A stretch of DNA of 64,000 nucleotides from Alkalihalobacillus sp. CinArs1 (GTDB lineage: Bacteria; Bacillota; Bacilli; Bacillales; Guptibacillaceae): NCBI RefSeq assembly GCF_947387515.1, contig NZ_CANDOB010000002.1, positions 744,001 to 808,000 of the forward strand, in the 5' to 3' direction. Under the pieces are notes generated by a model. The model saw only the letters and a list, made by a program, of their open reading frames with translations, was not told where the DNA came from and did not search any database. This document shows positions 1 through 64,000 of this stretch, in pieces; within the stretch, counting starts at the first letter, position 1, and the number at the start of each line of letters is the position of its first letter. A program made the position numbers and the translations under genes.

Positions 1-887
1 TCTTCCATCTCAAGCTTTGACATCGGATAGTTCTTTTGAATAACGCGCTTGGCTGGTTTTGTAAAGCGATGTTGGATAAGTTCGAACGTTAAGTCCTTTG
101 TAGCCTTCTTCGGTAGTTTTGCTTCGAGTTGTTCAAACAACTCGAGGTAGCCTTGTTTCCAATCATCATAAAGGTAGATCGGTGCAACGATGAAACCGAG
201 CGGGTATCCTGCTTCAGCGACTTTTGCTGCAGCTTCAATCCTCTCATCGAGCCTTGAAGTACCAGGCTCAAGAAACTTAATCACGTAGTCTGCGTTCATG
301 CTGAAACGAAACCTTGTTTTCTTGTTATGTTCCGCGTCAAGAAGGTGATCAACATGCGCGAATTTCGTTACAAAACGAAGTTTTCCGTATTCTGATTTCC
401 CAAAGTACTCGATCGCGCTCTTTAAAGTGTGCGTAAGATGATCGATCCCTACGATGTCAGATGTACAAGATGCCTCAAATCTCGTTTGCTCTGGAGCACG
501 TTCCTGCATATACTTCTCAGCCGCATCGAAGATTTCATCCGTATTCACATACGTTCGTATGTAAGGTTTGCTTCCCATCGTCGTTTGTAAATAGCAATAG
601 TGACAATGACCCATACAGCCTGTAGCAAAGGGAATCGCGTATTCTGCAGAAGGCTTCGATGTATCGAACTTCAGCGTTTTCCTAACTCCAACGACAAGCG
701 TTGACTTTGCCACTCGATACTGCTGGAAATGGTTATCACCCGGTAGATTTCTTACTTGGTTATGAGAGGTTGTTTCACGTATTTCGATGCCCATCTTCGT
801 AAACTTTTCTTTTAACTGGCGACCGAGGGGATATTCGGTAGCGCGGGGTTCTATATATACGAGCTGTGGAACAAACGGTTTAACCAA
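1..887 (-). CDS. splB: Spore photoproduct lyase SplB (3' end outside window)
   Basis: Radical-SAM repair enzyme that reverts the spore photoproduct (5-thyminyl-5,6-dihydrothymine) in germinating spores. The translation starts MVKPFVPQLVYIEPRA from a TTG codon preceded by an AGGAGG site, and closely follows the SplB family as I know it. The radical-SAM cluster is visible as CMGHCHYCY, i.e. the CxxxCxxC arrangement typical of this enzyme, in the first third of the protein. Later conserved blocks include RFEASCTSDIVGIDHLTHT and FELIQHRFTKPAKRV. About 295 codons are present; the C-terminal end runs off the left edge. It is co-directional with, and 29 bp downstream of, splA, so it is probably expressed in the forespore as splAB. 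The identification is secure; only the truncation limits it. Confidence 0.96.
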   Translation of the reverse strand, partial: MVKPFVPQLVYIEPRATEYPLGRQLKEKFTKMGIEIRETTSHNQVRNLPGDNHFQQYRVAKSTLVVGVRKTLKFDTSKPSAEYAIPFATGCMGHCHYCYLQTTMGSKPYIRTYVNTDEIFDAAEKYMQERAPEQTRFEASCTSDIVGIDHLTHTLKSAIEYFGKSEYGKLRFVTKFAHVDHLLDAEHNKKTRFRFSMNADYVIKFLEPGTSRLDERIEAAAKVAEAGYPLGFIVAPIYLYDDWKQGYLELFEQLEAKLPKKATKDLTFELIQHRFTKPAKRVIQKNYPMSKLEME

Positions 888-916
888 TACAGTTCCTCCT
901 TCCTTAAATGGTTTTA

Positions 917-1153
917 TTATCCGAAGTACATATCGAAAGCTTGCTGTGCCTCTGTTTCTGATTGGTAAATCGCAATATCTGAATTCAATGGATAATAGGT
1001 TTCATACAGAAAGAGTGCAAGTTCACCAGGGTGGTCGGGATCATTCACGACTGCTGCTTGTTGGATGTTAGCGACGTCGTATGTATGTGGATTTCGATAC
1101 ATCACATAAACGATATCTCCCGCTTGGTATTGTGTTGGATCGTTGAGATTCAT
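917..1153 (-). CDS. splA: SplA, small regulator of the spl operon
   Basis: A 78-residue protein matching SplA, the small TRAP-related protein reported to act negatively on splAB expression in Bacillus subtilis. Recognisable blocks are YQAGDIVYVMYRNPH near the N-terminus and GELALFLYETYYPL in the centre. It is directly upstream of splB on the same strand, as in other spore formers. Start ATG is preceded by an AAAGGAGTGA ribosome site. A forespore (sigma-G) promoter is expected upstream, but I could not find a convincing one. Confidence 0.92.
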   Translation of the reverse strand: MNLNDPTQYQAGDIVYVMYRNPHTYDVANIQQAAVVNDPDHPGELALFLYETYYPLNSDIAIYQSETEAQQAFDMYFG

Positions 1154-1354
1154 TTTTCATTCACTCCTTTTTCCTACCTTCATTGTTCCTAAAATGAGGA
1201 AATTGTTGCAAAAAAACGGTTGGTAATTCTTGTTATCTAGATGTGAGGCGCAATGTGAAATTGTAATGTAGTCGAAGGCCTTTTTTTAACATCTTTTCAC
1301 TCCTTCTTACATATTGTGTTCTGTTGACCTATTATGAAGGAGGTGCGTGGAGGT

Positions 1355-1558
1355 ATGCTGAAGTTTCTTAAGAAATTACTGCCTTCACTTAATGAAAAGT
1401 TCTTGTCACGATTTAAGCTCTACAGGAGGCTAAGAGGGGGCGTATGGTACAAAGTGTCTGATCGCGTTGTGCCAAAACACAGCCTTTGGGTAAGGGAAGT
1501 CGACCACGAAGCGTATTATGTATGGAAAAAAGAAAACTACAACAAAACGGGCAATTGA
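1355..1558 (+). CDS. Small basic protein of unknown function (67 aa)
   Basis: I do not recognise this gene. The ATG at 1355 is preferred over an in-frame ATG at 1334 because AAGGAGGTG (1337-1345) lies nine bases before it, whereas the upstream ATG has no ribosome site. The product is rich in Lys and Arg (LKFLKKLLP, FKLYRRLRGG), has no membrane segment, and contains a Trp/Tyr-rich C-terminal half. Its stop codon sits inside the left arm of a strong terminator, as expected for a complete short transcription unit. Good ribosome site and terminator argue that it is real. Confidence 0.6.
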   Translation: MLKFLKKLLPSLNEKFLSRFKLYRRLRGGVWYKVSDRVVPKHSLWVREVDHEAYYVWKKENYNKTGN

Positions 1559-1582
1559 GCGAACAGCTCAATGCCCGTTTTT
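1547..1582 (+). terminator. Rho-independent terminator of the 67-aa gene
   Basis: ACGGGCAATTGAGC and GCTCAATGCCCGT form a long stem (one bulged A) around GAACA, followed by a T run. The left arm overlaps the stop codon of the upstream gene. Confidence 0.85.
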
Positions 1583-1607
1583 ATTCTTTCGACATATGAT
1601 GAGTAAA

Positions 1608-1630
1608 AACGGGTGGTGACAGGCACCAAA
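1608..1630 (+). repeat. Small GGTGACAGGCACC repeat element, copy 1
   Basis: Sequence AACGGGTGGTGACAGGCACC is followed by AAA; the TGGTG/CACCA arms can form a 5-bp hairpin around ACAGG. The same string recurs at 3129-3151. The element abuts the start codon at 1630, and its GGTGGTGA is the only plausible Shine-Dalgarno for the next gene. I recognise this motif as a recurring intergenic element in Bacillaceae genomes, without knowing its function. Confidence 0.7.
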
Positions 1631-3129
1631 TGAACAAAGAAGAATTCACTAAAAAAGAAGGTAGCGTCTTTCCTGGTAAGACGTATGTTGAGGCGCTATT
1701 GACATATGTGTTCGAAGATCAGCGTGATTATTTATTTCATGCGATGTTTCAAATCCATAGGGCGCATGTTGTGATGCTCTCTGAACAGGGAATCATCAAG
1801 AAGAAAAGTGCCAAGGTGATCCTTGACTGCGTGAATCGTCTTGAAGAGATGGATGTACGTTCACTATCCTATTCACCAGAGTTTGAGGATCTGTTCTTCA
1901 TGATGGAATCGACGATAAGTAAGGAAGTTGGTCCGGATTTAGCTAGCGCGATGCATATTGCGAGGAGTCGAAACGATATGGGTGAAGCGATGTACCGTAT
2001 TGTGCTGCGTGATCACGTTCTTTCGCTCATCGGTGACTTGATTTCGATTAAGGAAGGTATTATCCAGCAAGCAGAGGACCACATCCATACAGTAATGACT
2101 GCTCATACGCATACACAGCCCGCACAGCCAACAACCCTCGGGCATTATCTAGTAGCAGTGTATGATGTTCTTGAGCGTGATTTGAATCGGTTTTGGGATG
2201 CATTTCATACCATAAACCATTCCCCTATGGGGGCAGCGGCGATTACGACGACTGGCTTTCCCATCAACCGTGAGCGGGTTAGTGAATTGTTAGGTTTCGA
2301 AGGTGTGATGGAGAACTCATACGATGCGATCGGCGGCGTTGATTATTTACTCGATCCTGCTACTGCCATTCTCACATCGATGACGAATACCGGTCGCTGG
2401 ATACAAGACTTCTTAAGGCTTGCTACGGTTGAAGTGGGGATTTTACACGTTGCAGCACCTTACGTGCAAGTAAGCAGTATCATGCCGCAAAAACGAAATC
2501 CCGTATCGATCGAGCATGCTCGCGCGATTGCTAGTAGTGCTATAGGTGAGGCGCTAAGTGTGATTCAGATGATTCACAATACGCCGTATGGAGATATCGT
2601 CGATACGGAAGATGACTTACAGCCCCATCTTTATCGCGGATTCGATAAAGCCTCACGAGTGTATCGCTTGATGAATGCCGTTATTAGGACGATGGAAGTA
2701 AATAAACAAAGAGCGCGTTCCGAAGCGTCTCAACACTGTATTACGATTACAGAGCTCGCAGATGTATTGACGAGAGAGAAGGGTGTATCCTATCGTGAGG
2801 CTCATAAGGCTGCGAGTCATTTAGCTAGAAAATGTGTTGATGAAAATCGTGAGTTAGCTGATTGGAACGTAGGAGAAGTAAACGATTTGTTGAAAGCGCA
2901 AATAAAGATGACAGTGGCTCTTTCAGATAAAGAGTGGAAAGGGATCGTTTGTCCTGAAGAATTTGTTCGCAGGAGAAGTGTAAGAGGAGGCCCCAACCCT
3001 ACTGAAGTAAAGAGAATGATCGAAGTGCGAAGAGCTACATTGAAGAAACATCACGATGAGTGTGAGAAGATAAAGGGACGCCTATACGAAAAAGAGCAGC
3101 AGTTGAAAAACGTTCGACATTCGACATGA
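1630..3129 (+). CDS. Argininosuccinate lyase-like enzyme (aspartase/fumarase superfamily)
   Basis: A 499-residue lyase of the fumarase/aspartase superfamily. Landmarks in order: SARSRND-type block (HIARSRNDMGEAMYR, about residue 115), THTQPAQPTTLGHY (about 160), and the superfamily signature SSIMPQKRNPVSIEHARA (about 285) that carries the mobile catalytic loop. These blocks are closest to argininosuccinate lyase, which splits argininosuccinate to arginine and fumarate. However, no argG or other arginine gene is adjacent and the protein is longer than the usual ~460 residues, with a basic C-terminal tail. Many Bacillaceae carry such an orphan paralogue; the substrate may differ. ATG 1630 directly follows a repeat element that seems to supply the ribosome site. 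The next gene (HD hydrolase) follows closely. Confidence 0.8.
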   Translation: MNKEEFTKKEGSVFPGKTYVEALLTYVFEDQRDYLFHAMFQIHRAHVVMLSEQGIIKKKSAKVILDCVNRLEEMDVRSLSYSPEFEDLFFMMESTISKEVGPDLASAMHIARSRNDMGEAMYRIVLRDHVLSLIGDLISIKEGIIQQAEDHIHTVMTAHTHTQPAQPTTLGHYLVAVYDVLERDLNRFWDAFHTINHSPMGAAAITTTGFPINRERVSELLGFEGVMENSYDAIGGVDYLLDPATAILTSMTNTGRWIQDFLRLATVEVGILHVAAPYVQVSSIMPQKRNPVSIEHARAIASSAIGEALSVIQMIHNTPYGDIVDTEDDLQPHLYRGFDKASRVYRLMNAVIRTMEVNKQRARSEASQHCITITELADVLTREKGVSYREAHKAASHLARKCVDENRELADWNVGEVNDLLKAQIKMTVALSDKEWKGIVCPEEFVRRRSVRGGPNPTEVKRMIEVRRATLKKHHDECEKIKGRLYEKEQQLKNVRHST

Positions 3130-3167
3130 AACGGGTGGTGACAGGCACCAAACAGGGCACCAAACAG
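3129..3167 (+). repeat. Small GGTGACAGGCACC repeat element, copy 2 with partial duplication
   Basis: AAACGGGTGGTGACAGGCAC repeats the element at 1608 and is followed by a partial tandem copy (AGGGCACCAAACAG). It begins at the stop codon of the lyase gene and ends just before the ribosome site of the HD gene. It is open in frame with the HD gene and would encode the artefactual residues RVVTGTKQGTKQ if the upstream ATG were used. Confidence 0.65.
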
Positions 3168-3182
3168 AGGGGGTTAGTTACG

Positions 3183-3749
3183 GTGGATGCGAAGGAAATC
3201 GTCACGTTCATTAAGGAGTTAGAGAGACTGAAGGAAACGACGAGATCTGCGTATACGAAGAAGGGAAGACGAGAGAGCGTTGCTGAGCATTCTTGGAGGC
3301 TCGCGATGTTTGCACTTGCACTAAAGGATGAGCTAGAAGGGCTCGACATGAATAAAGTGATTCAGATGTGCCTCGTTCACGATCTTGGAGAGGCGTATGA
3401 TGGAGACATTTCAGCAACGGTGAAGGTGAATCATGATAAAAAGATCAAAAAAGAGGAAAAAGGTGTCGAGCGGTTAACGGATGCTTTGCCAGAAGAAAAC
3501 CAAAGCGCGATCTTAACGTTATGTAAGGAATATAACAAAGGAGAAACGAGCGAAGCAAAGTTTGTAAAGGCACTCGATAAGATGGAAACGATCATTCAGC
3601 ATACTCAAGGAACGAATCCACCAGGGTTCGACTACGAGTTCAACCTTACTTATGGGAAAGAGTATGAGCTCGATCACCCTTTAATGAAACAGGTCAGAAA
3701 ACTCATCGACCTCGAAACGAAAAACAAAATTGATGAAGGGAAGCCGTAA
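3183..3749 (+). CDS. HD-domain hydrolase (YfbR/HDDC2-like)
   Basis: Metal-dependent phosphohydrolase of the HD superfamily, resembling the YfbR/HDDC2 group, whose characterised members are 5'-deoxynucleotidases. Metal ligands are seen as EHSWRLAMFALAL (His of the first helix), VHDLGEAYDGD (the HD pair) and a later Asp in KALDKMETI. The GTG at 3183 is chosen: it follows AGAGGGGG by a good distance. The longer open frame from ATG 3126 merely translates a repeat element. From GTG the protein is 188 residues, starting MDAKEIVTFIKELERLKET, which is the normal family N-terminus. It probably shares a transcript with the lyase. Substrate unknown. Confidence 0.8.
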   Translation: MDAKEIVTFIKELERLKETTRSAYTKKGRRESVAEHSWRLAMFALALKDELEGLDMNKVIQMCLVHDLGEAYDGDISATVKVNHDKKIKKEEKGVERLTDALPEENQSAILTLCKEYNKGETSEAKFVKALDKMETIIQHTQGTNPPGFDYEFNLTYGKEYELDHPLMKQVRKLIDLETKNKIDEGKP

Positions 3750-3877
3750 GCGAGTATCCATAAGGTGCTCGTTTTTTACGTTGAATTCGGTTGCATTTTT
3801 CTGAAATGTATGGATTTTAGTTTCGGGGTTGCGATTCTTTCAAATGCCGGTAAAATAGACGCGAGGTTTTTCAGTAA

Positions 3878-3910
3878 ATGTTTCACATCATACTTGGCCA
3901 TGTGAAACAT
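3878..3910. promoter_or_regulatory. Perfect 11-bp inverted repeat upstream of the biotinyl-like gene
   Basis: ATGTTTCACAT (3878-3888) and ATGTGAAACAT (3900-3910) are perfect reverse complements separated by 11 bp. The half-sites TGTTTCAC / GTGAAACA equal the two halves of the Firmicute parS/Noc-type sequences but are pulled apart. It lies 69 bp before the next start codon and could be an operator or an RNA hairpin. No protein can be assigned. Confidence 0.5.
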
Positions 3911-3978
3911 ATCATGATAGTAAACTGACTTTCGTCCTCATTCGAGGAACAATACATGTCAGAAAGGGGCACAATAAC

Positions 3979-4224
3979 ATGAATCGCACAGTGGTCTGTC
4001 CATGTGAAGGGATTGTTGAAAAAGTTTATGTGAACCATTCATCCCGTGTGTACGAATGGGAGCCGATGTTTGTCATTCGCGATGGACAGGGCAACGTTGA
4101 GGATGTCACGCTCAACGTAAGTGGGCAAATCTCTGAACTACACGTACAAGAAAACGATCGCGTGACGTCTGGCGTCATTCTTGCATCGATGAAAGAAGAT
4201 GACTTCGTAACAGGTAGCGATTGA
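3979..4224 (+). CDS. Biotinyl/lipoyl-fold small protein without an attachment lysine
   Basis: An 81-residue protein with the hammerhead layout of biotinyl/lipoyl domains: an opening GIVEKVYVNHSSRVYEWEPMF-type half, then SGQISELHVQENDRVTSGVILA, which matches the usual G-x-I-x-x-L-x-V-x-x-G-x-x-V-x-x-G-x-x-L pattern. The connecting hairpin, where carrier proteins have AMKM with the modified Lys, reads RDGQGNVEDVTLN and has no lysine. It is therefore probably a structural or binding module rather than a biotin carrier. ATG follows AGAAAGGGG. It stands alone, with a strong terminator behind it. Function unknown. Confidence 0.65.
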   Translation: MNRTVVCPCEGIVEKVYVNHSSRVYEWEPMFVIRDGQGNVEDVTLNVSGQISELHVQENDRVTSGVILASMKEDDFVTGSD

Positions 4225-4235
4225 TCTCGCGTTTT

Positions 4236-4259
4236 AAAGCCGGCATAGCCGGCTTTTTG
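4236..4259 (+). terminator. Terminator after the biotinyl-like gene
   Basis: AAAGCCGGC ATA GCCGGCTTT followed by T residues: a 9-bp perfect stem with a three-base loop. Confidence 0.9.
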
Positions 4260-4314
4260 TGTAGATGGAACACTCTGATTGTGGTATAAAGAAAACACAA
4301 GGAGGGGTGCTTTT

Positions 4315-4953
4315 ATGCTTCAGCCGTTTTTGTATAATCACCATCTGAATGTCATTAGAGAACAAATTGATGTTTTATTATACAACGTTAGCCATCTCGT
4401 TGATGCCGACGTGAAAGCTGCCGTGCAGCATACGATCGCAGATAAACTACTCGCTCTGTTTCCTACCCTTTCAAAAGAACAACATGCCTTCATCGACGAA
4501 ATCCGTTACTTGGACGTTTCTGAAATCGAACACTTTCTTGAAAGAGCACAAAAAATCGTTATTCCTTTCCCAGAGCTAGCGAACAACGAAATAGAGAAGC
4601 TTTTTCGTAAAAGTAAAAAAGTAAAGCTTCCCTATTCTTATCCTAGAACGATCACCTATCTTGGTTGGAATGATATACAATCAAAACGAAAGTATCTTAT
4701 TTATCCATATAAAGGCGACCTCGTCGGCGTGGAAGGATCTTATACGATATTAAATCAGAGGACAACCTGTTACTTATGCGGTCGGTATGGTGAAGTTGCG
4801 CATGTATCGTCCCGGGTCCATGATCATGAAGACTACCACACGGTCGGTCACTATATGTGTGTAGACAGCGTCTTGTGTAATGAGTACCTGAAAGATACGG
4901 CTCCGCTTGAAGCTTTTTTTGAAAAAGTTCATAACGAAGCGTTGAACGCATGA
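4315..4953 (+). CDS. Elongation factor G-binding protein, FusB/FusC family
   Basis: Cytoplasmic protein of the family that binds EF-G and helps release it from the ribosome; staphylococcal members give fusidic acid resistance. The N-terminal ~90 residues are helical. The C-terminal half carries the treble-clef zinc finger: CYLC near residue 160 and YMCVDSVLCN near residue 195 give the four cysteine ligands. Start ATG 4315 lies eight bases after AAGGAGGGG; an in-frame ATG at 4279 lacks a ribosome site. Length (212) is normal for the family. It is a single-gene unit ending in a terminator. In chromosomal Bacillaceae copies the physiological role is translation-related and resistance is not guaranteed. 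Confidence 0.85.
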   Translation: MLQPFLYNHHLNVIREQIDVLLYNVSHLVDADVKAAVQHTIADKLLALFPTLSKEQHAFIDEIRYLDVSEIEHFLERAQKIVIPFPELANNEIEKLFRKSKKVKLPYSYPRTITYLGWNDIQSKRKYLIYPYKGDLVGVEGSYTILNQRTTCYLCGRYGEVAHVSSRVHDHEDYHTVGHYMCVDSVLCNEYLKDTAPLEAFFEKVHNEALNA

Positions 4954-4957
4954 AAAA

Positions 4958-4994
4958 CACCGCCTTTTCAATTGTGAAAGGGCGGTGATTTTTT
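4958..4994 (+). terminator. Terminator after the fusB-like gene
   Basis: CACCGCCTTTTCA and GTGAAAGGGCGGTG pair over a short loop, followed by a T run. Confidence 0.88.
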
Positions 4995-5112
4995 ATTGGA
5001 AAAAGTTTTTAATCCTTTTTTGCGTTAAAAGCTTGCTAGAACCTCGATTATCTTGTAAAGTACTCCGTAGATTACATCTCAGATGGACAAATGTTTTTGT
5101 TTGGAGGACACT

Positions 5113-6303
5113 ATGAAGAAGATTGGACTACTACCACGAATTCTTATCGCAATTGCTTTAGGTGTATTAATTGGAGCGTTTCTACCAGAATGGACAGTAA
5201 GATTATTCGCGACATTCAACGGTATATTCGGTAACTTCCTTGGATTCGCTATTCCGCTGATCATTATTGGATTCATCGCACCAGGAATAGGTGAAATTGG
5301 TAAAGGTGCTGGAAAGCTGATCGGGGTCACGACGACGGTTGCGTACCTTTCTACTTTTCTAGCAGGATTACTCGCATTCTTTGCAGCTCGTAACCTTTAT
5401 CCTATTTTTCTTACAACTGGCGGCGCAGCTTCAGAGATGGAAAACCCTGAAGAATCACTTCTAGAGCCATTTTTCCAGGTGGAAATCCCGCCGATGATGG
5501 GCGTTATGACAGCTCTTGTACTAGCGTTTACGCTCGGTTTAGGAATGGCTGCTATGAAAGAAAATAAGCTTAAAGGCGTTATGGTTGAATTTAGAACGAT
5601 CATCGAAAAAGTAATCAGCTACGTGATCATTCCGTTACTGCCACTGCACATCCTTGGTATATTCGCGAATATGACGAGTGCTGGTCAGGTGCAAACGATC
5701 TTAAGCGTGTTTGCAAAAGTTTTTGTCATGATCATTCTACTTCATCTAACGATGCTGTTGATTCAATATAGCGTGACGGGTGCTGCTACATCGCGAAATC
5801 CTTTTACATTATTAAAAGGGATGATTCCAGCGTATTTCACAGCTCTCGGTACACAGTCATCTGCCTCTACCATACCGGTTACGCTTAGGCAGACAAAGAA
5901 GAACGGTGTACGCGAAAAAGTAGCGGACTTCAGTATCCCGCTTCTAGCAACGATTCATCTCTCAGGAAGTACGATCACGATCGTCTCCTGTGCGATGGCT
6001 GTGATGCTATTAAATGGACAGGACCCAACGTTCGCTTCTATCATTCCTTTCGTCTTGATGCTAGGAATCACGATGATCGCAGCACCTGGTGTTCCGGGTG
6101 GAGCGGTGATGGCCGCGATCGGACTTCTTGAGAGCATGCTAGGATTCGATGCAACGATGGTATCTCTTATGATCGCACTCTATCTTGCACAAGATAGCTT
6201 TGGTACAGCAACGAACGTTACGGGAGACGGAGCACTATCAAGTCTTGTCGACAAATTAACGTCGAAAAAGAAGAACGTACAGTCCGTTGCAAAAGCGAAT
6301 TAG
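5113..6303 (+). CDS. Dicarboxylate/amino acid:cation symporter (DAACS family)
   Basis: Integral membrane Na+/H+-coupled symporter of the GltP/GltT/SstT family, importing an acidic or hydroxylated amino acid or a C4-dicarboxylate. It has about eight hydrophobic segments. The family re-entrant loops are visible: ALGTQSSASTIPVT (HP1, serine-rich, about residue 255), APGVPGG (HP2, about 330) and the TM8 block ATNVTGDG (about 370), which holds the substrate/cation Asn and Asp. It is about 396 residues, slightly short, as in the SstT-like branch. ATG 5113 follows TTGGAGGA at normal spacing; an in-frame ATG 30 bp upstream does not. Single-gene unit with its own terminator. The exact substrate cannot be read from sequence. 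Confidence 0.88.
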   Translation: MKKIGLLPRILIAIALGVLIGAFLPEWTVRLFATFNGIFGNFLGFAIPLIIIGFIAPGIGEIGKGAGKLIGVTTTVAYLSTFLAGLLAFFAARNLYPIFLTTGGAASEMENPEESLLEPFFQVEIPPMMGVMTALVLAFTLGLGMAAMKENKLKGVMVEFRTIIEKVISYVIIPLLPLHILGIFANMTSAGQVQTILSVFAKVFVMIILLHLTMLLIQYSVTGAATSRNPFTLLKGMIPAYFTALGTQSSASTIPVTLRQTKKNGVREKVADFSIPLLATIHLSGSTITIVSCAMAVMLLNGQDPTFASIIPFVLMLGITMIAAPGVPGGAVMAAIGLLESMLGFDATMVSLMIALYLAQDSFGTATNVTGDGALSSLVDKLTSKKKNVQSVAKAN

Positions 6304-6312
6304 AAAGAAAGT

Positions 6313-6345
6313 AAGAGCAAGCTCAATACGAGCTTGCTCTTTTTT
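6313..6345 (+). terminator. Terminator after the symporter
   Basis: AAGAGCAAGCTC and GAGCTTGCTCTT form a 12-bp stem around AATAC, followed by T residues. Confidence 0.92.
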
Positions 6346-6582
6346 CTATCGTTAGACTCATTTTTTTAGAAGAAGTATGACGAAAGGTGATTCTATTCTC
6401 TTATGTGAGTGATGGTTGCGCTCATTGATCATGAGTATTGTACTAAAAATCCAGCTAAACAATCTTCTTCTTCCATTTTTTCGAAACCGAACAGGTCTAA
6501 CGAATCAAATCCTATTATTTGACAGGAAAGGAAAAAATAATAGCGAAAACGTGACAGGAATCTTATAAAAACTGGAGGACTT

Positions 6583-7629
6583 ATGATGAAGAAAAAAATG
6601 ATTCCGATTGTCGTTTCAGGGATGTTGGTCGTTTCAGGAGGACTGTTAAACGGTGCTACCGTGGGAGCTACTGGAAATGGGCCGGGTTATAACGGTAATG
6701 AAACGGTGAAGAATGAGCGATTACATAGCTATGAGGAAATGGTAAAACTGCTCGAAAGAATCGATAAGCAGTCTGATGCACTTGAGCTTGAAGTTTATGG
6801 TCAATCTGTTAAAGACAGGGATCTTTACCTTGCTAAGTTTGGAGAGAACGAAGAAAACCCTACAATTCTCTTTTTAACACAGCAGCATGGAAACGAAACG
6901 CTGACGACAGAAGGTGCGTTAAAGGTTATCAAGTATTTGAGTACGAACAATAAGGAAGTGAGAGAGCTTCTCCAAAACGTGAACGTACTCATCGCACCGC
7001 GATTAAATGTAGATGGTGCTGAAGGGGACGTAAACTTTTCCCTTGAAGATTACGCAGCTGGTACACATACACGATACAATGCAAACGGCGTAGATTTGAA
7101 TCGCGATCATGTTGAACGAAATCAGCCAGAAACAAAGGCATTGCATGAGAATGTTCTACAGAAATATGAGCCGGAATACATGGTGGACCTTCACCATCAA
7201 GGTACCGAAACGACGCTAGGGGATACTGATGAACTTGTATCCGGATCGATTCTTTACCCAACGAATGAAAACGTAGATGCTGAGGTGCGCGAAAAATCTA
7301 AACAGCTTGGTGGCGTGTTGTATAATGCGATCGAAGCAAAAGGATACGGGACCTTGTCCAAGTACGTAGGGGGAACAGCACCTACAATCAGTCGAAATGG
7401 TCTTGCGGTTGAGTATGGCATCTCTACGCTTCTTTTTGAGATGAGAGGAATGGCAGATCACTATTACGAGCCATATATTCTTGGTCAAAAAAGTAACGGT
7501 TATTTGATCAATCAGGCTGTTACCGGGATGAAAGCCGTGATCAAAGCGATAGCGGATGGATCGATTGAGTCTCAAGATACATCGTTCTGGGATACGCTGC
7601 CTGAAAGTGGACATAAAGATAGTGAATGA
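6583..7629 (+). CDS. Secreted M14-family zinc carboxypeptidase
   Basis: Exported zinc peptidase of the M14 (carboxypeptidase A) family. Residues 1-30 form a signal peptide (MMKKK, hydrophobic stretch, then an Ala/Gly-rich region ending near GATVGAT). The zinc site is visible as QQHGNETLTTEG (His and Glu, about residue 105) and DLHHQGTE (His, about residue 205). ANGVDLNRDH carries the conserved Asn-Arg substrate-binding pair, and LLFEMRGM near the C-terminus the catalytic Glu. ATG follows TGGAGGAC. It sits alone between terminators, as expected for an extracellular scavenging enzyme acting on peptides or cell-wall peptides. The specificity is not deducible. Confidence 0.88.
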   Translation: MMKKKMIPIVVSGMLVVSGGLLNGATVGATGNGPGYNGNETVKNERLHSYEEMVKLLERIDKQSDALELEVYGQSVKDRDLYLAKFGENEENPTILFLTQQHGNETLTTEGALKVIKYLSTNNKEVRELLQNVNVLIAPRLNVDGAEGDVNFSLEDYAAGTHTRYNANGVDLNRDHVERNQPETKALHENVLQKYEPEYMVDLHHQGTETTLGDTDELVSGSILYPTNENVDAEVREKSKQLGGVLYNAIEAKGYGTLSKYVGGTAPTISRNGLAVEYGISTLLFEMRGMADHYYEPYILGQKSNGYLINQAVTGMKAVIKAIADGSIESQDTSFWDTLPESGHKDSE

Positions 7630-7698
7630 TCGTTAACGATTGTTAGGCTGATAATAATTGAGGTGGAACGATGAGGAGCGAATTGGCTTCTCACTTTG

Positions 7699-7727
7699 AA
7701 GACGAGGCAAACGCCTCGTCTTTTTTT
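7699..7727 (+). terminator. Terminator after the M14 peptidase
   Basis: AAGACGAGGC AAAC GCCTCGTCTT then seven T residues: a 10-bp perfect stem. Confidence 0.92.
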
Positions 7728-7831
7728 ATTGTATAAAGATAGTGACTTTTTAAAATATTCCCCTTTATTTCCAAAATCTACTATGTCTATAATAGAGCTA
7801 TTACATTTACCAGAAGGAGCTAAAGAAGCAG

Positions 7832-8392
7832 ATGAACCCGATTTTAATGGATGTACGCACTGAGCTAGAAACGGAACGATTACTTCTACGTATGCCTCAA
7901 CCAGGTGATGGTAAAGTCATCAACGAAGCGATTCACTTTTCAATGAAGGAACTATCTCCATGGGTAGGATTCGCAAGAGAAAATCCAACGGTTGAGGATA
8001 CAGAGATCAATGTTAGAGAGGCACATATCAAGTTTTTAAAGCGAATAGGGTTCAGGTTTCTGATATTTGAGAAGAAGACAGGTGAATATGTTGGCACAAC
8101 GGGTCTTCATAATCTTGATTGGGATGTGCCGAAGACGGAAGTTGGGTATTGGATTAACACGAAGTTTGGCGGACGCGGTTACATAACAGAAGCTGTTGGT
8201 GAACTGACAAACTTTGCGGAGAAAGAACTCGGCATGAAACGAATCGAGATTCAATGTGACCTGAAAAACAAAAAGAGCCGTGCAGTACCTGAACGACTCG
8301 ATTACGTGCTTGAAGCGACTTTACGAAACGATGATGTTTCATTAGATGGATCTGGATTATCGGATACGTGTATTTACGCAAAGGTGTTCTAA
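7832..8392 (+). CDS. GNAT N-acetyltransferase, RimJ/RimL-like
   Basis: A 186-residue GNAT protein of the RimJ/RimL type, which acetylates protein N-termini or small molecules with acetyl-CoA. The opening LETERLLLRMPQPGDG is the family N-terminus; VGTTGLHNLDWDVPKTEVGYWI forms strands 4-5, and FGGRGYITEAV is the acetyl-CoA pyrophosphate loop. Residue order KNKKSRAVPERLDY matches the usual N-x-x-S-x-x-V-x-E-R-L-G-F, with Asp replacing the usual Gly. Ribosome site AGAAGGAGC. A second in-frame Met five codons on is possible. Substrate unknown. Confidence 0.82.
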   Translation: MNPILMDVRTELETERLLLRMPQPGDGKVINEAIHFSMKELSPWVGFARENPTVEDTEINVREAHIKFLKRIGFRFLIFEKKTGEYVGTTGLHNLDWDVPKTEVGYWINTKFGGRGYITEAVGELTNFAEKELGMKRIEIQCDLKNKKSRAVPERLDYVLEATLRNDDVSLDGSGLSDTCIYAKVF

Positions 8393-8450
8393 GGAAGCGC
8401 TTTCTATCATTCGCCTGCTTTTGCAATCATTAGTGATTGTGCGCTTCCTT
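8391..8450. repeat. 10-bp inverted repeat spanning the convergent gene ends
   Basis: AAGGAAGCGC (8391-8400) and GCGCTTCCTT (8441-8450) are perfect complements 40 bp apart. They span the stop codons of the GNAT and the convergent capA-type gene. No T tract follows, so it is not a standard terminator, but it could end or stabilise both transcripts. Confidence 0.45.
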
Positions 8451-9531
8451 CAGATACAGCAAAATCAGTAGTTTGCGAGATTAAGCTAGAACGATAAATC
8501 ATCTTATCTGTGATGCGAGTGGCGTTTTGTTTATCGGCGAGAGTAACAGTGCTGTCATGGATGACTGCAGGGATAAAGGTAACTTCATAGTTGTCCACAG
8601 TGACGTCGATCTTAGCGATAACCGTGTCAGCGGTATCACCCTCAACGTAGTCTGGGAATAAAAAGTTGCCGAGTGAGTATAAGATCGGCTTCCCATCATA
8701 GTACTCCATCCCTTGCAGCACATGAGGGTGTGCACCAATGATGATGTCGGCCCCCGCGTCGATCATGCTGTGTGCAAAGTTTCGTTGACTATCGCTAGGC
8801 TGGATCGTCCGTTCAGCTCCCCAGTGGATATACACGATCGTCGTATCACAGGTGGCTGCAGATTGTTTGATATGCTCGATCACTCGGTCTTGCTGGTACC
8901 CGCTAGCGAGTCCTCCATTTTCATTTGCGTACCATGAGATGGTTGGCAGAACTTGCGAAAAACCAAGAATATCGACTTTGTGATCATTGATCGTTTGCGA
9001 GTGAGCACGGTACGCCTCACTTTCGTTCGTACCAGCTCCGACATAGTTCAGGTCTGCTTTTTTCAGTAGATCGATCGTCTCATGTAAGCCTTCTCGACCG
9101 AAGTCCATTGCGTGATTGTTTGCGAGTGAGACGACGTCAAAGCCAGCGTCTTTAATTGCTTTGGCTGAAGCGGGTGGGGATTGAAACGTGTACAGCTTGT
9201 TCTCTTTTATCCCTGCTGTTCCAATCGCTGTTTCTAAGTTCATGATGGCGAGGTCAGAATCCTTGATGATTGGGGAAATATGTTGAAGTGGAAAGTTTGC
9301 CCCCTTCGAGCTCATCGCTTCTTTGATCGACCAGTCGAACATCGTGTCCCCTACGACTGTAATCTCATAACTAGACGATTTTCCTATAAGCTCTTTCGAA
9401 AGATCTCTTGAAATCTCTGAATGAACGTTAGAAGAGTTGACTGCTTCTGATTGGTTGAAAGGATTTACAGCTACTAGACTCAGCACACCAACGACGAGCA
9501 ACAAACTTACTAGAATAACCAAACGTTTCAT
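8407..9531 (-). CDS. CapA-family protein (poly-gamma-glutamate/capsule metallophosphatase-like)
   Basis: Membrane-anchored protein of the CapA/PgsA family (metallophosphatase fold). The first 25 residues form a signal anchor (MKRLVILVSLLLVVGVLS). The CapA domain starts at VVGDTMFD (about residue 61) and continues with DLAIMNLETAIG, DVVSLANNHAMDFG, VYIHWGAE and IIGAHPHVLQGMEYYDGKPILYSLGNF, all family signatures with metal-binding Asp, Asn and His. It stands alone, without the capB/capC genes needed for polyglutamate synthesis, so a capsule role cannot be assumed; many spore formers carry such solo CapA proteins of unknown role. Start ATG follows GAGGTG. Confidence 0.87.
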   Translation of the reverse strand: MKRLVILVSLLLVVGVLSLVAVNPFNQSEAVNSSNVHSEISRDLSKELIGKSSSYEITVVGDTMFDWSIKEAMSSKGANFPLQHISPIIKDSDLAIMNLETAIGTAGIKENKLYTFQSPPASAKAIKDAGFDVVSLANNHAMDFGREGLHETIDLLKKADLNYVGAGTNESEAYRAHSQTINDHKVDILGFSQVLPTISWYANENGGLASGYQQDRVIEHIKQSAATCDTTIVYIHWGAERTIQPSDSQRNFAHSMIDAGADIIIGAHPHVLQGMEYYDGKPILYSLGNFLFPDYVEGDTADTVIAKIDVTVDNYEVTFIPAVIHDSTVTLADKQNATRITDKMIYRSSLISQTTDFAVSEGSAQSLMIAKAGE

Positions 9532-9655
9532 ATCTACACCTCAAAGTTATAAAAAATTAGGAGTACAAGGTAAATTATAACATGGAAATAAAAGTCTTTA
9601 GACCTATTTTTAGGGAGTAACTGGTAAAATTTTTACAGGTGAGAGGAGAAGTGTT

Positions 9656-10279
9656 TTGAAAAAAGGGATCTGGTTATTGTTAGTTATGTTCCTTCTAGGA
9701 GGCTGCAGTGTTGAGTTTTCGATGGAAGATGAGCACCTTGCTTACCTTTCTCACAAGGTGGGAAACGACCATGAAAAGATGTTTGAAGAGATGAATATGG
9801 GGATCATATTAAACTATGATCTTAAGCTTACAAAAGCGGATAAAACGTGGGTCACAGTTTGGGTCGAGGGCTACCGAGATGGAGAGCCGATGACACCGTC
9901 ACGTCTAACTGAGCTCTCTTATGGGTTTAGTCAAGAGGAAGAACAAGAAGGGAGCGTTGGGTTCGGCATCATCCAACCTGAAGAAGGAGAAGAGTTAGTT
10001 TCTCTGTATGCACCAGGTGCCACAACAGGTCCTGAAGTGATACCAAATAACCCCATAAATACAGACAAACCACACGGATACGGATATACGCTGGAAGAGA
10101 AGATCACGCTTGATTCTGGAGATACAAAAGTGATTGGAGCGTACTATGAAAGTGAGCAAGATAATATGATCAGGTCGGTCGATATGCAAACGGAAGAAGG
10201 CCTCAAAGAAATGATTCATGATGAGCATGTTGTCCTACTTTTGAAGATTAAGGTCGAGGAACGAGCGGGAGAAAACTGA
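9656..10279 (+). CDS. Lipoprotein of unknown function
   Basis: Secreted lipoprotein: MKKGIWLLLVMFLLGGC is a textbook signal with lipobox LGGC (Cys17). The start is TTG at 9656, five bases after GAGGAGAAG. The mature part (about 190 residues) is strongly acidic with predicted beta strands. It is probably an extracytoplasmic domain of the kind common in Bacillus lipoproteins. I do not recognise a named family. It precedes the methyltransferase by 70 bp. Confidence 0.75.
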   Translation: MKKGIWLLLVMFLLGGCSVEFSMEDEHLAYLSHKVGNDHEKMFEEMNMGIILNYDLKLTKADKTWVTVWVEGYRDGEPMTPSRLTELSYGFSQEEEQEGSVGFGIIQPEEGEELVSLYAPGATTGPEVIPNNPINTDKPHGYGYTLEEKITLDSGDTKVIGAYYESEQDNMIRSVDMQTEEGLKEMIHDEHVVLLLKIKVEERAGEN

Positions 10280-10349
10280 AATGTGTTAGTATTTAGATAA
10301 GTCGAACTCCAAACGTAATAGATAGACACATAAATGTAGGAGGATTTTG

Positions 10350-10976
10350 ATGCTAAGTAAACAAGGATTTGATCTATGGGCGAATGAGTACGATCATTCT
10401 GTACAGGTAAGTGAAGAAAGCGATTCCTATCCATTCGCTGGCTATAAGGAAATCTTGAATGCCATCTATAACGAGGTCATGTCGACCGAAAAGGCAAACA
10501 TCCTCGATATCGGATTTGGGACAGGTGTTCTTGCGAGCAGGTTGTACGAAGCCGGACACGACATAAACGGTATCGACTTTTCGAACGAAATGATTCGGAT
10601 CGCTCAGTTGAAAATGCCATATGCGCAGCTGATCGAATGGGATCTTACACACGGACTTCCTGAACATTTTAAGAAAAAGCAGTATGACGTTATTATCAGC
10701 ACATACGCTTTGCACCATATTTCTGATCGTGAGAAGGTTGCATTCATTAAAGAACTCCTTCCACAGCTGTCAGAAAACGGAAAGATTTTGATCGGTGATG
10801 TGGCGTTTGAAAATCGCAGGAAATTAGAAGCGTGTCGAAGCGAAAACCTTCATCACTGGGATGATGATGAATTTTACTTTGCTTTTGATGAACTAAAAGC
10901 GGAGTTAGAAGGATCGTGTAAACTCGAATTTCACGATTTCTCCCACTGCGGCGGTGTGATACAAATCTCAAACTAA
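10350..10976 (+). CDS. Class I SAM-dependent methyltransferase (YrrT-like)
   Basis: A 208-residue methyltransferase. The SAM-binding motif I is ILDIGFGTGVLASRLYEAG (about residue 50), motif II acidic residue in INGIDFSNEMI, and motif IV DVIISTYALHHISD (about 115). Overall similarity is to YrrT-type putative methyltransferases of Bacillus, which in B. subtilis sits next to the methionine-to-cysteine genes; those are absent here. ATG 10350 follows GTAGGAGGA. Substrate unknown. Confidence 0.82.
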   Translation: MLSKQGFDLWANEYDHSVQVSEESDSYPFAGYKEILNAIYNEVMSTEKANILDIGFGTGVLASRLYEAGHDINGIDFSNEMIRIAQLKMPYAQLIEWDLTHGLPEHFKKKQYDVIISTYALHHISDREKVAFIKELLPQLSENGKILIGDVAFENRRKLEACRSENLHHWDDDEFYFAFDELKAELEGSCKLEFHDFSHCGGVIQISN

Positions 10977-10986
10977 GAAACAGGTG

Positions 10987-11010
10987 AGGATGCTTAGGCA
11001 TCCTTTTTTT
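10987..11010 (+). terminator. Terminator after the methyltransferase
   Basis: AGGATGC TTA GGCATCCT with a following T run. Confidence 0.85.
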
Positions 11011-11066
11011 TATGAAGGATTTTCACGTTGCTCATCGAATCAACTATCAACATGTGAGGTGATCCG

Positions 11067-11351
11067 TTGGAAAGCTCGACTTTATTCCGTAAGCAACTAG
11101 CACACAAATTGTTTGTAACCATCTTGATAAGCTCCTATTTCGTTTTCGGAATCCTATCCTTCTTTGAAGCTGAAATCTCAAAATCTCCTATACTCACGAC
11201 AATGTTTTCAATAGTCGTGATCATTGTTGGGATAGCAGTCGTTTACTTCATTAAACTAGCAATGAAAAAAGGAAGGGCTGCCGTAGTAGGTTTGTTAGCT
11301 TTTTACCTATTCTTTCTAGTAACAAAAGTCATTATCTACGTAGCAACATAA
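11067..11351 (+). CDS. Small membrane protein (94 aa), unknown function
   Basis: TTG start at 11067 placed seven bases after GAGGTGAT. The product has three hydrophobic segments (about residues 14-32, 42-62 and 68-92) separated by short charged loops (EAEISKSP and AMKKGRAA). No recognisable family. It is 50 bp upstream of the HEXXH lipoprotein on the same strand. Confidence 0.6.
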   Translation: MESSTLFRKQLAHKLFVTILISSYFVFGILSFFEAEISKSPILTTMFSIVVIIVGIAVVYFIKLAMKKGRAAVVGLLAFYLFFLVTKVIIYVAT

Positions 11352-11400
11352 TGTATCATTAGATGTAGTTGCTTTTTAAACTAGAAAGTGAGGGTACACG

Positions 11401-12345
11401 ATGAAAAAGTGGATCATTGCTTGTTTTGTCATGTTGTTATTGACCGGTTGCGCTGTGGATGTGGACCAACCTAGCACCACTTCAGACGTGCCTGAAATTG
11501 AAGAAGGGGATCGGTATTTAAGCGAAATCAATGCGCTAAAAGGGGATTTTCTAGATATCCCTGAGTCCATAGAGGAAGAACGAGAAGCAGTAGAAACAAC
11601 GGTTGTTTCATACGATATTGTCGGAGATCACATAGAAAATCATAATGTTCTAACAGAAGAAGAAGAGTATCTAGAATATACTAAGCAACACGAAGCACAT
11701 GAGGCGCTTTGGAAGTTATTTGCTGACTTAATCCCTTCTGAAGACCGCAGTATGGTAAAAGAGTTCTTGATCTTTACGGATGGGAAGGATGAAGTCCTCG
11801 GGTATGTGGAACCACTAGACAATTCGAAAGAGTGGCGTCTCGCGATCGATTATGAAGATACAACGAACGAGAAGGATTTCTATTATACGCTCGTGCACGA
11901 ATATGGTCATCTTCTGACTTTGAAAGATGATCAGGTGAATGCGACGAATTTAGAGGATGAAGATGAAGTAGAAGAAGCCTTCATGGCATGTGATGATTAC
12001 TTTGCATTCAATGGGTGTAGTAAGGAAAATTCGTATATGAACGCCTTCTTCCAAACGTTTTGGTCCGATTATTATGAGGAGTGGCTCGATAAGGAAGTTG
12101 AATGGAACGAAGAAGCGCAGGTCGCGTTTTATGATGATTATGCGGATCACTTTTCAACCGACTATGCAGCGACACATCCTGAAGAAGATATCGCAGAAGC
12201 GTGGACACATTTTATCTTTTCTACGAAGCCAGAAGGTGATACGATCGCTGAGCAGAAAATAGCTTTCTTTTATCAATTTCCTGAACTGATCGAACTTAGA
12301 AAAGACATTCTTTCTCAATTGAATGATTCATTAAAGGAAAAGTAG
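11401..12345 (+). CDS. Putative zinc metalloprotease lipoprotein (HEYGH)
   Basis: A 314-residue lipoprotein: signal MKKWIIACFVMLLLTGC with lipobox Cys17. The centre holds YYTLVHEYGHLLTLK, a HEXXH zinc site at about residue 165. PEEDIAEAWTHFI (about residue 263) supplies a downstream Glu on a helix, the arrangement of gluzincin-type peptidases. The rest is unusually acidic. It is therefore likely a cell-surface metallopeptidase, but I do not know a characterised relative. ATG follows GTGAGGG. The gene may be co-transcribed with the small membrane protein upstream. Confidence 0.72.
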   Translation: MKKWIIACFVMLLLTGCAVDVDQPSTTSDVPEIEEGDRYLSEINALKGDFLDIPESIEEEREAVETTVVSYDIVGDHIENHNVLTEEEEYLEYTKQHEAHEALWKLFADLIPSEDRSMVKEFLIFTDGKDEVLGYVEPLDNSKEWRLAIDYEDTTNEKDFYYTLVHEYGHLLTLKDDQVNATNLEDEDEVEEAFMACDDYFAFNGCSKENSYMNAFFQTFWSDYYEEWLDKEVEWNEEAQVAFYDDYADHFSTDYAATHPEEDIAEAWTHFIFSTKPEGDTIAEQKIAFFYQFPELIELRKDILSQLNDSLKEK

Positions 12346-12547
12346 TAGATAATCGTAATGAGAGTTTGTATTAGAGATGAAGTATTTGCCCATTAATGGT
12401 AAAATAAATGATTGTGTAAAGCTGTTTTTTGCGGTATGCCGTAATAATAAAGATTTTAGACACGAACAGTTTTGATTATAACTATAATAAAAATAAAAGG
12501 TTCGAGTACGATTACACAATCGAACATGTTCATAAGTGAGGTAAGTA

Positions 12548-13483
12548 ATGGATAATCAACGTGTGTTTAACGACCTGAGAAATAGTTTGCCTACAGCAGA
12601 TGTCAGATTGAATGAACCACTGAATGTGCATACGTACACACAGATGGGTGGAGAAGCAGATGTGTTTGTTTTTCCAGGTGGTGCGGAAGATGCAAGAGCA
12701 GTGGTGGAGTATGCCAATAAGCATGATTTACCGCTAACCATTCTCGGTAAAGGATCGAATGTCATCATCCAGGATGGTGGAATCCGAGGAATCGTATTGA
12801 ATATCTCGACGCTTGACAAAATTGAACGAACGGAAGATGCGGTCGTAGCAGAAGCAGGCGCTCGTATCATCGAAGTATCACAATTCGCCTTGAAAGAACA
12901 TTTATCAGGACTAGAATTTGCATGTGGAATTCCTGGTTCCGTTGGTGGTGCTGTGTATATGAACGCTGGCGCGTACGGCGGCGAAGTAGCAGACTGCCTC
13001 GAAAGTGTGCTAGGGGTAACAAAAGACGGCAAGCTTGTTCGTCGAAAAGCAGAAGAGCTCGACTTATCGTATCGTCATAGTAACGTGGATGAAACAGGGT
13101 TCCTCGTACTTGAAGCAACATTTCAGTTGAAAAAAGGAAACTATGACGACATCAAAGCGATTATGGATGATCTAACGTTTAAACGCGAAAGCAAGCAGCC
13201 GCTCGAATATCCTTCTTGTGGAAGTGTGTTCAAGCGCCCGCCAGGCTTATTCGCTGGAAAGCTCATTCAAGATTCAGGCTTGCAGGGAACAAGAATCGGT
13301 GGAGCGGAAGTTTCCAAAAAGCATGCAGGCTTTATCGTTAACATCGACAATGCCACTGCAACAGATTATCTGAACGTGATCCATCACGTGCAGAACACTG
13401 TAAAAGAAAAGTTTTCGGTCGATCTAGAACGTGAAGTAAGGGTCATCGGTGAGCCGTTGAAGGAAAAAGATGCTTCAGAATAG
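12548..13483 (+). CDS. murB: UDP-N-acetylenolpyruvoylglucosamine reductase MurB
   Basis: FAD-dependent enzyme of peptidoglycan precursor synthesis that reduces UDP-GlcNAc-enolpyruvate to UDP-MurNAc with NADPH. The N-terminal FAD domain shows LTILGKGSNVII and FACGIPGSVGGAVYMNAGAYGGE. The C-terminal domain has YPSCGSVFKRP with the catalytic Ser226, and GLQGTRIGGAEVSKKHAGFIVN. It is 311 residues, of the shorter type II form. The gene is outside a division/cell-wall cluster, as with the second murB copy of some Bacillus species, so another copy elsewhere in the genome is plausible. ATG follows GTGAGGTAAG. Confidence 0.95.
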   Translation: MDNQRVFNDLRNSLPTADVRLNEPLNVHTYTQMGGEADVFVFPGGAEDARAVVEYANKHDLPLTILGKGSNVIIQDGGIRGIVLNISTLDKIERTEDAVVAEAGARIIEVSQFALKEHLSGLEFACGIPGSVGGAVYMNAGAYGGEVADCLESVLGVTKDGKLVRRKAEELDLSYRHSNVDETGFLVLEATFQLKKGNYDDIKAIMDDLTFKRESKQPLEYPSCGSVFKRPPGLFAGKLIQDSGLQGTRIGGAEVSKKHAGFIVNIDNATATDYLNVIHHVQNTVKEKFSVDLEREVRVIGEPLKEKDASE

Positions 13484-13501
13484 AATATGGTGAAAGGTAA
13501 G

Positions 13502-13528
13502 AAGGGATGATGTGATTCATCCCTTTTT
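13502..13528 (+). terminator. Terminator after murB
   Basis: AAGGGATGA TGTGAT TCATCCCTT then T residues. Confidence 0.85.
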
Positions 13529-13552
13529 GCTTTATATGAAGGAGGATCAATC

Positions 13553-13726
13553 GTGAGAAAAACGACAGTCGGGGTGGTCATCATCTTATTTCTCGTCATT
13601 GCTTTTTTTTCAAATAACTTCAGTCTGCAATCTACTGTAGATAGCTGTATAAAAGCAAACGGGGAAGCGAAGATAGAGAAGGACTTTCTCGGAATGAATT
13701 GGAATGTAAAGTGCGAGCTTGAATAG
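13553..13726 (+). CDS. Small secreted or anchored protein (57 aa)
   Basis: Short gene with a GTG start four bases after AAGGAGGATC. Residues 3-19 are a hydrophobic N-terminal anchor or signal. The remainder contains two cysteines (VDSCIKANGEA and NVKCELE) that could form a disulfide outside the cell. It is followed closely by a GNAT gene. No named family is known to me. The strong ribosome site and the spacing to the next gene make it credible. Confidence 0.6.
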   Translation: MRKTTVGVVIILFLVIAFFSNNFSLQSTVDSCIKANGEAKIEKDFLGMNWNVKCELE

Positions 13727-13751
13727 GAACTTTTAAAGGAGTTGGAAGAGG

Positions 13752-14249
13752 ATGAAGGTTAGAGAGATAAAAGCAGAAGACGTTGAAGGGTTCTGTAAGA
13801 TTAGAAATCAGGTCGACGCGGAGTCACGATACATGCTGTTTGGTGCTGATGAGCGAAAAGCCGATGTAGAGGAAGAAAAGAAGAAGATTGCGTCGATGTT
13901 GAGAAATGAAACGTCTACGATCTTTGTCGCTGAACAAGATGAGAAATTGGTAGGTTATTTAGTCGCTGTTGGAAGTGAAGCAAAGAAAAAGCGTCATGCC
14001 GTTTACCTCGTCATCGGTGTACTCGAAAAGGCTCAAGGCACAGGAGTCGGAACGGCCCTTTTTAACAAATTAGAGGATTGGGCGGAGAGTAAAAACGTAC
14101 ATAGGTTGGAGTTGAACGTCGCGACCCCGAACGAAGGAGGGCTCGCGCTATACAAAAAGTTCGGCTTTGAAGTAGAAGGGTTGAAGCGACATTCGTTGCT
14201 GATGGATGATACATATGTAGATGAGTATTATATGGGGAAGCTGCTGTAA
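13752..14249 (+). CDS. GNAT N-acetyltransferase
   Basis: A 165-residue GNAT. Start MKVREIKAEDVEGFCKIRNQV; the acetyl-CoA binding segment is VIGVLEKAQGTGVGTALFNKLEDWA (motif A, Q/RxxGxG/A as QGTGVG), followed by LELNVATPNEGGLALYKKFGFEVEG, the typical C-terminal motif B. ATG follows AAGGAGTTGGAAGAGG. The substrate is not evident. It ends at a terminator shared with the convergent katA. Confidence 0.85.
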   Translation: MKVREIKAEDVEGFCKIRNQVDAESRYMLFGADERKADVEEEKKKIASMLRNETSTIFVAEQDEKLVGYLVAVGSEAKKKRHAVYLVIGVLEKAQGTGVGTALFNKLEDWAESKNVHRLELNVATPNEGGLALYKKFGFEVEGLKRHSLLMDDTYVDEYYMGKLL

Positions 14250-14288
14250 AGAAAAATACGAATCATAAATTCAGTTTAAACTCTATAT

Positions 14289-14322
14289 AAAAAAGCTTGG
14301 CAACGATGCCAAGCTTTTTTCA
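14289..14322. terminator. Bidirectional terminator between GNAT and katA
   Basis: AAAAAGCTTGGCA ACGA TGCCAAGCTTTTT: a 13-bp perfect stem with A and T tracts on both sides, serving both convergent genes. Confidence 0.93.
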
Positions 14323-14327
14323 ACTGT

Positions 14328-15884
14328 TTAGTACGGATCTGATGGATGACTCTTGTCCTCAGCTTCACATACAGCTTCATCGAGTACGGAGCCGGTAGAC
14401 TTCTTCATTTCCTTCAATCCGTTCATGACTCGTTCCCCGTATTCTTTATCACACTGTGTAAAGTGTTCGATCATCTTCTCTTGAATCTCTTCTCGGCAGT
14501 CCATGAGTGCACTGACGAGGTTTGAAATCAGTTCCTCTTGCTCCCAGTCGTTTAGTCTGCGATACGTTTCTCCCGCTTGACCGTAGTTGTTTTCACGAGG
14601 AATGCTTTTTCTCGATAAATTTCCTTCAACAAATGGTTCATGTTCCACACCTGGATTCGCTGCTTCTTTCAACCCGCCGATCAAAGAAGGTTCATAGTTG
14701 ATATGTGGGTTTTCATCTTTCCCATAATCAGTGCGGTTGTCCATCTGGCCGCCGCTCTGGTTCGTCGAAACATGTTTCTTCGGCTTATTGATCGGAAGTT
14801 GTAAGTAGTTTGAACCAACACGGTATCGCTGCGTATCAGAGTAGGAATACGTCCTGCCTTGCAGAAGCTTGTCATCAGAGAAGTCGAGCCCATCGACCAA
14901 TACCCCAGTACCAAATGCTGCTTGTTCCACTTCAGCAAAATAGTTCTCAGGGTTTTTGTTGAGCGTCATCTTCCCAACCTTATGCCAAGGAAAATCCTCT
15001 TTGTACCAAAGCTTCGTTGGATCGAGGGGGTCGAAATCTAGTTCTGGATGCTCGCCATCCTCCATGATCTGTACATAGAGCTCCCATTCTGGATAGTCTC
15101 CTTCTTCGATCGCTTGATACAAGTCAGCCGTCGCATGATTAAAGTTCATCGACTGAATGTGATCCGCTTCATCTTGTGAAAGGTTGCGAATTCCTTGGAC
15201 GGGTTCCCAGTGATACTTTACAAGTACAGCTTTTCCTTCTTCGTTCACCCATTTGTATGCATGGACACCAGATCCTTGCATATGTCGAAAGTTTGCTGGA
15301 ATGCCCCATGGAGAGAACAGGAAGGTAACCATGTGCATCGATTCAGGAGATTGGCAAAGGAAGTCAAACATTCTCTCCATATCCTGTATGTTCGTTACAG
15401 GGTCAGGCTTGAAGGAGTGCACCATATCAGGAAACTTGAGAGGGTCACGGATGAAGAATACTTTTAAGTTATTTCCTACAAGGTCCCAGTTTCCGTCTTC
15501 TGTATAAAACTTAACTGCAAATCCTCTAGGGTCTCTCAGCGTTTCTGGTGAATGTGTGCCGTGCACGACCGTTGAGAACCTTACAAAAACAGGCGTTTTC
15601 TTAGCTTCCGTAAACACTTTTGCACGTGTATACGTCGAAATCGGTTCGTCTCCTACTTTTCCATACGATTCAAAATACCCATGCGCACCTGCCCCTCGTG
15701 CATGAACGACGCGTTCAGGGATTCGCTCTCTGTCAAAATGGCTGATTTTCTCAAGGAAATCGTAGTTCTCAAGAGTGGTTGGCCCGCGACTTCCTACTGT
15801 TCGGACATTCTGGTTGTTCGTGACAGGATGTCCCTGCTGGTTTGTTAACGTCTCGTCCTGAGGCTTTTTCTTCTTTTCATCCAT
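14328..15884 (-). CDS. katA: Catalase KatA
   Basis: Monofunctional haem catalase that disproportionates hydrogen peroxide in the cytoplasm. Family blocks in order: [15 protein letters not shown] with the catalytic His (about residue 65), [17 protein letters not shown] with the catalytic Asn, [15 protein letters not shown], and [14 protein letters not shown] near residue 350 holding the proximal haem Tyr. At 518 residues it is a small-subunit clade 3-type catalase with a C-terminal extension. Start ATG follows AAAAGGAGGGAG. PerR control is usual for katA in Bacillus, but I could not see a convincing PerR box in the upstream 200 bp. Confidence 0.96.
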
Positions 15885-15986
15885 AAAGCTCCCTCCTTTT
15901 ATTCACGATTTCAGTTATCTCCAACCAGCACCTTCATATTCACTTTGCAATACAATTTATTGGGTCATTTTGTCCATTATTTAAAA

Positions 15987-16126
15987 ATGTCAACAAGTCA
16001 TCTGCCGAATTTGAGTTTGGAATTCATTGCGAACGCTTTCTTATGGCCTTACTATTGGAATTAACAAGTAAAACATTTCGCAAGGAAAGCTAACTGACAG
16101 GATCTAATAAAACATGTCAACAAGTC
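15987..16126. repeat. 13-bp direct repeat in the katA-mtlA divergent region
   Basis: ATGTCAACAAGTC occurs at 15987-15999 and again at 16114-16126, with further similarity after it (TCATCTGCCGAA versus TTCCCTGCGAAA). The second copy lies just before the mtlA ribosome site. It could be a paired binding site or a small duplication. Confidence 0.4.
16028..16041 (+). promoter_or_regulatory. Candidate cre (CcpA) site upstream of mtlA
   Basis: TGCGAACGCTTTCT matches the cre consensus TGWAANCGNTNNCA except at two positions. It lies about 115 bp before the mtlA start, where catabolite repression of a PTS operon would be expected. Confidence 0.4.
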
Positions 16127-16155
16127 TTCCCTGCGAAAGAAGAGGAGGAACTATC

Positions 16156-17919
16156 ATGAGCGACCAAGAAAAATCCGGTTTCAAAGTGAAGATTCAACGG
16201 TTTGGTAGCTATCTAAGCGGCATGATCATGCCGAACATCGGTGCATTTATTGCATGGGGACTTATTACAGCATTATTTATTCCAGATGGTTGGATTCCAA
16301 ATGAACAATTAGCATCACTTGTTGGTCCAATGATCAACTACTTATTACCACTCTTAATCGGTTACACTGGTGGTAAAATTGTTTACGGCGCACGAGGCGG
16401 AGTAGTCGGTGCGACAGCGACGATGGGTGTGATCGTCGGAGCGGATATTCCGATGTTCCTAGGTGCGATGGCGATGGGACCACTCGGTGGTTATGCGATT
16501 AAGAAATTCGACGAAGCGATCAAAGGCAAAGTCAAATCCGGTTTTGAAATGCTAGTTAACAACTTCTCAGCAGGTATCATCGGTGGTATTCTGACGATCC
16601 TCGCTTCACTAGCGATCGGACCAGTTGTACTAGGTTTAAACAAAGCACTTGCAGCTGGAGTAGAAGTCATCGTAGATGCTGGACTGTTACCACTAGCTAG
16701 TATTCTAGTTGAGCCAGCCAAAGTATTGTTCTTGAACAACGCGATCAACCACGGGATCTTAAGCCCGCTAGGAATCGATCAGGCAGCTAGCGCAGGAAAA
16801 TCGATTCTGTTCCTATTAGAAACGAACCCTGGACCTGGACTTGGAATTCTTCTTGCTTTCTGGTTTGCAGGAAAAGGTTCAGCAAAGCAATCAGCACCAG
16901 GTGCTGCGATCATCCACTTCTTCGGTGGTATTCATGAAATTTACTTCCCGTACATCTTGATGAAACCAGCATTGATCATCGCAGTGATCCTTGGGGGAAT
17001 GAGCGGCGTATTCACATTCGGTATTCTGAATGCAGGATTGATCGCACCACCTTCACCAGGTAGTATCTTTGCACTCATGATCATGACACCGCGTGGAGGA
17101 TACCTTGGGGTTATCGCAGGTGTTGTTGTCGCTACACTCGTTTCATTCCTAGTTGCATCCTTCATCCTTAAGCGATCAAGTGACTCTGATGAAAATCTTG
17201 AAGAAGCAGCAGAAAAGATGGAAGCGATGAAAGGGAAGAAGAGTAGCGTAAGGTCATCACTAGGCGCGAAAGAAGAAACGTCATCCGACGCAACTGTTAA
17301 CTACAAAGACATCAAAAAAGTTGTATTCGCATGTGACGCAGGTATGGGCTCAAGTGCAATGGGTGCGTCCGTGTTGAGAAATAAATTTAAAAAAGCAGGT
17401 CTTGAGCATATCGAAGTGATCAACACATCGATCAGCAATCTTCCGAACGATGCAGATCTTGTTGTCACTCATAAAGACTTAACAGATCGTGCAAAAGCGA
17501 AGCTTCCAAAGGCGCATCACATTTCAGTAACAAACTTTATGAACAGTCCGAAATATGATGAGCTTGTAAGTGATCTTTCAGGGGATAAGCAGGAGGAAGA
17601 AACAACTAGCACGAAGGACACTGAAGTGGCTGCAAAAGACATTCAAAAAGTCGTGTTTGCATGTGACGCTGGAATGGGGTCAAGTGCGATGGGGGCATCT
17701 GTTTTACGAAACAAGTTCAAGAAAGCAGGACTTGAAGAGATCGATGTATCGAACACATCTATCAACAATCTACCAGATGATGCAGACTTAATCGTGACCC
17801 ACAAAGACTTAACGGATCGTGCAAAAGCGAAGCGTCCAGACGCTGAGCACATTTCAGTGGCGAACTTCATGAATAGTCCTAAGTACGATGAACTTGTTAA
17901 CATGCTAAAAGACCGTTAA
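16156..17919 (+). CDS. mtlA: PTS mannitol transporter EIICB with a duplicated EIIB domain
   Basis: Membrane permease that imports and phosphorylates mannitol. Residues ~1-340 are the EIIC domain (NIGAFIAWGLITALFIP, ATMGVIVGADIPMFLGAM, INHGILSPLG, FGGIHEIYFPYILMKP). An acidic/lysine-rich linker follows. Then come two EIIB domains in tandem: KVVFACDAGMGSSAMGAS with phospho-accepting Cys393, and the same string with Cys503. Both also share THKDLTDRAKAK and NFMNSPKYDELV. Most EIICB-Mtl proteins have one EIIB (~470 residues); this one has 587. ATG 16156 follows GAGGAGG; an in-frame ATG 42 bp earlier has no site. First gene of mtlA-mtlR-mtlF-mtlD. Confidence 0.95.
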   Translation: MSDQEKSGFKVKIQRFGSYLSGMIMPNIGAFIAWGLITALFIPDGWIPNEQLASLVGPMINYLLPLLIGYTGGKIVYGARGGVVGATATMGVIVGADIPMFLGAMAMGPLGGYAIKKFDEAIKGKVKSGFEMLVNNFSAGIIGGILTILASLAIGPVVLGLNKALAAGVEVIVDAGLLPLASILVEPAKVLFLNNAINHGILSPLGIDQAASAGKSILFLLETNPGPGLGILLAFWFAGKGSAKQSAPGAAIIHFFGGIHEIYFPYILMKPALIIAVILGGMSGVFTFGILNAGLIAPPSPGSIFALMIMTPRGGYLGVIAGVVVATLVSFLVASFILKRSSDSDENLEEAAEKMEAMKGKKSSVRSSLGAKEETSSDATVNYKDIKKVVFACDAGMGSSAMGASVLRNKFKKAGLEHIEVINTSISNLPNDADLVVTHKDLTDRAKAKLPKAHHISVTNFMNSPKYDELVSDLSGDKQEEETTSTKDTEVAAKDIQKVVFACDAGMGSSAMGASVLRNKFKKAGLEEIDVSNTSINNLPDDADLIVTHKDLTDRAKAKRPDAEHISVANFMNSPKYDELVNMLKDR

Positions 17920-17942
17920 CAAAAGGATAGAGGTGAACTCAC

Positions 17943-20051
17943 ATCTTTATATCAGCAAGGGAAAGAAGTATTCTACAACTTTTGCTTGAAACAGACGATT
18001 TCTTTACGGTGAAAGAAATAGCTAAGCAACTCAGTGTTAGTGAACGGACCGTTCATAGAGATTTAGCGGGAATAGAAGATGTTGTGAATCACTACGGATT
18101 GACATTAATAAAAAAGGCAGGGGTGGGTGTCCAATTCGATGGACATCCCTCTCAGCGTGAAGAGCTCAAACGGTACTTGTACAATTTAAACATTACCGAG
18201 TATACACAAGATGAAAGAGAAACATTGATACTCTGTAAACTTTTAGAATCCCATGAGCCTATTAAACTCGTCAGTCTTGCGCATGATCTCAGGGTCACCG
18301 TGGCAACGATCAGCAACGACTTGAACAGAGTAGAAGAATGGCTACAGAATATGCAGCTTTCTTTAATTAGAAAGCGCGGGTATGGTGTTCAGGTAGAGGG
18401 TGCAGAAGCATTGAAGAGACATGCGATCAGTTCTCTGCTTGCGACAGAGTATAACGACTCAGACTTCTTTACATTATTGCAGCGTTCGATTCAAAACAAA
18501 TCAAAAGGTGACGTGATGGAGTCTGCTTCAAAGCAGCTTCTTGGGCTTGTTGATCACGAAAAGCTGCATCAAGTCGAAACGATCGTTAGGGAAGTAAATA
18601 ATGACCTATCTCACATGATGGCAGATAGTGCCTACATTGGTCTCATCGTTCATTTAACACTTGCGATCGAACGAATTCAGCAAGGTGAAAAAATCGAGAT
18701 GGAAAGAGATTTTCTTTCCACTATGAAAGAAACAAAAGAATTCACGATTGCAGAAACGATCAGCAAGCGAATGGAAGATTATTTCTCTGTTCCGATCCCT
18801 GAAGCTGAGGTCGGGTATATCACGATGCACCTCAGAGGAGCAAAGCTTCGGAATTCAAGCAGTTATTATTTAGAAGAGTCGAATTATCCGATCACTGTAA
18901 AGGCGAAACAGCTGATTAGAGAAGTTAGTGATAAGACGAACGTGGACCTTGTGTCGAATGATTCTCTATTTCAAGGGCTTGTAACACACTTAGGTCCAGC
19001 GATGCATCGTCTCAATCAGAAAATGAGCATCCATAATCCACTTTTAACGAAAATCAAAGAAGATTATCAAGAACTTTTCGTTATCATCTCGGAGGCTGTT
19101 GAAAATGTCTTCAAAGGGCTTTCCGTTCCCGATGAAGAAGTTGGATTTCTAGTCCTTCACTTTGGTTCTGCGCTTGAAGGTCGAAATAAGAAGAACGATC
19201 TGAGAATTCTTGCCGTTTGTTCTAGCGGAATCGGAACGTCAAAGATGCTCGCTACAAGGCTCAAGCAAGAATTTCACGAGATACATGATGTGAAGAGCGT
19301 CTCGCTCTTCCAACTAGAAAAAGAAGATGTCCATGCGTTCGACCTGATCGTGTCGACGATCCCTTTAACGGAGTTGGATGCAGACTATATTGAAGTGAGT
19401 CCGTTTCTATCTGAAAAAGAAGCAACAGGCATCCGAACAGCGCTTCAACGATCGACTGGATCAAGCAAAAGAGTACTTGAACGTAAAGAAAGCGCCTTTC
19501 AGTCAGGGAGAGAAGCTGTATCCTGGTTTACGCAAACAGCCTCATACAGCGAGGCAGCAGCTTCTATTATGGACCATTTCCTTCTAACACAAGCTAAATC
19601 AGATCAACTAGAAGACTTGTTAATAAACGAATGCAGCCGACTGCAAAAGGGTAATACCATTACGAGTTCAGCTTCAGTTACGGAAGCAGTTCTAAAACGC
19701 GAAGAATTAGGCGGCGTTGGAATACCAGAATCTTCTCTTGCGTTGTTTCATGCGCGTACAAAAGAGGTTCTTAAGCCGACATTTTCAATGATCAGGTTGG
19801 AAAGTCCGGTTAAGCGAAGCGCGATGGATGGAACAGAAATCGATATGAAAACGATTCTGTTACAGCTTGCACCAGAAGAAGCAACGTTAGAACAAATTGA
19901 AGTGATGAGCTTCATCAGTACCATCATTATCGAAACTGGTGAAACACTCGCTTTGTTTGAACAGGAAGATGAGGAACGAATCAAGCTCTTTCTAGCAGAG
20001 CGTTTAAAAGGATTCATCACTGAAAAATTAAAATCAAAGGGAGAAAACTAA
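17943..20051 (+). CDS. mtlR: Mannitol operon activator MtlR, apparently starting at ATC
   Basis: PRD-type transcriptional activator controlled by PTS phosphorylation. Domains: N-terminal helix-turn-helix (VKEIAKQLSVSERTVHRDL), a second HTH-like region, PRD1 and PRD2 (about 190-400), an EIIB-Gat-like domain with LAVCSSGIGTSKML (Cys426) and an EIIA-Mtl-like domain with LALFHART (His603). Homologues begin MYISAREREI...; here the frame reads IFISARERSILQLLLETDDF, with no ATG, GTG or TTG in the right place. An AGAGGTGA site ends six bases before the ATC at 17943, and an in-frame stop lies at 17934. The alternative TTG at 17982 would remove the first HTH helix and lacks a ribosome site. It is 24 bp behind mtlA, so translational coupling may help initiation. 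Confidence 0.9.
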   Translation: MFISARERSILQLLLETDDFFTVKEIAKQLSVSERTVHRDLAGIEDVVNHYGLTLIKKAGVGVQFDGHPSQREELKRYLYNLNITEYTQDERETLILCKLLESHEPIKLVSLAHDLRVTVATISNDLNRVEEWLQNMQLSLIRKRGYGVQVEGAEALKRHAISSLLATEYNDSDFFTLLQRSIQNKSKGDVMESASKQLLGLVDHEKLHQVETIVREVNNDLSHMMADSAYIGLIVHLTLAIERIQQGEKIEMERDFLSTMKETKEFTIAETISKRMEDYFSVPIPEAEVGYITMHLRGAKLRNSSSYYLEESNYPITVKAKQLIREVSDKTNVDLVSNDSLFQGLVTHLGPAMHRLNQKMSIHNPLLTKIKEDYQELFVIISEAVENVFKGLSVPDEEVGFLVLHFGSALEGRNKKNDLRILAVCSSGIGTSKMLATRLKQEFHEIHDVKSVSLFQLEKEDVHAFDLIVSTIPLTELDADYIEVSPFLSEKEATGIRTALQRSTGSSKRVLERKESAFQSGREAVSWFTQTASYSEAAASIMDHFLLTQAKSDQLEDLLINECSRLQKGNTITSSASVTEAVLKREELGGVGIPESSLALFHARTKEVLKPTFSMIRLESPVKRSAMDGTEIDMKTILLQLAPEEATLEQIEVMSFISTIIIETGETLALFEQEDEERIKLFLAERLKGFITEKLKSKGEN

Positions 20052-20052
20052 T

Positions 20053-20490
20053 ATGGCTAACGGCATTTTAACGAAAGAAAATATCGTATTGAACGAAACT
20101 GCAGCAACGAAGGAAGACGCGATCCGTCTTGCAGGAAACATTCTTGTGGAGAAAGGGTACGTTGAAGAAAGCTATATCGACCAAATGTTTGAACGTGAGA
20201 AGATCACGACAACTTATATGGGGAACTACGTAGCGATCCCTCATGGTACGGAAGATGCGAAGAAATCAGTAAATCATTCAGGTCTTTCCATCGTACAGCT
20301 TCGTGAAGGCGTTGATTTTGGTGATGGAAATATCGCGAAGCTTATTATCGGAATTGCTGGAAAAGATAACGAGCACCTTGAAATTCTATCTCAAATAGCA
20401 ATCGTGTGTTCAGAAGAAGAAAATGTGGAGAAGCTCATTCAAGCAGAAGATAAAGAAACATTTATCTCTATGTTTAACGAGGTGAACTAA
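20053..20490 (+). CDS. mtlF: PTS mannitol EIIA component MtlF
   Basis: Soluble EIIA of the mannitol/fructose type (145 residues), which relays phosphate from HPr to the EIIB Cys of MtlA. The active histidine is in GNYVAIPHGTEDAKK (His64). ATG lies one base after the mtlR stop, with AAAGGGAG as ribosome site inside the mtlR end, so the two are translationally coupled. Length and motif are normal for the family. Confidence 0.95.
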   Translation: MANGILTKENIVLNETAATKEDAIRLAGNILVEKGYVEESYIDQMFEREKITTTYMGNYVAIPHGTEDAKKSVNHSGLSIVQLREGVDFGDGNIAKLIIGIAGKDNEHLEILSQIAIVCSEEENVEKLIQAEDKETFISMFNEVN

Positions 20491-20492
20491 TC

Positions 20493-21632
20493 ATGCTAGC
20501 TGTACATTTCGGAGCTGGGAATATCGGGAGAGGGTTCATCGGTAAGCTGCTATCACAATCAGGCTATGAGGTTTGTTTTGTTGATATCAATGAAACGGTA
20601 ATCGATGAACTGAATGAAAAGAATCAATACACTGTAGAAATTCTTGGCCAAGAGCGTAAAGAAATCAAGGTGGATAACGTACGGGGGATCAACAGTAAAG
20701 CGAATCCTGAATCGGTCGTTGAGGCGATTAGTAAAGCTGACCTCATCACGACAGCGGTTGGTCCAACCGTGCTAAAAATGATTTCTAGTAGTATAAAAGA
20801 AGGCATCGAAAAGCGCATCGAAAGAGGGAAAGCTCCCGTTAACATCATCGCATGTGAAAACATGATCGGCGGAAGTACGATGTTGAAAGAAGCGATTCAG
20901 GAGCAAATGGGAGGAAGCGGTTCACTCGAACAGTATGCTGGTTTTCCAGATGCAGCGGTCGATCGTATCGTACCGAACCAAACGCATGACGATCCTTTAA
21001 CAGTAGCGGTCGAACCGTTTTATGAGTGGGCTGTCGACAAGACGATGATGGTGGGAGAAGTCCCGGAAATCAAGGGAATTACGTACGTTGACGATCTCGC
21101 TCCTTACATCGAGCGCAAGCTGTTTACTGTGAACACGGGTCATGCAATGACGGCGTATCTAGGTTACCTTGCTGGTGCAGAAACGATTAAAGACGCTCTT
21201 GAAAATGAAGCGCTCTATGCAGATGTGAAACGTGCCTTAGAAGAAACGGGTGCATTGCTAAAGCATAAATACAGCTTTGACTCAGAAGTTCACAGTGCGT
21301 ATATCGAGAAGATTCTTGCGAGATTCGAGAACCCACATCTTGTAGACGAAGTTACACGAGTCGGTCGTGCACCAATTCGTAAACTCGGTCCGAACGATCG
21401 ATTAACCGGGCCCGCAAGTCAGCTGATGAAGATCGGTAAAGAGCCAACGTACTTAGCAAAAGGAATTGCGGCGGCACTTCTTTTCGATCCAAAAGGTGAC
21501 GAAGAAGCTGTCCAAATCCAAGAAGCTATCCAAACGAATGGCCTGTCAAACGCCATCACAACTTACACAGGCATTGAAGAAGGCTCATCCCTATTCAACC
21601 TAATCAAAAAGCACTACGATGAATTGAGTTAG
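20493..21632 (+). CDS. mtlD: Mannitol-1-phosphate 5-dehydrogenase MtlD
   Basis: NAD-dependent long-chain polyol dehydrogenase converting mannitol-1-phosphate to fructose-6-phosphate. The N-terminal NAD motif is VHFGAGNIGRGFIGKLL; the catalytic Lys region is YIERKLFTVNTGHAMTAYLGY (about residue 210), and GRAPIRKLGPNDRLTGPA is a family block. It has 379 residues, normal. It is the last gene of the mannitol operon (2 bp after mtlF) and is followed by a terminator. Confidence 0.97.
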   Translation: MLAVHFGAGNIGRGFIGKLLSQSGYEVCFVDINETVIDELNEKNQYTVEILGQERKEIKVDNVRGINSKANPESVVEAISKADLITTAVGPTVLKMISSSIKEGIEKRIERGKAPVNIIACENMIGGSTMLKEAIQEQMGGSGSLEQYAGFPDAAVDRIVPNQTHDDPLTVAVEPFYEWAVDKTMMVGEVPEIKGITYVDDLAPYIERKLFTVNTGHAMTAYLGYLAGAETIKDALENEALYADVKRALEETGALLKHKYSFDSEVHSAYIEKILARFENPHLVDEVTRVGRAPIRKLGPNDRLTGPASQLMKIGKEPTYLAKGIAAALLFDPKGDEEAVQIQEAIQTNGLSNAITTYTGIEEGSSLFNLIKKHYDELS

Positions 21633-21638
21633 AACATA

Positions 21639-21667
21639 GCTGCCGAGGTAATCTCGGTGGCTTTTTT
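21639..21667 (+). terminator. Terminator of the mannitol operon
   Basis: Stem GCTGCCGAG / CTCGGTGGC around GTAAT, followed by six T residues. Confidence 0.85.
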
Positions 21668-21688
21668 ATGCTGTCTGAACCAATACGG

Positions 21689-21802
21689 TTTCGCTGATAA
21701 AAAGGAAATATCGCTGATAAAACAGCCCTTTTCGCTGATATAAACTTCTATTTCGCTGATAAAAACAAAATATCGCTGATAAATGCTAACGATCGCCGAT
21801 AA
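21689..21802 (+). repeat. Helically phased array of six TCGCYGATA units (array 1)
   Basis: The 355-bp gap between mtlD and the ABC exporter holds no gene. It contains six near-identical units TCGCTGAT(A) starting at 21691, 21711, 21732, 21753, 21773 and 21793 (the last is TCGCCGAT). Spacings are 20, 21, 21, 20 and 20 bp, i.e. about two turns of B-DNA. Units are flanked by A/T-rich spacers of unrelated sequence. A second six-unit array in the opposite orientation lies at 48540-48652. I see nothing else in the gap except the mtlD terminator and the exporter ribosome site. Confidence 0.85.
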
Positions 21803-21987
21803 CCTCCTTGAGGAGGCTACTCTGGGATATGGTATTTGTGCCTAAATAGGTTTCCAAAGCCCCCTTTGTTAATCTTCCTGATATTTTAATTGTTTTGAAA
21901 CTATTCTGAAGGATTAACGTATTAGAAGTTGAAGACTATCATATCAATTAGCAGGTATCCGCGAAATTTAAGCAAGGGGGACTAGGA

Positions 21988-22896
21988 ATGGGAGAAGTGA
22001 TCAAAGCTGACCATCTAGTAAAGTCATACGGTAGTATTCAGGCAGTAAAAGACATTTCACTTACAGTTAATAAGGGAGAGATCTTTGGCATCATCGGACC
22101 GAATGGTGCGGGGAAAACAACGACCATCGAAATGCTTGAAGGCATACGAAAGCCTGACGGTGGAGAACTTTCGGTTCTTGGCCTAACGCCTCATAAACAG
22201 CTGCGAGAGTTGAACAAAAAAATCGGTGTTCAGTTTCAGGCAACGGCCATTCAGAAGAAGATGAAGGTAAAAGAGGCGATCGATCTATTCGCATCATTTT
22301 ATCCAACTACTCAAAAAGATCATCTTATCGATCTTTTGGGGCTTCATGAAAAACTAGGTGTGATGTTCGATGACTTGTCAGGTGGGTGGAAGCAGCGCGT
22401 TACGCTTGCACTCGCTACCCTTCATAAACCGGAAATCTTATTCCTTGATGAACCGAGCATGGGGCTTGATCCTCACGCTAGGCGAGAACTGTGGGGCTTG
22501 ATCAATGCACTGAAAGAACAAGGGTGCACGATCGTTCTTACAACTCACTATATGGAAGAAGCAGAAAAGCTTTGTGATCGCGTTGCGATGATCTATAGCG
22601 GTCAACTAAGAGCACTAGGTACTCCTCAACAGCTCTTGAACCAGATTCCTGCTCACTACCTTACGTTTGATAGTGAAGAGCTGCTGTACGATTTCCTCAT
22701 CTCCTTACCAAGCGTAGTTAGCGTTGAAAACGAGAACCAATCATACAAGGTGTTAAGCGATGATCAGCAAACGACTGCGTATTACATTTTTAAATATTGC
22801 TATGATAACGAGATTCCGGTTCAAGACTTTAGGTTCGAAAAGGGATCACTCGATGATCTGTTCGTCCATTTTCTTGAAAAGGAGGCGTCCGCATGA
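21988..22896 (+). CDS. ABC transporter ATP-binding protein (ABC-2 exporter type)
   Basis: Nucleotide-binding subunit of an ABC exporter. Walker A GPNGAGKTTTIEM (about residue 38), Q-loop VQFQATAIQ, signature DLSGGWKQR, Walker B ILFLDEPSMGLDP and the switch His in TTHYMEEAEKL are all present. The C-terminal ~80 residues form the accessory domain usual in the drug/antibiotic exporter subgroup. ATG follows AAGGGGGAC. Its stop overlaps the permease start by 4 bp (ATGA), so the two form one transporter. Confidence 0.93.
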   Translation: MGEVIKADHLVKSYGSIQAVKDISLTVNKGEIFGIIGPNGAGKTTTIEMLEGIRKPDGGELSVLGLTPHKQLRELNKKIGVQFQATAIQKKMKVKEAIDLFASFYPTTQKDHLIDLLGLHEKLGVMFDDLSGGWKQRVTLALATLHKPEILFLDEPSMGLDPHARRELWGLINALKEQGCTIVLTTHYMEEAEKLCDRVAMIYSGQLRALGTPQQLLNQIPAHYLTFDSEELLYDFLISLPSVVSVENENQSYKVLSDDQQTTAYYIFKYCYDNEIPVQDFRFEKGSLDDLFVHFLEKEASA

Positions 22897-23633
22897 CCGC
22901 GATGATGAAGCTAGCTAGTTTAGAAACAAAAATGTTTTTCCGAGATCGTCTGAGCGTGTTCTGGACATTTCTTTTTCCTGTTCTCATGATTTGGATGTTC
23001 GGCTCGATGTTTGGAGATAGCAATCTGAATGGACTTTCCTTCGCAGAAATGTTCGTTCCTTCTTGGATTGGTGTAAACATCGTGACGATTTCCTTCTTTA
23101 CCCTAGGAACAGTTTTAACGAACTATCGAGAGACGGGGGTTCTAAGGAGGTACCAATCCACACCGATTCGCTCATGGATGATTCTTGCTGCACATACGTT
23201 TCAAGGTTCCGTTATCTTCGTTATCTCAGCACTATTGCTTATGGTCTTCGGAATATTAATGTATGATCTCACGTTACCAGTATATATGGGAAGCACGTTG
23301 CTAGCCCTTCTTGTTAGTATTCTAGCGTTTTTCCCGTTTGCATTGTTTCTGACGTCGCTTGCAAAAAATTCGCAGGCAGCCGCAGCGATCAGCTCATTAT
23401 GTTTGAACGTGATGCTCTTCTTATCGGGAGCTGCTTTTCCGCTTGAATTCATGCCGACTATCCTCCAAAATGCTGCAAAAGTTCTTCCGCTTTACTACGT
23501 AGTAGAATTGCTTCGCGGAACGTGGAACGTTGGTCCGATTACCGATTATGGTCTTGAAGTAGGGGTGTTGCTCGGTATTTCCGTCGTATCTACGATTCTT
23601 GCATCACGGTTTTTCCGATGGAGTGACAAGTGA
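22893..23633 (+). CDS. ABC-2 type transporter permease
   Basis: Six-helix ABC-2 membrane subunit (246 residues). It starts METKMFFRDR-like (LASLETKMFFRDRLSVFWTF), the typical cytosolic elbow, followed by hydrophobic segments at about 22-42, 58-75, 105-130, 135-160, 168-190 and 220-240. The block LRRYQSTPIRSW is typical of DrrB-like permeases. It partners the upstream ATP-binding protein by a 4-bp overlap. Substrate could be a lipid, drug or peptide; nothing here decides it. Confidence 0.88.
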   Translation: MTAMMKLASLETKMFFRDRLSVFWTFLFPVLMIWMFGSMFGDSNLNGLSFAEMFVPSWIGVNIVTISFFTLGTVLTNYRETGVLRRYQSTPIRSWMILAAHTFQGSVIFVISALLLMVFGILMYDLTLPVYMGSTLLALLVSILAFFPFALFLTSLAKNSQAAAAISSLCLNVMLFLSGAAFPLEFMPTILQNAAKVLPLYYVVELLRGTWNVGPITDYGLEVGVLLGISVVSTILASRFFRWSDK

Positions 23634-24029
23634 GTGAATCGAAAGCTACCTACTCTCATATTTCTTTTTGTTCTAACAGGATGTGGCGACCCCTCTCCTC
23701 TTAAATCAAACATCGAGGTCGAGATCAACCAAATGTTTGGAACAGAATTCGGCGTAATGGACCAAGTCTTTGTACAACATGAGGGTGAAACGATTGCGGT
23801 TTTAGGGGCAGAGGAGTTCTTGGAAGCAATACGAGACTCATCAAAAAGCAGTCAGAGTAAAGAAGGAGATTATGCGATCGTCCTACAAACTTCTGAAGGT
23901 ATGAAAGAGTTTAGTAGAAAGCAAACTCGAGAAGTGCTTTCCTATAACAGTCAGTCTCAAAAGCTCTGCAATTCGAGTCATTGCTATACCGTACCTTCAG
24001 CTTTTCAATCAGAGGTGATACCAAAGTGA
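23634..24029 (+). CDS. Small lipoprotein of unknown function
   Basis: GTG start immediately follows the permease stop codon. The N-terminus MNRKLPTLIFLFVLTGC is a lipoprotein signal with lipobox Cys17. The mature part (~115 residues) is soluble and ends with two cysteines (KLCNSSHCYTV). Position after an ABC exporter suggests an accessory role, but there is no family I recognise. Its stop overlaps the next gene start. Confidence 0.7.
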   Translation: MNRKLPTLIFLFVLTGCGDPSPLKSNIEVEINQMFGTEFGVMDQVFVQHEGETIAVLGAEEFLEAIRDSSKSSQSKEGDYAIVLQTSEGMKEFSRKQTREVLSYNSQSQKLCNSSHCYTVPSAFQSEVIPK

Positions 24030-24373
24030 CTAAACTACTCTTGCATATAGAAGGTTTCGTAGTCTTCATTCTATCTCTCTACTTTTTCTCGACAATGGAC
24101 GTAAGCTGGTGGGTGTTTCTTCTTTTATTATTCACACCGGATTTAGCGATGTTCGGCTATGCGATGGGGAAGAAAGTAGGAGCGTATTGCTATAACGTGA
24201 TCCATTCCTATAGCCTGCCGTTAATCTTGATCCTGATGAGTTTGATGGTGAATCAGCCCCTTTTCATAGCCATTGGGCTCATTTGGACAGCACATATCGG
24301 AATGGACAGAATGATCGGATATGGATTGAAGTCTACAGAGGACTTTAAAATCACGCACTTGCAAAAGGCGTAA
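24026..24373 (+). CDS. DUF4260 membrane protein
   Basis: A 115-residue integral membrane protein with four hydrophobic stretches. Features such as WWVFLLLLFTPDLAMFGYAMGKKVGAYCYN and AHIGMDRMIGYGLK are characteristic of the DUF4260 family as I remember it; no function is known. GTG at 24026 overlaps the preceding stop (GTGA) and follows AGAGGTGAT. A longer in-frame reading from 23981 overlaps the lipoprotein and is not needed. Confidence 0.78.
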   Translation: MTKLLLHIEGFVVFILSLYFFSTMDVSWWVFLLLLFTPDLAMFGYAMGKKVGAYCYNVIHSYSLPLILILMSLMVNQPLFIAIGLIWTAHIGMDRMIGYGLKSTEDFKITHLQKA

Positions 24374-24406
24374 AGACCGTCGGAACCGTTTCGACGGTCT
24401 TTTTTT
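24372..24406 (+). terminator. Terminator of the ABC exporter operon
   Basis: AAAGACCGTCG GAACCGTTT CGACGGTCTTT followed by T residues. Confidence 0.92.
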
Positions 24407-24449
24407 CTATCTGTTTTTATCCCTTCATAGTAGCTCTTAATGGCAATTA

Positions 24450-24463
24450 TGTAAGCGCTTACC
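24450..24463 (+). promoter_or_regulatory. cre site (CcpA) upstream of the phospholipase D-like gene
   Basis: TGTAAGCGCTTACC is an almost ideal cre palindrome. It lies 148 bp before the start of the secreted PLD-like protein, implying carbon catabolite control of this extracellular enzyme. Confidence 0.75.
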
Positions 24464-24496
24464 TTTTATTCGGGCTATTCGAACTAGTGCATAGTA

Positions 24497-24515
24497 TGTA
24501 AATTTATAATTTACA
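24497..24515. promoter_or_regulatory. A/T-rich palindrome in the PLD-like gene promoter region
   Basis: TGTAAATT TAT AATTTACA is a perfect 8-bp inverted repeat, 34 bp downstream of the cre site and about 95 bp before the coding start. It is a likely operator for an unidentified regulator. Confidence 0.4.
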
Positions 24516-24610
24516 AAATATTTTCATTAAAAGTATATTAAAAATTCGTCGAAAATTGTAGGATAGTGTGGAACGAGTTACATAAAGGACATCTTAGGGA
24601 GGGAAACACG

Positions 24611-26578
24611 ATGAAGAAATTGGGAATGATTATTGCGTCGATCAGTATGGCACTTACTGTTGTTACGCCATCGATGACGCCAAATGAGGTTCATGCAGCA
24701 ACGAATGGCGATGTTGTTGTCAATGAATTAGCATGGATGGGGACGACAGTTGATTACAACGATGAGTGGATCGAGCTTTACAACAATACGGGCAGCGCCA
24801 TTTCACTAGATGGCTGGACGCTAAACGCAACAGATGGCAGTCCATCTATCAACTTGACTGGCAGTATCCCAGCAGACGGTTATTACATACTTGAAAGAAC
24901 AGATGATAATACAATATCTGGCGTTACGGCTGATCATATTTACAGTGGGGCACTTAGCAACTCTGGCGAAAACTTCGAACTTCGCGATGGTAGCGGCGCA
25001 TTGATCGATAGCGTTGACGCATGGCATGCGGGTGATAACGACACGAAGGCGACGATGGAACGAGTAGACCCTGGAGTAGCAGGCACAGATGCTTCTAACT
25101 GGGTTACTTCTACTGGTTCATACACTGAAGGTAAAGGAACGCCTGCTTCATCGAACACAAGCGGCGGCTCAGGCGGTTCGGGGGGAGCTTGTACAGATAC
25201 AACAGAGCACCTGAATCAAGTTTCTGAATCACCTGACGCAATCAACGTTTATTTCAATAAATGTGCGATGGCTCAATATGCTGATGCAGGTAACGAAGCA
25301 AACTACAATGTAAATCTTGAAGATCGTCTCTTAAAGCGTATTAATGCAGCAACGACAAGCATCGATTTCGCGACATATGAGATCAACCTTCCTAAAATCG
25401 TTGATGCTCTTATCCAAAAGGCATCTGAAGGTGTAGACGTACGTGTGATCGCAGACTCGAAAGACGCGACAGATCCTCACTACGTAGACCGCTTCAAGAC
25501 AATGAGACTTTATGTTGAAGAAATGGTGCGTGGAAAAGATATGGTTGTCGGAACGGCAGACGATATTCACGTATTCTCTGATTCTCCAATGCTAGCAGTC
25601 GAAGACACAAATCTACGTGCGGACCATAACCTACCTTCTTCACCAGATGATTTCCCACAGCGTACGGTTATGATCGGGAACACTGAAATGACAGGCTATT
25701 TATTCGTTGAAGCGGAACAGCAAACTGACGGGACGTATTATTCTCCTGACGATCAAATGCACAATAAATTTGCACTCGTTGATGACCAGTGGGTGTTTAC
25801 TGGAAGCTGGAACTTTACAGTGACAGGTCTTTATGGGTCTGAAGAAAACATGGCGAACGGCGTTCTTGATGGTAACCAGCAGCACGTTGTGGAAGTGAAT
25901 TCTTCGGAATTAGCATCAATCTATGAAACTGAATTCAATGAAATGTGGGGAACATCAACATTAACACCAAGCACAGCGAATGCTAACTTTGGCTCTCGTA
26001 AAACGGATAACACACCACATCAAGTAACGATAGGTGGGAAAACAGTTGAGGTTTACTTCTCCGCTGGAGATGATGCGGTCGGTCGTATGGCTGAACTAAT
26101 CAAAACTGAAGCTGATCTCAACACGTATTTCACGATCTTCGCTTGGAGTGATCAGACTCTAGTCGATGAGCTGAAGTACAAGTGGGAAGGTTCTTACCAG
26201 GACCAGCAAGGAACACTTACTGGCTTCGATGTAAAAGGCGTATTCTCAAGTGATTTCTGGAATCAGTGGTGGTCAGCGAGTATCGAAATGACGGGCCGCA
26301 CGGTAACGGGAAGTCAAAACAACCCGAATATTCGCTGGGCGAATGCTGCTCCAGTATACAAGGATGCTGAATCCCGTAAGCTTCATAGTAAAACGATGCT
26401 TGTGGATGCAGAAACGAACAGTGATCCAACCGTCATTGTCGGTTCAACGAACTGGAGCACAAACGGTAACGACGTGAATGACGAAAACATGCTCATCATT
26501 CATGATGATGCAATCACGAACCAATTTGTACAGGAATTCAACGCACGGTACATTCAAGCAGGTGGAACAATAAATTAA
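24611..26578 (+). CDS. Secreted lamin-tail plus phospholipase D-like protein
   Basis: Extracellular protein of 655 residues. Residues 1-31 are a signal peptide ending near VHAAT. A lamin-tail domain follows (about 35-160: VVVNELAWMGT, DEWIELYNNTG, LDGWTL, YYILERTDD), then a Ser/Gly linker (SGGSGGSGG). The rest is a PLD-fold enzyme with two HKD motifs: HNKFALVD (His384, Lys386, Asp391) and LHSKTMLVD (His592, Lys594, Asp599), each followed by a GSxNW/T block. PLD enzymes cleave phosphodiesters; with a lamin-tail domain an extracellular nuclease or phospholipase is most likely. ATG 24611 follows TTAGGGAGGG. A cre site lies upstream. Confidence 0.88.
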   Translation: MKKLGMIIASISMALTVVTPSMTPNEVHAATNGDVVVNELAWMGTTVDYNDEWIELYNNTGSAISLDGWTLNATDGSPSINLTGSIPADGYYILERTDDNTISGVTADHIYSGALSNSGENFELRDGSGALIDSVDAWHAGDNDTKATMERVDPGVAGTDASNWVTSTGSYTEGKGTPASSNTSGGSGGSGGACTDTTEHLNQVSESPDAINVYFNKCAMAQYADAGNEANYNVNLEDRLLKRINAATTSIDFATYEINLPKIVDALIQKASEGVDVRVIADSKDATDPHYVDRFKTMRLYVEEMVRGKDMVVGTADDIHVFSDSPMLAVEDTNLRADHNLPSSPDDFPQRTVMIGNTEMTGYLFVEAEQQTDGTYYSPDDQMHNKFALVDDQWVFTGSWNFTVTGLYGSEENMANGVLDGNQQHVVEVNSSELASIYETEFNEMWGTSTLTPSTANANFGSRKTDNTPHQVTIGGKTVEVYFSAGDDAVGRMAELIKTEADLNTYFTIFAWSDQTLVDELKYKWEGSYQDQQGTLTGFDVKGVFSSDFWNQWWSASIEMTGRTVTGSQNNPNIRWANAAPVYKDAESRKLHSKTMLVDAETNSDPTVIVGSTNWSTNGNDVNDENMLIIHDDAITNQFVQEFNARYIQAGGTIN

Positions 26579-26586
26579 TTCAGAAG

Positions 26587-26620
26587 AGCATGAAATCGTA
26601 TCGATTTCATGCTTTTTTTA
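26587..26620 (+). terminator. Terminator after the PLD-like gene
   Basis: GCATGAAATCG TAT CGATTTCATGC and a run of seven T residues: an 11-bp perfect stem. Confidence 0.93.
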
Positions 26621-26634
26621 TTTTTAGAAAAAAT

Positions 26635-26672
26635 TTGCACAAATCAGTTATAATGTTATATATTTATAACAT
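26635..26672 (+). promoter_or_regulatory. Promoter with overlapping operator of the membrane/XRE pair
   Basis: TTGCAC (26635-26640), an 18-bp spacer and TATATT (26659-26664) fit a sigma-A promoter. The palindrome ATGTTATA TATT TATAACAT (26653-26672) covers the -10 box, as expected if the XRE regulator encoded by this unit represses itself. Confidence 0.5.
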
Positions 26673-26707
26673 AAAGTTAATTATTTCTAACAAAAGGAGT
26701 GAAAGAA

Positions 26708-27109
26708 TTGAAATCAAAAACGGCGTTGATGCTCTTTTCTATTCTGTCAGTTTCCCTTGTCGGTGGACTCCTTTTTCAACTGTACTCGCTGTTAAGTAGT
26801 GATAACATGACGTCAGCACAGCTGCTGCTAACTGCTGCAACCGTTGTAGTGATGGTGATCTTAATCCCAGTACTCTTAAATCTAAGAAAAGATGTGAAGG
26901 CTGGAATACCTCATGATGATGAGCTCTCAAAAAAGGTGAAGATGTTTGCCGCTGGCTATGCGTATTTTTCATCTCTTATCATTTGGCTTGTCCTATTTGC
27001 CTTCCATTCTTATCTCCAAAAAGATGACCTCCTCATGGTAGGGCTCGCTTTCATGATCTTAAGCTTCGGAATTAACTGGCTGTTTGTTAGAAGGAAAGGG
27101 TTTCAGTAA
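26708..27109 (+). CDS. Four-helix membrane protein paired with an XRE regulator
   Basis: A 133-residue membrane protein with four hydrophobic segments (about 6-26, 35-58, 80-102, 108-125), resembling DUF2178/DUF3169-type proteins that often accompany small XRE regulators. TTG at 26708 is seven bases after AAAGGAGTG; an upstream GTG at 26699 lies within the ribosome site itself and is unlikely. Its stop overlaps the regulator start (TAATG). Function unknown, perhaps sensing or sequestering the regulator. Confidence 0.65.
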
Positions 27110-27318
27110 TGATAACAAGAATGAAAGAGCTGCGCGCAATCCGCAAGTTAACACAAGCAGATCTTGCAAAGCGGGTTAACGTGCGAAGAGAAACGATCGT
27201 TTTTTTGGAAAAAGGGGAGTACAATCCTTCTCTTAAGCTTGCTGCGAAAATTGCAAAACAGCTAGAGTCACGGATAGAAGACGTGTTTATCTTCGATGAA
27301 GAAGAGTTAATAGAATAA
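27109..27318 (+). CDS. Small XRE-family transcriptional regulator (YozG/YgzD-like)
   Basis: A 69-residue, single-domain helix-turn-helix protein. The Cro/CI-type HTH reads [42 protein letters not shown]. The start overlaps the upstream membrane gene by one base, so they form one unit. It probably represses its own operon through the palindrome at 26653-26672. Confidence 0.88.
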
Positions 27319-27328
27319 ACACCTGACA

Positions 27329-27365
27329 AAATTGAGCGCGCAATTGATTGACGCTCAATTTTTTT
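27329..27365 (+). terminator. Terminator after the XRE gene
   Basis: AAATTGAGCG / CGCTCAATTT stem around GCAATTGATTGA, with T residues. Confidence 0.85.
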
Positions 27366-27462
27366 GGTTTCTCTAAATCGACAGGCGGCCCCCTTTCTGA
27401 ATTGTCAGTCTGTTACAATAATAGAAGCGTTGTGCGGATCAAGCTTACGGGAGGATAAGTAA

Positions 27463-28296
27463 TTGAATCGATTTTATATAAATGTAAATGAAAAGAACGT
27501 CCGTGTTACGGAGTGGGGAAATGAGGATAAACCGACTATTTTCTGTTTGCACGGACTTGGGAGTACGAGCCTTAGCTTTATCGAAATTGCTGAAGGATTA
27601 AAAGAGCGATACCACATCATCGCGGTTGACGCCCCTGGTCATGGGAAATCGGAATCTTTCGATCGAGAAGAAGACTATGAGATGCCAAAAATGGTAGAGT
27701 GGTTGAACCGTGTGCTCGATCGCTTGAACATTCACGCATTTTACTTTTTATCCCATTCATGGGGAAGTTTTGTTACACTCTTTTATTTGAAGGAAAACAG
27801 AGAAAAGGTAAAAGGTTCACTCTTACTAGATGGAGGTTATCAAAGTAAACGAGAGTCACAGCTTTCGATGGAAGAAGAAGCCGCTTCGTATGAAATCGAT
27901 TTTGAAGATTATATGGAATCGTGGGAATCGTTTAGAGAGCATGCTGCGTATGGAGCGGTTACGAGGAGAACTCCATCTTTAGATCTCGCAGCAGAAGATC
28001 TGCTACTGATGAAAGGTGGTAAGTATTACTGGCACGCGAGAGGGAAAACGGGAAGTAGTATTGTAAAAGCCATGCACAAGCATGAGATTATGGATATTTA
28101 TAAAGCGCTCCCAGCAGAAATCATTTTACTGCGCGCTACCCTCCCGGAGGAGCGGGAGAGTGAGCGTTCGAGGATGGCGAGTGTATTTGAAAAAGAAGCG
28201 AGTGCGATCGTGGAACTTGTTCCTCATAGTACACATATGCTCCACTGGGATCAGCCGGAGTATGTTATTAGCGTCATTACACAGAGATGGGTTTAA
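27463..28296 (+). CDS. Alpha/beta hydrolase
   Basis: A 277-residue alpha/beta-hydrolase fold enzyme. FCLHGLGSTSLSF carries the oxyanion HG motif (about residue 30), AVDAPGHGKSESF is typical, FLSHSWGSFVTLF holds the nucleophile Ser in a variant elbow (SHSWGS in place of GxSxG), and PHSTHMLHWDQPE gives the catalytic His. TTG start follows GGGAGGAT. It ends 15 bp before the alpha-glucosidase gene, so co-transcription is likely; the substrate is unknown. Confidence 0.85.
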   Translation: MNRFYINVNEKNVRVTEWGNEDKPTIFCLHGLGSTSLSFIEIAEGLKERYHIIAVDAPGHGKSESFDREEDYEMPKMVEWLNRVLDRLNIHAFYFLSHSWGSFVTLFYLKENREKVKGSLLLDGGYQSKRESQLSMEEEAASYEIDFEDYMESWESFREHAAYGAVTRRTPSLDLAAEDLLLMKGGKYYWHARGKTGSSIVKAMHKHEIMDIYKALPAEIILLRATLPEERESERSRMASVFEKEASAIVELVPHSTHMLHWDQPEYVISVITQRWV

Positions 28297-28311
28297 AAGG
28301 AGAGAAGCGGG

Positions 28312-29946
28312 ATGGAACGAACATGGTGGAAAGAAGCAGTCGTATATCAAGTTTACTGGCGGAGTTTCTATGATAGTGATGGAGATGGATATGGCGACTT
28401 AAGAGGCGTGATCGAAAAGTTAGATTATATCAAGAAGCTTGGGGTATCTGTCGTTTGGCTCAATCCCTTTTACGAATCACCTGATCGTGACAATGGGTAT
28501 GATATTTCCGATTATTACTCAGTGATGGAGAAGGCCGGTACGATGGAGGACTTTGAGAAGCTGTTACATGAAGCCCACAAGAGGGACCTAAAGGTCATCA
28601 TGGATCTTGTGGTGAACCATACTTCGGACCAACATGACTGGTTTACACAATCAAAGTCCTCGAAAGAGCATCCGAAGAGAGATTGGTACATATGGAGAGA
28701 CCCTGTGGATGGAAAAGAACCAAATAACTGGCGCTCCTATTTTACCCCATCAACTTGGGAGTTTGACGAAGGCACAGGACAATATTATTTTCATTCCTTC
28801 GCAGTTGAGCAGCCAGATTTGAACTGGGAGAACAAAGAAGTGAGAGAGGCGATCTATGAGATGATGCGCTTCTGGCTTGAGAAGGGCATCGATGGCTTTC
28901 GAATGGACGTCATTAACCTTCTAGCGAAGGTCGATGGTTTTCCGAATGCTGAAAATCCCGACTATACTGATTACCTTGCAAATAATCCAGGCATCCATGA
29001 GTATTTGAAAGAGATGAACGAAAAGGTTCTCTCTCATTATGACGTTTTGACAGTTGGAGAGATTCCGTTCGTTACACCTGAGGAAGGCTTAAAGTACGTA
29101 GCAGAAGACCGAGGAGAGTTAAAGACGCTCTTTCATTTTGAGGTAGCTGACGATATGCCGACTTGGGATATGGTCCGGTATAAGGAAATTCAGGAGAAGT
29201 GGCATGAGACTTTTTATGGAAAAGGGTGGAATTCGCAGTTTTTGAATAATCATGACCACACACGTCAGGTAACGAGATACGGGAATGACAATCGTTATCG
29301 AAAAGAATCGTCCAAGCTTCTTGCCACGATGATTCATACACTTCCAGGAATACCCTATGTTTTTCAAGGGGAAGAAATTGGCATGACGGGTGTTCGATTC
29401 GATTCGATCGAAGATTACAACGATATCGCGATGAAAAATAAATTTAGAGAAGAAGTTGAAAAGGGCCGAAACCCTGTTGAGGTATTTGAAACCTTATTGC
29501 CTTTGAGTCGGGATAATTCGAGGACACCTATACAGTGGGATGAAACAGAACAAGCTGGCTTTACAGAAGGTGAACCATGGATCAAGGTAAACCCAAACTA
29601 TAAACAGATCAACGTCAAGCGTGACCTTTCTGAAGAGGACTCGATCTTTGGTTATTATCAGGAGCTCATAGCACTACGAAAAGAGCATCCGGTTATGATT
29701 TACGGTGATTATAAAGATTTATCAAAAGGACAACAAAGGCTTTATGTATATACGAGGGAGTACGGTGAGTCCCGCTGGCTCATCATCTTAAACTATAGCG
29801 ACGATCATACGATTTTTCATACCGATGTAGCGATCGATGAGAACAGGAAGCGATTAATTCTTGCAAACTACCGTGATGTTACTGAGGACGATGTATTAAA
29901 GGGCACTTCTCTTAGACCTCATGAAGCAAGGATCTATGAACTATGA
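28312..29946 (+). CDS. GH13 alpha-glucosidase (oligo-1,6-glucosidase type)
   Basis: Cytoplasmic glycoside hydrolase family 13 enzyme, 544 residues, no signal peptide. Conserved regions: VMDLVVNHTSDQH (region I), GFRMDVINLLAK with the nucleophile Asp (region II, about residue 200), VGEIPFVTPEE with the acid/base Glu (about 255) and NNHDHTRQVTRYG with the transition-state Asp (about 330). The closest group is oligo-1,6-glucosidase/MalL, which hydrolyses isomaltose, sucrose or maltose units. It is distinct from the phosphotrehalase at 52872. ATG follows AAAGGAGAG. No sugar transporter is adjacent. Confidence 0.9.
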   Translation: MERTWWKEAVVYQVYWRSFYDSDGDGYGDLRGVIEKLDYIKKLGVSVVWLNPFYESPDRDNGYDISDYYSVMEKAGTMEDFEKLLHEAHKRDLKVIMDLVVNHTSDQHDWFTQSKSSKEHPKRDWYIWRDPVDGKEPNNWRSYFTPSTWEFDEGTGQYYFHSFAVEQPDLNWENKEVREAIYEMMRFWLEKGIDGFRMDVINLLAKVDGFPNAENPDYTDYLANNPGIHEYLKEMNEKVLSHYDVLTVGEIPFVTPEEGLKYVAEDRGELKTLFHFEVADDMPTWDMVRYKEIQEKWHETFYGKGWNSQFLNNHDHTRQVTRYGNDNRYRKESSKLLATMIHTLPGIPYVFQGEEIGMTGVRFDSIEDYNDIAMKNKFREEVEKGRNPVEVFETLLPLSRDNSRTPIQWDETEQAGFTEGEPWIKVNPNYKQINVKRDLSEEDSIFGYYQELIALRKEHPVMIYGDYKDLSKGQQRLYVYTREYGESRWLIILNYSDDHTIFHTDVAIDENRKRLILANYRDVTEDDVLKGTSLRPHEARIYEL

Positions 29947-29956
29947 GAGGTGGCGT

Positions 29957-30496
29957 ATGAAGATAGCTGAACGGTTTGGGGATATCCCAACGATTGAAAC
30001 AGAACGACTCATCCTAAGGAAAATAACGCTCGATGATGCAGTGGATGTGTATCATTATGCTTCGAATGAAGACGTAACTCGTCTCGTCACGTGGCATACT
30101 CACGAAGCATTGGAGGACAGTATCGAATTTATTCATACATTTTTACCTCGATATGATGCTCCGTGGGGAATCGAACTCAAACAAACTGGTAGGTTGATCG
30201 GTACCGTTCACTTCGTCTGGTGGGACCCTGAGCATAAAAGCGCAGAACTTGGTTATGTTCTTTCTCATGAACATTGGGGAGAGGGAATCATCACCGAAGC
30301 AGGCAGGGCGGTAATAAGGTTTGGTTTCGAGAGCATGGATTTAGTGCGAATTCAGGCTAGGTGTTTTTTGGAAAATATCGGATCTGAAAAGGTTATGAAG
30401 AAATTAGGGATGTCCTATGAAGGGATAACGAGAAAAGCAATGCTTGTAAAAGGGACACATCGTGACTTAAAAGTATATGCAATCGTTCAGGACTGA
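29957..30496 (+). CDS. GNAT N-acetyltransferase, RimJ/RimL-like
   Basis: A 179-residue GNAT acetyltransferase. It starts MKIAERFGDIPTIETERLILRKITLDDA, the RimL-type N-terminus; ELGYVLSHEHWGEGIITEAGRAVIRFGF is the acetyl-CoA binding block, and ENIGSEKVMKKLGMSYEG the conserved C-terminal motif. ATG 29957 follows GAGAGGTGG. It is 10 bp after the alpha-glucosidase stop. The substrate is unknown. Confidence 0.86.
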   Translation: MKIAERFGDIPTIETERLILRKITLDDAVDVYHYASNEDVTRLVTWHTHEALEDSIEFIHTFLPRYDAPWGIELKQTGRLIGTVHFVWWDPEHKSAELGYVLSHEHWGEGIITEAGRAVIRFGFESMDLVRIQARCFLENIGSEKVMKKLGMSYEGITRKAMLVKGTHRDLKVYAIVQD

Positions 30497-30502
30497 ATAA
30501 CT

Positions 30503-30530
30503 AAAGCGCCCAGGGGGAGGGCGCTTTTAT
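30503..30530. terminator. Terminator between convergent GNAT and glyoxalase genes
   Basis: AAAGCGCC CAGGGGGAG GGCGCTTT followed by T residues. The stem can serve both strands. Confidence 0.8.
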
Positions 30531-30531
30531 G

Positions 30532-30948
30532 TTAGAGCTTGTTCTGTTCTTTCCGTACCTCATCACGATGATATGGAGAGTCCTTCACTTCATTTACTAC
30601 GCTGAACGTATTGCCGTCTAAATCATAGAAATCAAATACCTTCATGCCACCAAATGCCTCGATTTCAGTTGTCACAACGCCATTTTCGTGTAACTTTTCA
30701 TAAGCTTCTTCAATATCATCGACGAGAAAATTATAATACCCGTTCTTTGAATCAGTCGAAATTGTGAATTCAGTTGACTGTGACTCACCTACTTGAATTA
30801 AGGCGAGCTGTGTATCATCGTTTGGAAAGTAAAATCCAACACCGCCATCCCAGCTGTCGATCTTCGTCACACCGAGGTTGTCTTCGTACCACTTTACCGC
30901 TTTGTTGAGATCAGTTACAGGAATGAAAATACTGCCTACTTTGAACAT
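30532..30948 (-). CDS. VOC-fold (glyoxalase/bleomycin resistance) protein
   Basis: A 138-residue single VOC domain protein. It opens VGSIFIPVTDLNKAVKWYEDNLGV, with paired beta-alpha-beta-beta-beta modules; the C-terminal FGGMKVFDFYDLDGNTFSVV has the usual Asp-x-x-Gly-Asn turn and metal-site region. Start ATG 30948 follows an AGGAGGAAC site; upstream open frame is not needed. Likely metal-dependent, substrate unknown. It is divergent to the peroxiredoxin-like gene. Confidence 0.85.
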   Translation of the reverse strand: MFKVGSIFIPVTDLNKAVKWYEDNLGVTKIDSWDGGVGFYFPNDDTQLALIQVGESQSTEFTISTDSKNGYYNFLVDDIEEAYEKLHENGVVTTEIEAFGGMKVFDFYDLDGNTFSVVNEVKDSPYHRDEVRKEQNKL

Positions 30949-31076
30949 GTCGTTCCTCCTTTTTCTTGTACTGCCTTTAGTACGACTGGTGATGGGAAAA
31001 AGTTCCGAACAATCCAATTTCTTGATAGGGTTTTTGAAGATCGATACAATAATTGAAGAGAATGGAGGAATGTAGT

Positions 31077-31610
31077 GTGAACGTAAACTTTGAAACGCAG
31101 TCAGGCAAACGATCGTTCGATCAGATCGTTGAAGGAAACAGTAAAACAATGATCGTCTTTGTTCGCCACCTCGGTTGACCGATCTGTCGAGAATATCTCA
31201 CGCAGTTGCGTGAGCGAATTGATGAGTTTCATGGTGTCACTGTTTATGCGATTGCCCCTTCGAATGCTAAATTTATCGGAAAGTTCTTAGAAGCATTTGG
31301 ACCTTTTCCATTTCCGATTCTTGGTGATCCCAATAAAGAGGCGTATTATCAATTAGGTCATAAAACATCTCCAAAATGGAAGCTTCTATCAAAAGCAGCG
31401 ATCGGTTTTGTTTTTGGGAAGGTAAAGAATTTTATTCCAAGTGATGAGCGTCAGAAAAAAGTTGTGTTAACATCTATGAAAAAAGCCGATGTTTACATAC
31501 AAGGCGGAACGTATCTCTATTCTGAGAGAGGTCAGTTGATCTGGCAGCATGTCGATTCATCACCTGAAGATCATGCGAAGATCGATACAGTATTGGAAAA
31601 ATTAAAATAA
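31077..31610 (+). CDS. Peroxiredoxin-like protein with in-frame TGA at the first redox Cys (candidate selenoprotein)
   Basis: Thioredoxin-fold AhpC/TSA (PRXL2-like) protein of 177 codons. GTG 31077 is preceded by GGAGGA. Residues 22-40 read KTMIVFVRHLG-TGA-PICREYL; relatives, as I recall them, have RHxGCPxCRE, so TGA 31176-31178 falls on the first Cys of the redox pair (codon 34), with Cys37 intact. Both sides are otherwise open in one frame (33 codons before, 143 after) and remain family-like (VTVYAIAPSNAKFIGKFLE, YLYSERGQLIWQH). A perfect hairpin CTCACGC-AGTT-GCGTGAG begins 18 nt after the TGA, with G in the loop, as in bacterial SECIS elements. Read-through as selenocysteine is my preferred reading. 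A point mutation creating a pseudogene is the alternative. No sel genes are in this window. Confidence 0.68.
31197..31214 (+). promoter_or_regulatory. Candidate bSECIS hairpin inside the peroxiredoxin-like gene
   Basis: CTCACGC (31197-31203), loop AGTT (31204-31207), GCGTGAG (31208-31214). The stem is 7 perfect pairs, the G is second in the loop, and 25 nt separate the TGA from the loop. This fits the bacterial SECIS model I know (loop about 16-37 nt from UGA, small loop with an early G). It lies wholly within coding sequence, reading LTQLRE. Confidence 0.55.
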
Positions 31611-31631
31611 GGGCTATTCTTTCTAATGAAG

Positions 31632-31671
31632 AGAGCTTGGAAAGGCTTTTTGCCCTCCAAGCTCTATTTTA
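31632..31671. terminator. Bidirectional terminator between the peroxiredoxin-like gene and the ger operon
   Basis: AGAGCTTGGA / TCCAAGCTCT 10-bp stem, with T residues on the right. It can end both convergent units. Confidence 0.8.
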
Positions 31672-31689
31672 TTAGATTCGATACGACAA

Positions 31690-31893
31690 TTATAAGTTGA
31701 GTCCTTTAGCAAGCAGCTTTACTGGATAGAGTGGATCGATGAGTTTGTCCATTGACCACGTCCACCAAATCCATCCGGTTACAAGGGACATTAATAAAAA
31801 CTTTATCAGGTTTATTTTGTCTTTCTTAACGATAAGGTAGATCACTGTAATGAGTATGAAAGCAAGAAATGGGAAAAACATGAACACATTCAT
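31690..31893 (-). CDS. Small two-helix membrane protein, candidate GerD-type (D) receptor subunit
   Basis: A 67-residue protein with two hydrophobic segments (about 2-21 and 30-45) and a short tail. It is the last gene of the germinant-receptor operon; its ATG overlaps the GerB-type stop by 4 bp, after AAAGGGAG. Its size, topology and position match the small 'D' subunits described for some GerA-type receptors (such as GerKD or GerUD), which modulate receptor function. Not to be confused with the lipoprotein GerD. The function is inferred from context only. Confidence 0.7.
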   Translation of the reverse strand: MNVFMFFPFLAFILITVIYLIVKKDKINLIKFLLMSLVTGWIWWTWSMDKLIDPLYPVKLLAKGLNL

Positions 31894-32993
31894 GACTGAA
31901 CTCCCTTTCGTACATATGAAATGATTAGCAATAACAGCGGGAGAAAAATACCGAGGATTACAGAATAGATCGGTACGAGTGTTTTAGCGTAATGAATGTT
32001 TTCAACGATATTAGCGTGAGCACCCATTGAAAAAGCGGTTGTCGTAAATAGAAGGGTAAAAAGTATGGGAGTTTTGTATGGAAAACGAAAGACGCATTTT
32101 ATAAAGATAAAAGCTGCGTAGAGCAGAATCGAAACTTTGATCAATACAGTCGTTATCAAGATCGATGAAACAAACACGTCAAGGTTCTCAATGGTTTTAA
32201 ATAGACTAATTTCTTGAGCGGAAGCCATGGTAGGATACGTTAAGTTTGATATACGCATACAACCGATCGTTCCTACTAGAAGGAAAATGACTCCGATCGT
32301 AGATACCGTCGTAACGGTGCTTGCTAAATACACACTCTTCCTTGTTCGTTTGTTATTTCTTGTGAGTGGAATCAGCATGAGAATGGGAAGGAATTCAAGA
32401 TATGGAAAACTGAAAAACGAGACCGTCATGCTGCCGATCGCTTTCAAATCGAATGACCCAGGCATTGGAATGAGGCGTTCTGTGTCCCATTCCCCGATAA
32501 CGAGTAACAGTGAACCCCAGAAAATAACGAAGATTAATGGAGTTAAGATCTCTACTGTACGACCTAGAGTACGTATTCCTTTTGAAAGGACGTAGATGGC
32601 GACCGTAATGGTAAGGAGGTTAAACACAACGGTTGGCGTAAAATCCATCGCTACAGTATTGATCACATCACCAACATTTCTAGTTGCAAGGGATGCGATT
32701 AAGATGAAGAAATAAATAAAAATCAAGGAGATAACGAACCCTATTTTTTGCCCAAGCAGATTAACCGTAATTTCTGCAAGGTCTTTTCCTGGATGTCGTT
32801 TTAATAGGTGCAGCCATAGCCAAATGACGCCAAGACTCATGATGAATGCAAGAATAGGTGGGATCCATGACCATTGTTTTGTTGTTCCGATCAACCCACT
32901 CATTTGGACGAAATAGGTAGGTCCGATCAAGTAGTTCGTTGCAAGTAAGAAGAATTGCCACGTTGTCAAATGGTTGACGCTTAAATCCTTCAT
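31890..32993 (-). CDS. Spore germination receptor B subunit (GerAB/GerKB family permease)
   Basis: A 367-residue integral membrane protein of the amino acid/polyamine/organocation-related GerAB family, located in the inner spore membrane where it binds or transmits germinants. It has about ten hydrophobic segments and starts with FFLLATNYLIGPTYF-like TM1, typical of the family. ATG lies after GAGGAAGAGAG. Gene order A-C-B (transcribed right to left) is that of gerK. The ligand is unknown. Confidence 0.92.
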   Translation of the reverse strand: MKDLSVNHLTTWQFFLLATNYLIGPTYFVQMSGLIGTTKQWSWIPPILAFIMSLGVIWLWLHLLKRHPGKDLAEITVNLLGQKIGFVISLIFIYFFILIASLATRNVGDVINTVAMDFTPTVVFNLLTITVAIYVLSKGIRTLGRTVEILTPLIFVIFWGSLLLVIGEWDTERLIPMPGSFDLKAIGSMTVSFFSFPYLEFLPILMLIPLTRNNKRTRKSVYLASTVTTVSTIGVIFLLVGTIGCMRISNLTYPTMASAQEISLFKTIENLDVFVSSILITTVLIKVSILLYAAFIFIKCVFRFPYKTPILFTLLFTTTAFSMGAHANIVENIHYAKTLVPIYSVILGIFLPLLLLIISYVRKGVQS

Positions 32994-33004
32994 CTCTCTT
33001 CCTC

Positions 33005-34156
33005 CTAGTCGCTGTATGGATTGATGATGTTTCCGACGTCATCAATTTTGATGGTAACGTCATATGAAATCGTAGCGTTCTTGAATGATGCACGCTTCTC
33101 TTCAGTGTTCATCGAAGGATACCTCGCAAAAAGCCCGAGTAAGTCTAGCTCGTCCTCTTGCAGCTTTTCAGTTAACTCTTTCAGTTTTTCTTCAAGAGTT
33201 TCATTCGCGCTATTCTGGATGTTATCGATTGTATTGATCGTTATAGATTTTGAAACTTTACTGTTTAAAAAGTCAGCATTGCATTTAATATCGAATGAAA
33301 ATGCAAAAGGATATTTTTTTGTGGTTTTATGGTTTGTTTCGCATCGATTGATATCTAAAAAATGAGCATCCTTCTCATCTTCCATTATCGTGATCGGCAT
33401 TTGATTCAGTTGATTCGTTAACAGATGATACAGCGCCATCTCCTCATTTGAAAGTGATACCGGATCAGCTTTTTTTTGATACGCGATTCCGCCTACAAAC
33501 TGAGCATGGCCACTACTCGTGTCGACTTCATTTAAGAATTCCATGTTTTCTGCTTCTTGGTCTAAGAAGATTACTGCAGGGAACAAGAGGTTTCCGTCTC
33601 TGTAGTATTTTTCTACGTTGTCTCTGATTCGATACTTCGTATGTGTTGCTGTGTAATGTTTTTGAGAGGCTTCGAAGTTATCAGAGAGCCATTGCCCTGG
33701 AATAAAATTTATCTTTGTGAGACGAAACATCGTTTCACTTAGCGGTTGGAGAGAGACGGCAGTTTGAATGGGTGCTCTTGTTTCGCTATTTCGATCGAGG
33801 AAGTTAAACACTTCGATCATATCCGCTACTTCTAACTCGTTTGATAACAATAGAATTTTTGTTTTAGCAAAAAACATATGTCTTGGAACTTGTAGACTCG
33901 CTTTATCTACCGCAGCTTTTAATGACTTGTGTCTGCTAACATACGTATAGACTGGACTTGATTCTACTCTTCTATCCTGTGTTGCAAAAGATGTTGGGTT
34001 GACCACTTGAAAGTAGAGGATAAATTCATCGGTCGTTTTATCTTTATCGATTCCTATCATGTCCACGATTACGAGTTCTGAAATATCCCCCTGATCCCAG
34101 CATCCAGAAAGGAGCACGAGGATAAGAAGAGGGAGAAGAGCAGTGATTTTTCTCAT
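33005..34156 (-). CDS. Spore germination receptor C subunit (Ger(x)C lipoprotein)
   Basis: Ger(x)C-family lipoprotein of 383 residues. The signal MRKITALLPLLILVLLSGC ends in the lipobox Cys19, followed by WDQGDISELVIVDMIGID, a family hallmark. Conserved later blocks include LTKINFIPGQWLSDNFEASQ and VGGIAYQKKADP. The subunit sits on the outer face of the inner spore membrane and is needed for receptor assembly. It lies between the A and B genes with short gaps (4 bp after A). Confidence 0.93.
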   Translation of the reverse strand: MRKITALLPLLILVLLSGCWDQGDISELVIVDMIGIDKDKTTDEFILYFQVVNPTSFATQDRRVESSPVYTYVSRHKSLKAAVDKASLQVPRHMFFAKTKILLLSNELEVADMIEVFNFLDRNSETRAPIQTAVSLQPLSETMFRLTKINFIPGQWLSDNFEASQKHYTATHTKYRIRDNVEKYYRDGNLLFPAVIFLDQEAENMEFLNEVDTSSGHAQFVGGIAYQKKADPVSLSNEEMALYHLLTNQLNQMPITIMEDEKDAHFLDINRCETNHKTTKKYPFAFSFDIKCNADFLNSKVSKSITINTIDNIQNSANETLEEKLKELTEKLQEDELDLLGLFARYPSMNTEEKRASFKNATISYDVTIKIDDVGNIINPYSD

Positions 34157-34160
34157 CTTC

Positions 34161-35585
34161 CTACTCCTTTCTTTCGATTCCTTTAGGTAGTTGGTTTTTT
34201 ACCCAGTTACTAGGTAAACGTACGAACGTATCTTGTAAATCACGCAAGTTTATTGGTGCAAAAGGTGTGAGGTATGATACTCCAAATGATTGAAGGGAAG
34301 CAGCGTGGATCAGGACGATCAAAAACAAGAAGAACATGCCATAAAATCCCAGGAATCCGCCTGCTAAAAGGAAACCGAATCGAAGGATTCTTCCAGTGAC
34401 ACCGAAGTTGTATGCAGGACTAACAAAGTTTGCGACGGCCGTGAGTGACACGACAATAACAACCGCAGCAGAAATTAAGCCTGCTTGTACCGCTGCCTGA
34501 CCTAGGACAAGTGCTCCAACGATCGAAATGGCAGAACCAATCGCAACAGGCATCCGAACCCCAGCCTCACGGAGCACTTCAAAGATAAACTCCATAATGA
34601 GAACTTCCACGAGGGATGGATAAGGAAGACCCTCACGCTGTGCTGCAAAGCTATATAAGAGATGCCCGGGGATCATTTCTTGGTGATAGGTTGTGAGTGC
34701 TACAAAGAGCCCTGGTACAAGTGTGCCCCATATGAACGTTGTAAACCGCAACAATCGAAGCAGCGATGCAATGTCCCAGCGCTGATAATAATCTTCTGGG
34801 GCTTGAAAGAACTCGGTAAAAAGAGAAGGGACAGTTAGTACGAATGGAGTCCCTTCCGTGAGAATTGCAACACGCCCTTCGATGAGTCTAGAAGCTGCTT
34901 TTGCAGGAAGTTCTGTATTTGAAATGGTTGGGAAAAGCGATATTTGTTTATCTACGATCGATTCTTCAATCATCTGGGATTCAAGAACGATATCAATATC
35001 GATTTGATTAAGTCGACTGAATACTTCTTCCACAATTTCTGAAGGAGCTGTACCTTCTATATAGCTCACAACTATTTTTGTTTTTGTCACGTTTCCTATA
35101 TGGAAAGTGACTAACCGTAGTTTAGGGTTTCTTAGACGCATGCGAAGTAAACCAAGGTTCTTATCGAGTCTTTCAGTAAATGCTTCATGAGGGCCTCTAA
35201 TGTTGATCTCAGTTTCTGATGGGACGATATCTCTTCCTTCAGTCGATGCAACATCGCACATCACGTATGCATCTGAATGACTCACGATCACAACGGCCAT
35301 TCCTTCTAAAAGGTCATCCAATATTTCGTCTTGCTCCTTAAGTGAAGCGGGTGACGTCACGACGTTCATGTAGTTTTCTAGAAAGTCTTCATCAACGGAA
35401 GAAAGCTGGATCTTCTTGACGATTTCCCTTTTTAAGGCATCTTGTTCTACAAGGCTTTTAAAGTAGATGATGGCAATAGTGATCGATTCTTTTTGGACAA
35501 TATGAATGATTAAGTCATCAGGTTGTCCGAACGTCTGCTTTATGTTCTCGATTCGTTTATGAAAAGACTTTTTCTTATTGAACAT
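34161..35585 (-). CDS. Spore germination receptor A subunit (GerA family)
   Basis: GerA-family subunit of a nutrient germinant receptor. The hydrophilic N-terminal ~240 residues hold the NFHIGNVTKTKIVVSYIEGTA-type region (here RLVTFHIGNVTKTKIVV), and the C-terminal part has five or so membrane segments including YHQEMIPGHLLYSFAAQREGLPYP and EAGVRMPVAIGSAISIVGALVLGQAAV, both strongly conserved in the family. ATG 35585 is six bases after GAGGTG; earlier in-frame GTG/ATG codons lie inside the ribosome site. About 474 residues. First gene of the A-C-B-D operon. Confidence 0.94.
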   Translation of the reverse strand: MFNKKKSFHKRIENIKQTFGQPDDLIIHIVQKESITIAIIYFKSLVEQDALKREIVKKIQLSSVDEDFLENYMNVVTSPASLKEQDEILDDLLEGMAVVIVSHSDAYVMCDVASTEGRDIVPSETEINIRGPHEAFTERLDKNLGLLRMRLRNPKLRLVTFHIGNVTKTKIVVSYIEGTAPSEIVEEVFSRLNQIDIDIVLESQMIEESIVDKQISLFPTISNTELPAKAASRLIEGRVAILTEGTPFVLTVPSLFTEFFQAPEDYYQRWDIASLLRLLRFTTFIWGTLVPGLFVALTTYHQEMIPGHLLYSFAAQREGLPYPSLVEVLIMEFIFEVLREAGVRMPVAIGSAISIVGALVLGQAAVQAGLISAAVVIVVSLTAVANFVSPAYNFGVTGRILRFGFLLAGGFLGFYGMFFLFLIVLIHAASLQSFGVSYLTPFAPINLRDLQDTFVRLPSNWVKNQLPKGIERKE

Positions 35586-35619
35586 CACCATCACCTCGCT
35601 TTTTTTACGTATATAGCTT

Positions 35620-35648
35620 TACTGTGTGCAATCGTCGCAGGAATATGC
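35620..35648 (-). promoter_or_regulatory. Candidate sigma-G promoter of the germinant receptor operon
   Basis: On the minus strand GCATA (35648-35644), 17 bp, then CACAGTA (35626-35620) resemble the forespore sigma-G consensus (GHATR ... CATnnTA). The site lies 35 bp upstream of the GerA-type start. Forespore expression is what is known for these operons. Confidence 0.4.
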
Positions 35649-35686
35649 CATAAGATGAAATTTCAGGAATGGATTGGACATACAAA

Positions 35687-35710
35687 ACGGCCGCTCATTT
35701 GAGCAGCCGT
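35687..35710 (-). terminator. Terminator after the peroxiredoxin gene
   Basis: ACGGCTGCTCA / TGAGCGGCCGT stem on the minus strand, followed by TTTTG. Confidence 0.75.
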
Positions 35711-35717
35711 GCACCTG

Positions 35718-36374
35718 TTATTCTCTCAGTTCTTTTTGACAAAGGTACCAGTCGATGCACTCGAGGTTTGGATCCATCTCCCGTTCGTTCATCGCTTTAA
35801 CCGTTTTAGGTGGAGAGACGAGTACCTTATCTCCAGGTTCCCAATTTGCAGGAGTCGGGACTCCTTTATCATCCGTTGTTTTTAGTGCTTTCACGAGTCT
35901 CAAAATTTCCTTCATGTTTCTCCCGGTTGTTAATGGATAATAGATGATCGACCTGACGACCTGCTTATCATCGACGACGAAAACTGCTCGACTCGTTTCA
36001 GTTTGACTCTCTCCAGGCATGATCATGCCGTATTTTGTTGCGACTTCTCGGTCAAGGTCGGCGATGACTGGAAACTCGATCTCTTTGTTAAAATTCTTCT
36101 CGATGTTTCGGATCCATGCGAGGTGAGAAGATACGCTGTCAACGCTCAATCCGATAAGCTCGACTCCATAGTCTCGAAGCTCAGGATAAACCTCCTGAAA
36201 AGCGACGAACTCAGTCGTGCAAACAGGTGTAAAGTCTGCAGGGTGAGAAAAGAGAATGAACCACTTGTCTTTATAGTCTTCAAGAGAAATCTTTCCATGT
36301 GTACTTGTTGCTGTAAAGGCAGGTGCTGGTGAACCAATCCTTGGCAGTTGATAAGTCGTTTCCGTTTCAGGCAT
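35718..36374 (-). CDS. Peroxiredoxin, Prx6/1-Cys type
   Basis: Thiol peroxidase reducing hydrogen or organic peroxides. FSHPADFTPVCTTEFVAFQEVYPEL contains the peroxidatic Cys in the PxxxTxxC context (about residue 52). The ~218-residue length and the C-terminal region (GRNMKEILRLVKAL, NWEPGDKVLVSPPKT) fit the Prx6 subfamily. Two further Cys near the C-terminus (LECIDWYLCQ) could act as resolving thiols, as in archaeal-type Prx6. ATG follows AGGAGG. Single-gene unit. Confidence 0.92.
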   Translation of the reverse strand: MPETETTYQLPRIGSPAPAFTATSTHGKISLEDYKDKWFILFSHPADFTPVCTTEFVAFQEVYPELRDYGVELIGLSVDSVSSHLAWIRNIEKNFNKEIEFPVIADLDREVATKYGMIMPGESQTETSRAVFVVDDKQVVRSIIYYPLTTGRNMKEILRLVKALKTTDDKGVPTPANWEPGDKVLVSPPKTVKAMNEREMDPNLECIDWYLCQKELRE

Positions 36375-36536
36375 TGAGCTAACATCCTCCTTTAATTGAT
36401 TCTATAGCAAATCTTCCACCGACAGTGAGAACTAAACTGAGGAATCCGTTGTGTATTTTAAGTAAAACTTTACTACTATTTCTCTTTTTTTCCATAAGGA
36501 ACTTCTGTAGACTTATTGCAAGAGAGGAGTGGAGTT

Positions 36537-37385
36537 ATGAAAATCGAGTTCTTAGGAACAGGCGGAGCGATGGCTGCACCGCGTCCGCTTTGTCATTGTC
36601 ATGTATGTAATGAAGCGAGAGAGAAGGGAGTTCCATATAGTAGGTCTGGCCCAAGTGTTTTTATTCATGGTCCGAACGTCTTGATCGATACACCAGAAGA
36701 TAGCTACATGCAATTGAATCGCTCATCCGTTCAGAAGATCGATGGTGTTTTGTATTCTCACTGGCATCCTGACCATGTGATGGGAAGAAGGGTACTAGAG
36801 ACGATGAATGCAGATTGGATCAACTACCCACCGAATGGAACGACGATGGATGTGTATTTACCTGAACAAGTAGGCATCGATTTTAATACGAGATTAGGTT
36901 CCGGTGAGCACCTTTCCTTCTTTGAAAGTCAAAACTACATAGCAATTCATCATCTTACGGATGGTGAATCGATCACACAAAATGGGGTGACAATCACACC
37001 ATTCCGTTTATCAGAGGATTATGTGTATGCCTTTTTATTTGAAGGAGATAAAAGGGTCTTGATTGCCCCAGACGAGCTATATGGCTGGAATCCACCAGAC
37101 TTAGGAGAACTTGATCTCGCAGTTGTTCCATCAGGAGTGTTTGAGTTCAATCCATTAACAGGTAAGAGACAAATCTTAGAAGAGCACCCTGTTCTTTCTG
37201 AAGAAGCAACGTTTGAACAAACGTTGGAGATTATTGGGAAGTTAAATGTGAAGCAGGTTCTGTTTACGCATATAGAAGAACCGGACCGCTTGGGATACGA
37301 CGATTTAGTAAAAGTGGAAGAAAAGCTTAAACTAGAAGGAAAGAACGTGTCGTTTGCTTACGATACGCTTTTGGTGAATGTTTAA
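36537..37385 (+). CDS. MBL-fold metallohydrolase (PhnP-like)
   Basis: A 282-residue metallo-beta-lactamase fold hydrolase. The opening MKIEFLGTGGAMAAPRPLCHC and Cys pair (CHCHVC) resemble PhnP-like phosphodiesterases, where such residues bind a structural zinc. The metal motif is SHWHPDHVMG (HxHxDH); DGESITQNGVTITPF and IAPDELYGW contain later ligands. The substrate is probably a cyclic or linear phosphodiester, but this is not demonstrable. ATG 36537 is used; a short in-frame extension upstream includes the ribosome site. Confidence 0.83.
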   Translation: MKIEFLGTGGAMAAPRPLCHCHVCNEAREKGVPYSRSGPSVFIHGPNVLIDTPEDSYMQLNRSSVQKIDGVLYSHWHPDHVMGRRVLETMNADWINYPPNGTTMDVYLPEQVGIDFNTRLGSGEHLSFFESQNYIAIHHLTDGESITQNGVTITPFRLSEDYVYAFLFEGDKRVLIAPDELYGWNPPDLGELDLAVVPSGVFEFNPLTGKRQILEEHPVLSEEATFEQTLEIIGKLNVKQVLFTHIEEPDRLGYDDLVKVEEKLKLEGKNVSFAYDTLLVNV

Positions 37386-37458
37386 GATAAGGATTTATTC
37401 TGTTTATTTAAAAATTCAATAGGGTATCATTTTACCAACAGAGAAGTGAGGTGAGGAC

Positions 37459-37713
37459 ATGGAACTGTCATTTAGTTTATTAATTAATATCGTGATCGCT
37501 ATTTATTTATATGTTGATGCAAAAAAACGAGATAAAAGCGCTATTCTTTGGGCGATTTTGGGATTGATTATTGGTCCGCTCGTACTTGGTATTTATTTTA
37601 TCCAAACAGGCAGAAAGCTTATTGGTTGGATCATTGTTATCTTTGCGATCTTCTGGGTGATTCTAATCATTATTTTAGGAGTGCTTGGAGCGATCGCTGG
37701 AGTACTGTTTTAA
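37459..37713 (+). CDS. Small membrane protein (84 aa)
   Basis: ATG follows GTGAGGTGAGG. Three hydrophobic stretches (about 5-20, 29-48, 54-83) are split by charged turns (DAKKRDKS and QTGRKL). The layout AILWAILGLIIGPLVLGIYFI resembles small PLDc_N or DUF-type membrane proteins of Bacillus. Function unknown. It ends at a good terminator. Confidence 0.6.
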   Translation: MELSFSLLINIVIAIYLYVDAKKRDKSAILWAILGLIIGPLVLGIYFIQTGRKLIGWIIVIFAIFWVILIIILGVLGAIAGVLF

Positions 37714-37725
37714 ATTTAAATAAAA

Positions 37726-37755
37726 GATCCGAAGCATGAAGCTTCGGATTTTTTA
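37726..37755 (+). terminator. Terminator after the 84-aa membrane protein gene
   Basis: GATCCGAAGC ATGAA GCTTCGGAT and T residues. Confidence 0.88.
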
Positions 37756-37799
37756 TACATAATGGCAGACAAAAGAATAAGGGAGCGGGTGAAGCAGAA

Positions 37800-38684
37800 G
37801 TGAAGGATCAAAAAAAAATGTTGATGGACTTGATGGAATGGGGAACCGCAGATGAACATGTTCGAGCGTTATTGATGACAAGCTCTCGTGCAAATCCGCA
37901 TGCATTTCGCGATGTGTTTACAGATTATGATATCGAAGTATTTACAGACAGCTTGGACCGGTTCCTAGAAGACGACACATGGCTGAATCGGTTTGGTGAT
38001 CGTTTGACGACTGTCCCGCTAGTCCCAAGAGAAAGTGATGGGTGGGTGACGAGGCTCGTTATGTATATGGATGGTACTCGGATCGATTTCCAAATCTCAA
38101 GTACAGCGACTTTAAAAGAAATCGCACAGTTACAAGAACTGCCACCTCACTATGACCTGGGTTATAAGGTTTTATTAGATAAAGATCAGATCGTTGAGGA
38201 TATGGTGACGCCTAGTAACAAAGCATTTCAGGTGAAAAAGCCGACACAAGATGAATTTCAAGAACTCGTCAATAGCTATTGGTGGGACACGACGTATGTG
38301 GCCAAAAGCTTGTGGCGTGATGAACTTTTTTTTGCAAAATACATGCTCGACAATGTGATGCGGTTTAACTACTTACAAAGAATTCTTGAATGGTCATTAG
38401 GGGTCCAGTTTAACTGGGAAGTTAACCCTAATAAATGCGGGCGCTGGTTTAAGCGCTATCTTGATTCTGAAACGTGGGAAAAGCTTGAGGAAACGTATGC
38501 AGGGGCAGATATTGAGGATAATTGGAACGCGCTTTTCAATATGAATGACCTTTTCATGGATCTTTGTAGACACGTCGCTAATGAGTTAGGTTTTGAATGC
38601 CCACAAGAAGTCGAGAAGAATATCACTCATTACTTACAAAAAGTACACAGCCTCGATCCAGACGCAAAGGAAATTGAAATCTAA
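37800..38684 (+). CDS. Aminoglycoside 6-adenylyltransferase family protein (AadK/AadE-like)
   Basis: A 294-residue member of the ANT(6) family, which transfers AMP to streptomycin. The nucleotidyltransferase site is LLMTSSRANPHAFRDVFTDYDIEVF, with the family's GSRxNP appearing as SSRANP and DYD supplying the metal-binding aspartates. Later blocks, YWWDTTYVAKSLWRDELFFAKYMLD and NWEVNPNKCGRWFKRYL, also match. GTG start with a GGGAGCGGGTG-type site. Chromosomal homologues occur in many Bacillus species as intrinsic genes; whether this one acts on streptomycin is untested, and the Gly-to-Ser change is worth noting. Confidence 0.85.
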   Translation: MKDQKKMLMDLMEWGTADEHVRALLMTSSRANPHAFRDVFTDYDIEVFTDSLDRFLEDDTWLNRFGDRLTTVPLVPRESDGWVTRLVMYMDGTRIDFQISSTATLKEIAQLQELPPHYDLGYKVLLDKDQIVEDMVTPSNKAFQVKKPTQDEFQELVNSYWWDTTYVAKSLWRDELFFAKYMLDNVMRFNYLQRILEWSLGVQFNWEVNPNKCGRWFKRYLDSETWEKLEETYAGADIEDNWNALFNMNDLFMDLCRHVANELGFECPQEVEKNITHYLQKVHSLDPDAKEIEI

Positions 38685-38754
38685 CAATTAATGGTTTTGG
38701 AACCTCCGATATGTGGAAACGTAGTGTTAATAAGCTACATCTTAGGGGGAAGTT

Positions 38755-38988
38755 ATGGATGAGAATGAAGCGGTGATGGAGTGGATCAGGACAGAATTAA
38801 ATTGCGATTCTCTACAAATTAACGAGTATCCATTGTATAATTGTGGTAAGCGTATGAAAGATCAGAGTGGAGACTATCTAATTGTCTACTTTCATCCTGA
38901 GCAAGAAGAAGTTGTTTATACATTTAAAGATAATGAAGATGTTTATTTCTCTGGATATGCATATCAATGGGGTCAGGCGCGTGCCTGA
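38755..38988 (+). CDS. Small protein of unknown function whose C-terminus lies in a repeat hairpin
   Basis: A 77-residue soluble protein (MDENEAVMEWIRTELNC...), ATG after AGGGGGAAG. It has a beta-rich centre (GDYLIVYFHPEQEEVVYTFK). The last residues, GQARA, and the stop codon are contributed by the GTCAGGC hairpin element at 38966-38995, so the original end of the gene may have been changed by insertion. I do not recognise the family. Confidence 0.6.
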   Translation: MDENEAVMEWIRTELNCDSLQINEYPLYNCGKRMKDQSGDYLIVYFHPEQEEVVYTFKDNEDVYFSGYAYQWGQARA

Positions 38989-38995
38989 CCCCATT
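38966..38995. repeat. GTCAGGC hairpin element, copy 1
   Basis: AATGGGGTCAGGC GCGT GCCTGACCCCATT followed by TT: a 13-bp perfect stem with a 4-base loop, overlapping the stop codon of the upstream gene and lying just before the ribosome site of the STAS gene. It is a relative of the element at 40047-40075 and may act as a terminator. Confidence 0.8.
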
Positions 38996-39010
38996 TTAGG
39001 AGGTTTACCG

Positions 39011-40048
39011 ATGGGGAATGATTTAAGCACGAATCACCACTATCTAGATGTGAACGGCTCGAAGTTCGAGTGGGATACAGACGAAGGAAGTTTTACGTAT
39101 GAAGGAGATGGGGCATTAATCTTCTGGATCAATACCGCGTTTAAAGTTTTTCTGGATTCCATTGAAGAAATAGCAGGGGAAGACGAGGCAGCACTCGTGT
39201 TAGAAACGGCAGGCTATCGAACCGGAGAAATCGTAAGCGATTTCTATCATGAATCGATTGGGAATATTGAGCTCATTGTAAGTAGTTTACCTAATACTTA
39301 CAAAACAGCTGGTTGGGGCATTACGACGATACTTGACGTTGACCAAGCAAGAAACAAAGCTATTGTTCGTGTGAAGAACAGCTGGGAATACAAGGTTAAT
39401 AGAGAACAAGGGAAACATGAGGAAGGAACGTTTATTCCAGGACATTGGGCAGGAGTTTTCAGCGGCTTGTTCAAAGAGAAAGTTTGGTATAACGTTAGGA
39501 AAAGCCAAATAAAAGGAGATAGCTATTCAGAGTATGAATTCGCGCCATCATCCATAACGCCTAAAGAGCACATCAGGGATTTGATTCAGGAGAAAAAACG
39601 GCTTGAACTCGTTGATCTAGAGAAAAAAGTATCAGAGCGTACCAATGAGCTGCAACAGATGATTAAAGAAATATCGGCACCGATCATTCCGGTATTGGAT
39701 CATATTCTCGTCATTCCACTCATAGGGAAATACGATGAAACTCGAATTGATGAGTTGATGACAAAAACGCTTAAACAGCTTCCAGACTACAAAGCCAATA
39801 CGTTGATTCTCGATTTAACAGGAATCAATGATGTCGATAACGTGACAATCGACTTACTGCATAGCATGGTAAAAGCGTCAGAATTATTAGGCGTAACATG
39901 CTTGTTGGTAGGGATCTCCCCTAAGCTTAGTATACAAGTTGTTCAATCACGGGCAGAACTTGAAGGACTTACGTGTTTTTCAACGTTACGTCACGGCATT
40001 CATTTTGCACTAGCGAGAGAAGGATTGACGTTAGAAAGTCAAAGGTAA
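39011..40048 (+). CDS. RsbR-like sensor: V4R-like domain plus STAS domain
   Basis: A 345-residue cytoplasmic protein. The N-terminal ~190 residues resemble a V4R/heme-NO-binding-like sensor (ALVLETAGYRTGEIVSDFYHE; FIPGHWAGVFSGLFKEKVWYN, ending KGDSYSEYEF). A charged coiled-coil linker (about 195-220) leads to a STAS domain (about 225-340: ISAPIIPVLDHILVIPLIGKYD, TLILDLTGINDVDNVT) like that of RsbR stressosome proteins, which are phosphorylated on threonines by RsbT. This suggests input to the general stress response, but no rsb genes are adjacent. ATG follows TTTTAGGAGG; the longer open frame begins inside the upstream gene. Repeat hairpins flank both ends. Confidence 0.78.
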   Translation: MGNDLSTNHHYLDVNGSKFEWDTDEGSFTYEGDGALIFWINTAFKVFLDSIEEIAGEDEAALVLETAGYRTGEIVSDFYHESIGNIELIVSSLPNTYKTAGWGITTILDVDQARNKAIVRVKNSWEYKVNREQGKHEEGTFIPGHWAGVFSGLFKEKVWYNVRKSQIKGDSYSEYEFAPSSITPKEHIRDLIQEKKRLELVDLEKKVSERTNELQQMIKEISAPIIPVLDHILVIPLIGKYDETRIDELMTKTLKQLPDYKANTLILDLTGINDVDNVTIDLLHSMVKASELLGVTCLLVGISPKLSIQVVQSRAELEGLTCFSTLRHGIHFALAREGLTLESQR

Positions 40049-40075
40049 AGGGTCAGGCGTATTGCCTGACCCTTT
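40047..40075. repeat. GTCAGGC hairpin element, copy 2
   Basis: AAAGGGTCAGGC GTATT GCCTGACCCTTT: a 12-bp perfect stem starting in the STAS gene stop codon. It is followed by a short T-rich stretch and lies between two convergent genes, so it may serve as terminator. Confidence 0.8.
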
Positions 40076-40080
40076 GTTCA

Positions 40081-40695
40081 TTAATTGTTGATGTAGCGTT
40101 CAAACACATCTCCAAAGTCTTTGATCGTGTATTGCTTCTTTGATTGTTCGAGCCAGTTGAATGCAATCTCGTTGATCTGCTTGAACTCTTCATGTAGGTT
40201 TGTGTTGCTGTGGCGCATACTCGTCAAAGTAGAGGAAGCTAAATCTAGACTTTTTCTTGAGAATTCGTGATACGTTTCGTTTTCTCTAGATAGTTCAGCG
40301 ATTCGGATGAGAGACTTATAGAGATCTTTCAGCTCCTCAATAAACTTCTTATGTACATCGATCGAAAACACTTCATTCCCTAGCTGAAACTTGATTTCAA
40401 CGTCAAGATCGACTGTACCAGCTGTTTCAAGAGCTACGTTCTTGAACGTGTTGTGGCTGTATTCATAGCGTCTTAACGTACGCTTGCTGCTCGTTGCGCT
40501 CTTACCATCGACATGAATTAAAGCGAGATTTGTGAAGCAATATTCATCAGCTTTCGATTTAATCAAGAAATAAATCTTTTCTCCATCTTCGTGAAGTACG
40601 TAATCATCTGCATCTACCTTGTCGTAATCAGCGGGTTTGATGACACTTCCTACATCACTTAGTCCTAATACGTCTGAGGCAACCTTTTTAAACAA
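40081..40695 (-). CDS. PH-domain protein (YvbH-like)
   Basis: Cytoplasmic protein of about 204 residues with a bacterial PH-like domain. It starts MFKKVASDVLGLSDVGSVIKP from TTG 40695, six bases after AAAGGATGA; the nearby ATG at 40704 sits directly on the ribosome site. Blocks VDADDYVLHEDGEKIYFLIKSKADEYCFTN-type and DGKSATSSKRTLRRYEY match the YvbH family. The C-terminal part is helical. No enzymatic residues are visible and the function is unknown. Confidence 0.78.
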   Translation of the reverse strand: MFKKVASDVLGLSDVGSVIKPADYDKVDADDYVLHEDGEKIYFLIKSKADEYCFTNLALIHVDGKSATSSKRTLRRYEYSHNTFKNVALETAGTVDLDVEIKFQLGNEVFSIDVHKKFIEELKDLYKSLIRIAELSRENETYHEFSRKSLDLASSTLTSMRHSNTNLHEEFKQINEIAFNWLEQSKKQYTIKDFGDVFERYINN

Positions 40696-40865
40696 TGAGA
40701 TCATCCTTTCAATTATGAGGTACATCACGTATACGGATGAAGGAAAGAGAAAGTTTCATATAAGATGATCGATACTCCTTGATTACGTTGTTTCATCAAT
40801 TTCTATAATGGGAAAAGAACCATAGCTTTCTACCTATCAATTAGTAAGAGAAATGGGGATGTTGT

Positions 40866-41753
40866 ATGAAAAAAGCGATGTTGATCGTGAATCCTTCTTC
40901 CGGTAAAGAGAAGGCAGTGGAATTTGAAGAAGAAGTTGTAGCGATATTGAAAGAGAATCACGATGAGGTGACCGTACGCTTTACTGAGAAAGAAGGAGAC
41001 GCCACAAGGTTTGCGGTGGAAGCGTGTGAAGGACCATACCAAACGCTCATTTCCCTAGGTGGAGACGGGACGATCAATGAAAGTATCAATGGCCTTGCTG
41101 AAAGAGAAGACAGACCTGACTTTGGATTTATCCCACTTGGAACGGTCAATGATTTTGCGAGAGCCCTCGGCATACCGATGCAGCCGGAAAAAGCTCTCGA
41201 CATCTTAAGAGATCGTCATACGAAATCGGTCGATATCGGAAAGATCAACAATCAATATTTCATGAACGTTCTTGCTGTCGGAGCCATTGCTGAAGCGGTG
41301 TATGATGTAACACCTGAAGAAAAGTCACGTTTTGGTCCACTCGCTTATTTCATCGAAGGAGGAAAAGCGCTCAGAGACAAAACGCCTTTTGATCTCAAGG
41401 TTACATACGATGACAAAGAGTGGCGAGGTGAAGGTTATCTGATGCTTGTAGCGTTAACGAATTCAGTTGGTGGCATCGAGTCGTTCGCATCTCATGCTGA
41501 AGTGAACGATGGGTATTTTCATGTGTTCATTCTTAAGAAACTTTCGATTCCGCATGTGATCAAATTGATTCCAGACCTCTTCAATGGCAAGTTGCAGAGT
41601 AACGAGCAGATCGAGTATTTCCCAGCTTCAAACCTTGAAGTAAAATCCTCGGTGGACCTCGTCGTAAACATCGATGGAGATGAAGGCTTTCCCCTTCCGT
41701 TCAGCGCGAAAGCCTTGCACAATGAGCTAACGATTTTTGTGAAAGAGCAGTAG
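40866..41753 (+). CDS. Diacylglycerol/lipid kinase family protein
   Basis: Lipid kinase of the DgkB/YegS/YtlR group, 295 residues. The N-terminus MKKAMLIVNPSSGKEKA and ISLGGDGTINESINGL (the catalytic GGDGT, about residue 64), IPLGTVNDFARALGIP and the C-terminal NIDGDEG motif define the family. These enzymes phosphorylate diacylglycerol or related lipids at the membrane. ATG follows GGGGATGTTGT. A single-gene unit with its own terminator; the exact lipid is unknown. Confidence 0.9.
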   Translation: MKKAMLIVNPSSGKEKAVEFEEEVVAILKENHDEVTVRFTEKEGDATRFAVEACEGPYQTLISLGGDGTINESINGLAEREDRPDFGFIPLGTVNDFARALGIPMQPEKALDILRDRHTKSVDIGKINNQYFMNVLAVGAIAEAVYDVTPEEKSRFGPLAYFIEGGKALRDKTPFDLKVTYDDKEWRGEGYLMLVALTNSVGGIESFASHAEVNDGYFHVFILKKLSIPHVIKLIPDLFNGKLQSNEQIEYFPASNLEVKSSVDLVVNIDGDEGFPLPFSAKALHNELTIFVKEQ

Positions 41754-41772
41754 GTGAGAACTGCTCTTTTTC
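41742..41772 (+). terminator. Terminator after the lipid kinase
   Basis: AAAGAGCAG / CTGCTCTTT stem around TAGGTGAGAA, then T residues. The left arm overlaps the end of the gene. Confidence 0.85.
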
Positions 41773-41897
41773 TTGTATGAATGTAATGACTAAGCAGGTT
41801 TTACAAGACTCCGGTTCTACGATTCTTTTCGAATACGTCTATATGCCACGCTCATTGAATAAATTCCCATAAGGATGAAATTGGATGAGGTGGATCT

Positions 41898-42842
41898 ATG
41901 GGACAGAAGGTACTGTTTTTTGGAGACGTAGGGATCGATGATACGATTGCACTTCTATATGCTTACTTATCGAATGAAATCGATGTGATTGGGATCGTTG
42001 CCTGTTATGGAAATGTTCCGAAACAACAAACTGCGAATAACGTTCGTTACCTTTTAAAGGAAGTGGGGCGTACGGACATTCCCGTGATGGGTGGTGCCGA
42101 AAAACCTATGACCGGTGAAGTTCCTGTTTTCTATCCCGACGTTCATGGACCAGAAGGACTCGGGCCCATCACACCACCAACGAATCATTCTCCACCGCTG
42201 GAAAACTTTTTTCAGGTGATTCCGTTAATTGAAAAGTATGATGATCTCGTAATCGTGAACGTGGGGAGAATGACGTCACTTGCGACGCTGTTTTTGTTGT
42301 ATCCTGAGAAGATGGAGAGAATCAATGCTTTTTACGTAATGGGTGGTGCGTTTAATGTACCTGGTAATGTGACACCGAGTGCAGAGGCCAATTTCCATGC
42401 AGATCCGGTCGCAGCGAACATCGTGATGCGATACGCTCAAAATGTGAATCTTTTTCCGTTAAACGTGACACAAAGCGCGATCATTACGCCTGGGATGGTC
42501 GATTATATCGATTCGAAAGGTAAGTCTGATTTGATCAAACCACTTCTTGATTACTACTACTTTGAATTTTATCAGAAAAAGGTACCTGGTTTAGGCGGAT
42601 CACCTGTTCATGATGCGGCAACGATTATGGCGGTCGTCCATCCCGAATTGTTTACGTTTTTTGAGACGCCAGTTGCGGTTGAAATCGATGGTGTGGCACG
42701 AGGACTCAGTATCGGTGATTTCAGGCAAAGTTTTGAGCAGGAAGAATTTGATGGTAGGCCGGTACAAAACGTTGCGATAAAACTGGACTATTTCAACTTT
42801 TATCGATATTTCATGGAGATTATGACAGGAGACTCATTCTAG
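41898..42842 (+). CDS. Nucleoside hydrolase
   Basis: Ribonucleoside hydrolase of the IunH/RihA superfamily, 314 residues, splitting nucleosides into base and ribose. The calcium site is FFGDVGIDDTIALL (DxxxDD). Further blocks: VHGPEGLGPI, NVGRMTSLATLFLLYP, YVMGGAFNVPGNVTPSAEANFHADPVAA and SPVHDAATIMAVVHPE with the last Asp. ATG follows ATGAGGTGGA. No transporter or base-salvage gene is adjacent; the base specificity is unknown. Confidence 0.92.
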   Translation: MGQKVLFFGDVGIDDTIALLYAYLSNEIDVIGIVACYGNVPKQQTANNVRYLLKEVGRTDIPVMGGAEKPMTGEVPVFYPDVHGPEGLGPITPPTNHSPPLENFFQVIPLIEKYDDLVIVNVGRMTSLATLFLLYPEKMERINAFYVMGGAFNVPGNVTPSAEANFHADPVAANIVMRYAQNVNLFPLNVTQSAIITPGMVDYIDSKGKSDLIKPLLDYYYFEFYQKKVPGLGGSPVHDAATIMAVVHPELFTFFETPVAVEIDGVARGLSIGDFRQSFEQEEFDGRPVQNVAIKLDYFNFYRYFMEIMTGDSF

Positions 42843-42895
42843 CTATGAAACTTTTAGTATAGAAAAATCGTAAGAAATGTATATGGTACTGCTCG

Positions 42896-42922
42896 TGAAC
42901 CGTTACCATAGTGGTAGTGGTT
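42896..42922. promoter_or_regulatory. Imperfect inverted repeat upstream of the kinase-fold gene
   Basis: GAACCGTTACCA and TGGTAGTGGTTC pair at 10 of 12 positions around TAG. It is about 50 bp before the kinase-fold start, so it is a possible operator. Confidence 0.35.
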
Positions 42923-42972
42923 CTTTCGTATATAATAGAGATAACGGCAGGATCAGGAGAGGAAGAGACCCT

Positions 42973-43581
42973 ATGACAACAGCAGTCGATCTCGTTAACA
43001 GCATTCGTTTTGAAGGGGCATCCATCGTTGCGTATCCAGACGGACTCCATCCGATAGGGAAAGGGAGGAGTGCAGCGGTATTTAAACTTTCTGGTGAAGA
43101 GAAGGTAGTGAAAGTCTTTTATCCTGAATTTCATAACCTAGCAGTTCAAGAAGCAGAAATTTATAAAGAACTTGATAATGACGTCTACTATCCGAAGCTC
43201 TACGAAGTTGGGGAGGGCTATCTCATTCTGGAATATTTGGATGGCATCACGTTCTATGATTGCTTGATCGAAGGGGTCGAAATCACAAGGGAAATGGTAG
43301 AGGTCGTTGATGAAGCCCTCAATTACGCTAGAACGAAAGGGTTGAATCCAAGTGATACACATCTTCAAAACGTTATGTTGCTTAAAAATGGAGAAGTGCG
43401 TGTGATCGACGTTGTTCGTTTTCGCCAGACGAAAGAATGCAGCCATTGGGAAGATCTGAAGACAGCCTACGATACGATTTACTGCAATTCTTATTTTCCG
43501 AAGAAAGTGCCAGCATGGATCGTAGAAACGGTCATCAGATTATATCGAAAAGGGATCATCAAATTTAACAAAGGAAAGTGA
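42973..43581 (+). CDS. Protein-kinase-fold protein
   Basis: A 202-residue compact kinase-like protein. IGKGRSAAVFKL is a glycine-loop, VVKVF the ATP-binding Lys strand, YLILEYLDGITFYD the hinge. LNPSDTHLQNVMLLKNGEVRVIDVVRF supplies the catalytic-loop Asp (DTHLQN) and the metal-binding Asp (IDV in place of DFG). The minimal size resembles Bacillus YbdM/YrzF-like kinases. ATG 42973 follows GGAGAGGAAGAG. It may phosphorylate a protein or a small molecule; 3 bp separate it from the AI-2E transporter gene, so the two probably form an operon. Confidence 0.78.
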   Translation: MTTAVDLVNSIRFEGASIVAYPDGLHPIGKGRSAAVFKLSGEEKVVKVFYPEFHNLAVQEAEIYKELDNDVYYPKLYEVGEGYLILEYLDGITFYDCLIEGVEITREMVEVVDEALNYARTKGLNPSDTHLQNVMLLKNGEVRVIDVVRFRQTKECSHWEDLKTAYDTIYCNSYFPKKVPAWIVETVIRLYRKGIIKFNKGK

Positions 43582-43584
43582 GGG

Positions 43585-44691
43585 ATGGTTATGATCGAAC
43601 GGTCGCGTTTGTTTCGTTTCCTCATATGGCTTCTATTGATTTTTACAGTGATATGGGTCGGAAGTAAGATCGAATTCCTATTTCGGCCGATCGGGATTTT
43701 AATTACGACACTCGCATTCCCTATCATTGCTGCTGGAGTGTTCTACTATTTATTGCGCCCAATCATCGCTTTACTAGAAAAGGGGAAGGTTCCGAGACCG
43801 CTTGGAATATTGATCGTATATCTTGCTCTTGCTGGTGGGATTACAGGTCTCGTGCTGAGCATCGGACCCATACTGACAGAGCAGTTTAATAGTCTTGCTC
43901 AAGGTGCGCCTGCACTTGTAGCTGATCTGCAAGACGCACTAACAGAGTGGGAAAGCAATCCTTACATAGCGAATCTTTTACAAAGTGAGATGGTGTCGGT
44001 CGATGGATTGACAGAACGGATATCAGGATCGATCGGAGAGATCAGTTCATCGTTCGGTAACTACTTACTATCGTTCTTAACCATCGTGACGGATGTTGTA
44101 ATAGGAATTGTCCTTCTACCTTTTATCCTCTATTACATGTTGAAGGATGGAAAAAAGCTTATGCCTTCTTTGTTACGCGTTGTGCCTCGTGCTCACCGTA
44201 AGGAAGGTGCGAAGATTCTTGAGGATATGGATGATGCACTCAGTGGGTTCATTCAAGGACAGCTGATCGTAAGCCTATTTATAGGAACGTTCGTCTATAT
44301 CTGGTATGTGATCATCGGCCTCGACTATGCGCTGATCCTAGCATTCATAGCGCTATTCTTAAACGTTGTACCGTTTATTGGTCCAATCATTGGGACAGCC
44401 CCAGGTGTGATCGTCGGGTTTATTCAATCTCCATTAACTGCGCTTTACGTCGTCTTAGGTGTCATCGTGATACAACAAATTGAGAGTAATTTGATCTCAC
44501 CTCAGGTGATGGGAAGAAGACTCGATATTCATCCTCTGACGATCATTTTATTATTACTCGTTGCTAGTAGTCTAGCTGGGTTCCTCGGACTCATTCTAGC
44601 CATTCCGACCTATGCCGTTCTAAAAGTGATCGCTACCCATACCTATAGACTCATAAAGCTCCAGCAGCGCGGCAAACATAGCGGTAGTTAA
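43585..44691 (+). CDS. AI-2E family transporter (PerM/YtvI-like)
   Basis: Integral membrane protein of about 368 residues in the PF01594 family. It has eight predicted membrane segments, a charged soluble region between the third and fourth (ILTEQFNSLAQGAPALVADLQD), and the family block VVPFIGPIIGTAPGVIVGF-type loop followed by NLISPQVMGRRLDIHPLTIILLLL. Members have been linked to autoinducer export or ion antiport; the real substrate is unsettled. Start could be ATG 43585 or ATG 43591. It follows the kinase-fold gene by 3 bp. Confidence 0.9.
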   Translation: MVMIERSRLFRFLIWLLLIFTVIWVGSKIEFLFRPIGILITTLAFPIIAAGVFYYLLRPIIALLEKGKVPRPLGILIVYLALAGGITGLVLSIGPILTEQFNSLAQGAPALVADLQDALTEWESNPYIANLLQSEMVSVDGLTERISGSIGEISSSFGNYLLSFLTIVTDVVIGIVLLPFILYYMLKDGKKLMPSLLRVVPRAHRKEGAKILEDMDDALSGFIQGQLIVSLFIGTFVYIWYVIIGLDYALILAFIALFLNVVPFIGPIIGTAPGVIVGFIQSPLTALYVVLGVIVIQQIESNLISPQVMGRRLDIHPLTIILLLLVASSLAGFLGLILAIPTYAVLKVIATHTYRLIKLQQRGKHSGS

Positions 44692-44695
44692 ACAA

Positions 44696-44722
44696 AAACT
44701 CTCCGATATAGGAGAGTTTTTT
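44696..44722 (+). terminator. Terminator after the AI-2E transporter
   Basis: AAACTCTCC GATATA GGAGAGTTT and T residues. Confidence 0.9.
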
Positions 44723-44889
44723 CTATTGAATTTTAGCCTATTGTTATGATTTTATTTAAAAAAACAGTTCTTTGTTCTTAGACATAAACATACAAGATTC
44801 GACCAATAGCCCCCTGAAATCGTGTGTTTAGTTGTGCTAGATTAATAGTTGTTCGAATCTAAAATAAAAAAACTTGGGGGAAACATCAC

Positions 44890-45789
44890 ATGAAACGTAA
44901 AGGGTTTGTTGCACTATCTCTAGCACTTACGCTAGCGATCGCGCCAGGGTTTTCAACACATGATGCGCATGAAGGGGAAACTACGATCGATTCTGCAGGA
45001 AATAAAGTCATGATCGAATCACTTCCAAAAGCGAAGAACAAAGGGAAAAAAGAGTTCACTGGAGCTGCTGAAGTAGAGAATGATTCCGTTGCAGAGATCG
45101 TGAACGAGCAAGGCGAGAAAATCGGAGAAAAGAAAATCAAAAAGAACGTGAAACAAAAGAAAGAAGATAAAAATGTTGCTAAGAACAAGAAAGAAGGAGA
45201 GCTTATCTGCTTGTTCTGTGGCGGCGGAGGTGGATCTGACGACGATGGCGATACGGGTTCAGGAGATAACGGAACGCGCGTCGTAACGGTCATCGTTGCA
45301 GCTGACGAAGAATACCGTGCAGCACACAGTGACTGGCAAACGTATACTCAAAACATTATTGAAAACGCAGATAACGGATTTACTCGTGACCACGATATTG
45401 ATTTTCAAGTGAAGACATTCGCACAATGGAACTCAGAAGGTGCGAACGCTTCTGAAATTCTTCAAGACCTTGACCGCGACTGGAATGGAAACGGAGAAGA
45501 TTTCTTAGTAGGCTTCACGCGTGATGCGAACTTTAACTCTGGTGGAATCGCATATGTGTACTCCAACGACCCATATCAGAGTGCAGTTTCAGTAAACCTT
45601 GACCAAGGTGCAGAAAACACATGGCATGCAGCTCAGCATGAATTCTCTCATAACTATGGCCTAGGTCATGACCCGCAAGGAAGCGGCATCAAGTGCATTA
45701 TGAACTACGATTATGCTTATAGCGTCGACTACTGGGATCAAGAACATGACGACCAAATCGAAACCAACAAAAGCTGGTATGGAAAATAA
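44890..45789 (+). CDS. Secreted metzincin-type zinc metalloprotease
   Basis: A 299-residue exported protease. Residues 1-24 are a signal peptide; residues ~40-105 are a Lys/Glu-rich propeptide-like region; then a short LICLFCGGGGGSDDDGD segment with two Cys and an acidic Gly-rich linker. The catalytic domain has QHEFSHNYGLGHD (about residue 253), the HExxHxxGxxHD zinc site of metzincins, with a Met-turn candidate at CIMNYDY. The Cys in the prodomain could act as a cysteine switch. ATG follows CTTGGGGGAA. Substrates are unknown; a degradative or antagonistic extracellular role is possible. Confidence 0.85.
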   Translation: MKRKGFVALSLALTLAIAPGFSTHDAHEGETTIDSAGNKVMIESLPKAKNKGKKEFTGAAEVENDSVAEIVNEQGEKIGEKKIKKNVKQKKEDKNVAKNKKEGELICLFCGGGGGSDDDGDTGSGDNGTRVVTVIVAADEEYRAAHSDWQTYTQNIIENADNGFTRDHDIDFQVKTFAQWNSEGANASEILQDLDRDWNGNGEDFLVGFTRDANFNSGGIAYVYSNDPYQSAVSVNLDQGAENTWHAAQHEFSHNYGLGHDPQGSGIKCIMNYDYAYSVDYWDQEHDDQIETNKSWYGK

Positions 45790-45804
45790 GATAGTTTAGC
45801 GAAA

Positions 45805-45830
45805 GCGCCCGGTGGAAACCGGGCGTTGTT
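45805..45830 (+). terminator. Terminator after the metzincin gene
   Basis: GCGCCCGGT / ACCGGGCGT stem around GGAA, followed by TGTT. Confidence 0.7.
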
Positions 45831-45949
45831 TGTATGGAATACTGAATGATCGTTATGAAAGAGAAATTCTATGATAAGCTTGTCTTATCAGGATTTTCCA
45901 GAAAAGAAGAGAAGATAAGCTGGTTTGCGGGGGAAAGGATTGGTTTTAA

Positions 45950-46378
45950 TTGTATGGCGTGGAACCATATTTTTGGCTGAAGTTACTGATTGTGCTGATA
46001 ATCTTAGTTTTCTTAATCACATCTTTCAATGCGATTATGAGAAGGTTGCTAAAGGTTGAAAAGAAGAAGCTTTACTCCAATACCATTGTGAATGGCACGC
46101 ATAAGAAAGTGGATCGGGTTATGAGAGGGGTAGCAATCGTCCTTATCCTTTTTGGGACCTTCTATAATATTACAAGAGCTAGAGAAGAGTGGGTATGGTT
46201 TCTCGAACCTTGGTTTTTATTAATATTATTAATAATTATTTCTGAATCGTTTACAGCTTACATGGAATGGAAGTATGCAGCAAATCGAAAAGATTACCTG
46301 TTTACGATAAGTCAACTAATCTTTTTAATCTTCGTGATGGTGTCAGCGTTTTATAGTGATTTCTTTTGGCTATTGTAA
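45950..46378 (+). CDS. DUF4181 membrane protein
   Basis: A 142-residue protein with four hydrophobic segments. LLKVEKKKLYSNTIVNGTHKKVDRVMRG and FTAYMEWKYAANRKDYLFTISQL are typical of the DUF4181 family as I recall it. Function is unknown. The start is TTG 45950, ten bases after GAAAGGA. It is transcribed toward the convergent 3D-domain gene and shares its terminator. Confidence 0.75.
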   Translation: MYGVEPYFWLKLLIVLIILVFLITSFNAIMRRLLKVEKKKLYSNTIVNGTHKKVDRVMRGVAIVLILFGTFYNITRAREEWVWFLEPWFLLILLIIISESFTAYMEWKYAANRKDYLFTISQLIFLIFVMVSAFYSDFFWLL

Positions 46379-46401
46379 TACATAAAACATTAACGTAATA
46401 A

Positions 46402-46444
46402 AAAAACCGTACCGTCTCCTAATCTCAGGAAGCGGTACGGTTTA
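46402..46444. terminator. Bidirectional terminator between DUF4181 and 3D-domain genes
   Basis: AAACCGTACCG / CGGTACGGTTT: an 11-bp perfect stem, with A and T tracts on both sides. Confidence 0.9.
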
Positions 46445-46447
46445 TGG

Positions 46448-47251
46448 TTACTTGATTACTTTTATTTTCACGTCTTTACGACCCCAAGCCATTGCATCGT
46501 CTTGATCTTCAATAAAGACATCGATTTTCTTTCCGTTGATCGCGCCGCCTGTGTCAGCAGCAATCGCACGGCCGTAGCCCTCTACTTCAACGATCGATCC
46601 CATTGGAATCACTTCAGGGTCAACGGCGATCAGGTTTGCATCAGGGTATTTCTTTAAGTTCACACCCATACGCGTTACGCCTGAGCAGCCGTCACAATGA
46701 GCTGTATAAGCTGTGCTTTCTACAGTAAGTTCTTTTCCTGCAGCTGTACTTTTTGAAGCAGCTTGATCAAGAGCGGAGCGGGTGCTTGGTCCGGCGATTC
46801 CATCGACTGTAAGCCCTTTTGCTTTTTGGAAGCTCTTCACAGAAGATTTCGTTCCACTTCCATAAACTCCGTCAAGGCCTGACGTGTGATAGCCTGTTTT
46901 TTCAAGCTGACTCTGGATATGTATGACTTGCTTTCCGATATCACCATAGCGAAGCACTTTGATTTTACTGTTCGTGTTCGGTCCAGCGATGCCATCTACT
47001 TTCAGATTACGAGATTCTTGAAATTCTTTCACTGCATTCTTAGTGATCTCTCCATAGTACCCTGTTGCCGTATGATACGGAAACACACCTTTTGTTAGGA
47101 GATAGTTTTGAAGTTCCACAACATCAGAACCTCTGTCTCCTTTGCTTAATGTTCGATCCCCAAGCTCGGCCGATGCAAGCGCGGGCGTTGCCATCATTAC
47201 GAATGCAGCAACTACGAACATCATGATCATTTTTGATTTACGAAACATCAT
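46448..47251 (-). CDS. Peptidoglycan-binding and 3D-domain cell wall protein (YocH-like)
   Basis: Secreted wall-active protein of 267 residues. After a signal peptide (ending ALASAELG) come two PG_binding_1 domains (SDVVELQNYLLTKG...VDGIAGPNT and VIHIQSQLEKTGY...VDGIAGPST). The C-terminal 3D domain has STAYTAHCDGCSGVTRMG, DPEVIPMGSIVEVEGYG and AADTGGAINGKKIDVF with the three catalytic aspartates. Such domains belong to lytic transglycosylase-like enzymes (compare B. subtilis YocH, a muropeptide-releasing autolysin, which has LysM in place of PG-binding). Start ATG follows GTGAGGAAAC. Confidence 0.9.
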   Translation of the reverse strand: MMFRKSKMIMMFVVAAFVMMATPALASAELGDRTLSKGDRGSDVVELQNYLLTKGVFPYHTATGYYGEITKNAVKEFQESRNLKVDGIAGPNTNSKIKVLRYGDIGKQVIHIQSQLEKTGYHTSGLDGVYGSGTKSSVKSFQKAKGLTVDGIAGPSTRSALDQAASKSTAAGKELTVESTAYTAHCDGCSGVTRMGVNLKKYPDANLIAVDPEVIPMGSIVEVEGYGRAIAADTGGAINGKKIDVFIEDQDDAMAWGRKDVKIKVIK

Positions 47252-47439
47252 GTTTCCTCACTTTCTGCAATTGTATTCACAGAAAGGTATTCGGCAATGT
47301 TCGCTATGTAACGACAATCGAAGAGGAAAACACTACCTTTTAACCAGAGAACGACCAGAAAATGGTTTTACAAAGAAGGCGACGCATTGTTATATACTAG
47401 AAAAGGAGAATAGTAGGGATAGCGAAAGGAGAATTAGTA

Positions 47440-47703
47440 TTGAAGCCGCTTGAAAAGAAATGGATACATATTATAAACGGAATTCTTGGAATCATCATCG
47501 TTCCTTACTCGATACTCGAGTTGATCGGCGTTATTGTTTTAAGATCAGATAACGTGTACGGCTTGATTCCGATTGGGCTTTTGCTCATTTGGCTTGTTTT
47601 GTACATCATACAAGTGAAAAAGCAAAACACGTTACTCGTCTTCGGAGCAGTTTTCTTGAATGTTTTTTATATGTTCTTTATCATTCCAAAGGTACTGTAT
47701 TAG
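47440..47703 (+). CDS. Small membrane protein (87 aa)
   Basis: TTG start nine bases after AAAGGAG. Three hydrophobic segments (about 10-33, 42-58, 64-84) with short charged loops. No recognised family. Stands alone upstream of the DJ-1/PfpI gene. Confidence 0.6.
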   Translation: MKPLEKKWIHIINGILGIIIVPYSILELIGVIVLRSDNVYGLIPIGLLLIWLVLYIIQVKKQNTLLVFGAVFLNVFYMFFIIPKVLY

Positions 47704-47789
47704 TCTAGCCACTTCGTATGATTAAAAATTATTTCATCGGGTAATATACAAAAGTGGTTAGATCATAGAAGATAAAGGAGAGGATTTCA

Positions 47790-48452
47790 ATGAGTAAAAA
47801 AGTACTAATGGTCGTAACGAACCATACAGAAATCGATGCAGAAAATAAAACAGGCCTTTGGCTTGAAGAGTTTGCAGTTCCTTACAATATCTTCAAAGAA
47901 AAAGGTTACGATATTAAGGTAACGTCAATAAAAGGTGGCCGAGTAGAACTGGATCCAAACAGTATTCCTGAAGAGAACCCAGCAGAGTGGGAGGAAGCGC
48001 AAGAGAAGCTAACGAATACGACGCAATTATCGAATGAAGATGCGAATCAGTTCGATGCAGTATTCCTGCCTGGTGGACACGGTACGATGTTTGACTTCCC
48101 AGATAGCGAAACGCTTCTTCACGTTCTTCAGGAACAAGCAGAGAATGACAAGGTCATCGGAGCTGTTTGCCACGGTCCAGCTGGACTCGTAAATGTAACG
48201 TACAAAGACGGCTCACCACTCGTACAAGGTAAGCAAGTGACTGCATTTACAGATTCTGAAGAAGAAGAGATGCAGCTAGTCGAAAAGATGCCGTTCTTGC
48301 TTGAATCCACGCTCCGTCTTAAGGGCGCAGATTTCACTTCTAAAGACAACTGGGCTGACTATGCAGTTCGTGACGGCAAGCTCGTAACAGGGCAAAACCC
48401 TCAATCAAGTGCTAGCGCAGCAAATAAAGTCGTCGAAGCATTAGAAGCATAA
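47790..48452 (+). CDS. DJ-1/PfpI family protein (Hsp31-like class I amidotransferase domain)
   Basis: A 220-residue protein of the DJ-1/PfpI superfamily, Hsp31-like branch. FDAVFLPGGHGTMFDFP and KVIGAVCHGPAGLVNV define it; the Cys in AVCHGP is the nucleophile, with the adjacent His. Related proteins act as glutathione-independent glyoxalases, deglycase-like enzymes or chaperones. ATG follows AAAGGAGAGG. Single-gene unit with its own terminator. Confidence 0.9.
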   Translation: MSKKVLMVVTNHTEIDAENKTGLWLEEFAVPYNIFKEKGYDIKVTSIKGGRVELDPNSIPEENPAEWEEAQEKLTNTTQLSNEDANQFDAVFLPGGHGTMFDFPDSETLLHVLQEQAENDKVIGAVCHGPAGLVNVTYKDGSPLVQGKQVTAFTDSEEEEMQLVEKMPFLLESTLRLKGADFTSKDNWADYAVRDGKLVTGQNPQSSASAANKVVEALEA

Positions 48453-48460
48453 GCATATAT

Positions 48461-48492
48461 GGAGAGCGAATCCTCGAGATTCGCTCTTTCTT
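48461..48492 (+). terminator. Terminator after the DJ-1/PfpI gene
   Basis: GAGAGCGAATC CTCGA GATTCGCTCTT followed by TCTTTG. Confidence 0.82.
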
Positions 48493-48539
48493 TGTTTTAT
48501 CGTGGGTTTTCAATGACGGAAAATAAGGGAATAACAGAC

Positions 48540-48652
48540 ATATCGGCGAAAAACGAAAGAATATCAGCGATTTTTGCTTTTTATCAGCGAAACATGGGTG
48601 GATATCGGCGAAAAATGAATTTTATCGGCGAAATCTCCCTTATATCAGCGAA
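48540..48652 (-). repeat. Helically phased array of six TCGCYGATA units (array 2, inverted)
   Basis: In the 324-bp gap between the DJ-1/PfpI gene and the 95-aa gene, six ATCRGCGA units start at 48542, 48563, 48583, 48604, 48624 and 48644. Spacings are 21, 20, 21, 20 and 20 bp. These are the reverse complement of the units in array 1. The spacers are A/T-rich and not conserved. Apart from the terminator at the left and a promoter at the right I see no other feature in the gap. Confidence 0.85.
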
Positions 48653-48709
48653 ACCGTGTTACATGTGTTCCAAAAGAAGGAGCTAGAGGGCACGGTGTAG
48701 AAGTGGATT

Positions 48710-48738
48710 TTTACTGCAGGATTAAAACATGGTATAAC
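48710..48738 (+). promoter_or_regulatory. Candidate sigma-A promoter of the 95-aa gene
   Basis: TTTACT (48710-48715), 17 bp, TATAAC (48733-48738), about 40 bp before the start codon. Confidence 0.45.
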
Positions 48739-48776
48739 AGGCATATAGTAGTAACTGAGATTATGTAAAGAAAGCA

Positions 48777-49064
48777 GTGACGAACATGACATTTATCACT
48801 TCTCATCCGTTTATAGAGATGGTTCGTAAGATCGAGCGGACCGGTCAGCATACGGTAGAAGAAAAATACGAATTAGAGCTCTATGAAGATAGCATTCGCT
48901 CCACGTCTCAGTATTATCGGTTGAACGATGTGTTCGATGTATCGTATCGCTTCACATCGGAAAGCTTTGGTTTTCTTTATCTCCACACAAACAGAGGCGT
49001 CATCTCTTTTATGATAAAAGAAGATCCTCGTTCGTTTGTTGAAGAATATAAGAAGTTGATTTAA
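48777..49064 (+). CDS. Small soluble protein (95 aa), unknown function
   Basis: Beta-rich 95-residue protein (VFDVSYRFTSESFGFLYLHTNRGVISFMI) ending in a helix, a layout that suggests a PH-like or similar small fold. GTG 48777 or ATG 48786 may be the start; the ribosome site is weak (AAAGCA-type). It precedes the aldo/keto reductase by 24 bp and is likely co-transcribed with it. I do not recognise the family. Confidence 0.6.
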   Translation: MTNMTFITSHPFIEMVRKIERTGQHTVEEKYELELYEDSIRSTSQYYRLNDVFDVSYRFTSESFGFLYLHTNRGVISFMIKEDPRSFVEEYKKLI

Positions 49065-49088
49065 CCATAGGGGGAGGATGAAGAGGGG

Positions 49089-49937
49089 ATGGGAATAGCA
49101 CGCGTGACACTCTCAAACGGTGTGAAGATGCCACAGGTTTGTTTTGGTGTTTTTAAGCTAAATGGAAACGAAGCTGTTCAAGCTGTAACCGAAGCGCTTC
49201 AGTGCGGATACCGAGGTATCGATACCGCTTCTTACTACGGAAACGAAGAAGCAGTTGGCGAGGCGATCAAACAATCAGGGATTCCTCGTGAAGAACTCTT
49301 TATAACCTCAAAAGTTTGGAACGATGAGCAGGGCTATAATGAAACACTAAACGCGTTCGACCGGTCACTCGAGCGGCTCGGTACTGATTATCTCGATCTT
49401 TATCTTATCCATTGGCCCGTTCCTGAGCTGTACCAAGAGACATGGCAGGCTCTAGAGAAGCTGTATCATGAAGGGAAAGTATGCGCGATCGGTGTAAGTA
49501 ACTTCGAGAAGCATCACCTCGAAACGATCCTTAAGAATTCAAGTGTGACGCCTGTCATGAACCAGATCGAGTTTCATCCTGAACTGATTCAAGAAGACCT
49601 TAGAGCCTATTGCGATGCGAAAAATATTCAAGTGGCGGCATGGTCTCCTTTGAAACGGGGCAAGGTATTATCGAACAGGGCGATCAAAGAGGTCAGTAAA
49701 AGTGTTGGAAAGTCACCGGCTCAAGTTGTATTGAGGTGGTGTCTAAACCACGATGTTGTTGTGAACGTAAAGTCATCAAAGCCCGAGCGGATAAAAGAAA
49801 ACGCTGACTTGTTCGATTTTAACTTAACATCTGAACAAATGAAGAAGATTGATGCTTGCAATGAAGATAGCAGGCTTGCTCATCATCCAGACCATAAACC
49901 CTTTTATGATGAAACGGTCCCGGGAAGAAAAGGGTAG
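49089..49937 (+). CDS. Aldo/keto reductase
   Basis: NADPH-dependent oxidoreductase with a TIM-barrel fold, 282 residues. GYRGIDTASYYGNEEAVGEAI contains the catalytic Asp and Tyr, LFITSKVW the catalytic Lys, and DYLDLYLIHWPVP the catalytic His. The C-terminal NVKSSKPERIKENADLFDFNL binds the cofactor phosphate. It belongs to the AKR5-like group that reduces small aldehydes (methylglyoxal, diketogluconate). ATG 49089 follows GAAGAGGGG. Confidence 0.93.
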   Translation: MGIARVTLSNGVKMPQVCFGVFKLNGNEAVQAVTEALQCGYRGIDTASYYGNEEAVGEAIKQSGIPREELFITSKVWNDEQGYNETLNAFDRSLERLGTDYLDLYLIHWPVPELYQETWQALEKLYHEGKVCAIGVSNFEKHHLETILKNSSVTPVMNQIEFHPELIQEDLRAYCDAKNIQVAAWSPLKRGKVLSNRAIKEVSKSVGKSPAQVVLRWCLNHDVVVNVKSSKPERIKENADLFDFNLTSEQMKKIDACNEDSRLAHHPDHKPFYDETVPGRKG

Positions 49938-49970
49938 TCGTATTTGAAATAACATGACACTATATCAACA

Positions 49971-50007
49971 AAACCGACCAGAGGCATTTACCTCTGGTCG
50001 GTTTTTG
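49971..50007. terminator. Terminator between aldo/keto reductase and cupin genes
   Basis: AAACCGACCAGAGG CATTTA CCTCTGGTCGGTTT: a 14-bp perfect stem with T residues following; it can serve both convergent genes. Confidence 0.95.
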
Positions 50008-50031
50008 TGTACTTCTATTGAACGAGCTTCC

Positions 50032-50547
50032 TTACGACCCTCTATTTACATTCGACCATATCTCTATAAGCGGACCATCGCCACCGAAGATTGGATCTGT
50101 CTCTGGAAACGGAACGAACTGGATTGTTTCAAGAGCATCTCGTTCGTTCGGATCACCGGTTTTCAAGTCGTGATCTACTCCATTCGGGTATGCACCAACC
50201 ACCTGGAAATCTGAAGATGCGCTTTCTCTTTTATGTCCGACGCCTGCAGGAATAACGACTGCATCGCCCTTTTTAACGTCTACTTTTTCACCGTTTTCAC
50301 CGCCGAACGTGATGGTAGCTTCTCCACTTACAACACCAAGGACTTCGTGCGTATTGCTGTGGTAGTGATGGTAATCAAACACGCCGTTTTGCCAGCTGTT
50401 CGTCCAGTTGTTCTTTTTGAATTGATCTGCGCATTGGTTCTCAAGATCTACTAAACTTCCACGATAAAGGATAAGAGGAAGATCTGGGTTGTTCGGTATG
50501 TCCCCATTCTCCTTTAAATAGAGCGTTTCAACATCCACTTTGTTCAT
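50032..50547 (-). CDS. Cupin-domain protein
   Basis: A 171-residue single-domain cupin. HHYHSNTHEVLGVVSGEATITFGG is cupin motif 1 (metal-binding His, His and Glu region) and GDAVVIPAGVGHKR motif 2 (last His). A metal-dependent dioxygenase, isomerase or binding protein is possible. ATG follows GAAGGAGGG. Single-gene unit. Confidence 0.85.
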   Translation of the reverse strand: MNKVDVETLYLKENGDIPNNPDLPLILYRGSLVDLENQCADQFKKNNWTNSWQNGVFDYHHYHSNTHEVLGVVSGEATITFGGENGEKVDVKKGDAVVIPAGVGHKRESASSDFQVVGAYPNGVDHDLKTGDPNERDALETIQFVPFPETDPIFGGDGPLIEIWSNVNRGS

Positions 50548-50700
50548 TCTTTATCCCTCCTTCATGTCTAATACATATATTAAACGATTTCACACAACAT
50601 AAAACATCTTTTCGTTTAGCAGGAGGATAAAAGGGAAAAGGATTATTGATTTCATTGGAAATTGCTTCTTCCCCCGATTATCGATTATAAAACGTTCCAG

Positions 50701-50758
50701 TTGACTAACTTGTATATACAAGGTAAACTACGAATTGTATTGAACATGTATAGACAAG
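50701..50758 (+). promoter_or_regulatory. Promoter and two TreR operators of the trehalose operon
   Basis: TTGACT (50701-50706), 17 bp, TAAACT (50724-50729) form a sigma-A-like promoter. The perfect palindrome CTTGTATATACAAG (50709-50722) fills its spacer; a second site CATGTATAGACAAG (50745-50758, 12 of 14 identical) lies downstream. Both match the TreR operator core TTGTATATACAA known in Bacillus. Confidence 0.85.
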
Positions 50759-50770
50759 TTAAACAATAAA

Positions 50771-50784
50771 TGAAAGCGGTTGAA
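50771..50784 (+). promoter_or_regulatory. Weak candidate cre site before the trehalose operon
   Basis: TGAAAGCGGTTGAA differs from the cre consensus at two positions. It lies between the TreR sites and the first start codon, as expected for a CcpA roadblock. Confidence 0.35.
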
Positions 50785-50797
50785 AGGAGAATACATG

Positions 50798-51298
50798 ATG
50801 CTTAAGAAATTATTCGGTAAGAAGGAAACGCCTACAGAGGAGAAGATTCTTGCTCCGATGAACGGAAAGGTCGTTGAACTTGAAAACGTACCGGATCCGA
50901 CGTTCGCACAAAAAATGATGGGTGATGGTGTTGCGATCGAACCGACTGATGGTGAGGTTGTTTCACCAGTAAACGGAAAGATCATTCAGTTCTTCCACAC
51001 GAAACATGCTGTCGGCATCGAGTCTGAATCTGGACTAGAACTACTCATCCATGTTGGTTTAGAAACAGTTGGTATGGGTGGAGAAGGTTTTGAAGGACAC
51101 GTGAAGGAAGGCGACAAAGTTAAGGTCGGCGACCCATTGATCTCAGTAGACCTTGATCTTGTGAAGGAAAAAGCAGCAAGTACGATAACACCTGTCATCA
51201 TCACGAATGCAGATATTCTTGAGAATGTTGAAAAGTCTTATACAGATGGCGCTACTCGTGGTGAAGTCGAAATTATGCATACAAAGGTTAAGAAGTAA
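50798..51298 (+). CDS. PTS glucose-type EIIA domain protein of the trehalose operon
   Basis: Soluble EIIA of the Crr type (166 residues), carrying phosphate from HPr to the EIIB of TreP. Active-site region: FFHTKHAVGIES (His70) and LELLIHVGLETV (His85, phospho-acceptor). LAPMNGKVVELENVPDPTFAQKMMGDGVAI is the family N-terminus. ATG 50798 is seven bases after AAAGGAG; the adjacent ATG 50795 is also possible. In B. subtilis TreP borrows an EIIA from another transporter, whereas here a dedicated one leads the operon. Confidence 0.92.
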   Translation: MLKKLFGKKETPTEEKILAPMNGKVVELENVPDPTFAQKMMGDGVAIEPTDGEVVSPVNGKIIQFFHTKHAVGIESESGLELLIHVGLETVGMGGEGFEGHVKEGDKVKVGDPLISVDLDLVKEKAASTITPVIITNADILENVEKSYTDGATRGEVEIMHTKVKK

Positions 51299-51359
51299 TT
51301 GATGAATGACAGCAGGTCGTTCGTAGGCGACCTGTTGGTTATGAATAGGGGGAAGAAGC

Positions 51360-52763
51360 ATGGCTATTGACAGAAAGTCTGTCGAGCAGATCGTTGAAGC
51401 GATCGGTGGTAAAGAAAACGTATCAACTGCTACACACTGCGTAACAAGACTACGACTCGTATTACATGATGAAAGCAAAGTCGATCAGGAAGCACTTGAA
51501 CAAAATGATCTCGTAAAAGGTTCTTTCTCGGCTAACGGTCAGTTTCAGGTCGTCATCGGGCAAGGAACTGTTGATAAAGTGTTTAAGATCTTCGCTGAAA
51601 TTACAGAAATTGAGAGCGCATCCAAACAGGATGTAAAGAACGCTGCAGCACAGAAACAAAATATGTTACAACGTGCTGTTAAGACGTTAGCAGATATTTT
51701 TATCCCAATTTTACCTGCCATCGTAACTGCAGGTTTGTTACTCGGTATCAACAACATCCTTACTGCTGAAGATATCTTCTTCAGCGCACCACTCGTTGAG
51801 GTATATCCTCAGTGGGCTGACCTTGCAAGTATCATCAACTTGATCGCGAACACCGCCTTTGTGTTCTTACCAGGACTGATCGGTTGGTCAGCAGCGAAAC
51901 AGTTTGGCGGTAGTCCGTTACTCGGAATCGTTCTTGGTCTTATCTTAGTCCATCCTGATTTACTTAACGCTTGGACGTATGGTCAGGCAGATGACATTCC
52001 AACCTGGAACTTGTTTGGTCTTGAAATTGAAAAAATCGGTTACCAAGGGCAGGTCTTACCAGTTCTTGTATCCGCGTATATATTAGCGAAAATTGAAACG
52101 TTCTTAAATAAACGGGTGCATGATTCCATACAGATGCTTGTCGTTGCACCAGTCGCATTGCTCGTAACTGGATTCCTTGCGTTCACGTTGATCGGACCTG
52201 TTACGTTCTGGATTGCAAACCTCTTGACTGATGGATTTATTGGCTTGTTCGATGCAGTACCAGCGATCGGAGGCCTTGTATATGGTGCACTGTATGCTCC
52301 TCTCGTTATTACTGGTATGCATCACACATTCCTAGCAGTCGATCTTCAATTGATCGGAAGTACAGGAAGCACGTTCTTGTGGCCGATGCTAGCTCTTTCT
52401 AACATCGCTCAAGGTGCAGCAGCACTTGCGATGATGCTCGTTACGAAGCAGGAGAAAACGAAAGGTCTCGCAGGAACATCTGCAGTTTCTGCATTCCTAG
52501 GTGTAACCGAGCCAGCACTTTTCGGTGTAAACCTTCGCTATCGTTTCCCATTCTTTGCAGCAATTATCGGTTCTGCCATCGCAGGACTCGTTATTACGGT
52601 AATGGGAGTAGAAGCACAGTCGATCGGTGTTGGGGGCGTTCCTGGATTCTTATCGATCTTTAAAGAATATTGGGGAGCATTCTTCCTAGGAATGGCAATC
52701 GTTCTTGTTCTACCATTCCTTCTTACACTCATGTATGGGAAGATAAGAAAAGTAGAGAATTAA
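51360..52763 (+). CDS. treP: PTS trehalose transporter EIIBC TreP
   Basis: Membrane permease that takes up trehalose as trehalose-6-phosphate, 467 residues. EIIB is N-terminal with ATHCVTRLRLVL (phospho-Cys27); the EIIC domain (about 110-460) has ten hydrophobic stretches and the blocks ILPAIVTAGLLLGINNIL, PLVITGMHHTFLAVD and GVTEPALFGVNLRYRFPF. No EIIA domain is fused, consistent with the separate EIIA gene upstream. ATG follows GGGGGAAGAAGC. Confidence 0.93.
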   Translation: MAIDRKSVEQIVEAIGGKENVSTATHCVTRLRLVLHDESKVDQEALEQNDLVKGSFSANGQFQVVIGQGTVDKVFKIFAEITEIESASKQDVKNAAAQKQNMLQRAVKTLADIFIPILPAIVTAGLLLGINNILTAEDIFFSAPLVEVYPQWADLASIINLIANTAFVFLPGLIGWSAAKQFGGSPLLGIVLGLILVHPDLLNAWTYGQADDIPTWNLFGLEIEKIGYQGQVLPVLVSAYILAKIETFLNKRVHDSIQMLVVAPVALLVTGFLAFTLIGPVTFWIANLLTDGFIGLFDAVPAIGGLVYGALYAPLVITGMHHTFLAVDLQLIGSTGSTFLWPMLALSNIAQGAAALAMMLVTKQEKTKGLAGTSAVSAFLGVTEPALFGVNLRYRFPFFAAIIGSAIAGLVITVMGVEAQSIGVGGVPGFLSIFKEYWGAFFLGMAIVLVLPFLLTLMYGKIRKVEN

Positions 52764-52772
52764 TTAGGACGT

Positions 52773-52831
52773 ACGATATCACCTGGAATGTCTACCGGTT
52801 CATATGACAGTTCCGGTGATATCGTTTTTTC
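52773..52831 (+). terminator. Intra-operon terminator-like hairpin between treP and treA
   Basis: ACGATATCACC and GGTGATATCGT (11 perfect pairs) flank a 31-base loop and are followed by six T residues. It probably reduces read-through from the transporter genes into treA-treR. Confidence 0.75.
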
Positions 52832-52871
52832 GTATTGAAATCATTGAAATTGAATTAGGGAGTTGAGTTGC

Positions 52872-54551
52872 GTGCAAGCATGGTGGAAAAAGTCAGTCGT
52901 GTATCAAATCTATCCAAAGAGTTTTAATGACACGACAGGAAATGGTACAGGAGATATCAACGGAATCATTGAGAAGTTAGACTATTTAAAAACACTAGGT
53001 GTGGACGTAGTGTGGTTAACGCCGATCTATGATTCCCCTCAAAATGATAATGGATATGATATCCGTGATTATTTCAGTATCTATGAAGAATACGGGACGA
53101 TGGAAGACTTCGATCGTTTGCTTGAGGAAGCTCACGTACGTGACATTAAAATCATCATGGATATCGTTGTAAACCATACGTCGACAGAGCATCAGTGGTT
53201 TGTTGAATCACGTAAATCAAAGGATAATCCATACCGTGATTATTATATTTGGAAAGATCCTGTGGACGGTGAGGAACCTACGAACTGGCAATCCAAATTT
53301 GGTGGCTCGGCATGGCAGTTTGATCAGGAAACAGGACAGTATTATCTTCATCTATTCGATGTGACACAGGCTGATTTGAACTGGGAAAATGAAAAAGTAC
53401 GTGATGAAGTCTATAACATGATGACGTTCTGGTTTGAAAAAGGTGTTGATGGGTTCCGTCTCGACGTCATCAACCTGATTTCGAAAGACCAAGATTTTCC
53501 GAACGATGATGGATCGGTTGCCCCTGGAGATGGGCGTAAATTTTACACAGATGGACCTCGTGCTCATGAATTCATGAACGAAATGAATCGAGAAGTGTTT
53601 ATGAAGTACAATCCGATGACAGTCGGTGAGATGTCGTCAACCACGATAGAGGATTGCATCAAGTATTCTAATCCAGAACGTAATGAGCTAAGCATGACGT
53701 TTAACTTCCACCATTTGAAAGTGGATTATCCTAACGGTGAGAAGTGGTCGGTCGCAGACTTTGATTTCCTCAAATTAAAAAACATCCTGTCGACATGGCA
53801 GAAAGAGATGCATGAAGGAGGAGGCTGGAACGCGCTATTCTGGTGCAACCATGACCAGCCAAGAATCGTTTCCCGTTATGGGAACGATGGTGAGTATAGA
53901 AAAGAGTCAGCAAAAATGCTTGCTACGACGATGCACATGATGCAAGGAACGCCGTACATTTATCAAGGCGAAGAGATTGGAATGACCAATCCGAAGTTCG
54001 ACGATATTTCTTCTTATCGTGACGTTGAATCGTTGAACATCTATTCCATTCTTCAGGAAAAAGGGTATAGTGAAGAAGAGATTCTTGAGATTTTACGACA
54101 CAAGTCGAGAGATAATTCTCGTACGCCTGTACAATGGAACTCAGATTCTCAAGCAGGATTCACGACAGGTGAACCTTGGATACCCGTCGCAAAAAACTAT
54201 GAGCAAATCAACGTAGAAGATACGCTTCAAGAAGAGAATTCGATCTTTGAACATTATCAGAAGCTGATCGAGCTACGTAAGACCGTTGAGGTTGTAACGG
54301 AAGGTAGCTATGAACTCATCTTAGCGAAAGATCCACAGATTTTCGCTTACGTACGTGAAACCGATCGAGAAAAGCTGCTCGTTATTAACAACTTTTATGA
54401 AACTGAAGCAACGGTTGAACTTCCTGATCATGTAGAGGTTGACGGGTTCGAACGCTTGCTTTCAAATTACTCCGAAGATCCACATGAGGAGATCGATGGT
54501 AAGGTGCTAAGACCATTTGAATCCGTCGTGTACTATGTCAAAAAGTCATAG
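52872..54551 (+). CDS. treA: Alpha,alpha-phosphotrehalase TreA
   Basis: GH13 enzyme splitting trehalose-6-phosphate into glucose and glucose-6-phosphate in the cytoplasm. Regions: MDIVVNHTSTEHQWF (I), GFRLDVINLISK with the nucleophile Asp (II), TVGEMSSTT with the acid/base Glu (III), WCNHDQPRIVSRYG (IV). The strong likeness to TreA/TreC and its operon position distinguish it from the alpha-glucosidase at 28312. GTG 52872 is preferred (MQAWWKKSVVYQIYPKSF), nine bases after AGGGAG; the TTG at 52863 is too close to that site. Confidence 0.94.
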   Translation: MQAWWKKSVVYQIYPKSFNDTTGNGTGDINGIIEKLDYLKTLGVDVVWLTPIYDSPQNDNGYDIRDYFSIYEEYGTMEDFDRLLEEAHVRDIKIIMDIVVNHTSTEHQWFVESRKSKDNPYRDYYIWKDPVDGEEPTNWQSKFGGSAWQFDQETGQYYLHLFDVTQADLNWENEKVRDEVYNMMTFWFEKGVDGFRLDVINLISKDQDFPNDDGSVAPGDGRKFYTDGPRAHEFMNEMNREVFMKYNPMTVGEMSSTTIEDCIKYSNPERNELSMTFNFHHLKVDYPNGEKWSVADFDFLKLKNILSTWQKEMHEGGGWNALFWCNHDQPRIVSRYGNDGEYRKESAKMLATTMHMMQGTPYIYQGEEIGMTNPKFDDISSYRDVESLNIYSILQEKGYSEEEILEILRHKSRDNSRTPVQWNSDSQAGFTTGEPWIPVAKNYEQINVEDTLQEENSIFEHYQKLIELRKTVEVVTEGSYELILAKDPQIFAYVRETDREKLLVINNFYETEATVELPDHVEVDGFERLLSNYSEDPHEEIDGKVLRPFESVVYYVKKS

Positions 54552-54562
54552 GTGATGGTGGA

Positions 54563-55279
54563 ATGAAACAAACGAAATATGCACAGATTTATCAAGAGCT
54601 ATCAGAGAAAATTCAAGATGGGACGTACAAACCGAACAGTAAACTACCTTCTGAACACGAACTAGCAGAAGCGTATGGAACATCTCGAGAAACGATTCGA
54701 AAGGCATTGAACCTCCTCTCACAAAATGGACTGATTCAAAAAATCAAAGCGAGAGGTTCCGTTGTGATCGATGTCAATCGATATGAGTTTCCTGTTTCGG
54801 GTCTCGTCAGTTTTAAAGAAGTATCTAAGCGAATGAGCAAAACGTCTAAAACAATCGTTCATTACCTCGAAAAAGAACAGCCCACAGAATGGGTGAGAGA
54901 GCAACTTGGTCTTCGTAGTGGCGATTCTGTGTGGCATGTAGTCAGAGCAAGAGAAATAGACGGAGAAAAAATCATTTTGGATCGAGATTATTTTCCTGTA
55001 CAGTCCGTTCCCGAATTAACAAAACAGATCTGTGAGAACTCGATCTATGATTATTTGGAAAACGACCTTGGATTATCGATCAGCTATGCGAAGAAAGAAA
55101 TCGTTGTTGAGGATGCACACGAAGATGACAGGCGCTATTTAGATTTAAAACATTATGAGCACGTCGTTGTCGTGCGGAACTATGTGTATTTAAACGACAC
55201 GACTTTAATCGAGTATACCGAATCTCGTCACAGGTTAGATAAATTTCGGTTCGTTGATTTTGCAAGAAGAGAGAAATAA
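54563..55279 (+). CDS. treR: Trehalose operon repressor TreR (GntR family)
   Basis: GntR/HutC-type repressor of 238 residues. The winged HTH reads LPSEHELAEAYGTSRETIRKALNLLSQNGLIQ; the C-terminal UTRA effector domain (about 85-235) binds trehalose-6-phosphate in the known homologue. It is the last gene of the operon, 11 bp after treA, and the palindromes at 50709 and 50745 fit its known operator, so the circuit is self-contained. Confidence 0.94.
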   Translation: MKQTKYAQIYQELSEKIQDGTYKPNSKLPSEHELAEAYGTSRETIRKALNLLSQNGLIQKIKARGSVVIDVNRYEFPVSGLVSFKEVSKRMSKTSKTIVHYLEKEQPTEWVREQLGLRSGDSVWHVVRAREIDGEKIILDRDYFPVQSVPELTKQICENSIYDYLENDLGLSISYAKKEIVVEDAHEDDRRYLDLKHYEHVVVVRNYVYLNDTTLIEYTESRHRLDKFRFVDFARREK

Positions 55280-55285
55280 CATGTT

Positions 55286-55317
55286 GGCAGCATACACCTC
55301 GTATGCTGCTTTTTTTA
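55286..55317 (+). terminator. Terminator of the trehalose operon
   Basis: GGCAGCATAC ACCTC GTATGCTGC and a run of seven T residues. Confidence 0.92.
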
Positions 55318-55379
55318 TTAGAAGAAGGTTTTTCGATATGTTAAATAGAATGAGTATGGTGCGAAAGGAGAGAGAAGTG

Positions 55380-55871
55380 ATGACAAAGCAGGCTACAGAT
55401 CAACTAAAACTAGCAAGAACACAAGGATTTCACCTTGAAGCACTACGGAAATTCACTCTTTCAGATGATCAGATGAGGTACACTTCTCTGCCGATGCCAG
55501 CATTTGAAACGTGTATGAAAGATCCTGAACGGCATCCAGTCGTCATTTTATCAGGAGAGAGAGTCGTTGGTTTTTTCGTATTACATAGTGGTGAAGGTGC
55601 GAAGGAATACACTTCAAACAAAAACGCTATGCTGTTAAGAGCGCTCAGTATCGATCAGAAGGAGCAGGGAAAAGGGTATGGAAAACATGCCATGTTTCTT
55701 GTTAAAGACTATGTAAAATCTAATTTCCCTGAAATTGATGAAGTGGTATTAGCCGTTAATGTGAAAAACGGAGTGGCTCGATCGATCTACCTTGAACAAG
55801 GATATGTGGATTTAGGTAAAAAGAAAGAAGGCAGATCAGGGCCTATGTCCATTCTTCATTTGTTTCTATAA
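55380..55871 (+). CDS. GNAT N-acetyltransferase
   Basis: A 163-residue GNAT. RALSIDQKEQGKGYGKHAMFLVKDYV is the acetyl-CoA loop (QGKGYG), and NVKNGVARSIYLEQGYVDLG the C-terminal motif; it resembles Bacillus YuaI/spermine-spermidine-type acetyltransferases. ATG 55380 is eight bases after AAAGGAGA; the longer open frame runs back through the treR terminator. Substrate not known. Confidence 0.85.
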   Translation: MTKQATDQLKLARTQGFHLEALRKFTLSDDQMRYTSLPMPAFETCMKDPERHPVVILSGERVVGFFVLHSGEGAKEYTSNKNAMLLRALSIDQKEQGKGYGKHAMFLVKDYVKSNFPEIDEVVLAVNVKNGVARSIYLEQGYVDLGKKKEGRSGPMSILHLFL

Positions 55872-55902
55872 AATCCCCAACGTCTTTCCGTTGGGGTTTC
55901 TT
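55871..55902. terminator. Terminator between GNAT and the SinI-like gene
   Basis: AATCCCCAACG TCTTT CCGTTGGGGTT: strong stem with T residues, shared by the convergent genes. Confidence 0.88.
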
Positions 55903-55904
55903 AT

Positions 55905-56036
55905 TTATGAAGACTTTTTAAGTGAAGTCTCTATTTCTTTTAAGTAAGCAGCAAATTCTTCTTTCGTAGTGGATGAATTCATCGCTTCTTCCACCAGAGG
56001 TAGCCAATCTTCTGGCAGCGTTTTGGTTTTATGCAT
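55905..56036 (-). CDS. SinI-family anti-repressor (43 aa)
   Basis: Very short gene, ATG 56036 nine bases after AGGGGGA on the minus strand. The product MHKTKTLPEDWLPLVEEAM continues NSSTTKEEFAAYLKEIE and ends in a basic tail. The spacing D-W-x-x-L-V-x-E-A then T-K-E-E-F/I-x-x-Y/F-L is the SinI dimerisation motif, which binds SinR and relieves its repression of biofilm genes. No sinR-like DNA-binding gene is adjacent, so this is a solo anti-repressor or a free-standing Sin domain. Identification rests on motif recognition only. Confidence 0.72.
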   Translation of the reverse strand: MHKTKTLPEDWLPLVEEAMNSSTTKEEFAAYLKEIETSLKKSS

Positions 56037-56162
56037 TCGTTCAATCCCCCTAAACTGTTCTTTTTATCGAATGTACTATCAGTTTATCCATTGCCTTGTT
56101 GGAAAGCAATAGAATTTGTGAAAAATGTTGAAAATTAGCAAAAATTCTGAGGTGAGTGAAGC

Positions 56163-56759
56163 GTGAAGGAAGTAATGGACGATATTTTATCAAAGTTTCC
56201 AAAACAAAACAGGGTGGTAGTAGGCATCGATGGATTGAGTCGATCAGGGAAAACGACTTTAGTGAATAACATGTGTGAGAGGGTTACTGAACGAGAAGTC
56301 ATCGTGATTCACATTGATGACTTTATCGTGTCAAGGAATAAACGATATGGAACAGGCTATGAGGAGTGGTTCGAATATTACTATCTTCAATGGGATGTTT
56401 CCTACTTACGAGATCACTTGTTTGATAAGGTTAAACAGACTTCTGAATTAACCCTTCAGCGTTATGATGAAAAGAGTGATACTCACACCTCTTACGTTCA
56501 ACTAATTCCAGAAAATGCACTTGTCCTTATTGAAGGAGTTTTCATTCAGCGGGAAGAGTGGAGAGGATATCTCGAATACGTTATTTATCTTGAATGTTCT
56601 CGTAGAGCGAGGTTTGAAAGAGAGAGTGAGGAAACGAAAAAGAACCTTAAAAAGTTTTATAATCGTTATTGGAAAGCTGAAGACTACTATTTTGAAAAAG
56701 TAGACCCCGTTCTCCATGCAGACTTCGTTTTAGACAATGGAACAAGCCCCTCTAAGTAG
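56163..56759 (+). CDS. P-loop kinase (uridine kinase-like)
   Basis: A 198-residue P-loop kinase. Walker A: GIDGLSRSGKTTLV (about residue 23); the substrate-binding segment IHIDDFIVSRNKRYGTGYEEW resembles uridine kinase; LVLIEGVFIQREEW is the Walker B region and CSRRARFERE the lid arginines. It could phosphorylate a nucleoside or another small molecule. GTG start after GAGGTGAGTG. A terminator overlaps the 3' end. Confidence 0.8.
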   Translation: MKEVMDDILSKFPKQNRVVVGIDGLSRSGKTTLVNNMCERVTEREVIVIHIDDFIVSRNKRYGTGYEEWFEYYYLQWDVSYLRDHLFDKVKQTSELTLQRYDEKSDTHTSYVQLIPENALVLIEGVFIQREEWRGYLEYVIYLECSRRARFERESEETKKNLKKFYNRYWKAEDYYFEKVDPVLHADFVLDNGTSPSK

Positions 56760-56770
56760 AGGGGCTTTTC
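56744..56770 (+). terminator. Terminator of the P-loop kinase gene
   Basis: AAGCCCCTCT AAGT AGAGGGGCTT and T residues. The stem begins in the last codons and includes the stop. Confidence 0.93.
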
Positions 56771-57013
56771 AAGGGACTTGCTTGTGGTACGGCCGGCCAT
56801 CTGACAGCATCTTCATTGTAATGAAAGATAATGACCGACTGTATAAAAAAGTGTTGTCATAAATCCGGAATCAAATACGTTAAAAAAATAATTAAATTTT
56901 GTGCTCATGTTGTAAGGCTGAAAAATGCCCGGGGATTTTGTAAGAAAATCGATAAATTCCTTGTTCCATCATATCTCCAATCCAATGTATGATAAAGAAG
57001 AGGGGGGAAAGAT

Positions 57014-57208
57014 ATGATACAGGTAGCAACTGGTTTAATCATATTTTTTATCGTGTTAATTTTGATCGGTACGCTTATGGTAGCAGGAAAAAGTGATAGT
57101 GGGTACGATAAGAAAGCGAAAAATACGAGCATTACGATTTTTTCTATTTATGTTGTAGTGAGTATATTAGCTGTTGCAGGAATCGCAATTTATGTGTACA
57201 TGATTTAA
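57014..57208 (+). CDS. Two-helix membrane protein, BshB3-like
   Basis: A 64-residue protein with two membrane helices (about 5-23 and 41-62) and a charged loop (AGKSDSGYDKKAKNTS). ATG follows AGAGGGGGGAAAG. The layout matches the small membrane proteins annotated as BshB3, a potential contributor to bacillithiol synthesis, but I base this on memory of that family. No other bacillithiol gene is near. Confidence 0.55.
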   Translation: MIQVATGLIIFFIVLILIGTLMVAGKSDSGYDKKAKNTSITIFSIYVVVSILAVAGIAIYVYMI

Positions 57209-57233
57209 GAGCGGCTAAAGCTGCTCTTTTTAT
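57206..57233. terminator. Terminator shared with the convergent LysE gene
   Basis: AAGAGCGGCT AA AGCTGCTCTT with T residues. Confidence 0.8.
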
Positions 57234-57868
57234 TTTGAAGCTACAAATAGCATTTCTGCAGCGAGGTAACCAAATCGAAGACCGAAGAAGAGTAAGACAA
57301 GGCTTGCAACAACGCTTATTCCTCTTAGCGTTGCTGGTTTCATAAGTGTCTTGCCGAAATGGACGGTCAACGACATATTCAAGTTCCAAAGACCGATTCC
57401 GACGAAAACGAGTGTGGAAAGAAAGAATGCTTCCCATTTGTCAGGGCGCTGCAAGGATTGACTGAGAACTGAACCGTAAATCCCAAGCCAAAATAGAAGG
57501 TTCATCGGATTGAAGGCAGCGATCATGAAGCCTGTTGCATATGAGTTGAAAAGTCCCGACTTATCTTTGTCTCTCGCCTCGTCAATACTGACAGAAGACA
57601 AGCAACCCTGAAGACCAGATAATGTAAGAATCACACACCCGAGTACGAGTAAAGCTATTTGTACATAAGATATTTTCACAAAAGCAGCGATTCCAAAGTA
57701 CATCAAACACATCAGGATGAGATCTGCACTCATCCCGCCTCCGCCTACGAGAAGGGAAGACCAGAATCCTTTATGTATTCCTTGCTTCATGATCTCAATA
57801 TTAATAGGACCGATCGGTGCTGCAATCGATAAACCAAGAATGATATGACCTACCACAGTTTCTAGCAT
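57230..57868 (-). CDS. LysE-family transporter
   Basis: A 212-residue six-helix exporter of the LysE/RhtB family for amino acids or related solutes. The hallmark GLSIAAPIGPINIEIMKQG (about residue 11) matches the family G-x-x-x-G/A-P-G-P motif, followed by GFMIAAFNPMNLLFWLGIYG with the second conserved N-P. The ATG at 57868 lies ten bases after AAAGGAG. A longer open frame to 58054 overlaps the divergent helicase start and is not supported. Confidence 0.9.
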   Translation of the reverse strand: MLETVVGHIILGLSIAAPIGPINIEIMKQGIHKGFWSSLLVGGGGMSADLILMCLMYFGIAAFVKISYVQIALLVLGCVILTLSGLQGCLSSVSIDEARDKDKSGLFNSYATGFMIAAFNPMNLLFWLGIYGSVLSQSLQRPDKWEAFFLSTLVFVGIGLWNLNMSLTVHFGKTLMKPATLRGISVVASLVLLFFGLRFGYLAAEMLFVASK

Positions 57869-58038
57869 CGATAGCATTCTCCTTTTTGGCATGTCTCTAA
57901 TTAAATACATGTCCCAAAGTAGAAAAATAGAAGTGATGCATGAAAAAATATCTGAAGAAGCGGTTAAGATTTTGTGGAATGCATAGAAGATTGTATAATG
58001 AAGGGTACTACTACGCTGAGAATTGAAGTGATATCGAG

Positions 58039-61000
58039 ATGAACCAATACTCAATGTTTTCGAAGAGTGAAATAAAAGAACGGTTTCCGGTGAGCTTCTA
58101 TCAAAGAGGCCTCACTTACTATCAGGACGGTCGCGTGCATGTCCTGAACTATGATACAGAGAAAAAGTCGTATACGGCACACGTACACGGAACGGATGAT
58201 TATGAAGTTGTTATCGAGCTTTTGAGCGATAACTGGTTCGGCTCGTGCGAATGTGCCGCATTCGATACGTATGGAACGTGTAAGCATATCGCCGCTGTTC
58301 TAATCGCGATCAGCGACTCTCATCCACCGGATCAAGAAGAGAAGAAAGAAAAAAGCACTGCGCCACCCAAGAACTACGATGAAACTGATCAGTTGATCCG
58401 GGCTTTGAGCGACTATGATGTGGATTTGTCTGATATCCCTTCATCCAAAAAAGATCGCCTGCAGGTGGAGTTTACGATTAAAGGAACCTCCTATCCATCG
58501 CTTAGACGATCGAGGGGAGATGCCCCGTGGACGATCGAGATGAAAGTAGGGGTCGATCGCTTATATATCGTGAAGGACATTCGCGCATTTCTAGATGCTG
58601 TGCTAGCTGAAGAATCGTTATATTTTACTAAGAAATTTAGTTATGAGCCACATGAACAAGAATTCGATGAGCGGGATTACCCCTTTATTGAGTTGCTGCT
58701 AGCTGTTCGAAGTAACGAGAAAGTGTATTTAAGCATTCCAGATAATTGGGGGAGATTTACAGATAACAGAGAGTTGATCTTGCCTCCATTGACAGCGAAC
58801 GAGTTTCTAGAAGAGCTTTATAAACAGGACCGTTCGCTACGTTTTGAATTTAATCGTGAATTATTTGAAGGCGTTACGCTTTATAAAGATAAGCATCCTT
58901 TCGACTTTGCTGTTGAGCAAGTAGAGTCTGACTATGTTTTACACTTGAATGGGTTTGAAGAAGCTGCTGTATTTGGAACATACGGATGGGTGTTTCACGA
59001 TGAATCGCTTTACAAAGTGAGCCAAAGGCAGCAGAAACTTTTAAGAGAGTTAGCTCCCTTTCGAAATTCAGCTGCAAGTTCTGTATCAATTTCTGGTGAC
59101 CAGATCGAACCATTCCTATCTCAGGTCGTCCCGCGTTTAAAGAAACTAGGGGACGTCACGTTATCAGAAGATATTTCAGAGAAGATCGAAAGTCCAGCGC
59201 TTCGAGCGAAGGTCTATGTGAATGCAGAGGGTGAGCGTCTTCTCGTTAACGTCACGTACAAATATGGGGAAGATCGAATCGATCCGTTCGACAGCGCTTC
59301 GCGTATTGAGAACAAGGATGGAGGGATCATCTTAAGAGATAGTGAAAAAGAACAGCAGATCATGGCGCTAATCGAGCAAGCATCTTTAAAATTCAATGGC
59401 AGAGAACTGTACGTAGACGATGAAGCATTAATCTTTGATTTCTTATATTGGACGCTTCCTCGGCTGGATGAACTTGCAGAAGTGCTTTTAACAGATTCTG
59501 CAAAGAAATGGTTACTTGATGAAGAGTCTGTTCCGGTCACATCCGTCGACGTAGATAGAACAGGAACGTGGCTCGACGTTAGTTTTGATATGAAAGGCAT
59601 CAATGAGGGCGAAATCTCGAATGTACTGAAAGCGATGATCGAAAGGAAACGGTATTATCGTCTTGAGAACGGTTCGTTCGTTTCGATCGAAGATGAAGAT
59701 TTCCAGCACGTTGGAAAGCTCTTGGACGAGTTGAACATTAAAGAAAGTGAAATCAGTCGCGGAGATCTCAAGCTTCCACTTTATCGAGGCTTGCAAATCG
59801 ATGAAACGATGGGTAAAGAGAAGCGTAGCTCTCGTTATGGCAAAGCTTTCCGTGAACTGTTGTCGAGACTGAAACATCCAGAAGACCTTCAGTTCAGCTT
59901 GCCTGAAGGGCTGGATGCTGAATTGCGGTCCTATCAACTGACGGGCTTTCAATGGTTGAAGGCGCTTGGATATTATCATTTAGGCGGTATTCTTGCTGAC
60001 GATATGGGGCTAGGAAAAACGCTGCAAAGCATTTCCTATCTCCTTTCAGAGAAGGAAGAAAATCCTAATGCAAAAGCACTTGTTATCGCACCTGCTTCGC
60101 TCATCTATAACTGGAAGAAAGAATTTGAGAAATTCGCACCGAGCTTGGACGTAGCTGTCAATGCCGGCGCACCTCCTGAACGGAGAGAATTGTTGTCTCA
60201 ATCGGAGCCAGATGTGTGGATTACATCTTACCCAACGCTTAGGCAGGATATTTCTCATTATGAAGCGATGGAGTTTGATTCAGTGATTCTAGATGAAGCG
60301 CAGGCGATTAAGAATCCTGCTACAAAAACGTCCCAAGCCGTTAGGCAGTTGAGAGCAAGAAAAAGGTTTGCGCTCAGTGGTACACCGATCGAAAATTCAC
60401 TAGATGAACTGTGGGCATTGTTCCATTCGATCATGCCGGGATTTTTTCAAGACTTAAGTTCTTTTAAAAAGCTACCGCATGAACAAATATCTAGAATGGT
60501 TCGCCCATTCATCTTGAGACGTGTGAAGCAGGATGTATTGAAAGAACTGCCGGACAAAATCGAGACTGTTCAAGTTTCTGAATTAACAAAGCAGCAAAAA
60601 GAACTTTATCTCGGTTACTTGCACCGAATTCAGGAGGAAACAAAGGAGAGTCTCAGAGGAGAAGGTTTCCAACGCAACCGAATGAAGATTCTTGCAGGAC
60701 TGACAAGACTGCGTCAACTATGCTGTCACCCGTCATTGTTTCTTGAAAATTATGATGGGTACTCAGGTAAGCTAGAACAGCTTATGGATATCGTAGCAAC
60801 GTCTATTCAAAACAAGCAGAGGATACTGATCTTTTCTCAATTTGCAAGCATGCTGCGTATCATTCAGGATCATCTTACGGCCGCGGGCCACGAAGTGTTT
60901 TATTTAGATGGTCAAACACCATCTAAAGAGCGAGTTGAGATGACGGAACGATTTAATGACGGTGAAAAAGAAATCTTTCTTATTTCATTAAAAGCTGGAG

Positions 61001-61275
61001 GAACTGGACTTAACTTAACGGGTGCCGACACCGTTATCTTATATGACCTATGGTGGAACCCAGCCGTTGAAGAGCAGGCAGCTGGAAGAGCACATCGAAT
61101 CGGTCAGAAGAAAGTTGTTCAAGTTCTGAGATTGATCACGCAAGGAACGATCGAGGAGAAAATTTATGAGCTCCAGCAAAAGAAGAAAGAGTTGATTCAA
61201 AAAGTCATACAGCCTGGTGAAACGATGATCTCAAGCCTTTCTGAGGAAGAAATTAAAGAGATTTTAAGTATATAA
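58039..61275 (+). CDS. SNF2-family DEAD/DEAH box helicase with SWIM zinc finger
   Basis: A 1078-residue nucleic-acid-dependent ATPase. Residues ~50-90 are a SWIM zinc finger (CECAAFDTYGTCKH, CxCx(n)CxH). A long bacterial SNF2-associated region follows. The motor starts at about 635: DDMGLGKTLQSI (motif I), VIAPASLIYNW (Ia), DEAQ (II), LSGTPIEN (III), then the helicase C domain with IFSQFASMLRII, LDGQTPSKERVEM, LISLKAGGTGLNLT (V) and EEQAAGRAHRIGQ (VI). Bacillus relatives are of unknown role, likely in remodelling RNA polymerase or DNA-protein complexes. ATG follows GAAGTGAT. Confidence 0.93.
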   Translation: MNQYSMFSKSEIKERFPVSFYQRGLTYYQDGRVHVLNYDTEKKSYTAHVHGTDDYEVVIELLSDNWFGSCECAAFDTYGTCKHIAAVLIAISDSHPPDQEEKKEKSTAPPKNYDETDQLIRALSDYDVDLSDIPSSKKDRLQVEFTIKGTSYPSLRRSRGDAPWTIEMKVGVDRLYIVKDIRAFLDAVLAEESLYFTKKFSYEPHEQEFDERDYPFIELLLAVRSNEKVYLSIPDNWGRFTDNRELILPPLTANEFLEELYKQDRSLRFEFNRELFEGVTLYKDKHPFDFAVEQVESDYVLHLNGFEEAAVFGTYGWVFHDESLYKVSQRQQKLLRELAPFRNSAASSVSISGDQIEPFLSQVVPRLKKLGDVTLSEDISEKIESPALRAKVYVNAEGERLLVNVTYKYGEDRIDPFDSASRIENKDGGIILRDSEKEQQIMALIEQASLKFNGRELYVDDEALIFDFLYWTLPRLDELAEVLLTDSAKKWLLDEESVPVTSVDVDRTGTWLDVSFDMKGINEGEISNVLKAMIERKRYYRLENGSFVSIEDEDFQHVGKLLDELNIKESEISRGDLKLPLYRGLQIDETMGKEKRSSRYGKAFRELLSRLKHPEDLQFSLPEGLDAELRSYQLTGFQWLKALGYYHLGGILADDMGLGKTLQSISYLLSEKEENPNAKALVIAPASLIYNWKKEFEKFAPSLDVAVNAGAPPERRELLSQSEPDVWITSYPTLRQDISHYEAMEFDSVILDEAQAIKNPATKTSQAVRQLRARKRFALSGTPIENSLDELWALFHSIMPGFFQDLSSFKKLPHEQISRMVRPFILRRVKQDVLKELPDKIETVQVSELTKQQKELYLGYLHRIQEETKESLRGEGFQRNRMKILAGLTRLRQLCCHPSLFLENYDGYSGKLEQLMDIVATSIQNKQRILIFSQFASMLRIIQDHLTAAGHEVFYLDGQTPSKERVEMTERFNDGEKEIFLISLKAGGTGLNLTGADTVILYDLWWNPAVEEQAAGRAHRIGQKKVVQVLRLITQGTIEEKIYELQQKKKELIQKVIQPGETMISSLSEEEIKEILSI

Positions 61276-61280
61276 CGCAA

Positions 61281-61310
61281 GAAGCCTTCCGAAACATCGG
61301 AAGGCTTTAG
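61281..61310 (+). terminator. Terminator after the helicase gene
   Basis: AAGCCTTCCGA AACA TCGGAAGGCTT, followed by TAG TTTG. A near copy of this hairpin stands at 61968-62000. Confidence 0.75.
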
Positions 61311-61361
61311 TTTGTAGAGAAACCTATATCATTATTTAGTGCTCCCGATGCCGTAGTCGAT

Positions 61362-61459
61362 GACGATCGCATGCTTTCCGCGGACGAACGGCCAAGCCCG
61401 AGGTGAAACCCACACCCCGGTCTCGGCCGCCCGTACTACCGCAGGAGTCCGCGATCGTC
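61362..61459 (+). repeat. 98-bp GC-rich Bacillaceae repeat, copy A
   Basis: Bounded by 9-bp perfect terminal inverted repeats GACGATCGC / GCGATCGTC. Inside the ends it has GCATGCTTTCCGCGGAC and CCGCAGGAGTCCGC, the arms of a repeat family I recognise from many Bacillus intergenic regions. No coding capacity. Confidence 0.75.
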
Positions 61460-61623
61460 TCTCCTACTTGAAGGAATAAGTCCAAAGTCACACTCCGTCC
61501 TAATAGTTTAACAGTCCAACATGGCAATTCTAACCTTCTTTTTATCCATCAACGTTATTTGGAAAGCAATGGATTATGGCATATGAACCACATTATCTAG
61601 ACAAGCTAACACTCACCCAGGTT

Positions 61624-61690
61624 AGACGAACGCCGAGCCTCATAGCGGACAAAGAACCGTCCGAGCCTCGAACGAACGCTGGACCAGGGG
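61624..61690. repeat. Third, divergent GC-rich repeat unit
   Basis: GC-rich block with the repeated words ACGAACG and CCGAGCCTC on either side of GCGGAC AAAGAACC GTCCG. It lies between the two 98-bp repeats and may be a decayed or different element. Confidence 0.4.
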
Positions 61691-61833
61691 AGTAAAGAAG
61701 TATTCACTCCTACCTGTTAGGATACAATCAATCAAAGTTAAACTTTCCAGTCTATTATGATAACAACTTTTCAACTCATCATTTTCAATTAGTTTATTTT
61801 TAATCCATCATAATAAAGCGGATTGGAGCGGAA

Positions 61834-61932
61834 GGATGCTCGACTCCTGCGGGATTAGCGGGACAGGTGAGATCCCACAGGAGCGTAAGCGACGAGGAAG
61901 CTCACCGCCCGCCCCGCGGAAAGCGAGCATTC
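61834..61932 (-). repeat. 99-bp GC-rich Bacillaceae repeat, copy B (inverted)
   Basis: Same architecture as copy A but in the opposite orientation: imperfect ends GGATGCTCGA / GCGAGCATTC, then ACTCCTGCGGG and CCCCGCGGAAAG. The inner part has CACAGGAGCGTAAGCGACGAG, limited here to its typical core. GGAGCG flanks both sides. Confidence 0.78.
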
Positions 61933-61967
61933 TGGAGCGTAAATCACTCCTATCCCGTTTACAGACT

Positions 61968-62000
61968 GAAGCCTTCCTTTCACATCGGAAGGCTTTTTTC
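61968..62000 (+). terminator. Second copy of the helicase-type terminator
   Basis: GAAGCCTTCC TTTCACATC GGAAGGCTT with seven T residues. The arms are the same as in the hairpin at 61281. Confidence 0.85.
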
Positions 62001-62067
62001 TTTTGATTAAGTGGTATACGTAATAACAAAGAACAAATAATAACGAAGAGTTGAGGGGTGGTTAGGA

Positions 62068-62352
62068 ATGGAATGCGAACTGTGCGGGCGAAAAGGAGTA
62101 TCTAGTACGGTTCATCATTTAACACCAAAAGAAGAGGGAGGGACCTTTGGACCAACTGCAAATTTATGTCCTGCATGTCACAAGCAAATTCATGCGTTAT
62201 ACACGAATCAAGAGTTAGCAATTAGACTCAATACGATAAAAAAGTTAAAAGAGGACGACCAAATTCGACGGTTTTTAAAGTGGATAAAAAAACAACCATC
62301 CACAAAACGAGTGAAAGTGTCGAAATCGAACGAAAAAAATAGAAAAAAATAG
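62068..62352 (+). CDS. HNH endonuclease-family protein (YisB-like)
   Basis: A 94-residue HNH protein. CELCGRKG and LCPACHKQIHAL provide four zinc-binding Cys, and VHHLTPKEEGG the catalytic His pair; the last conserved His is in KQIHALYTN. The Lys-rich tail (KKQPSTKRVKVSKSNEKNRKK) could bind DNA. It resembles Bacillus YisB. ATG follows GAGGGGTGG. Its natural target is unknown; no methylase or phage gene is nearby. Confidence 0.85.
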   Translation: MECELCGRKGVSSTVHHLTPKEEGGTFGPTANLCPACHKQIHALYTNQELAIRLNTIKKLKEDDQIRRFLKWIKKQPSTKRVKVSKSNEKNRKK

Positions 62353-62429
62353 TCCCGCTATAGGTCGCATGTTATTAGGGTTTTTAGTAAATAGTGGGTA
62401 AAAGAGATCGCCTTAACTTGAAATTCGGT

Positions 62430-62454
62430 GTTTCGACCTATTTTGTAGTGGTAT
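62430..62454 (+). promoter_or_regulatory. Candidate sigma-B promoter upstream of the BCCT gene
   Basis: GTTTCG (62430-62435), 13 bp, TGGTAT (62449-62454) resemble the sigma-B consensus GTTTAA-N(12-14)-GGGTAT. Osmoprotectant transporters are often under general-stress control. Confidence 0.35.
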
Positions 62455-62482
62455 AGATAGATAGAGGTAAAAACGTACTAAA

Positions 62483-62500
62483 TTCTGTTTTAAAACAGAA
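62483..62500. promoter_or_regulatory. Perfect 18-bp palindrome upstream of the BCCT gene
   Basis: TTCTGTTTTAAAACAGAA, ending 26 bp before the start codon and downstream of the candidate promoter. It is a likely repressor operator; the regulator is unknown. Confidence 0.55.
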
Positions 62501-62526
62501 AATTAAATGAAGTTGAGGTGACAACT

Positions 62527-64000
62527 GTGACAGGAAAAATTTCATCAGTGTTTTGGAGTACGCTGGTTATCAGTTTAATGATGGTCGTGTGGGGATCGAT
62601 TTCTCCTGGCAGTCTTGAATCCATTTCGGCCAGTGCCCAAACGTTTATTTCGAATAAGTTTGGTTGGTATTATTTAATATTAGTAACGCTTCTCGTTATT
62701 TTTTGTGTATTTATCATTTTTACACCGTACGGTAAAATTAAGCTTGGTAAGCCGGATGAAAAGCCGGAATTTACAACACTAAGTTGGTTTGCCATGCTGT
62801 TCAGTGCTGGTATGGGGATTGGACTTGTTTTCTGGGGAGCAGCAGAACCGATCTATCATTATGCTGTGAATGCTCCAACAGCTGAAACAGGAACACCAGC
62901 AGCAGTAAAGGAATCCATGCAGTATGTGTACTTCCACTGGGGAGTTCATGCTTGGGCAATCTATGCCATCGTTGCACTCGTGCTCGCTTATTTTAAATTT
63001 AGACATGATAAGCCAGGGTTGATCAGTGCGACACTTTACCCGATCTTTGGTGATCGCGTGAACGGTCTGCTTGGTAAAGTAATCGATACGTTAGCTGTCT
63101 TTGCTACGATCGTTGGGGTAGCAACAACGCTTGGTTTTGGTGCAGTACAAATCAACGGTGGACTTTCTTACTTAACAGGCGTTCCTAACAATTTTACCTC
63201 TCAATTGATCATTATTGCTGTCGTAACTGTGCTATTCATGATTTCAGCATGGACAGGCATCAGTAAAGGAATCAAGTACTTAAGTAATGCGAACATTGGT
63301 CTTGCTGGATTTTTATTCCTCGCAATGTTCATCCTTGGACCAACGATTTACATTTTGAACATGTTTACAGATACGATCGGATCGTACTTAACAAACATTT
63401 TAGCGATGAGTTTCCGCATTGCTCCGCTAAACCCTGAGAATAGAGAGTGGATCAACAACTGGACCATCTTCTACTGGGCATGGTGGATTTCGTGGTCTCC
63501 GTTCGTTGGAATCTTCATCGCGCGTGTTTCTCGCGGAAGATCCATCAGAGAATTTCTTGTTGGGGTATTGTTAGTTCCATCTATCGTAGGGTTCCTTTGG
63601 TTCTCAACTTTTGGTGTTTCTGCGATTAATCTTCAACAAAATGGAACAGCAGATATCGCGTCACTTGCGACAGAAGAAGCGTTATTCGGAACGTTTCAGA
63701 ACTATCCGTTTGGTGTAGTACTTTCCATCATAGCGATTACATTGATCGGAACATTCTTCGTAACGTCCGCAGACTCTGCAACATTTGTTCTTGGAATGCA
63801 GACAACGTACGGGTCACTAAATCCTGGTACTAGTGTAAAGCTCACATGGGGAATAACGCAGTCAGCTATGGCAGCCGTGTTGCTTTATAGTGGCGGGTTA
63901 CAGGCACTACAGAATGTACTCATCCTCGCTGCGATGCCGTTCTCAGTCATTATGATTCTCATGACCGTCTCCTTCTATAAGGCGATAACGAAAGAGAAGC
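62527..64000 (+). CDS. BCCT-family betaine/choline/carnitine transporter (3' end outside window)
   Basis: Sodium-coupled osmoprotectant importer of the BCCT family, OpuD/BetP type. It opens MTGKISSVFWSTLVISLMMV from GTG 62527 after GAGGTGAC. The glycine motif FSAGMGIGLVFWGAAEP (about residue 95) binds Na+ and substrate. The aromatic segment WTIFYWAWWISWSPFVG (about 315), followed by IFIARVSRGRSIREF, is the BCCT signature. About 491 codons are present; the C-terminus is cut by the window edge. The exact solute (glycine betaine most likely) cannot be read from the sequence. Confidence 0.93.
   Translation, partial: MTGKISSVFWSTLVISLMMVVWGSISPGSLESISASAQTFISNKFGWYYLILVTLLVIFCVFIIFTPYGKIKLGKPDEKPEFTTLSWFAMLFSAGMGIGLVFWGAAEPIYHYAVNAPTAETGTPAAVKESMQYVYFHWGVHAWAIYAIVALVLAYFKFRHDKPGLISATLYPIFGDRVNGLLGKVIDTLAVFATIVGVATTLGFGAVQINGGLSYLTGVPNNFTSQLIIIAVVTVLFMISAWTGISKGIKYLSNANIGLAGFLFLAMFILGPTIYILNMFTDTIGSYLTNILAMSFRIAPLNPENREWINNWTIFYWAWWISWSPFVGIFIARVSRGRSIREFLVGVLLVPSIVGFLWFSTFGVSAINLQQNGTADIASLATEEALFGTFQNYPFGVVLSIIAITLIGTFFVTSADSATFVLGMQTTYGSLNPGTSVKLTWGITQSAMAAVLLYSGGLQALQNVLILAAMPFSVIMILMTVSFYKAITKEK

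Follow-up and report, generated by a model that had tools for sequence, protein, structure and literature searches.

In the window, by which we mean the whole analysed stretch of 64,000 nucleotides, a gene for a peroxiredoxin-like (Prx-like) protein opens at a GTG start behind a probable ribosome-binding site and runs to a terminal TAA, with a single internal stop, a TGA at codon 34 (Table 1). The context of this codon is VRHLG-TGA-PICREYL, and an in-frame ATG at 31062 is available as an alternative start. A hairpin with a 7-bp stem and an AGTT loop follows the TGA at a spacing of 25 nt, so that frame, ribosome site and hairpin are all as the original prediction had described them. Under the standard code, the list of open reading frames for this frame contains only a 134-aa ORF from TTG 31206, which is without the active site; because a mechanical listing yields just this product, genes of the family are easily mis-annotated.

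Table 1. Features of the predicted selenoprotein gene (positions in the window)
Feature	Position	Strand	Details and basis
Ribosome-binding site (probable), GGAGG	31064-31068	+	8 nt upstream of the GTG start; read from sequence
Prx-like selenoprotein coding region (predicted)	31077-31610	+	177 residues with Sec34; GTG start 31077; stop TAA 31608-31610; Pfam, AlphaFold2
Sec-UGA codon (predicted), residue 34, first position of UxxC	31176-31178	+	TGA conservation in relatives
Cys37 codon TGT, partner of Sec34 in UxxC (UPIC)	31185-31187	+	Putative resolving Cys; Cys conservation
bSECIS hairpin (predicted), 7-bp stem CTCACGC/GCGTGAG, loop AGTT (31204-31207)	31197-31214	+	bSECIS rules and conservation

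Read through the TGA, the protein exceeds the gathering cut-off of PF13911 (AhpC-TSA_2; 52.9 bits against 27) and the cut-offs of PF00578 (40.4 bits against 26) and PF08534, and its AlphaFold2 model has a mean pLDDT of 92.7. Human prostamide/PGF synthase was the top match both in Foldseek (PDB 9us9 and 9usa; E 7.5e-8, TM-score 0.71) and in a profile search (E 3.8e-9). This enzyme, which we take to be PRXL2B/FAM213B, shares the fold, and its CxxC motif aligns with Sec34 and Cys37; it has Cys rather than Sec, however, and identity in the structural alignment is 18%, so its activity is not transferable. As modelled, the product is peroxiredoxin-like in fold, which agrees with the family first assigned to the gene.

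The hairpin satisfies a published rule set for bSECIS elements (Fig. 2 legend of PMC13188914), which we applied with our own script: a loop of 3-9 nt (here 4), a stem of 4-16 bp (here 7), a G in the first two loop positions, a spacing of 16-37 nt and an energy of at most -7.5 kcal/mol (here -10.5). As a measure of chance agreement, 36 of the 2,808 TGA triplets on both strands of the window satisfy the rules, 21 of them with hairpins at least as stable. Among the 28 in-frame TGAs of the window that have at least 25 open codons before and at least 60 after them, two do so, TGA 31176 and TGA 49945. The latter (49945-50005) is followed by a 14-bp palindrome that ends in a T run, and the element looks like a terminator. 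No unusual fold stability was found for the hairpin in its 60-nt context (z -0.64). Taken alone, the hairpin is suggestive and not conclusive, and the weight of the evidence rests on conservation.

The genome (4.03 Mb in 11 contigs, completeness 99.76) contains selA, selB, selC and selD, the four genes whose presence had been proposed as a check; they are clustered about 0.5 Mb from the Prx-like gene. SelA, at 1310651-1311739 of contig C2, scored 467.6 bits, and 559.8 with TIGR00474; SelB scored 365.6 bits with TIGR00475 and SelD 418.5 bits with TIGR00476. A tRNA-Sec lies at 1304125-1304217 of the same contig (RF01852, 55.8 against a cut-off of 47). As five of 14 control genomes also gave a hit above the cut-off of this model, the call rests partly on ARAGORN, which reports tRNA-SeC with anticodon tca, and on the position near selB. 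The region C2:1299000-1318900 contains selB, a phosphonate-type ABC transporter, selD, a SelW-like gene and selA. SelD itself has an in-frame TGA in GGUGCK, which we take to be the usual Sec site of this protein. The SelW-like gene, which is outside the window between selD and selA (11106-11348 of locus L011), has a TGA in the motif CMQU and scored 61.6 bits with TIGR02174. Each of these two TGAs is followed by a hairpin that obeys the bSECIS rules, with the loop GTT. All 15 genomes of the GTDB family, including the source, have the SelW-like TGA with the hairpin CCGCGAGTTTCGCGG after it, and 14 of them have the SelD TGA; in one of these genomes (G014), selD was not found near selA.

The transporter between selB and selD (PhnD/PhnE/PhnC-like; 7471-9930 of locus L011, on C2 and outside the window) is a candidate selenium uptake system. 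Of 20 chosen sel loci of the order, seven have transporter parts close to selD; three of the seven are from the same genus, and phnD was seen in six. In L204, nearly 3 kb separate these parts from selD. PhnD also hits the model of a putative selenate ABC transporter, TIGR04553, with a score of 182, under the cut-off of 250. According to PMC13188914, no specific high-affinity selenium uptake system has been identified.

The TGA, its flanks and the hairpin are conserved in relatives. The gene is present in all 14 genomes of the genus, each time interrupted only by the TGA, and in the GTDB family the gene is present in 14 of 15 genomes and SelA in 15 of 15. We then turned to 299 genomes sampled evenly across the order, with match cut-offs of 1e-10 for the gene and 1e-60 for SelA. 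The gene was matched in 53 genomes: the TGA is the sole internal stop in 51 and is accompanied by a TAG in one, and the remaining match is a 39-residue fragment that stops short of the Sec site. As to decay elsewhere in the gene, which had been named as a sign against the selenoprotein reading, 51 of the 53 hits contain no further stop. SelA is present in 139 of the 299 genomes, and the expectation that Bacillaceae seldom have selenoproteins is not borne out for the order as sampled. All 53 gene-positive genomes have SelA and none of the 160 SelA-negative genomes has the gene (Fisher p 3.3e-21); 86 of the 139 SelA-positive genomes are without it.

Two sets of loci were compared at the Sec site. 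In the fetched set (53 loci; order hits G152, G269 and G290 excluded, genus loci G004, G006 and G013 from outside the order sample included), the Sec codon is TGA in 53 of 53 and position 37 is Cys in 51. In L072 and L075, Tyr replaces the second motif Cys (UxxY), with TGA and hairpin retained. A search of named genomes used two patterns, one of which spelled Cys at the Sec site, so Cys forms had a fair chance of recovery. It gave 75 loci: 67 from bacilli that reach the site, all with TGA, Cys37 and 144-154 open residues downstream; three fragments or decayed copies; and five distant loci with Cys (TGC or TGT), titled or grouped as Nitrospirota, Armatimonadota, Planctomycetota, Myxococcota and Acidobacteriota. 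The two sets overlap (L079 and L013 apparently lie on one contig) and are not independent. The in-frame UGA thus falls where homologues have Sec or Cys, and the claim that homologues have Cys there held for distant ones, namely all 5 named loci from outside the bacilli and all 3 hits without a stop in the phylum sample below, but not for close ones, which have TGA. Among named relatives, Alkalihalobacillus algicola (82%) and Pseudalkalibacillus decolorationis (74%) are the closest, and related bacilli also appear to read this TGA as Sec.

Some copies in bacilli are decayed or partial: L078 has an extra TAG, L147 has further stops, and L145 and L148 do not extend to the Sec site. Two loci titled Chryseobacterium sp. 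ISL-80 and Pseudomonas sp. ISL-84 (L081 and L092) are typical bacilli copies with 59% identity to the protein, and the records are probably mislabelled assemblies. A tblastn search of 72,556 plasmid records at 1e-8 gave no match. The commonest cluster of flanking ORFs (18 of 68 genomes) seems to be antisense to the Prx-like gene, and the next was found in 12 of 68; no conserved neighbour was found, and the neighbourhood gives no functional hint.

We examined the hairpin in a gap-free alignment of the 53 loci (50 distinct rows). The AGTT loop and the three adjacent pairs are invariant, and the loop is the same in 67 of 67 named bacilli loci. Of 350 cells, 98.9% pair and 27 have both sides changed, values that were each reached by 0 of 500 shuffles; two pairs have changes on both sides, a number that 13 of 500 shuffles also reached, as all 500 did for the count of pair types. 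In a 68-row tree, the two stem pairs that vary change type 19 and 18 times. A strict independent-pairs test of covariation under phylogenetic control was not significant, with four to five independent pairs on supported branches; as these are too few, we relied on frozen codons and the invariant loop. Codon usage was compared among pairs of loci with the same residue, in 52 of the 53 loci (L078, with its extra TAG, was dropped). Codons +8, +9 and +10 after Sec are 100% identical, against expected identities of 0.26, 0.50 and 0.21, and codon +11 has an identity of 0.64 against 0.21. Codons +7, +11 and +12 are partly frozen; beyond the range +7 to +12, codon identity is mostly close to expectation, the exceptions being -2, -1 and, mildly, +13. 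As evidence for a signal in the RNA, this codon test is stronger than the covariation.

Gln-Leu-Arg occurs in the active-site helix in all 53 fetched loci and in 66 of the 67 named ones, and is absent from all 14 Cys rows examined. The exception, L118, has Gln-Leu-His: in a compensatory change, a C-G stem pair has become T-A, which alters two residues at once to give Met-Gln-Leu-His (LMQLH). We lean slightly towards the view that, within the sampled order of bacilli, the family exists only in its Sec form, with a protein sequence partly dictated by the RNA signal. The core GCAGTTGC would then be retained for SelB, and the protein sequence would follow from it.

Taken together, machinery, TGA conservation, hairpin and co-occurrence with SelA strongly support, by comparison, the selenoprotein reading originally proposed, and the gene very probably encodes a Prx-like selenoprotein whose TGA is read as Sec. 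We propose that, when the ribosome reaches UGA 34, the hairpin (loop AGUU) would be bound by SelB carrying Sec-tRNA(Sec), and that Sec would be inserted at the position of the reactive Cys of distant relatives (RHLG-U-P-x-C). Sec34 would act as the attacking selenol, with Cys37 probably resolving the product. The likeliest role is thiol-dependent reduction of peroxide or another small oxidant, and we regard a peroxide-reducing selenol as reasonably probable. Thiol-disulphide exchange is the main alternative: Sec might serve disulphide exchange or metalloid binding instead, which we consider possible but rather unlikely. Fold and motif are common to thiol-disulphide oxidoreductases (ResA is among the profile matches) and to PGF synthase, the Pfam matches (PF13911, PF00578 and PF08534) fit such a role too, and two loci are without the resolving Cys; the closest profile and fold matches are, however, of peroxiredoxin type, although nothing here is decisive.

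Read-through and internal starts are possible in principle: UGA might be decoded as one of the ordinary amino acids, such as Trp, or the gene might yield two products, a short peptide and, from the available TTG 31206 downstream, a 134-aa protein. We consider this very improbable: the residue of distant homologues at the site is Cys and not Trp, the genome has a complete Sec system whose occurrence tracks that of the gene, and SelD of the same genome has a TGA at its own Sec position. TTG 31206 is the frozen codon +10 and lies within the hairpin, so its conservation has another reason than use as a start. That a Cys codon was turned into TGA in a dead or misread gene, as the 134-aa standard-code ORF and the decayed copies of other bacilli might suggest, has a negligible probability and was rejected on TGA conservation, with the same codon TGA in every fetched locus and every named bacilli locus that reaches the site, the frame open for 144-154 residues past it in the named set, and strict co-occurrence with SelA.

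We also placed the family in a wider sample of 398 genomes of the phylum. The family profile (1e-12) matched four: two belong to the order and two (G534 and G666) to another class. The latter two have two tandem Prx-like genes each (L157 and L156), every one with a TGA and the GCAGTTGC hairpin core. The nearest named family, and the sole informative NCBIfam match, is NF040769 (SelL-related redox protein), which matched all 36 aligned members of the bacilli family (an alignment of 36 of the 53 loci). Among the 398 genomes, 12 gave a total of 16 matches to it; 13 of these matches contain one TGA and three are stop-free, all three with Cys at the site. The two genomes over the cut-off have TGA at the same site (RHLGU) and the same hairpin core. 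The protein studied here nevertheless falls outside NF040769 (84.1 bits against a cut-off of 120), and in a tree of 53 chosen rows (29 bacilli, 10 other Sec and 14 Cys), all 29 bacilli rows group together, with support 100/100, and are separate from the NF040769 genes of the phylum. The Sec/Cys label changes twice on the best tree and once on well-supported branches. Sec genes of other families in the phylum include four (L166, L168, L169 and L170) with the same Met-Gln-Leu-His as L118, and one (L174) with a varied hairpin core; L172 and L173 gave a neighbouring gene rather than their own match and contribute nothing. A distant Cys paralogue lies in the source genome at C1:987989-988252.

Prx-like UxxC selenoproteins are a known kind, of which this protein is a further, new one. 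In Table 1 of a 2026 inventory (PMC13188914), Prx-like thiol:disulfide oxidoreductase selenoproteins with UxxC or UxxU are placed under PF00578, and share with the present protein a peroxiredoxin-like domain with Sec first in UxxC (here UPIC). The highest-scoring Pfam model here is PF13911, followed by PF00578, and the likeness to this group (published representative WP_010940744.1) is one of domain and motif. The same table includes a cd02970 Peroxiredoxin-like family protein, which has the same AhpC-TSA_2 domain type and Sec in the first motif position; its motif is UxxS, however, and the table has no UxxC form under cd02970. The available text of PMC9312934 places the UxxS form under pfam13911, and that of PMC5029168 counts Prx-like selenoproteins and does not name the present family. 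We found no description of a UxxC PF13911-type family in bacilli in the open-licence literature, supplements aside, which is not proof of absence.

These findings bear on how selenoproteins of bacilli are counted and found. Table 2 of PMC1794560 counted three Bacillales selenoproteins in 2006, whereas Sec machinery, judged by SelA, is widespread in the order. If the family is Sec-only, it would tend to be overlooked by gene-finding methods that depend on close homologues with Cys. The hairpin core, common to families across the phylum, offers a testable handle on SelB recognition outside E. coli and also lets one test how an RNA signal shapes the protein that contains it.
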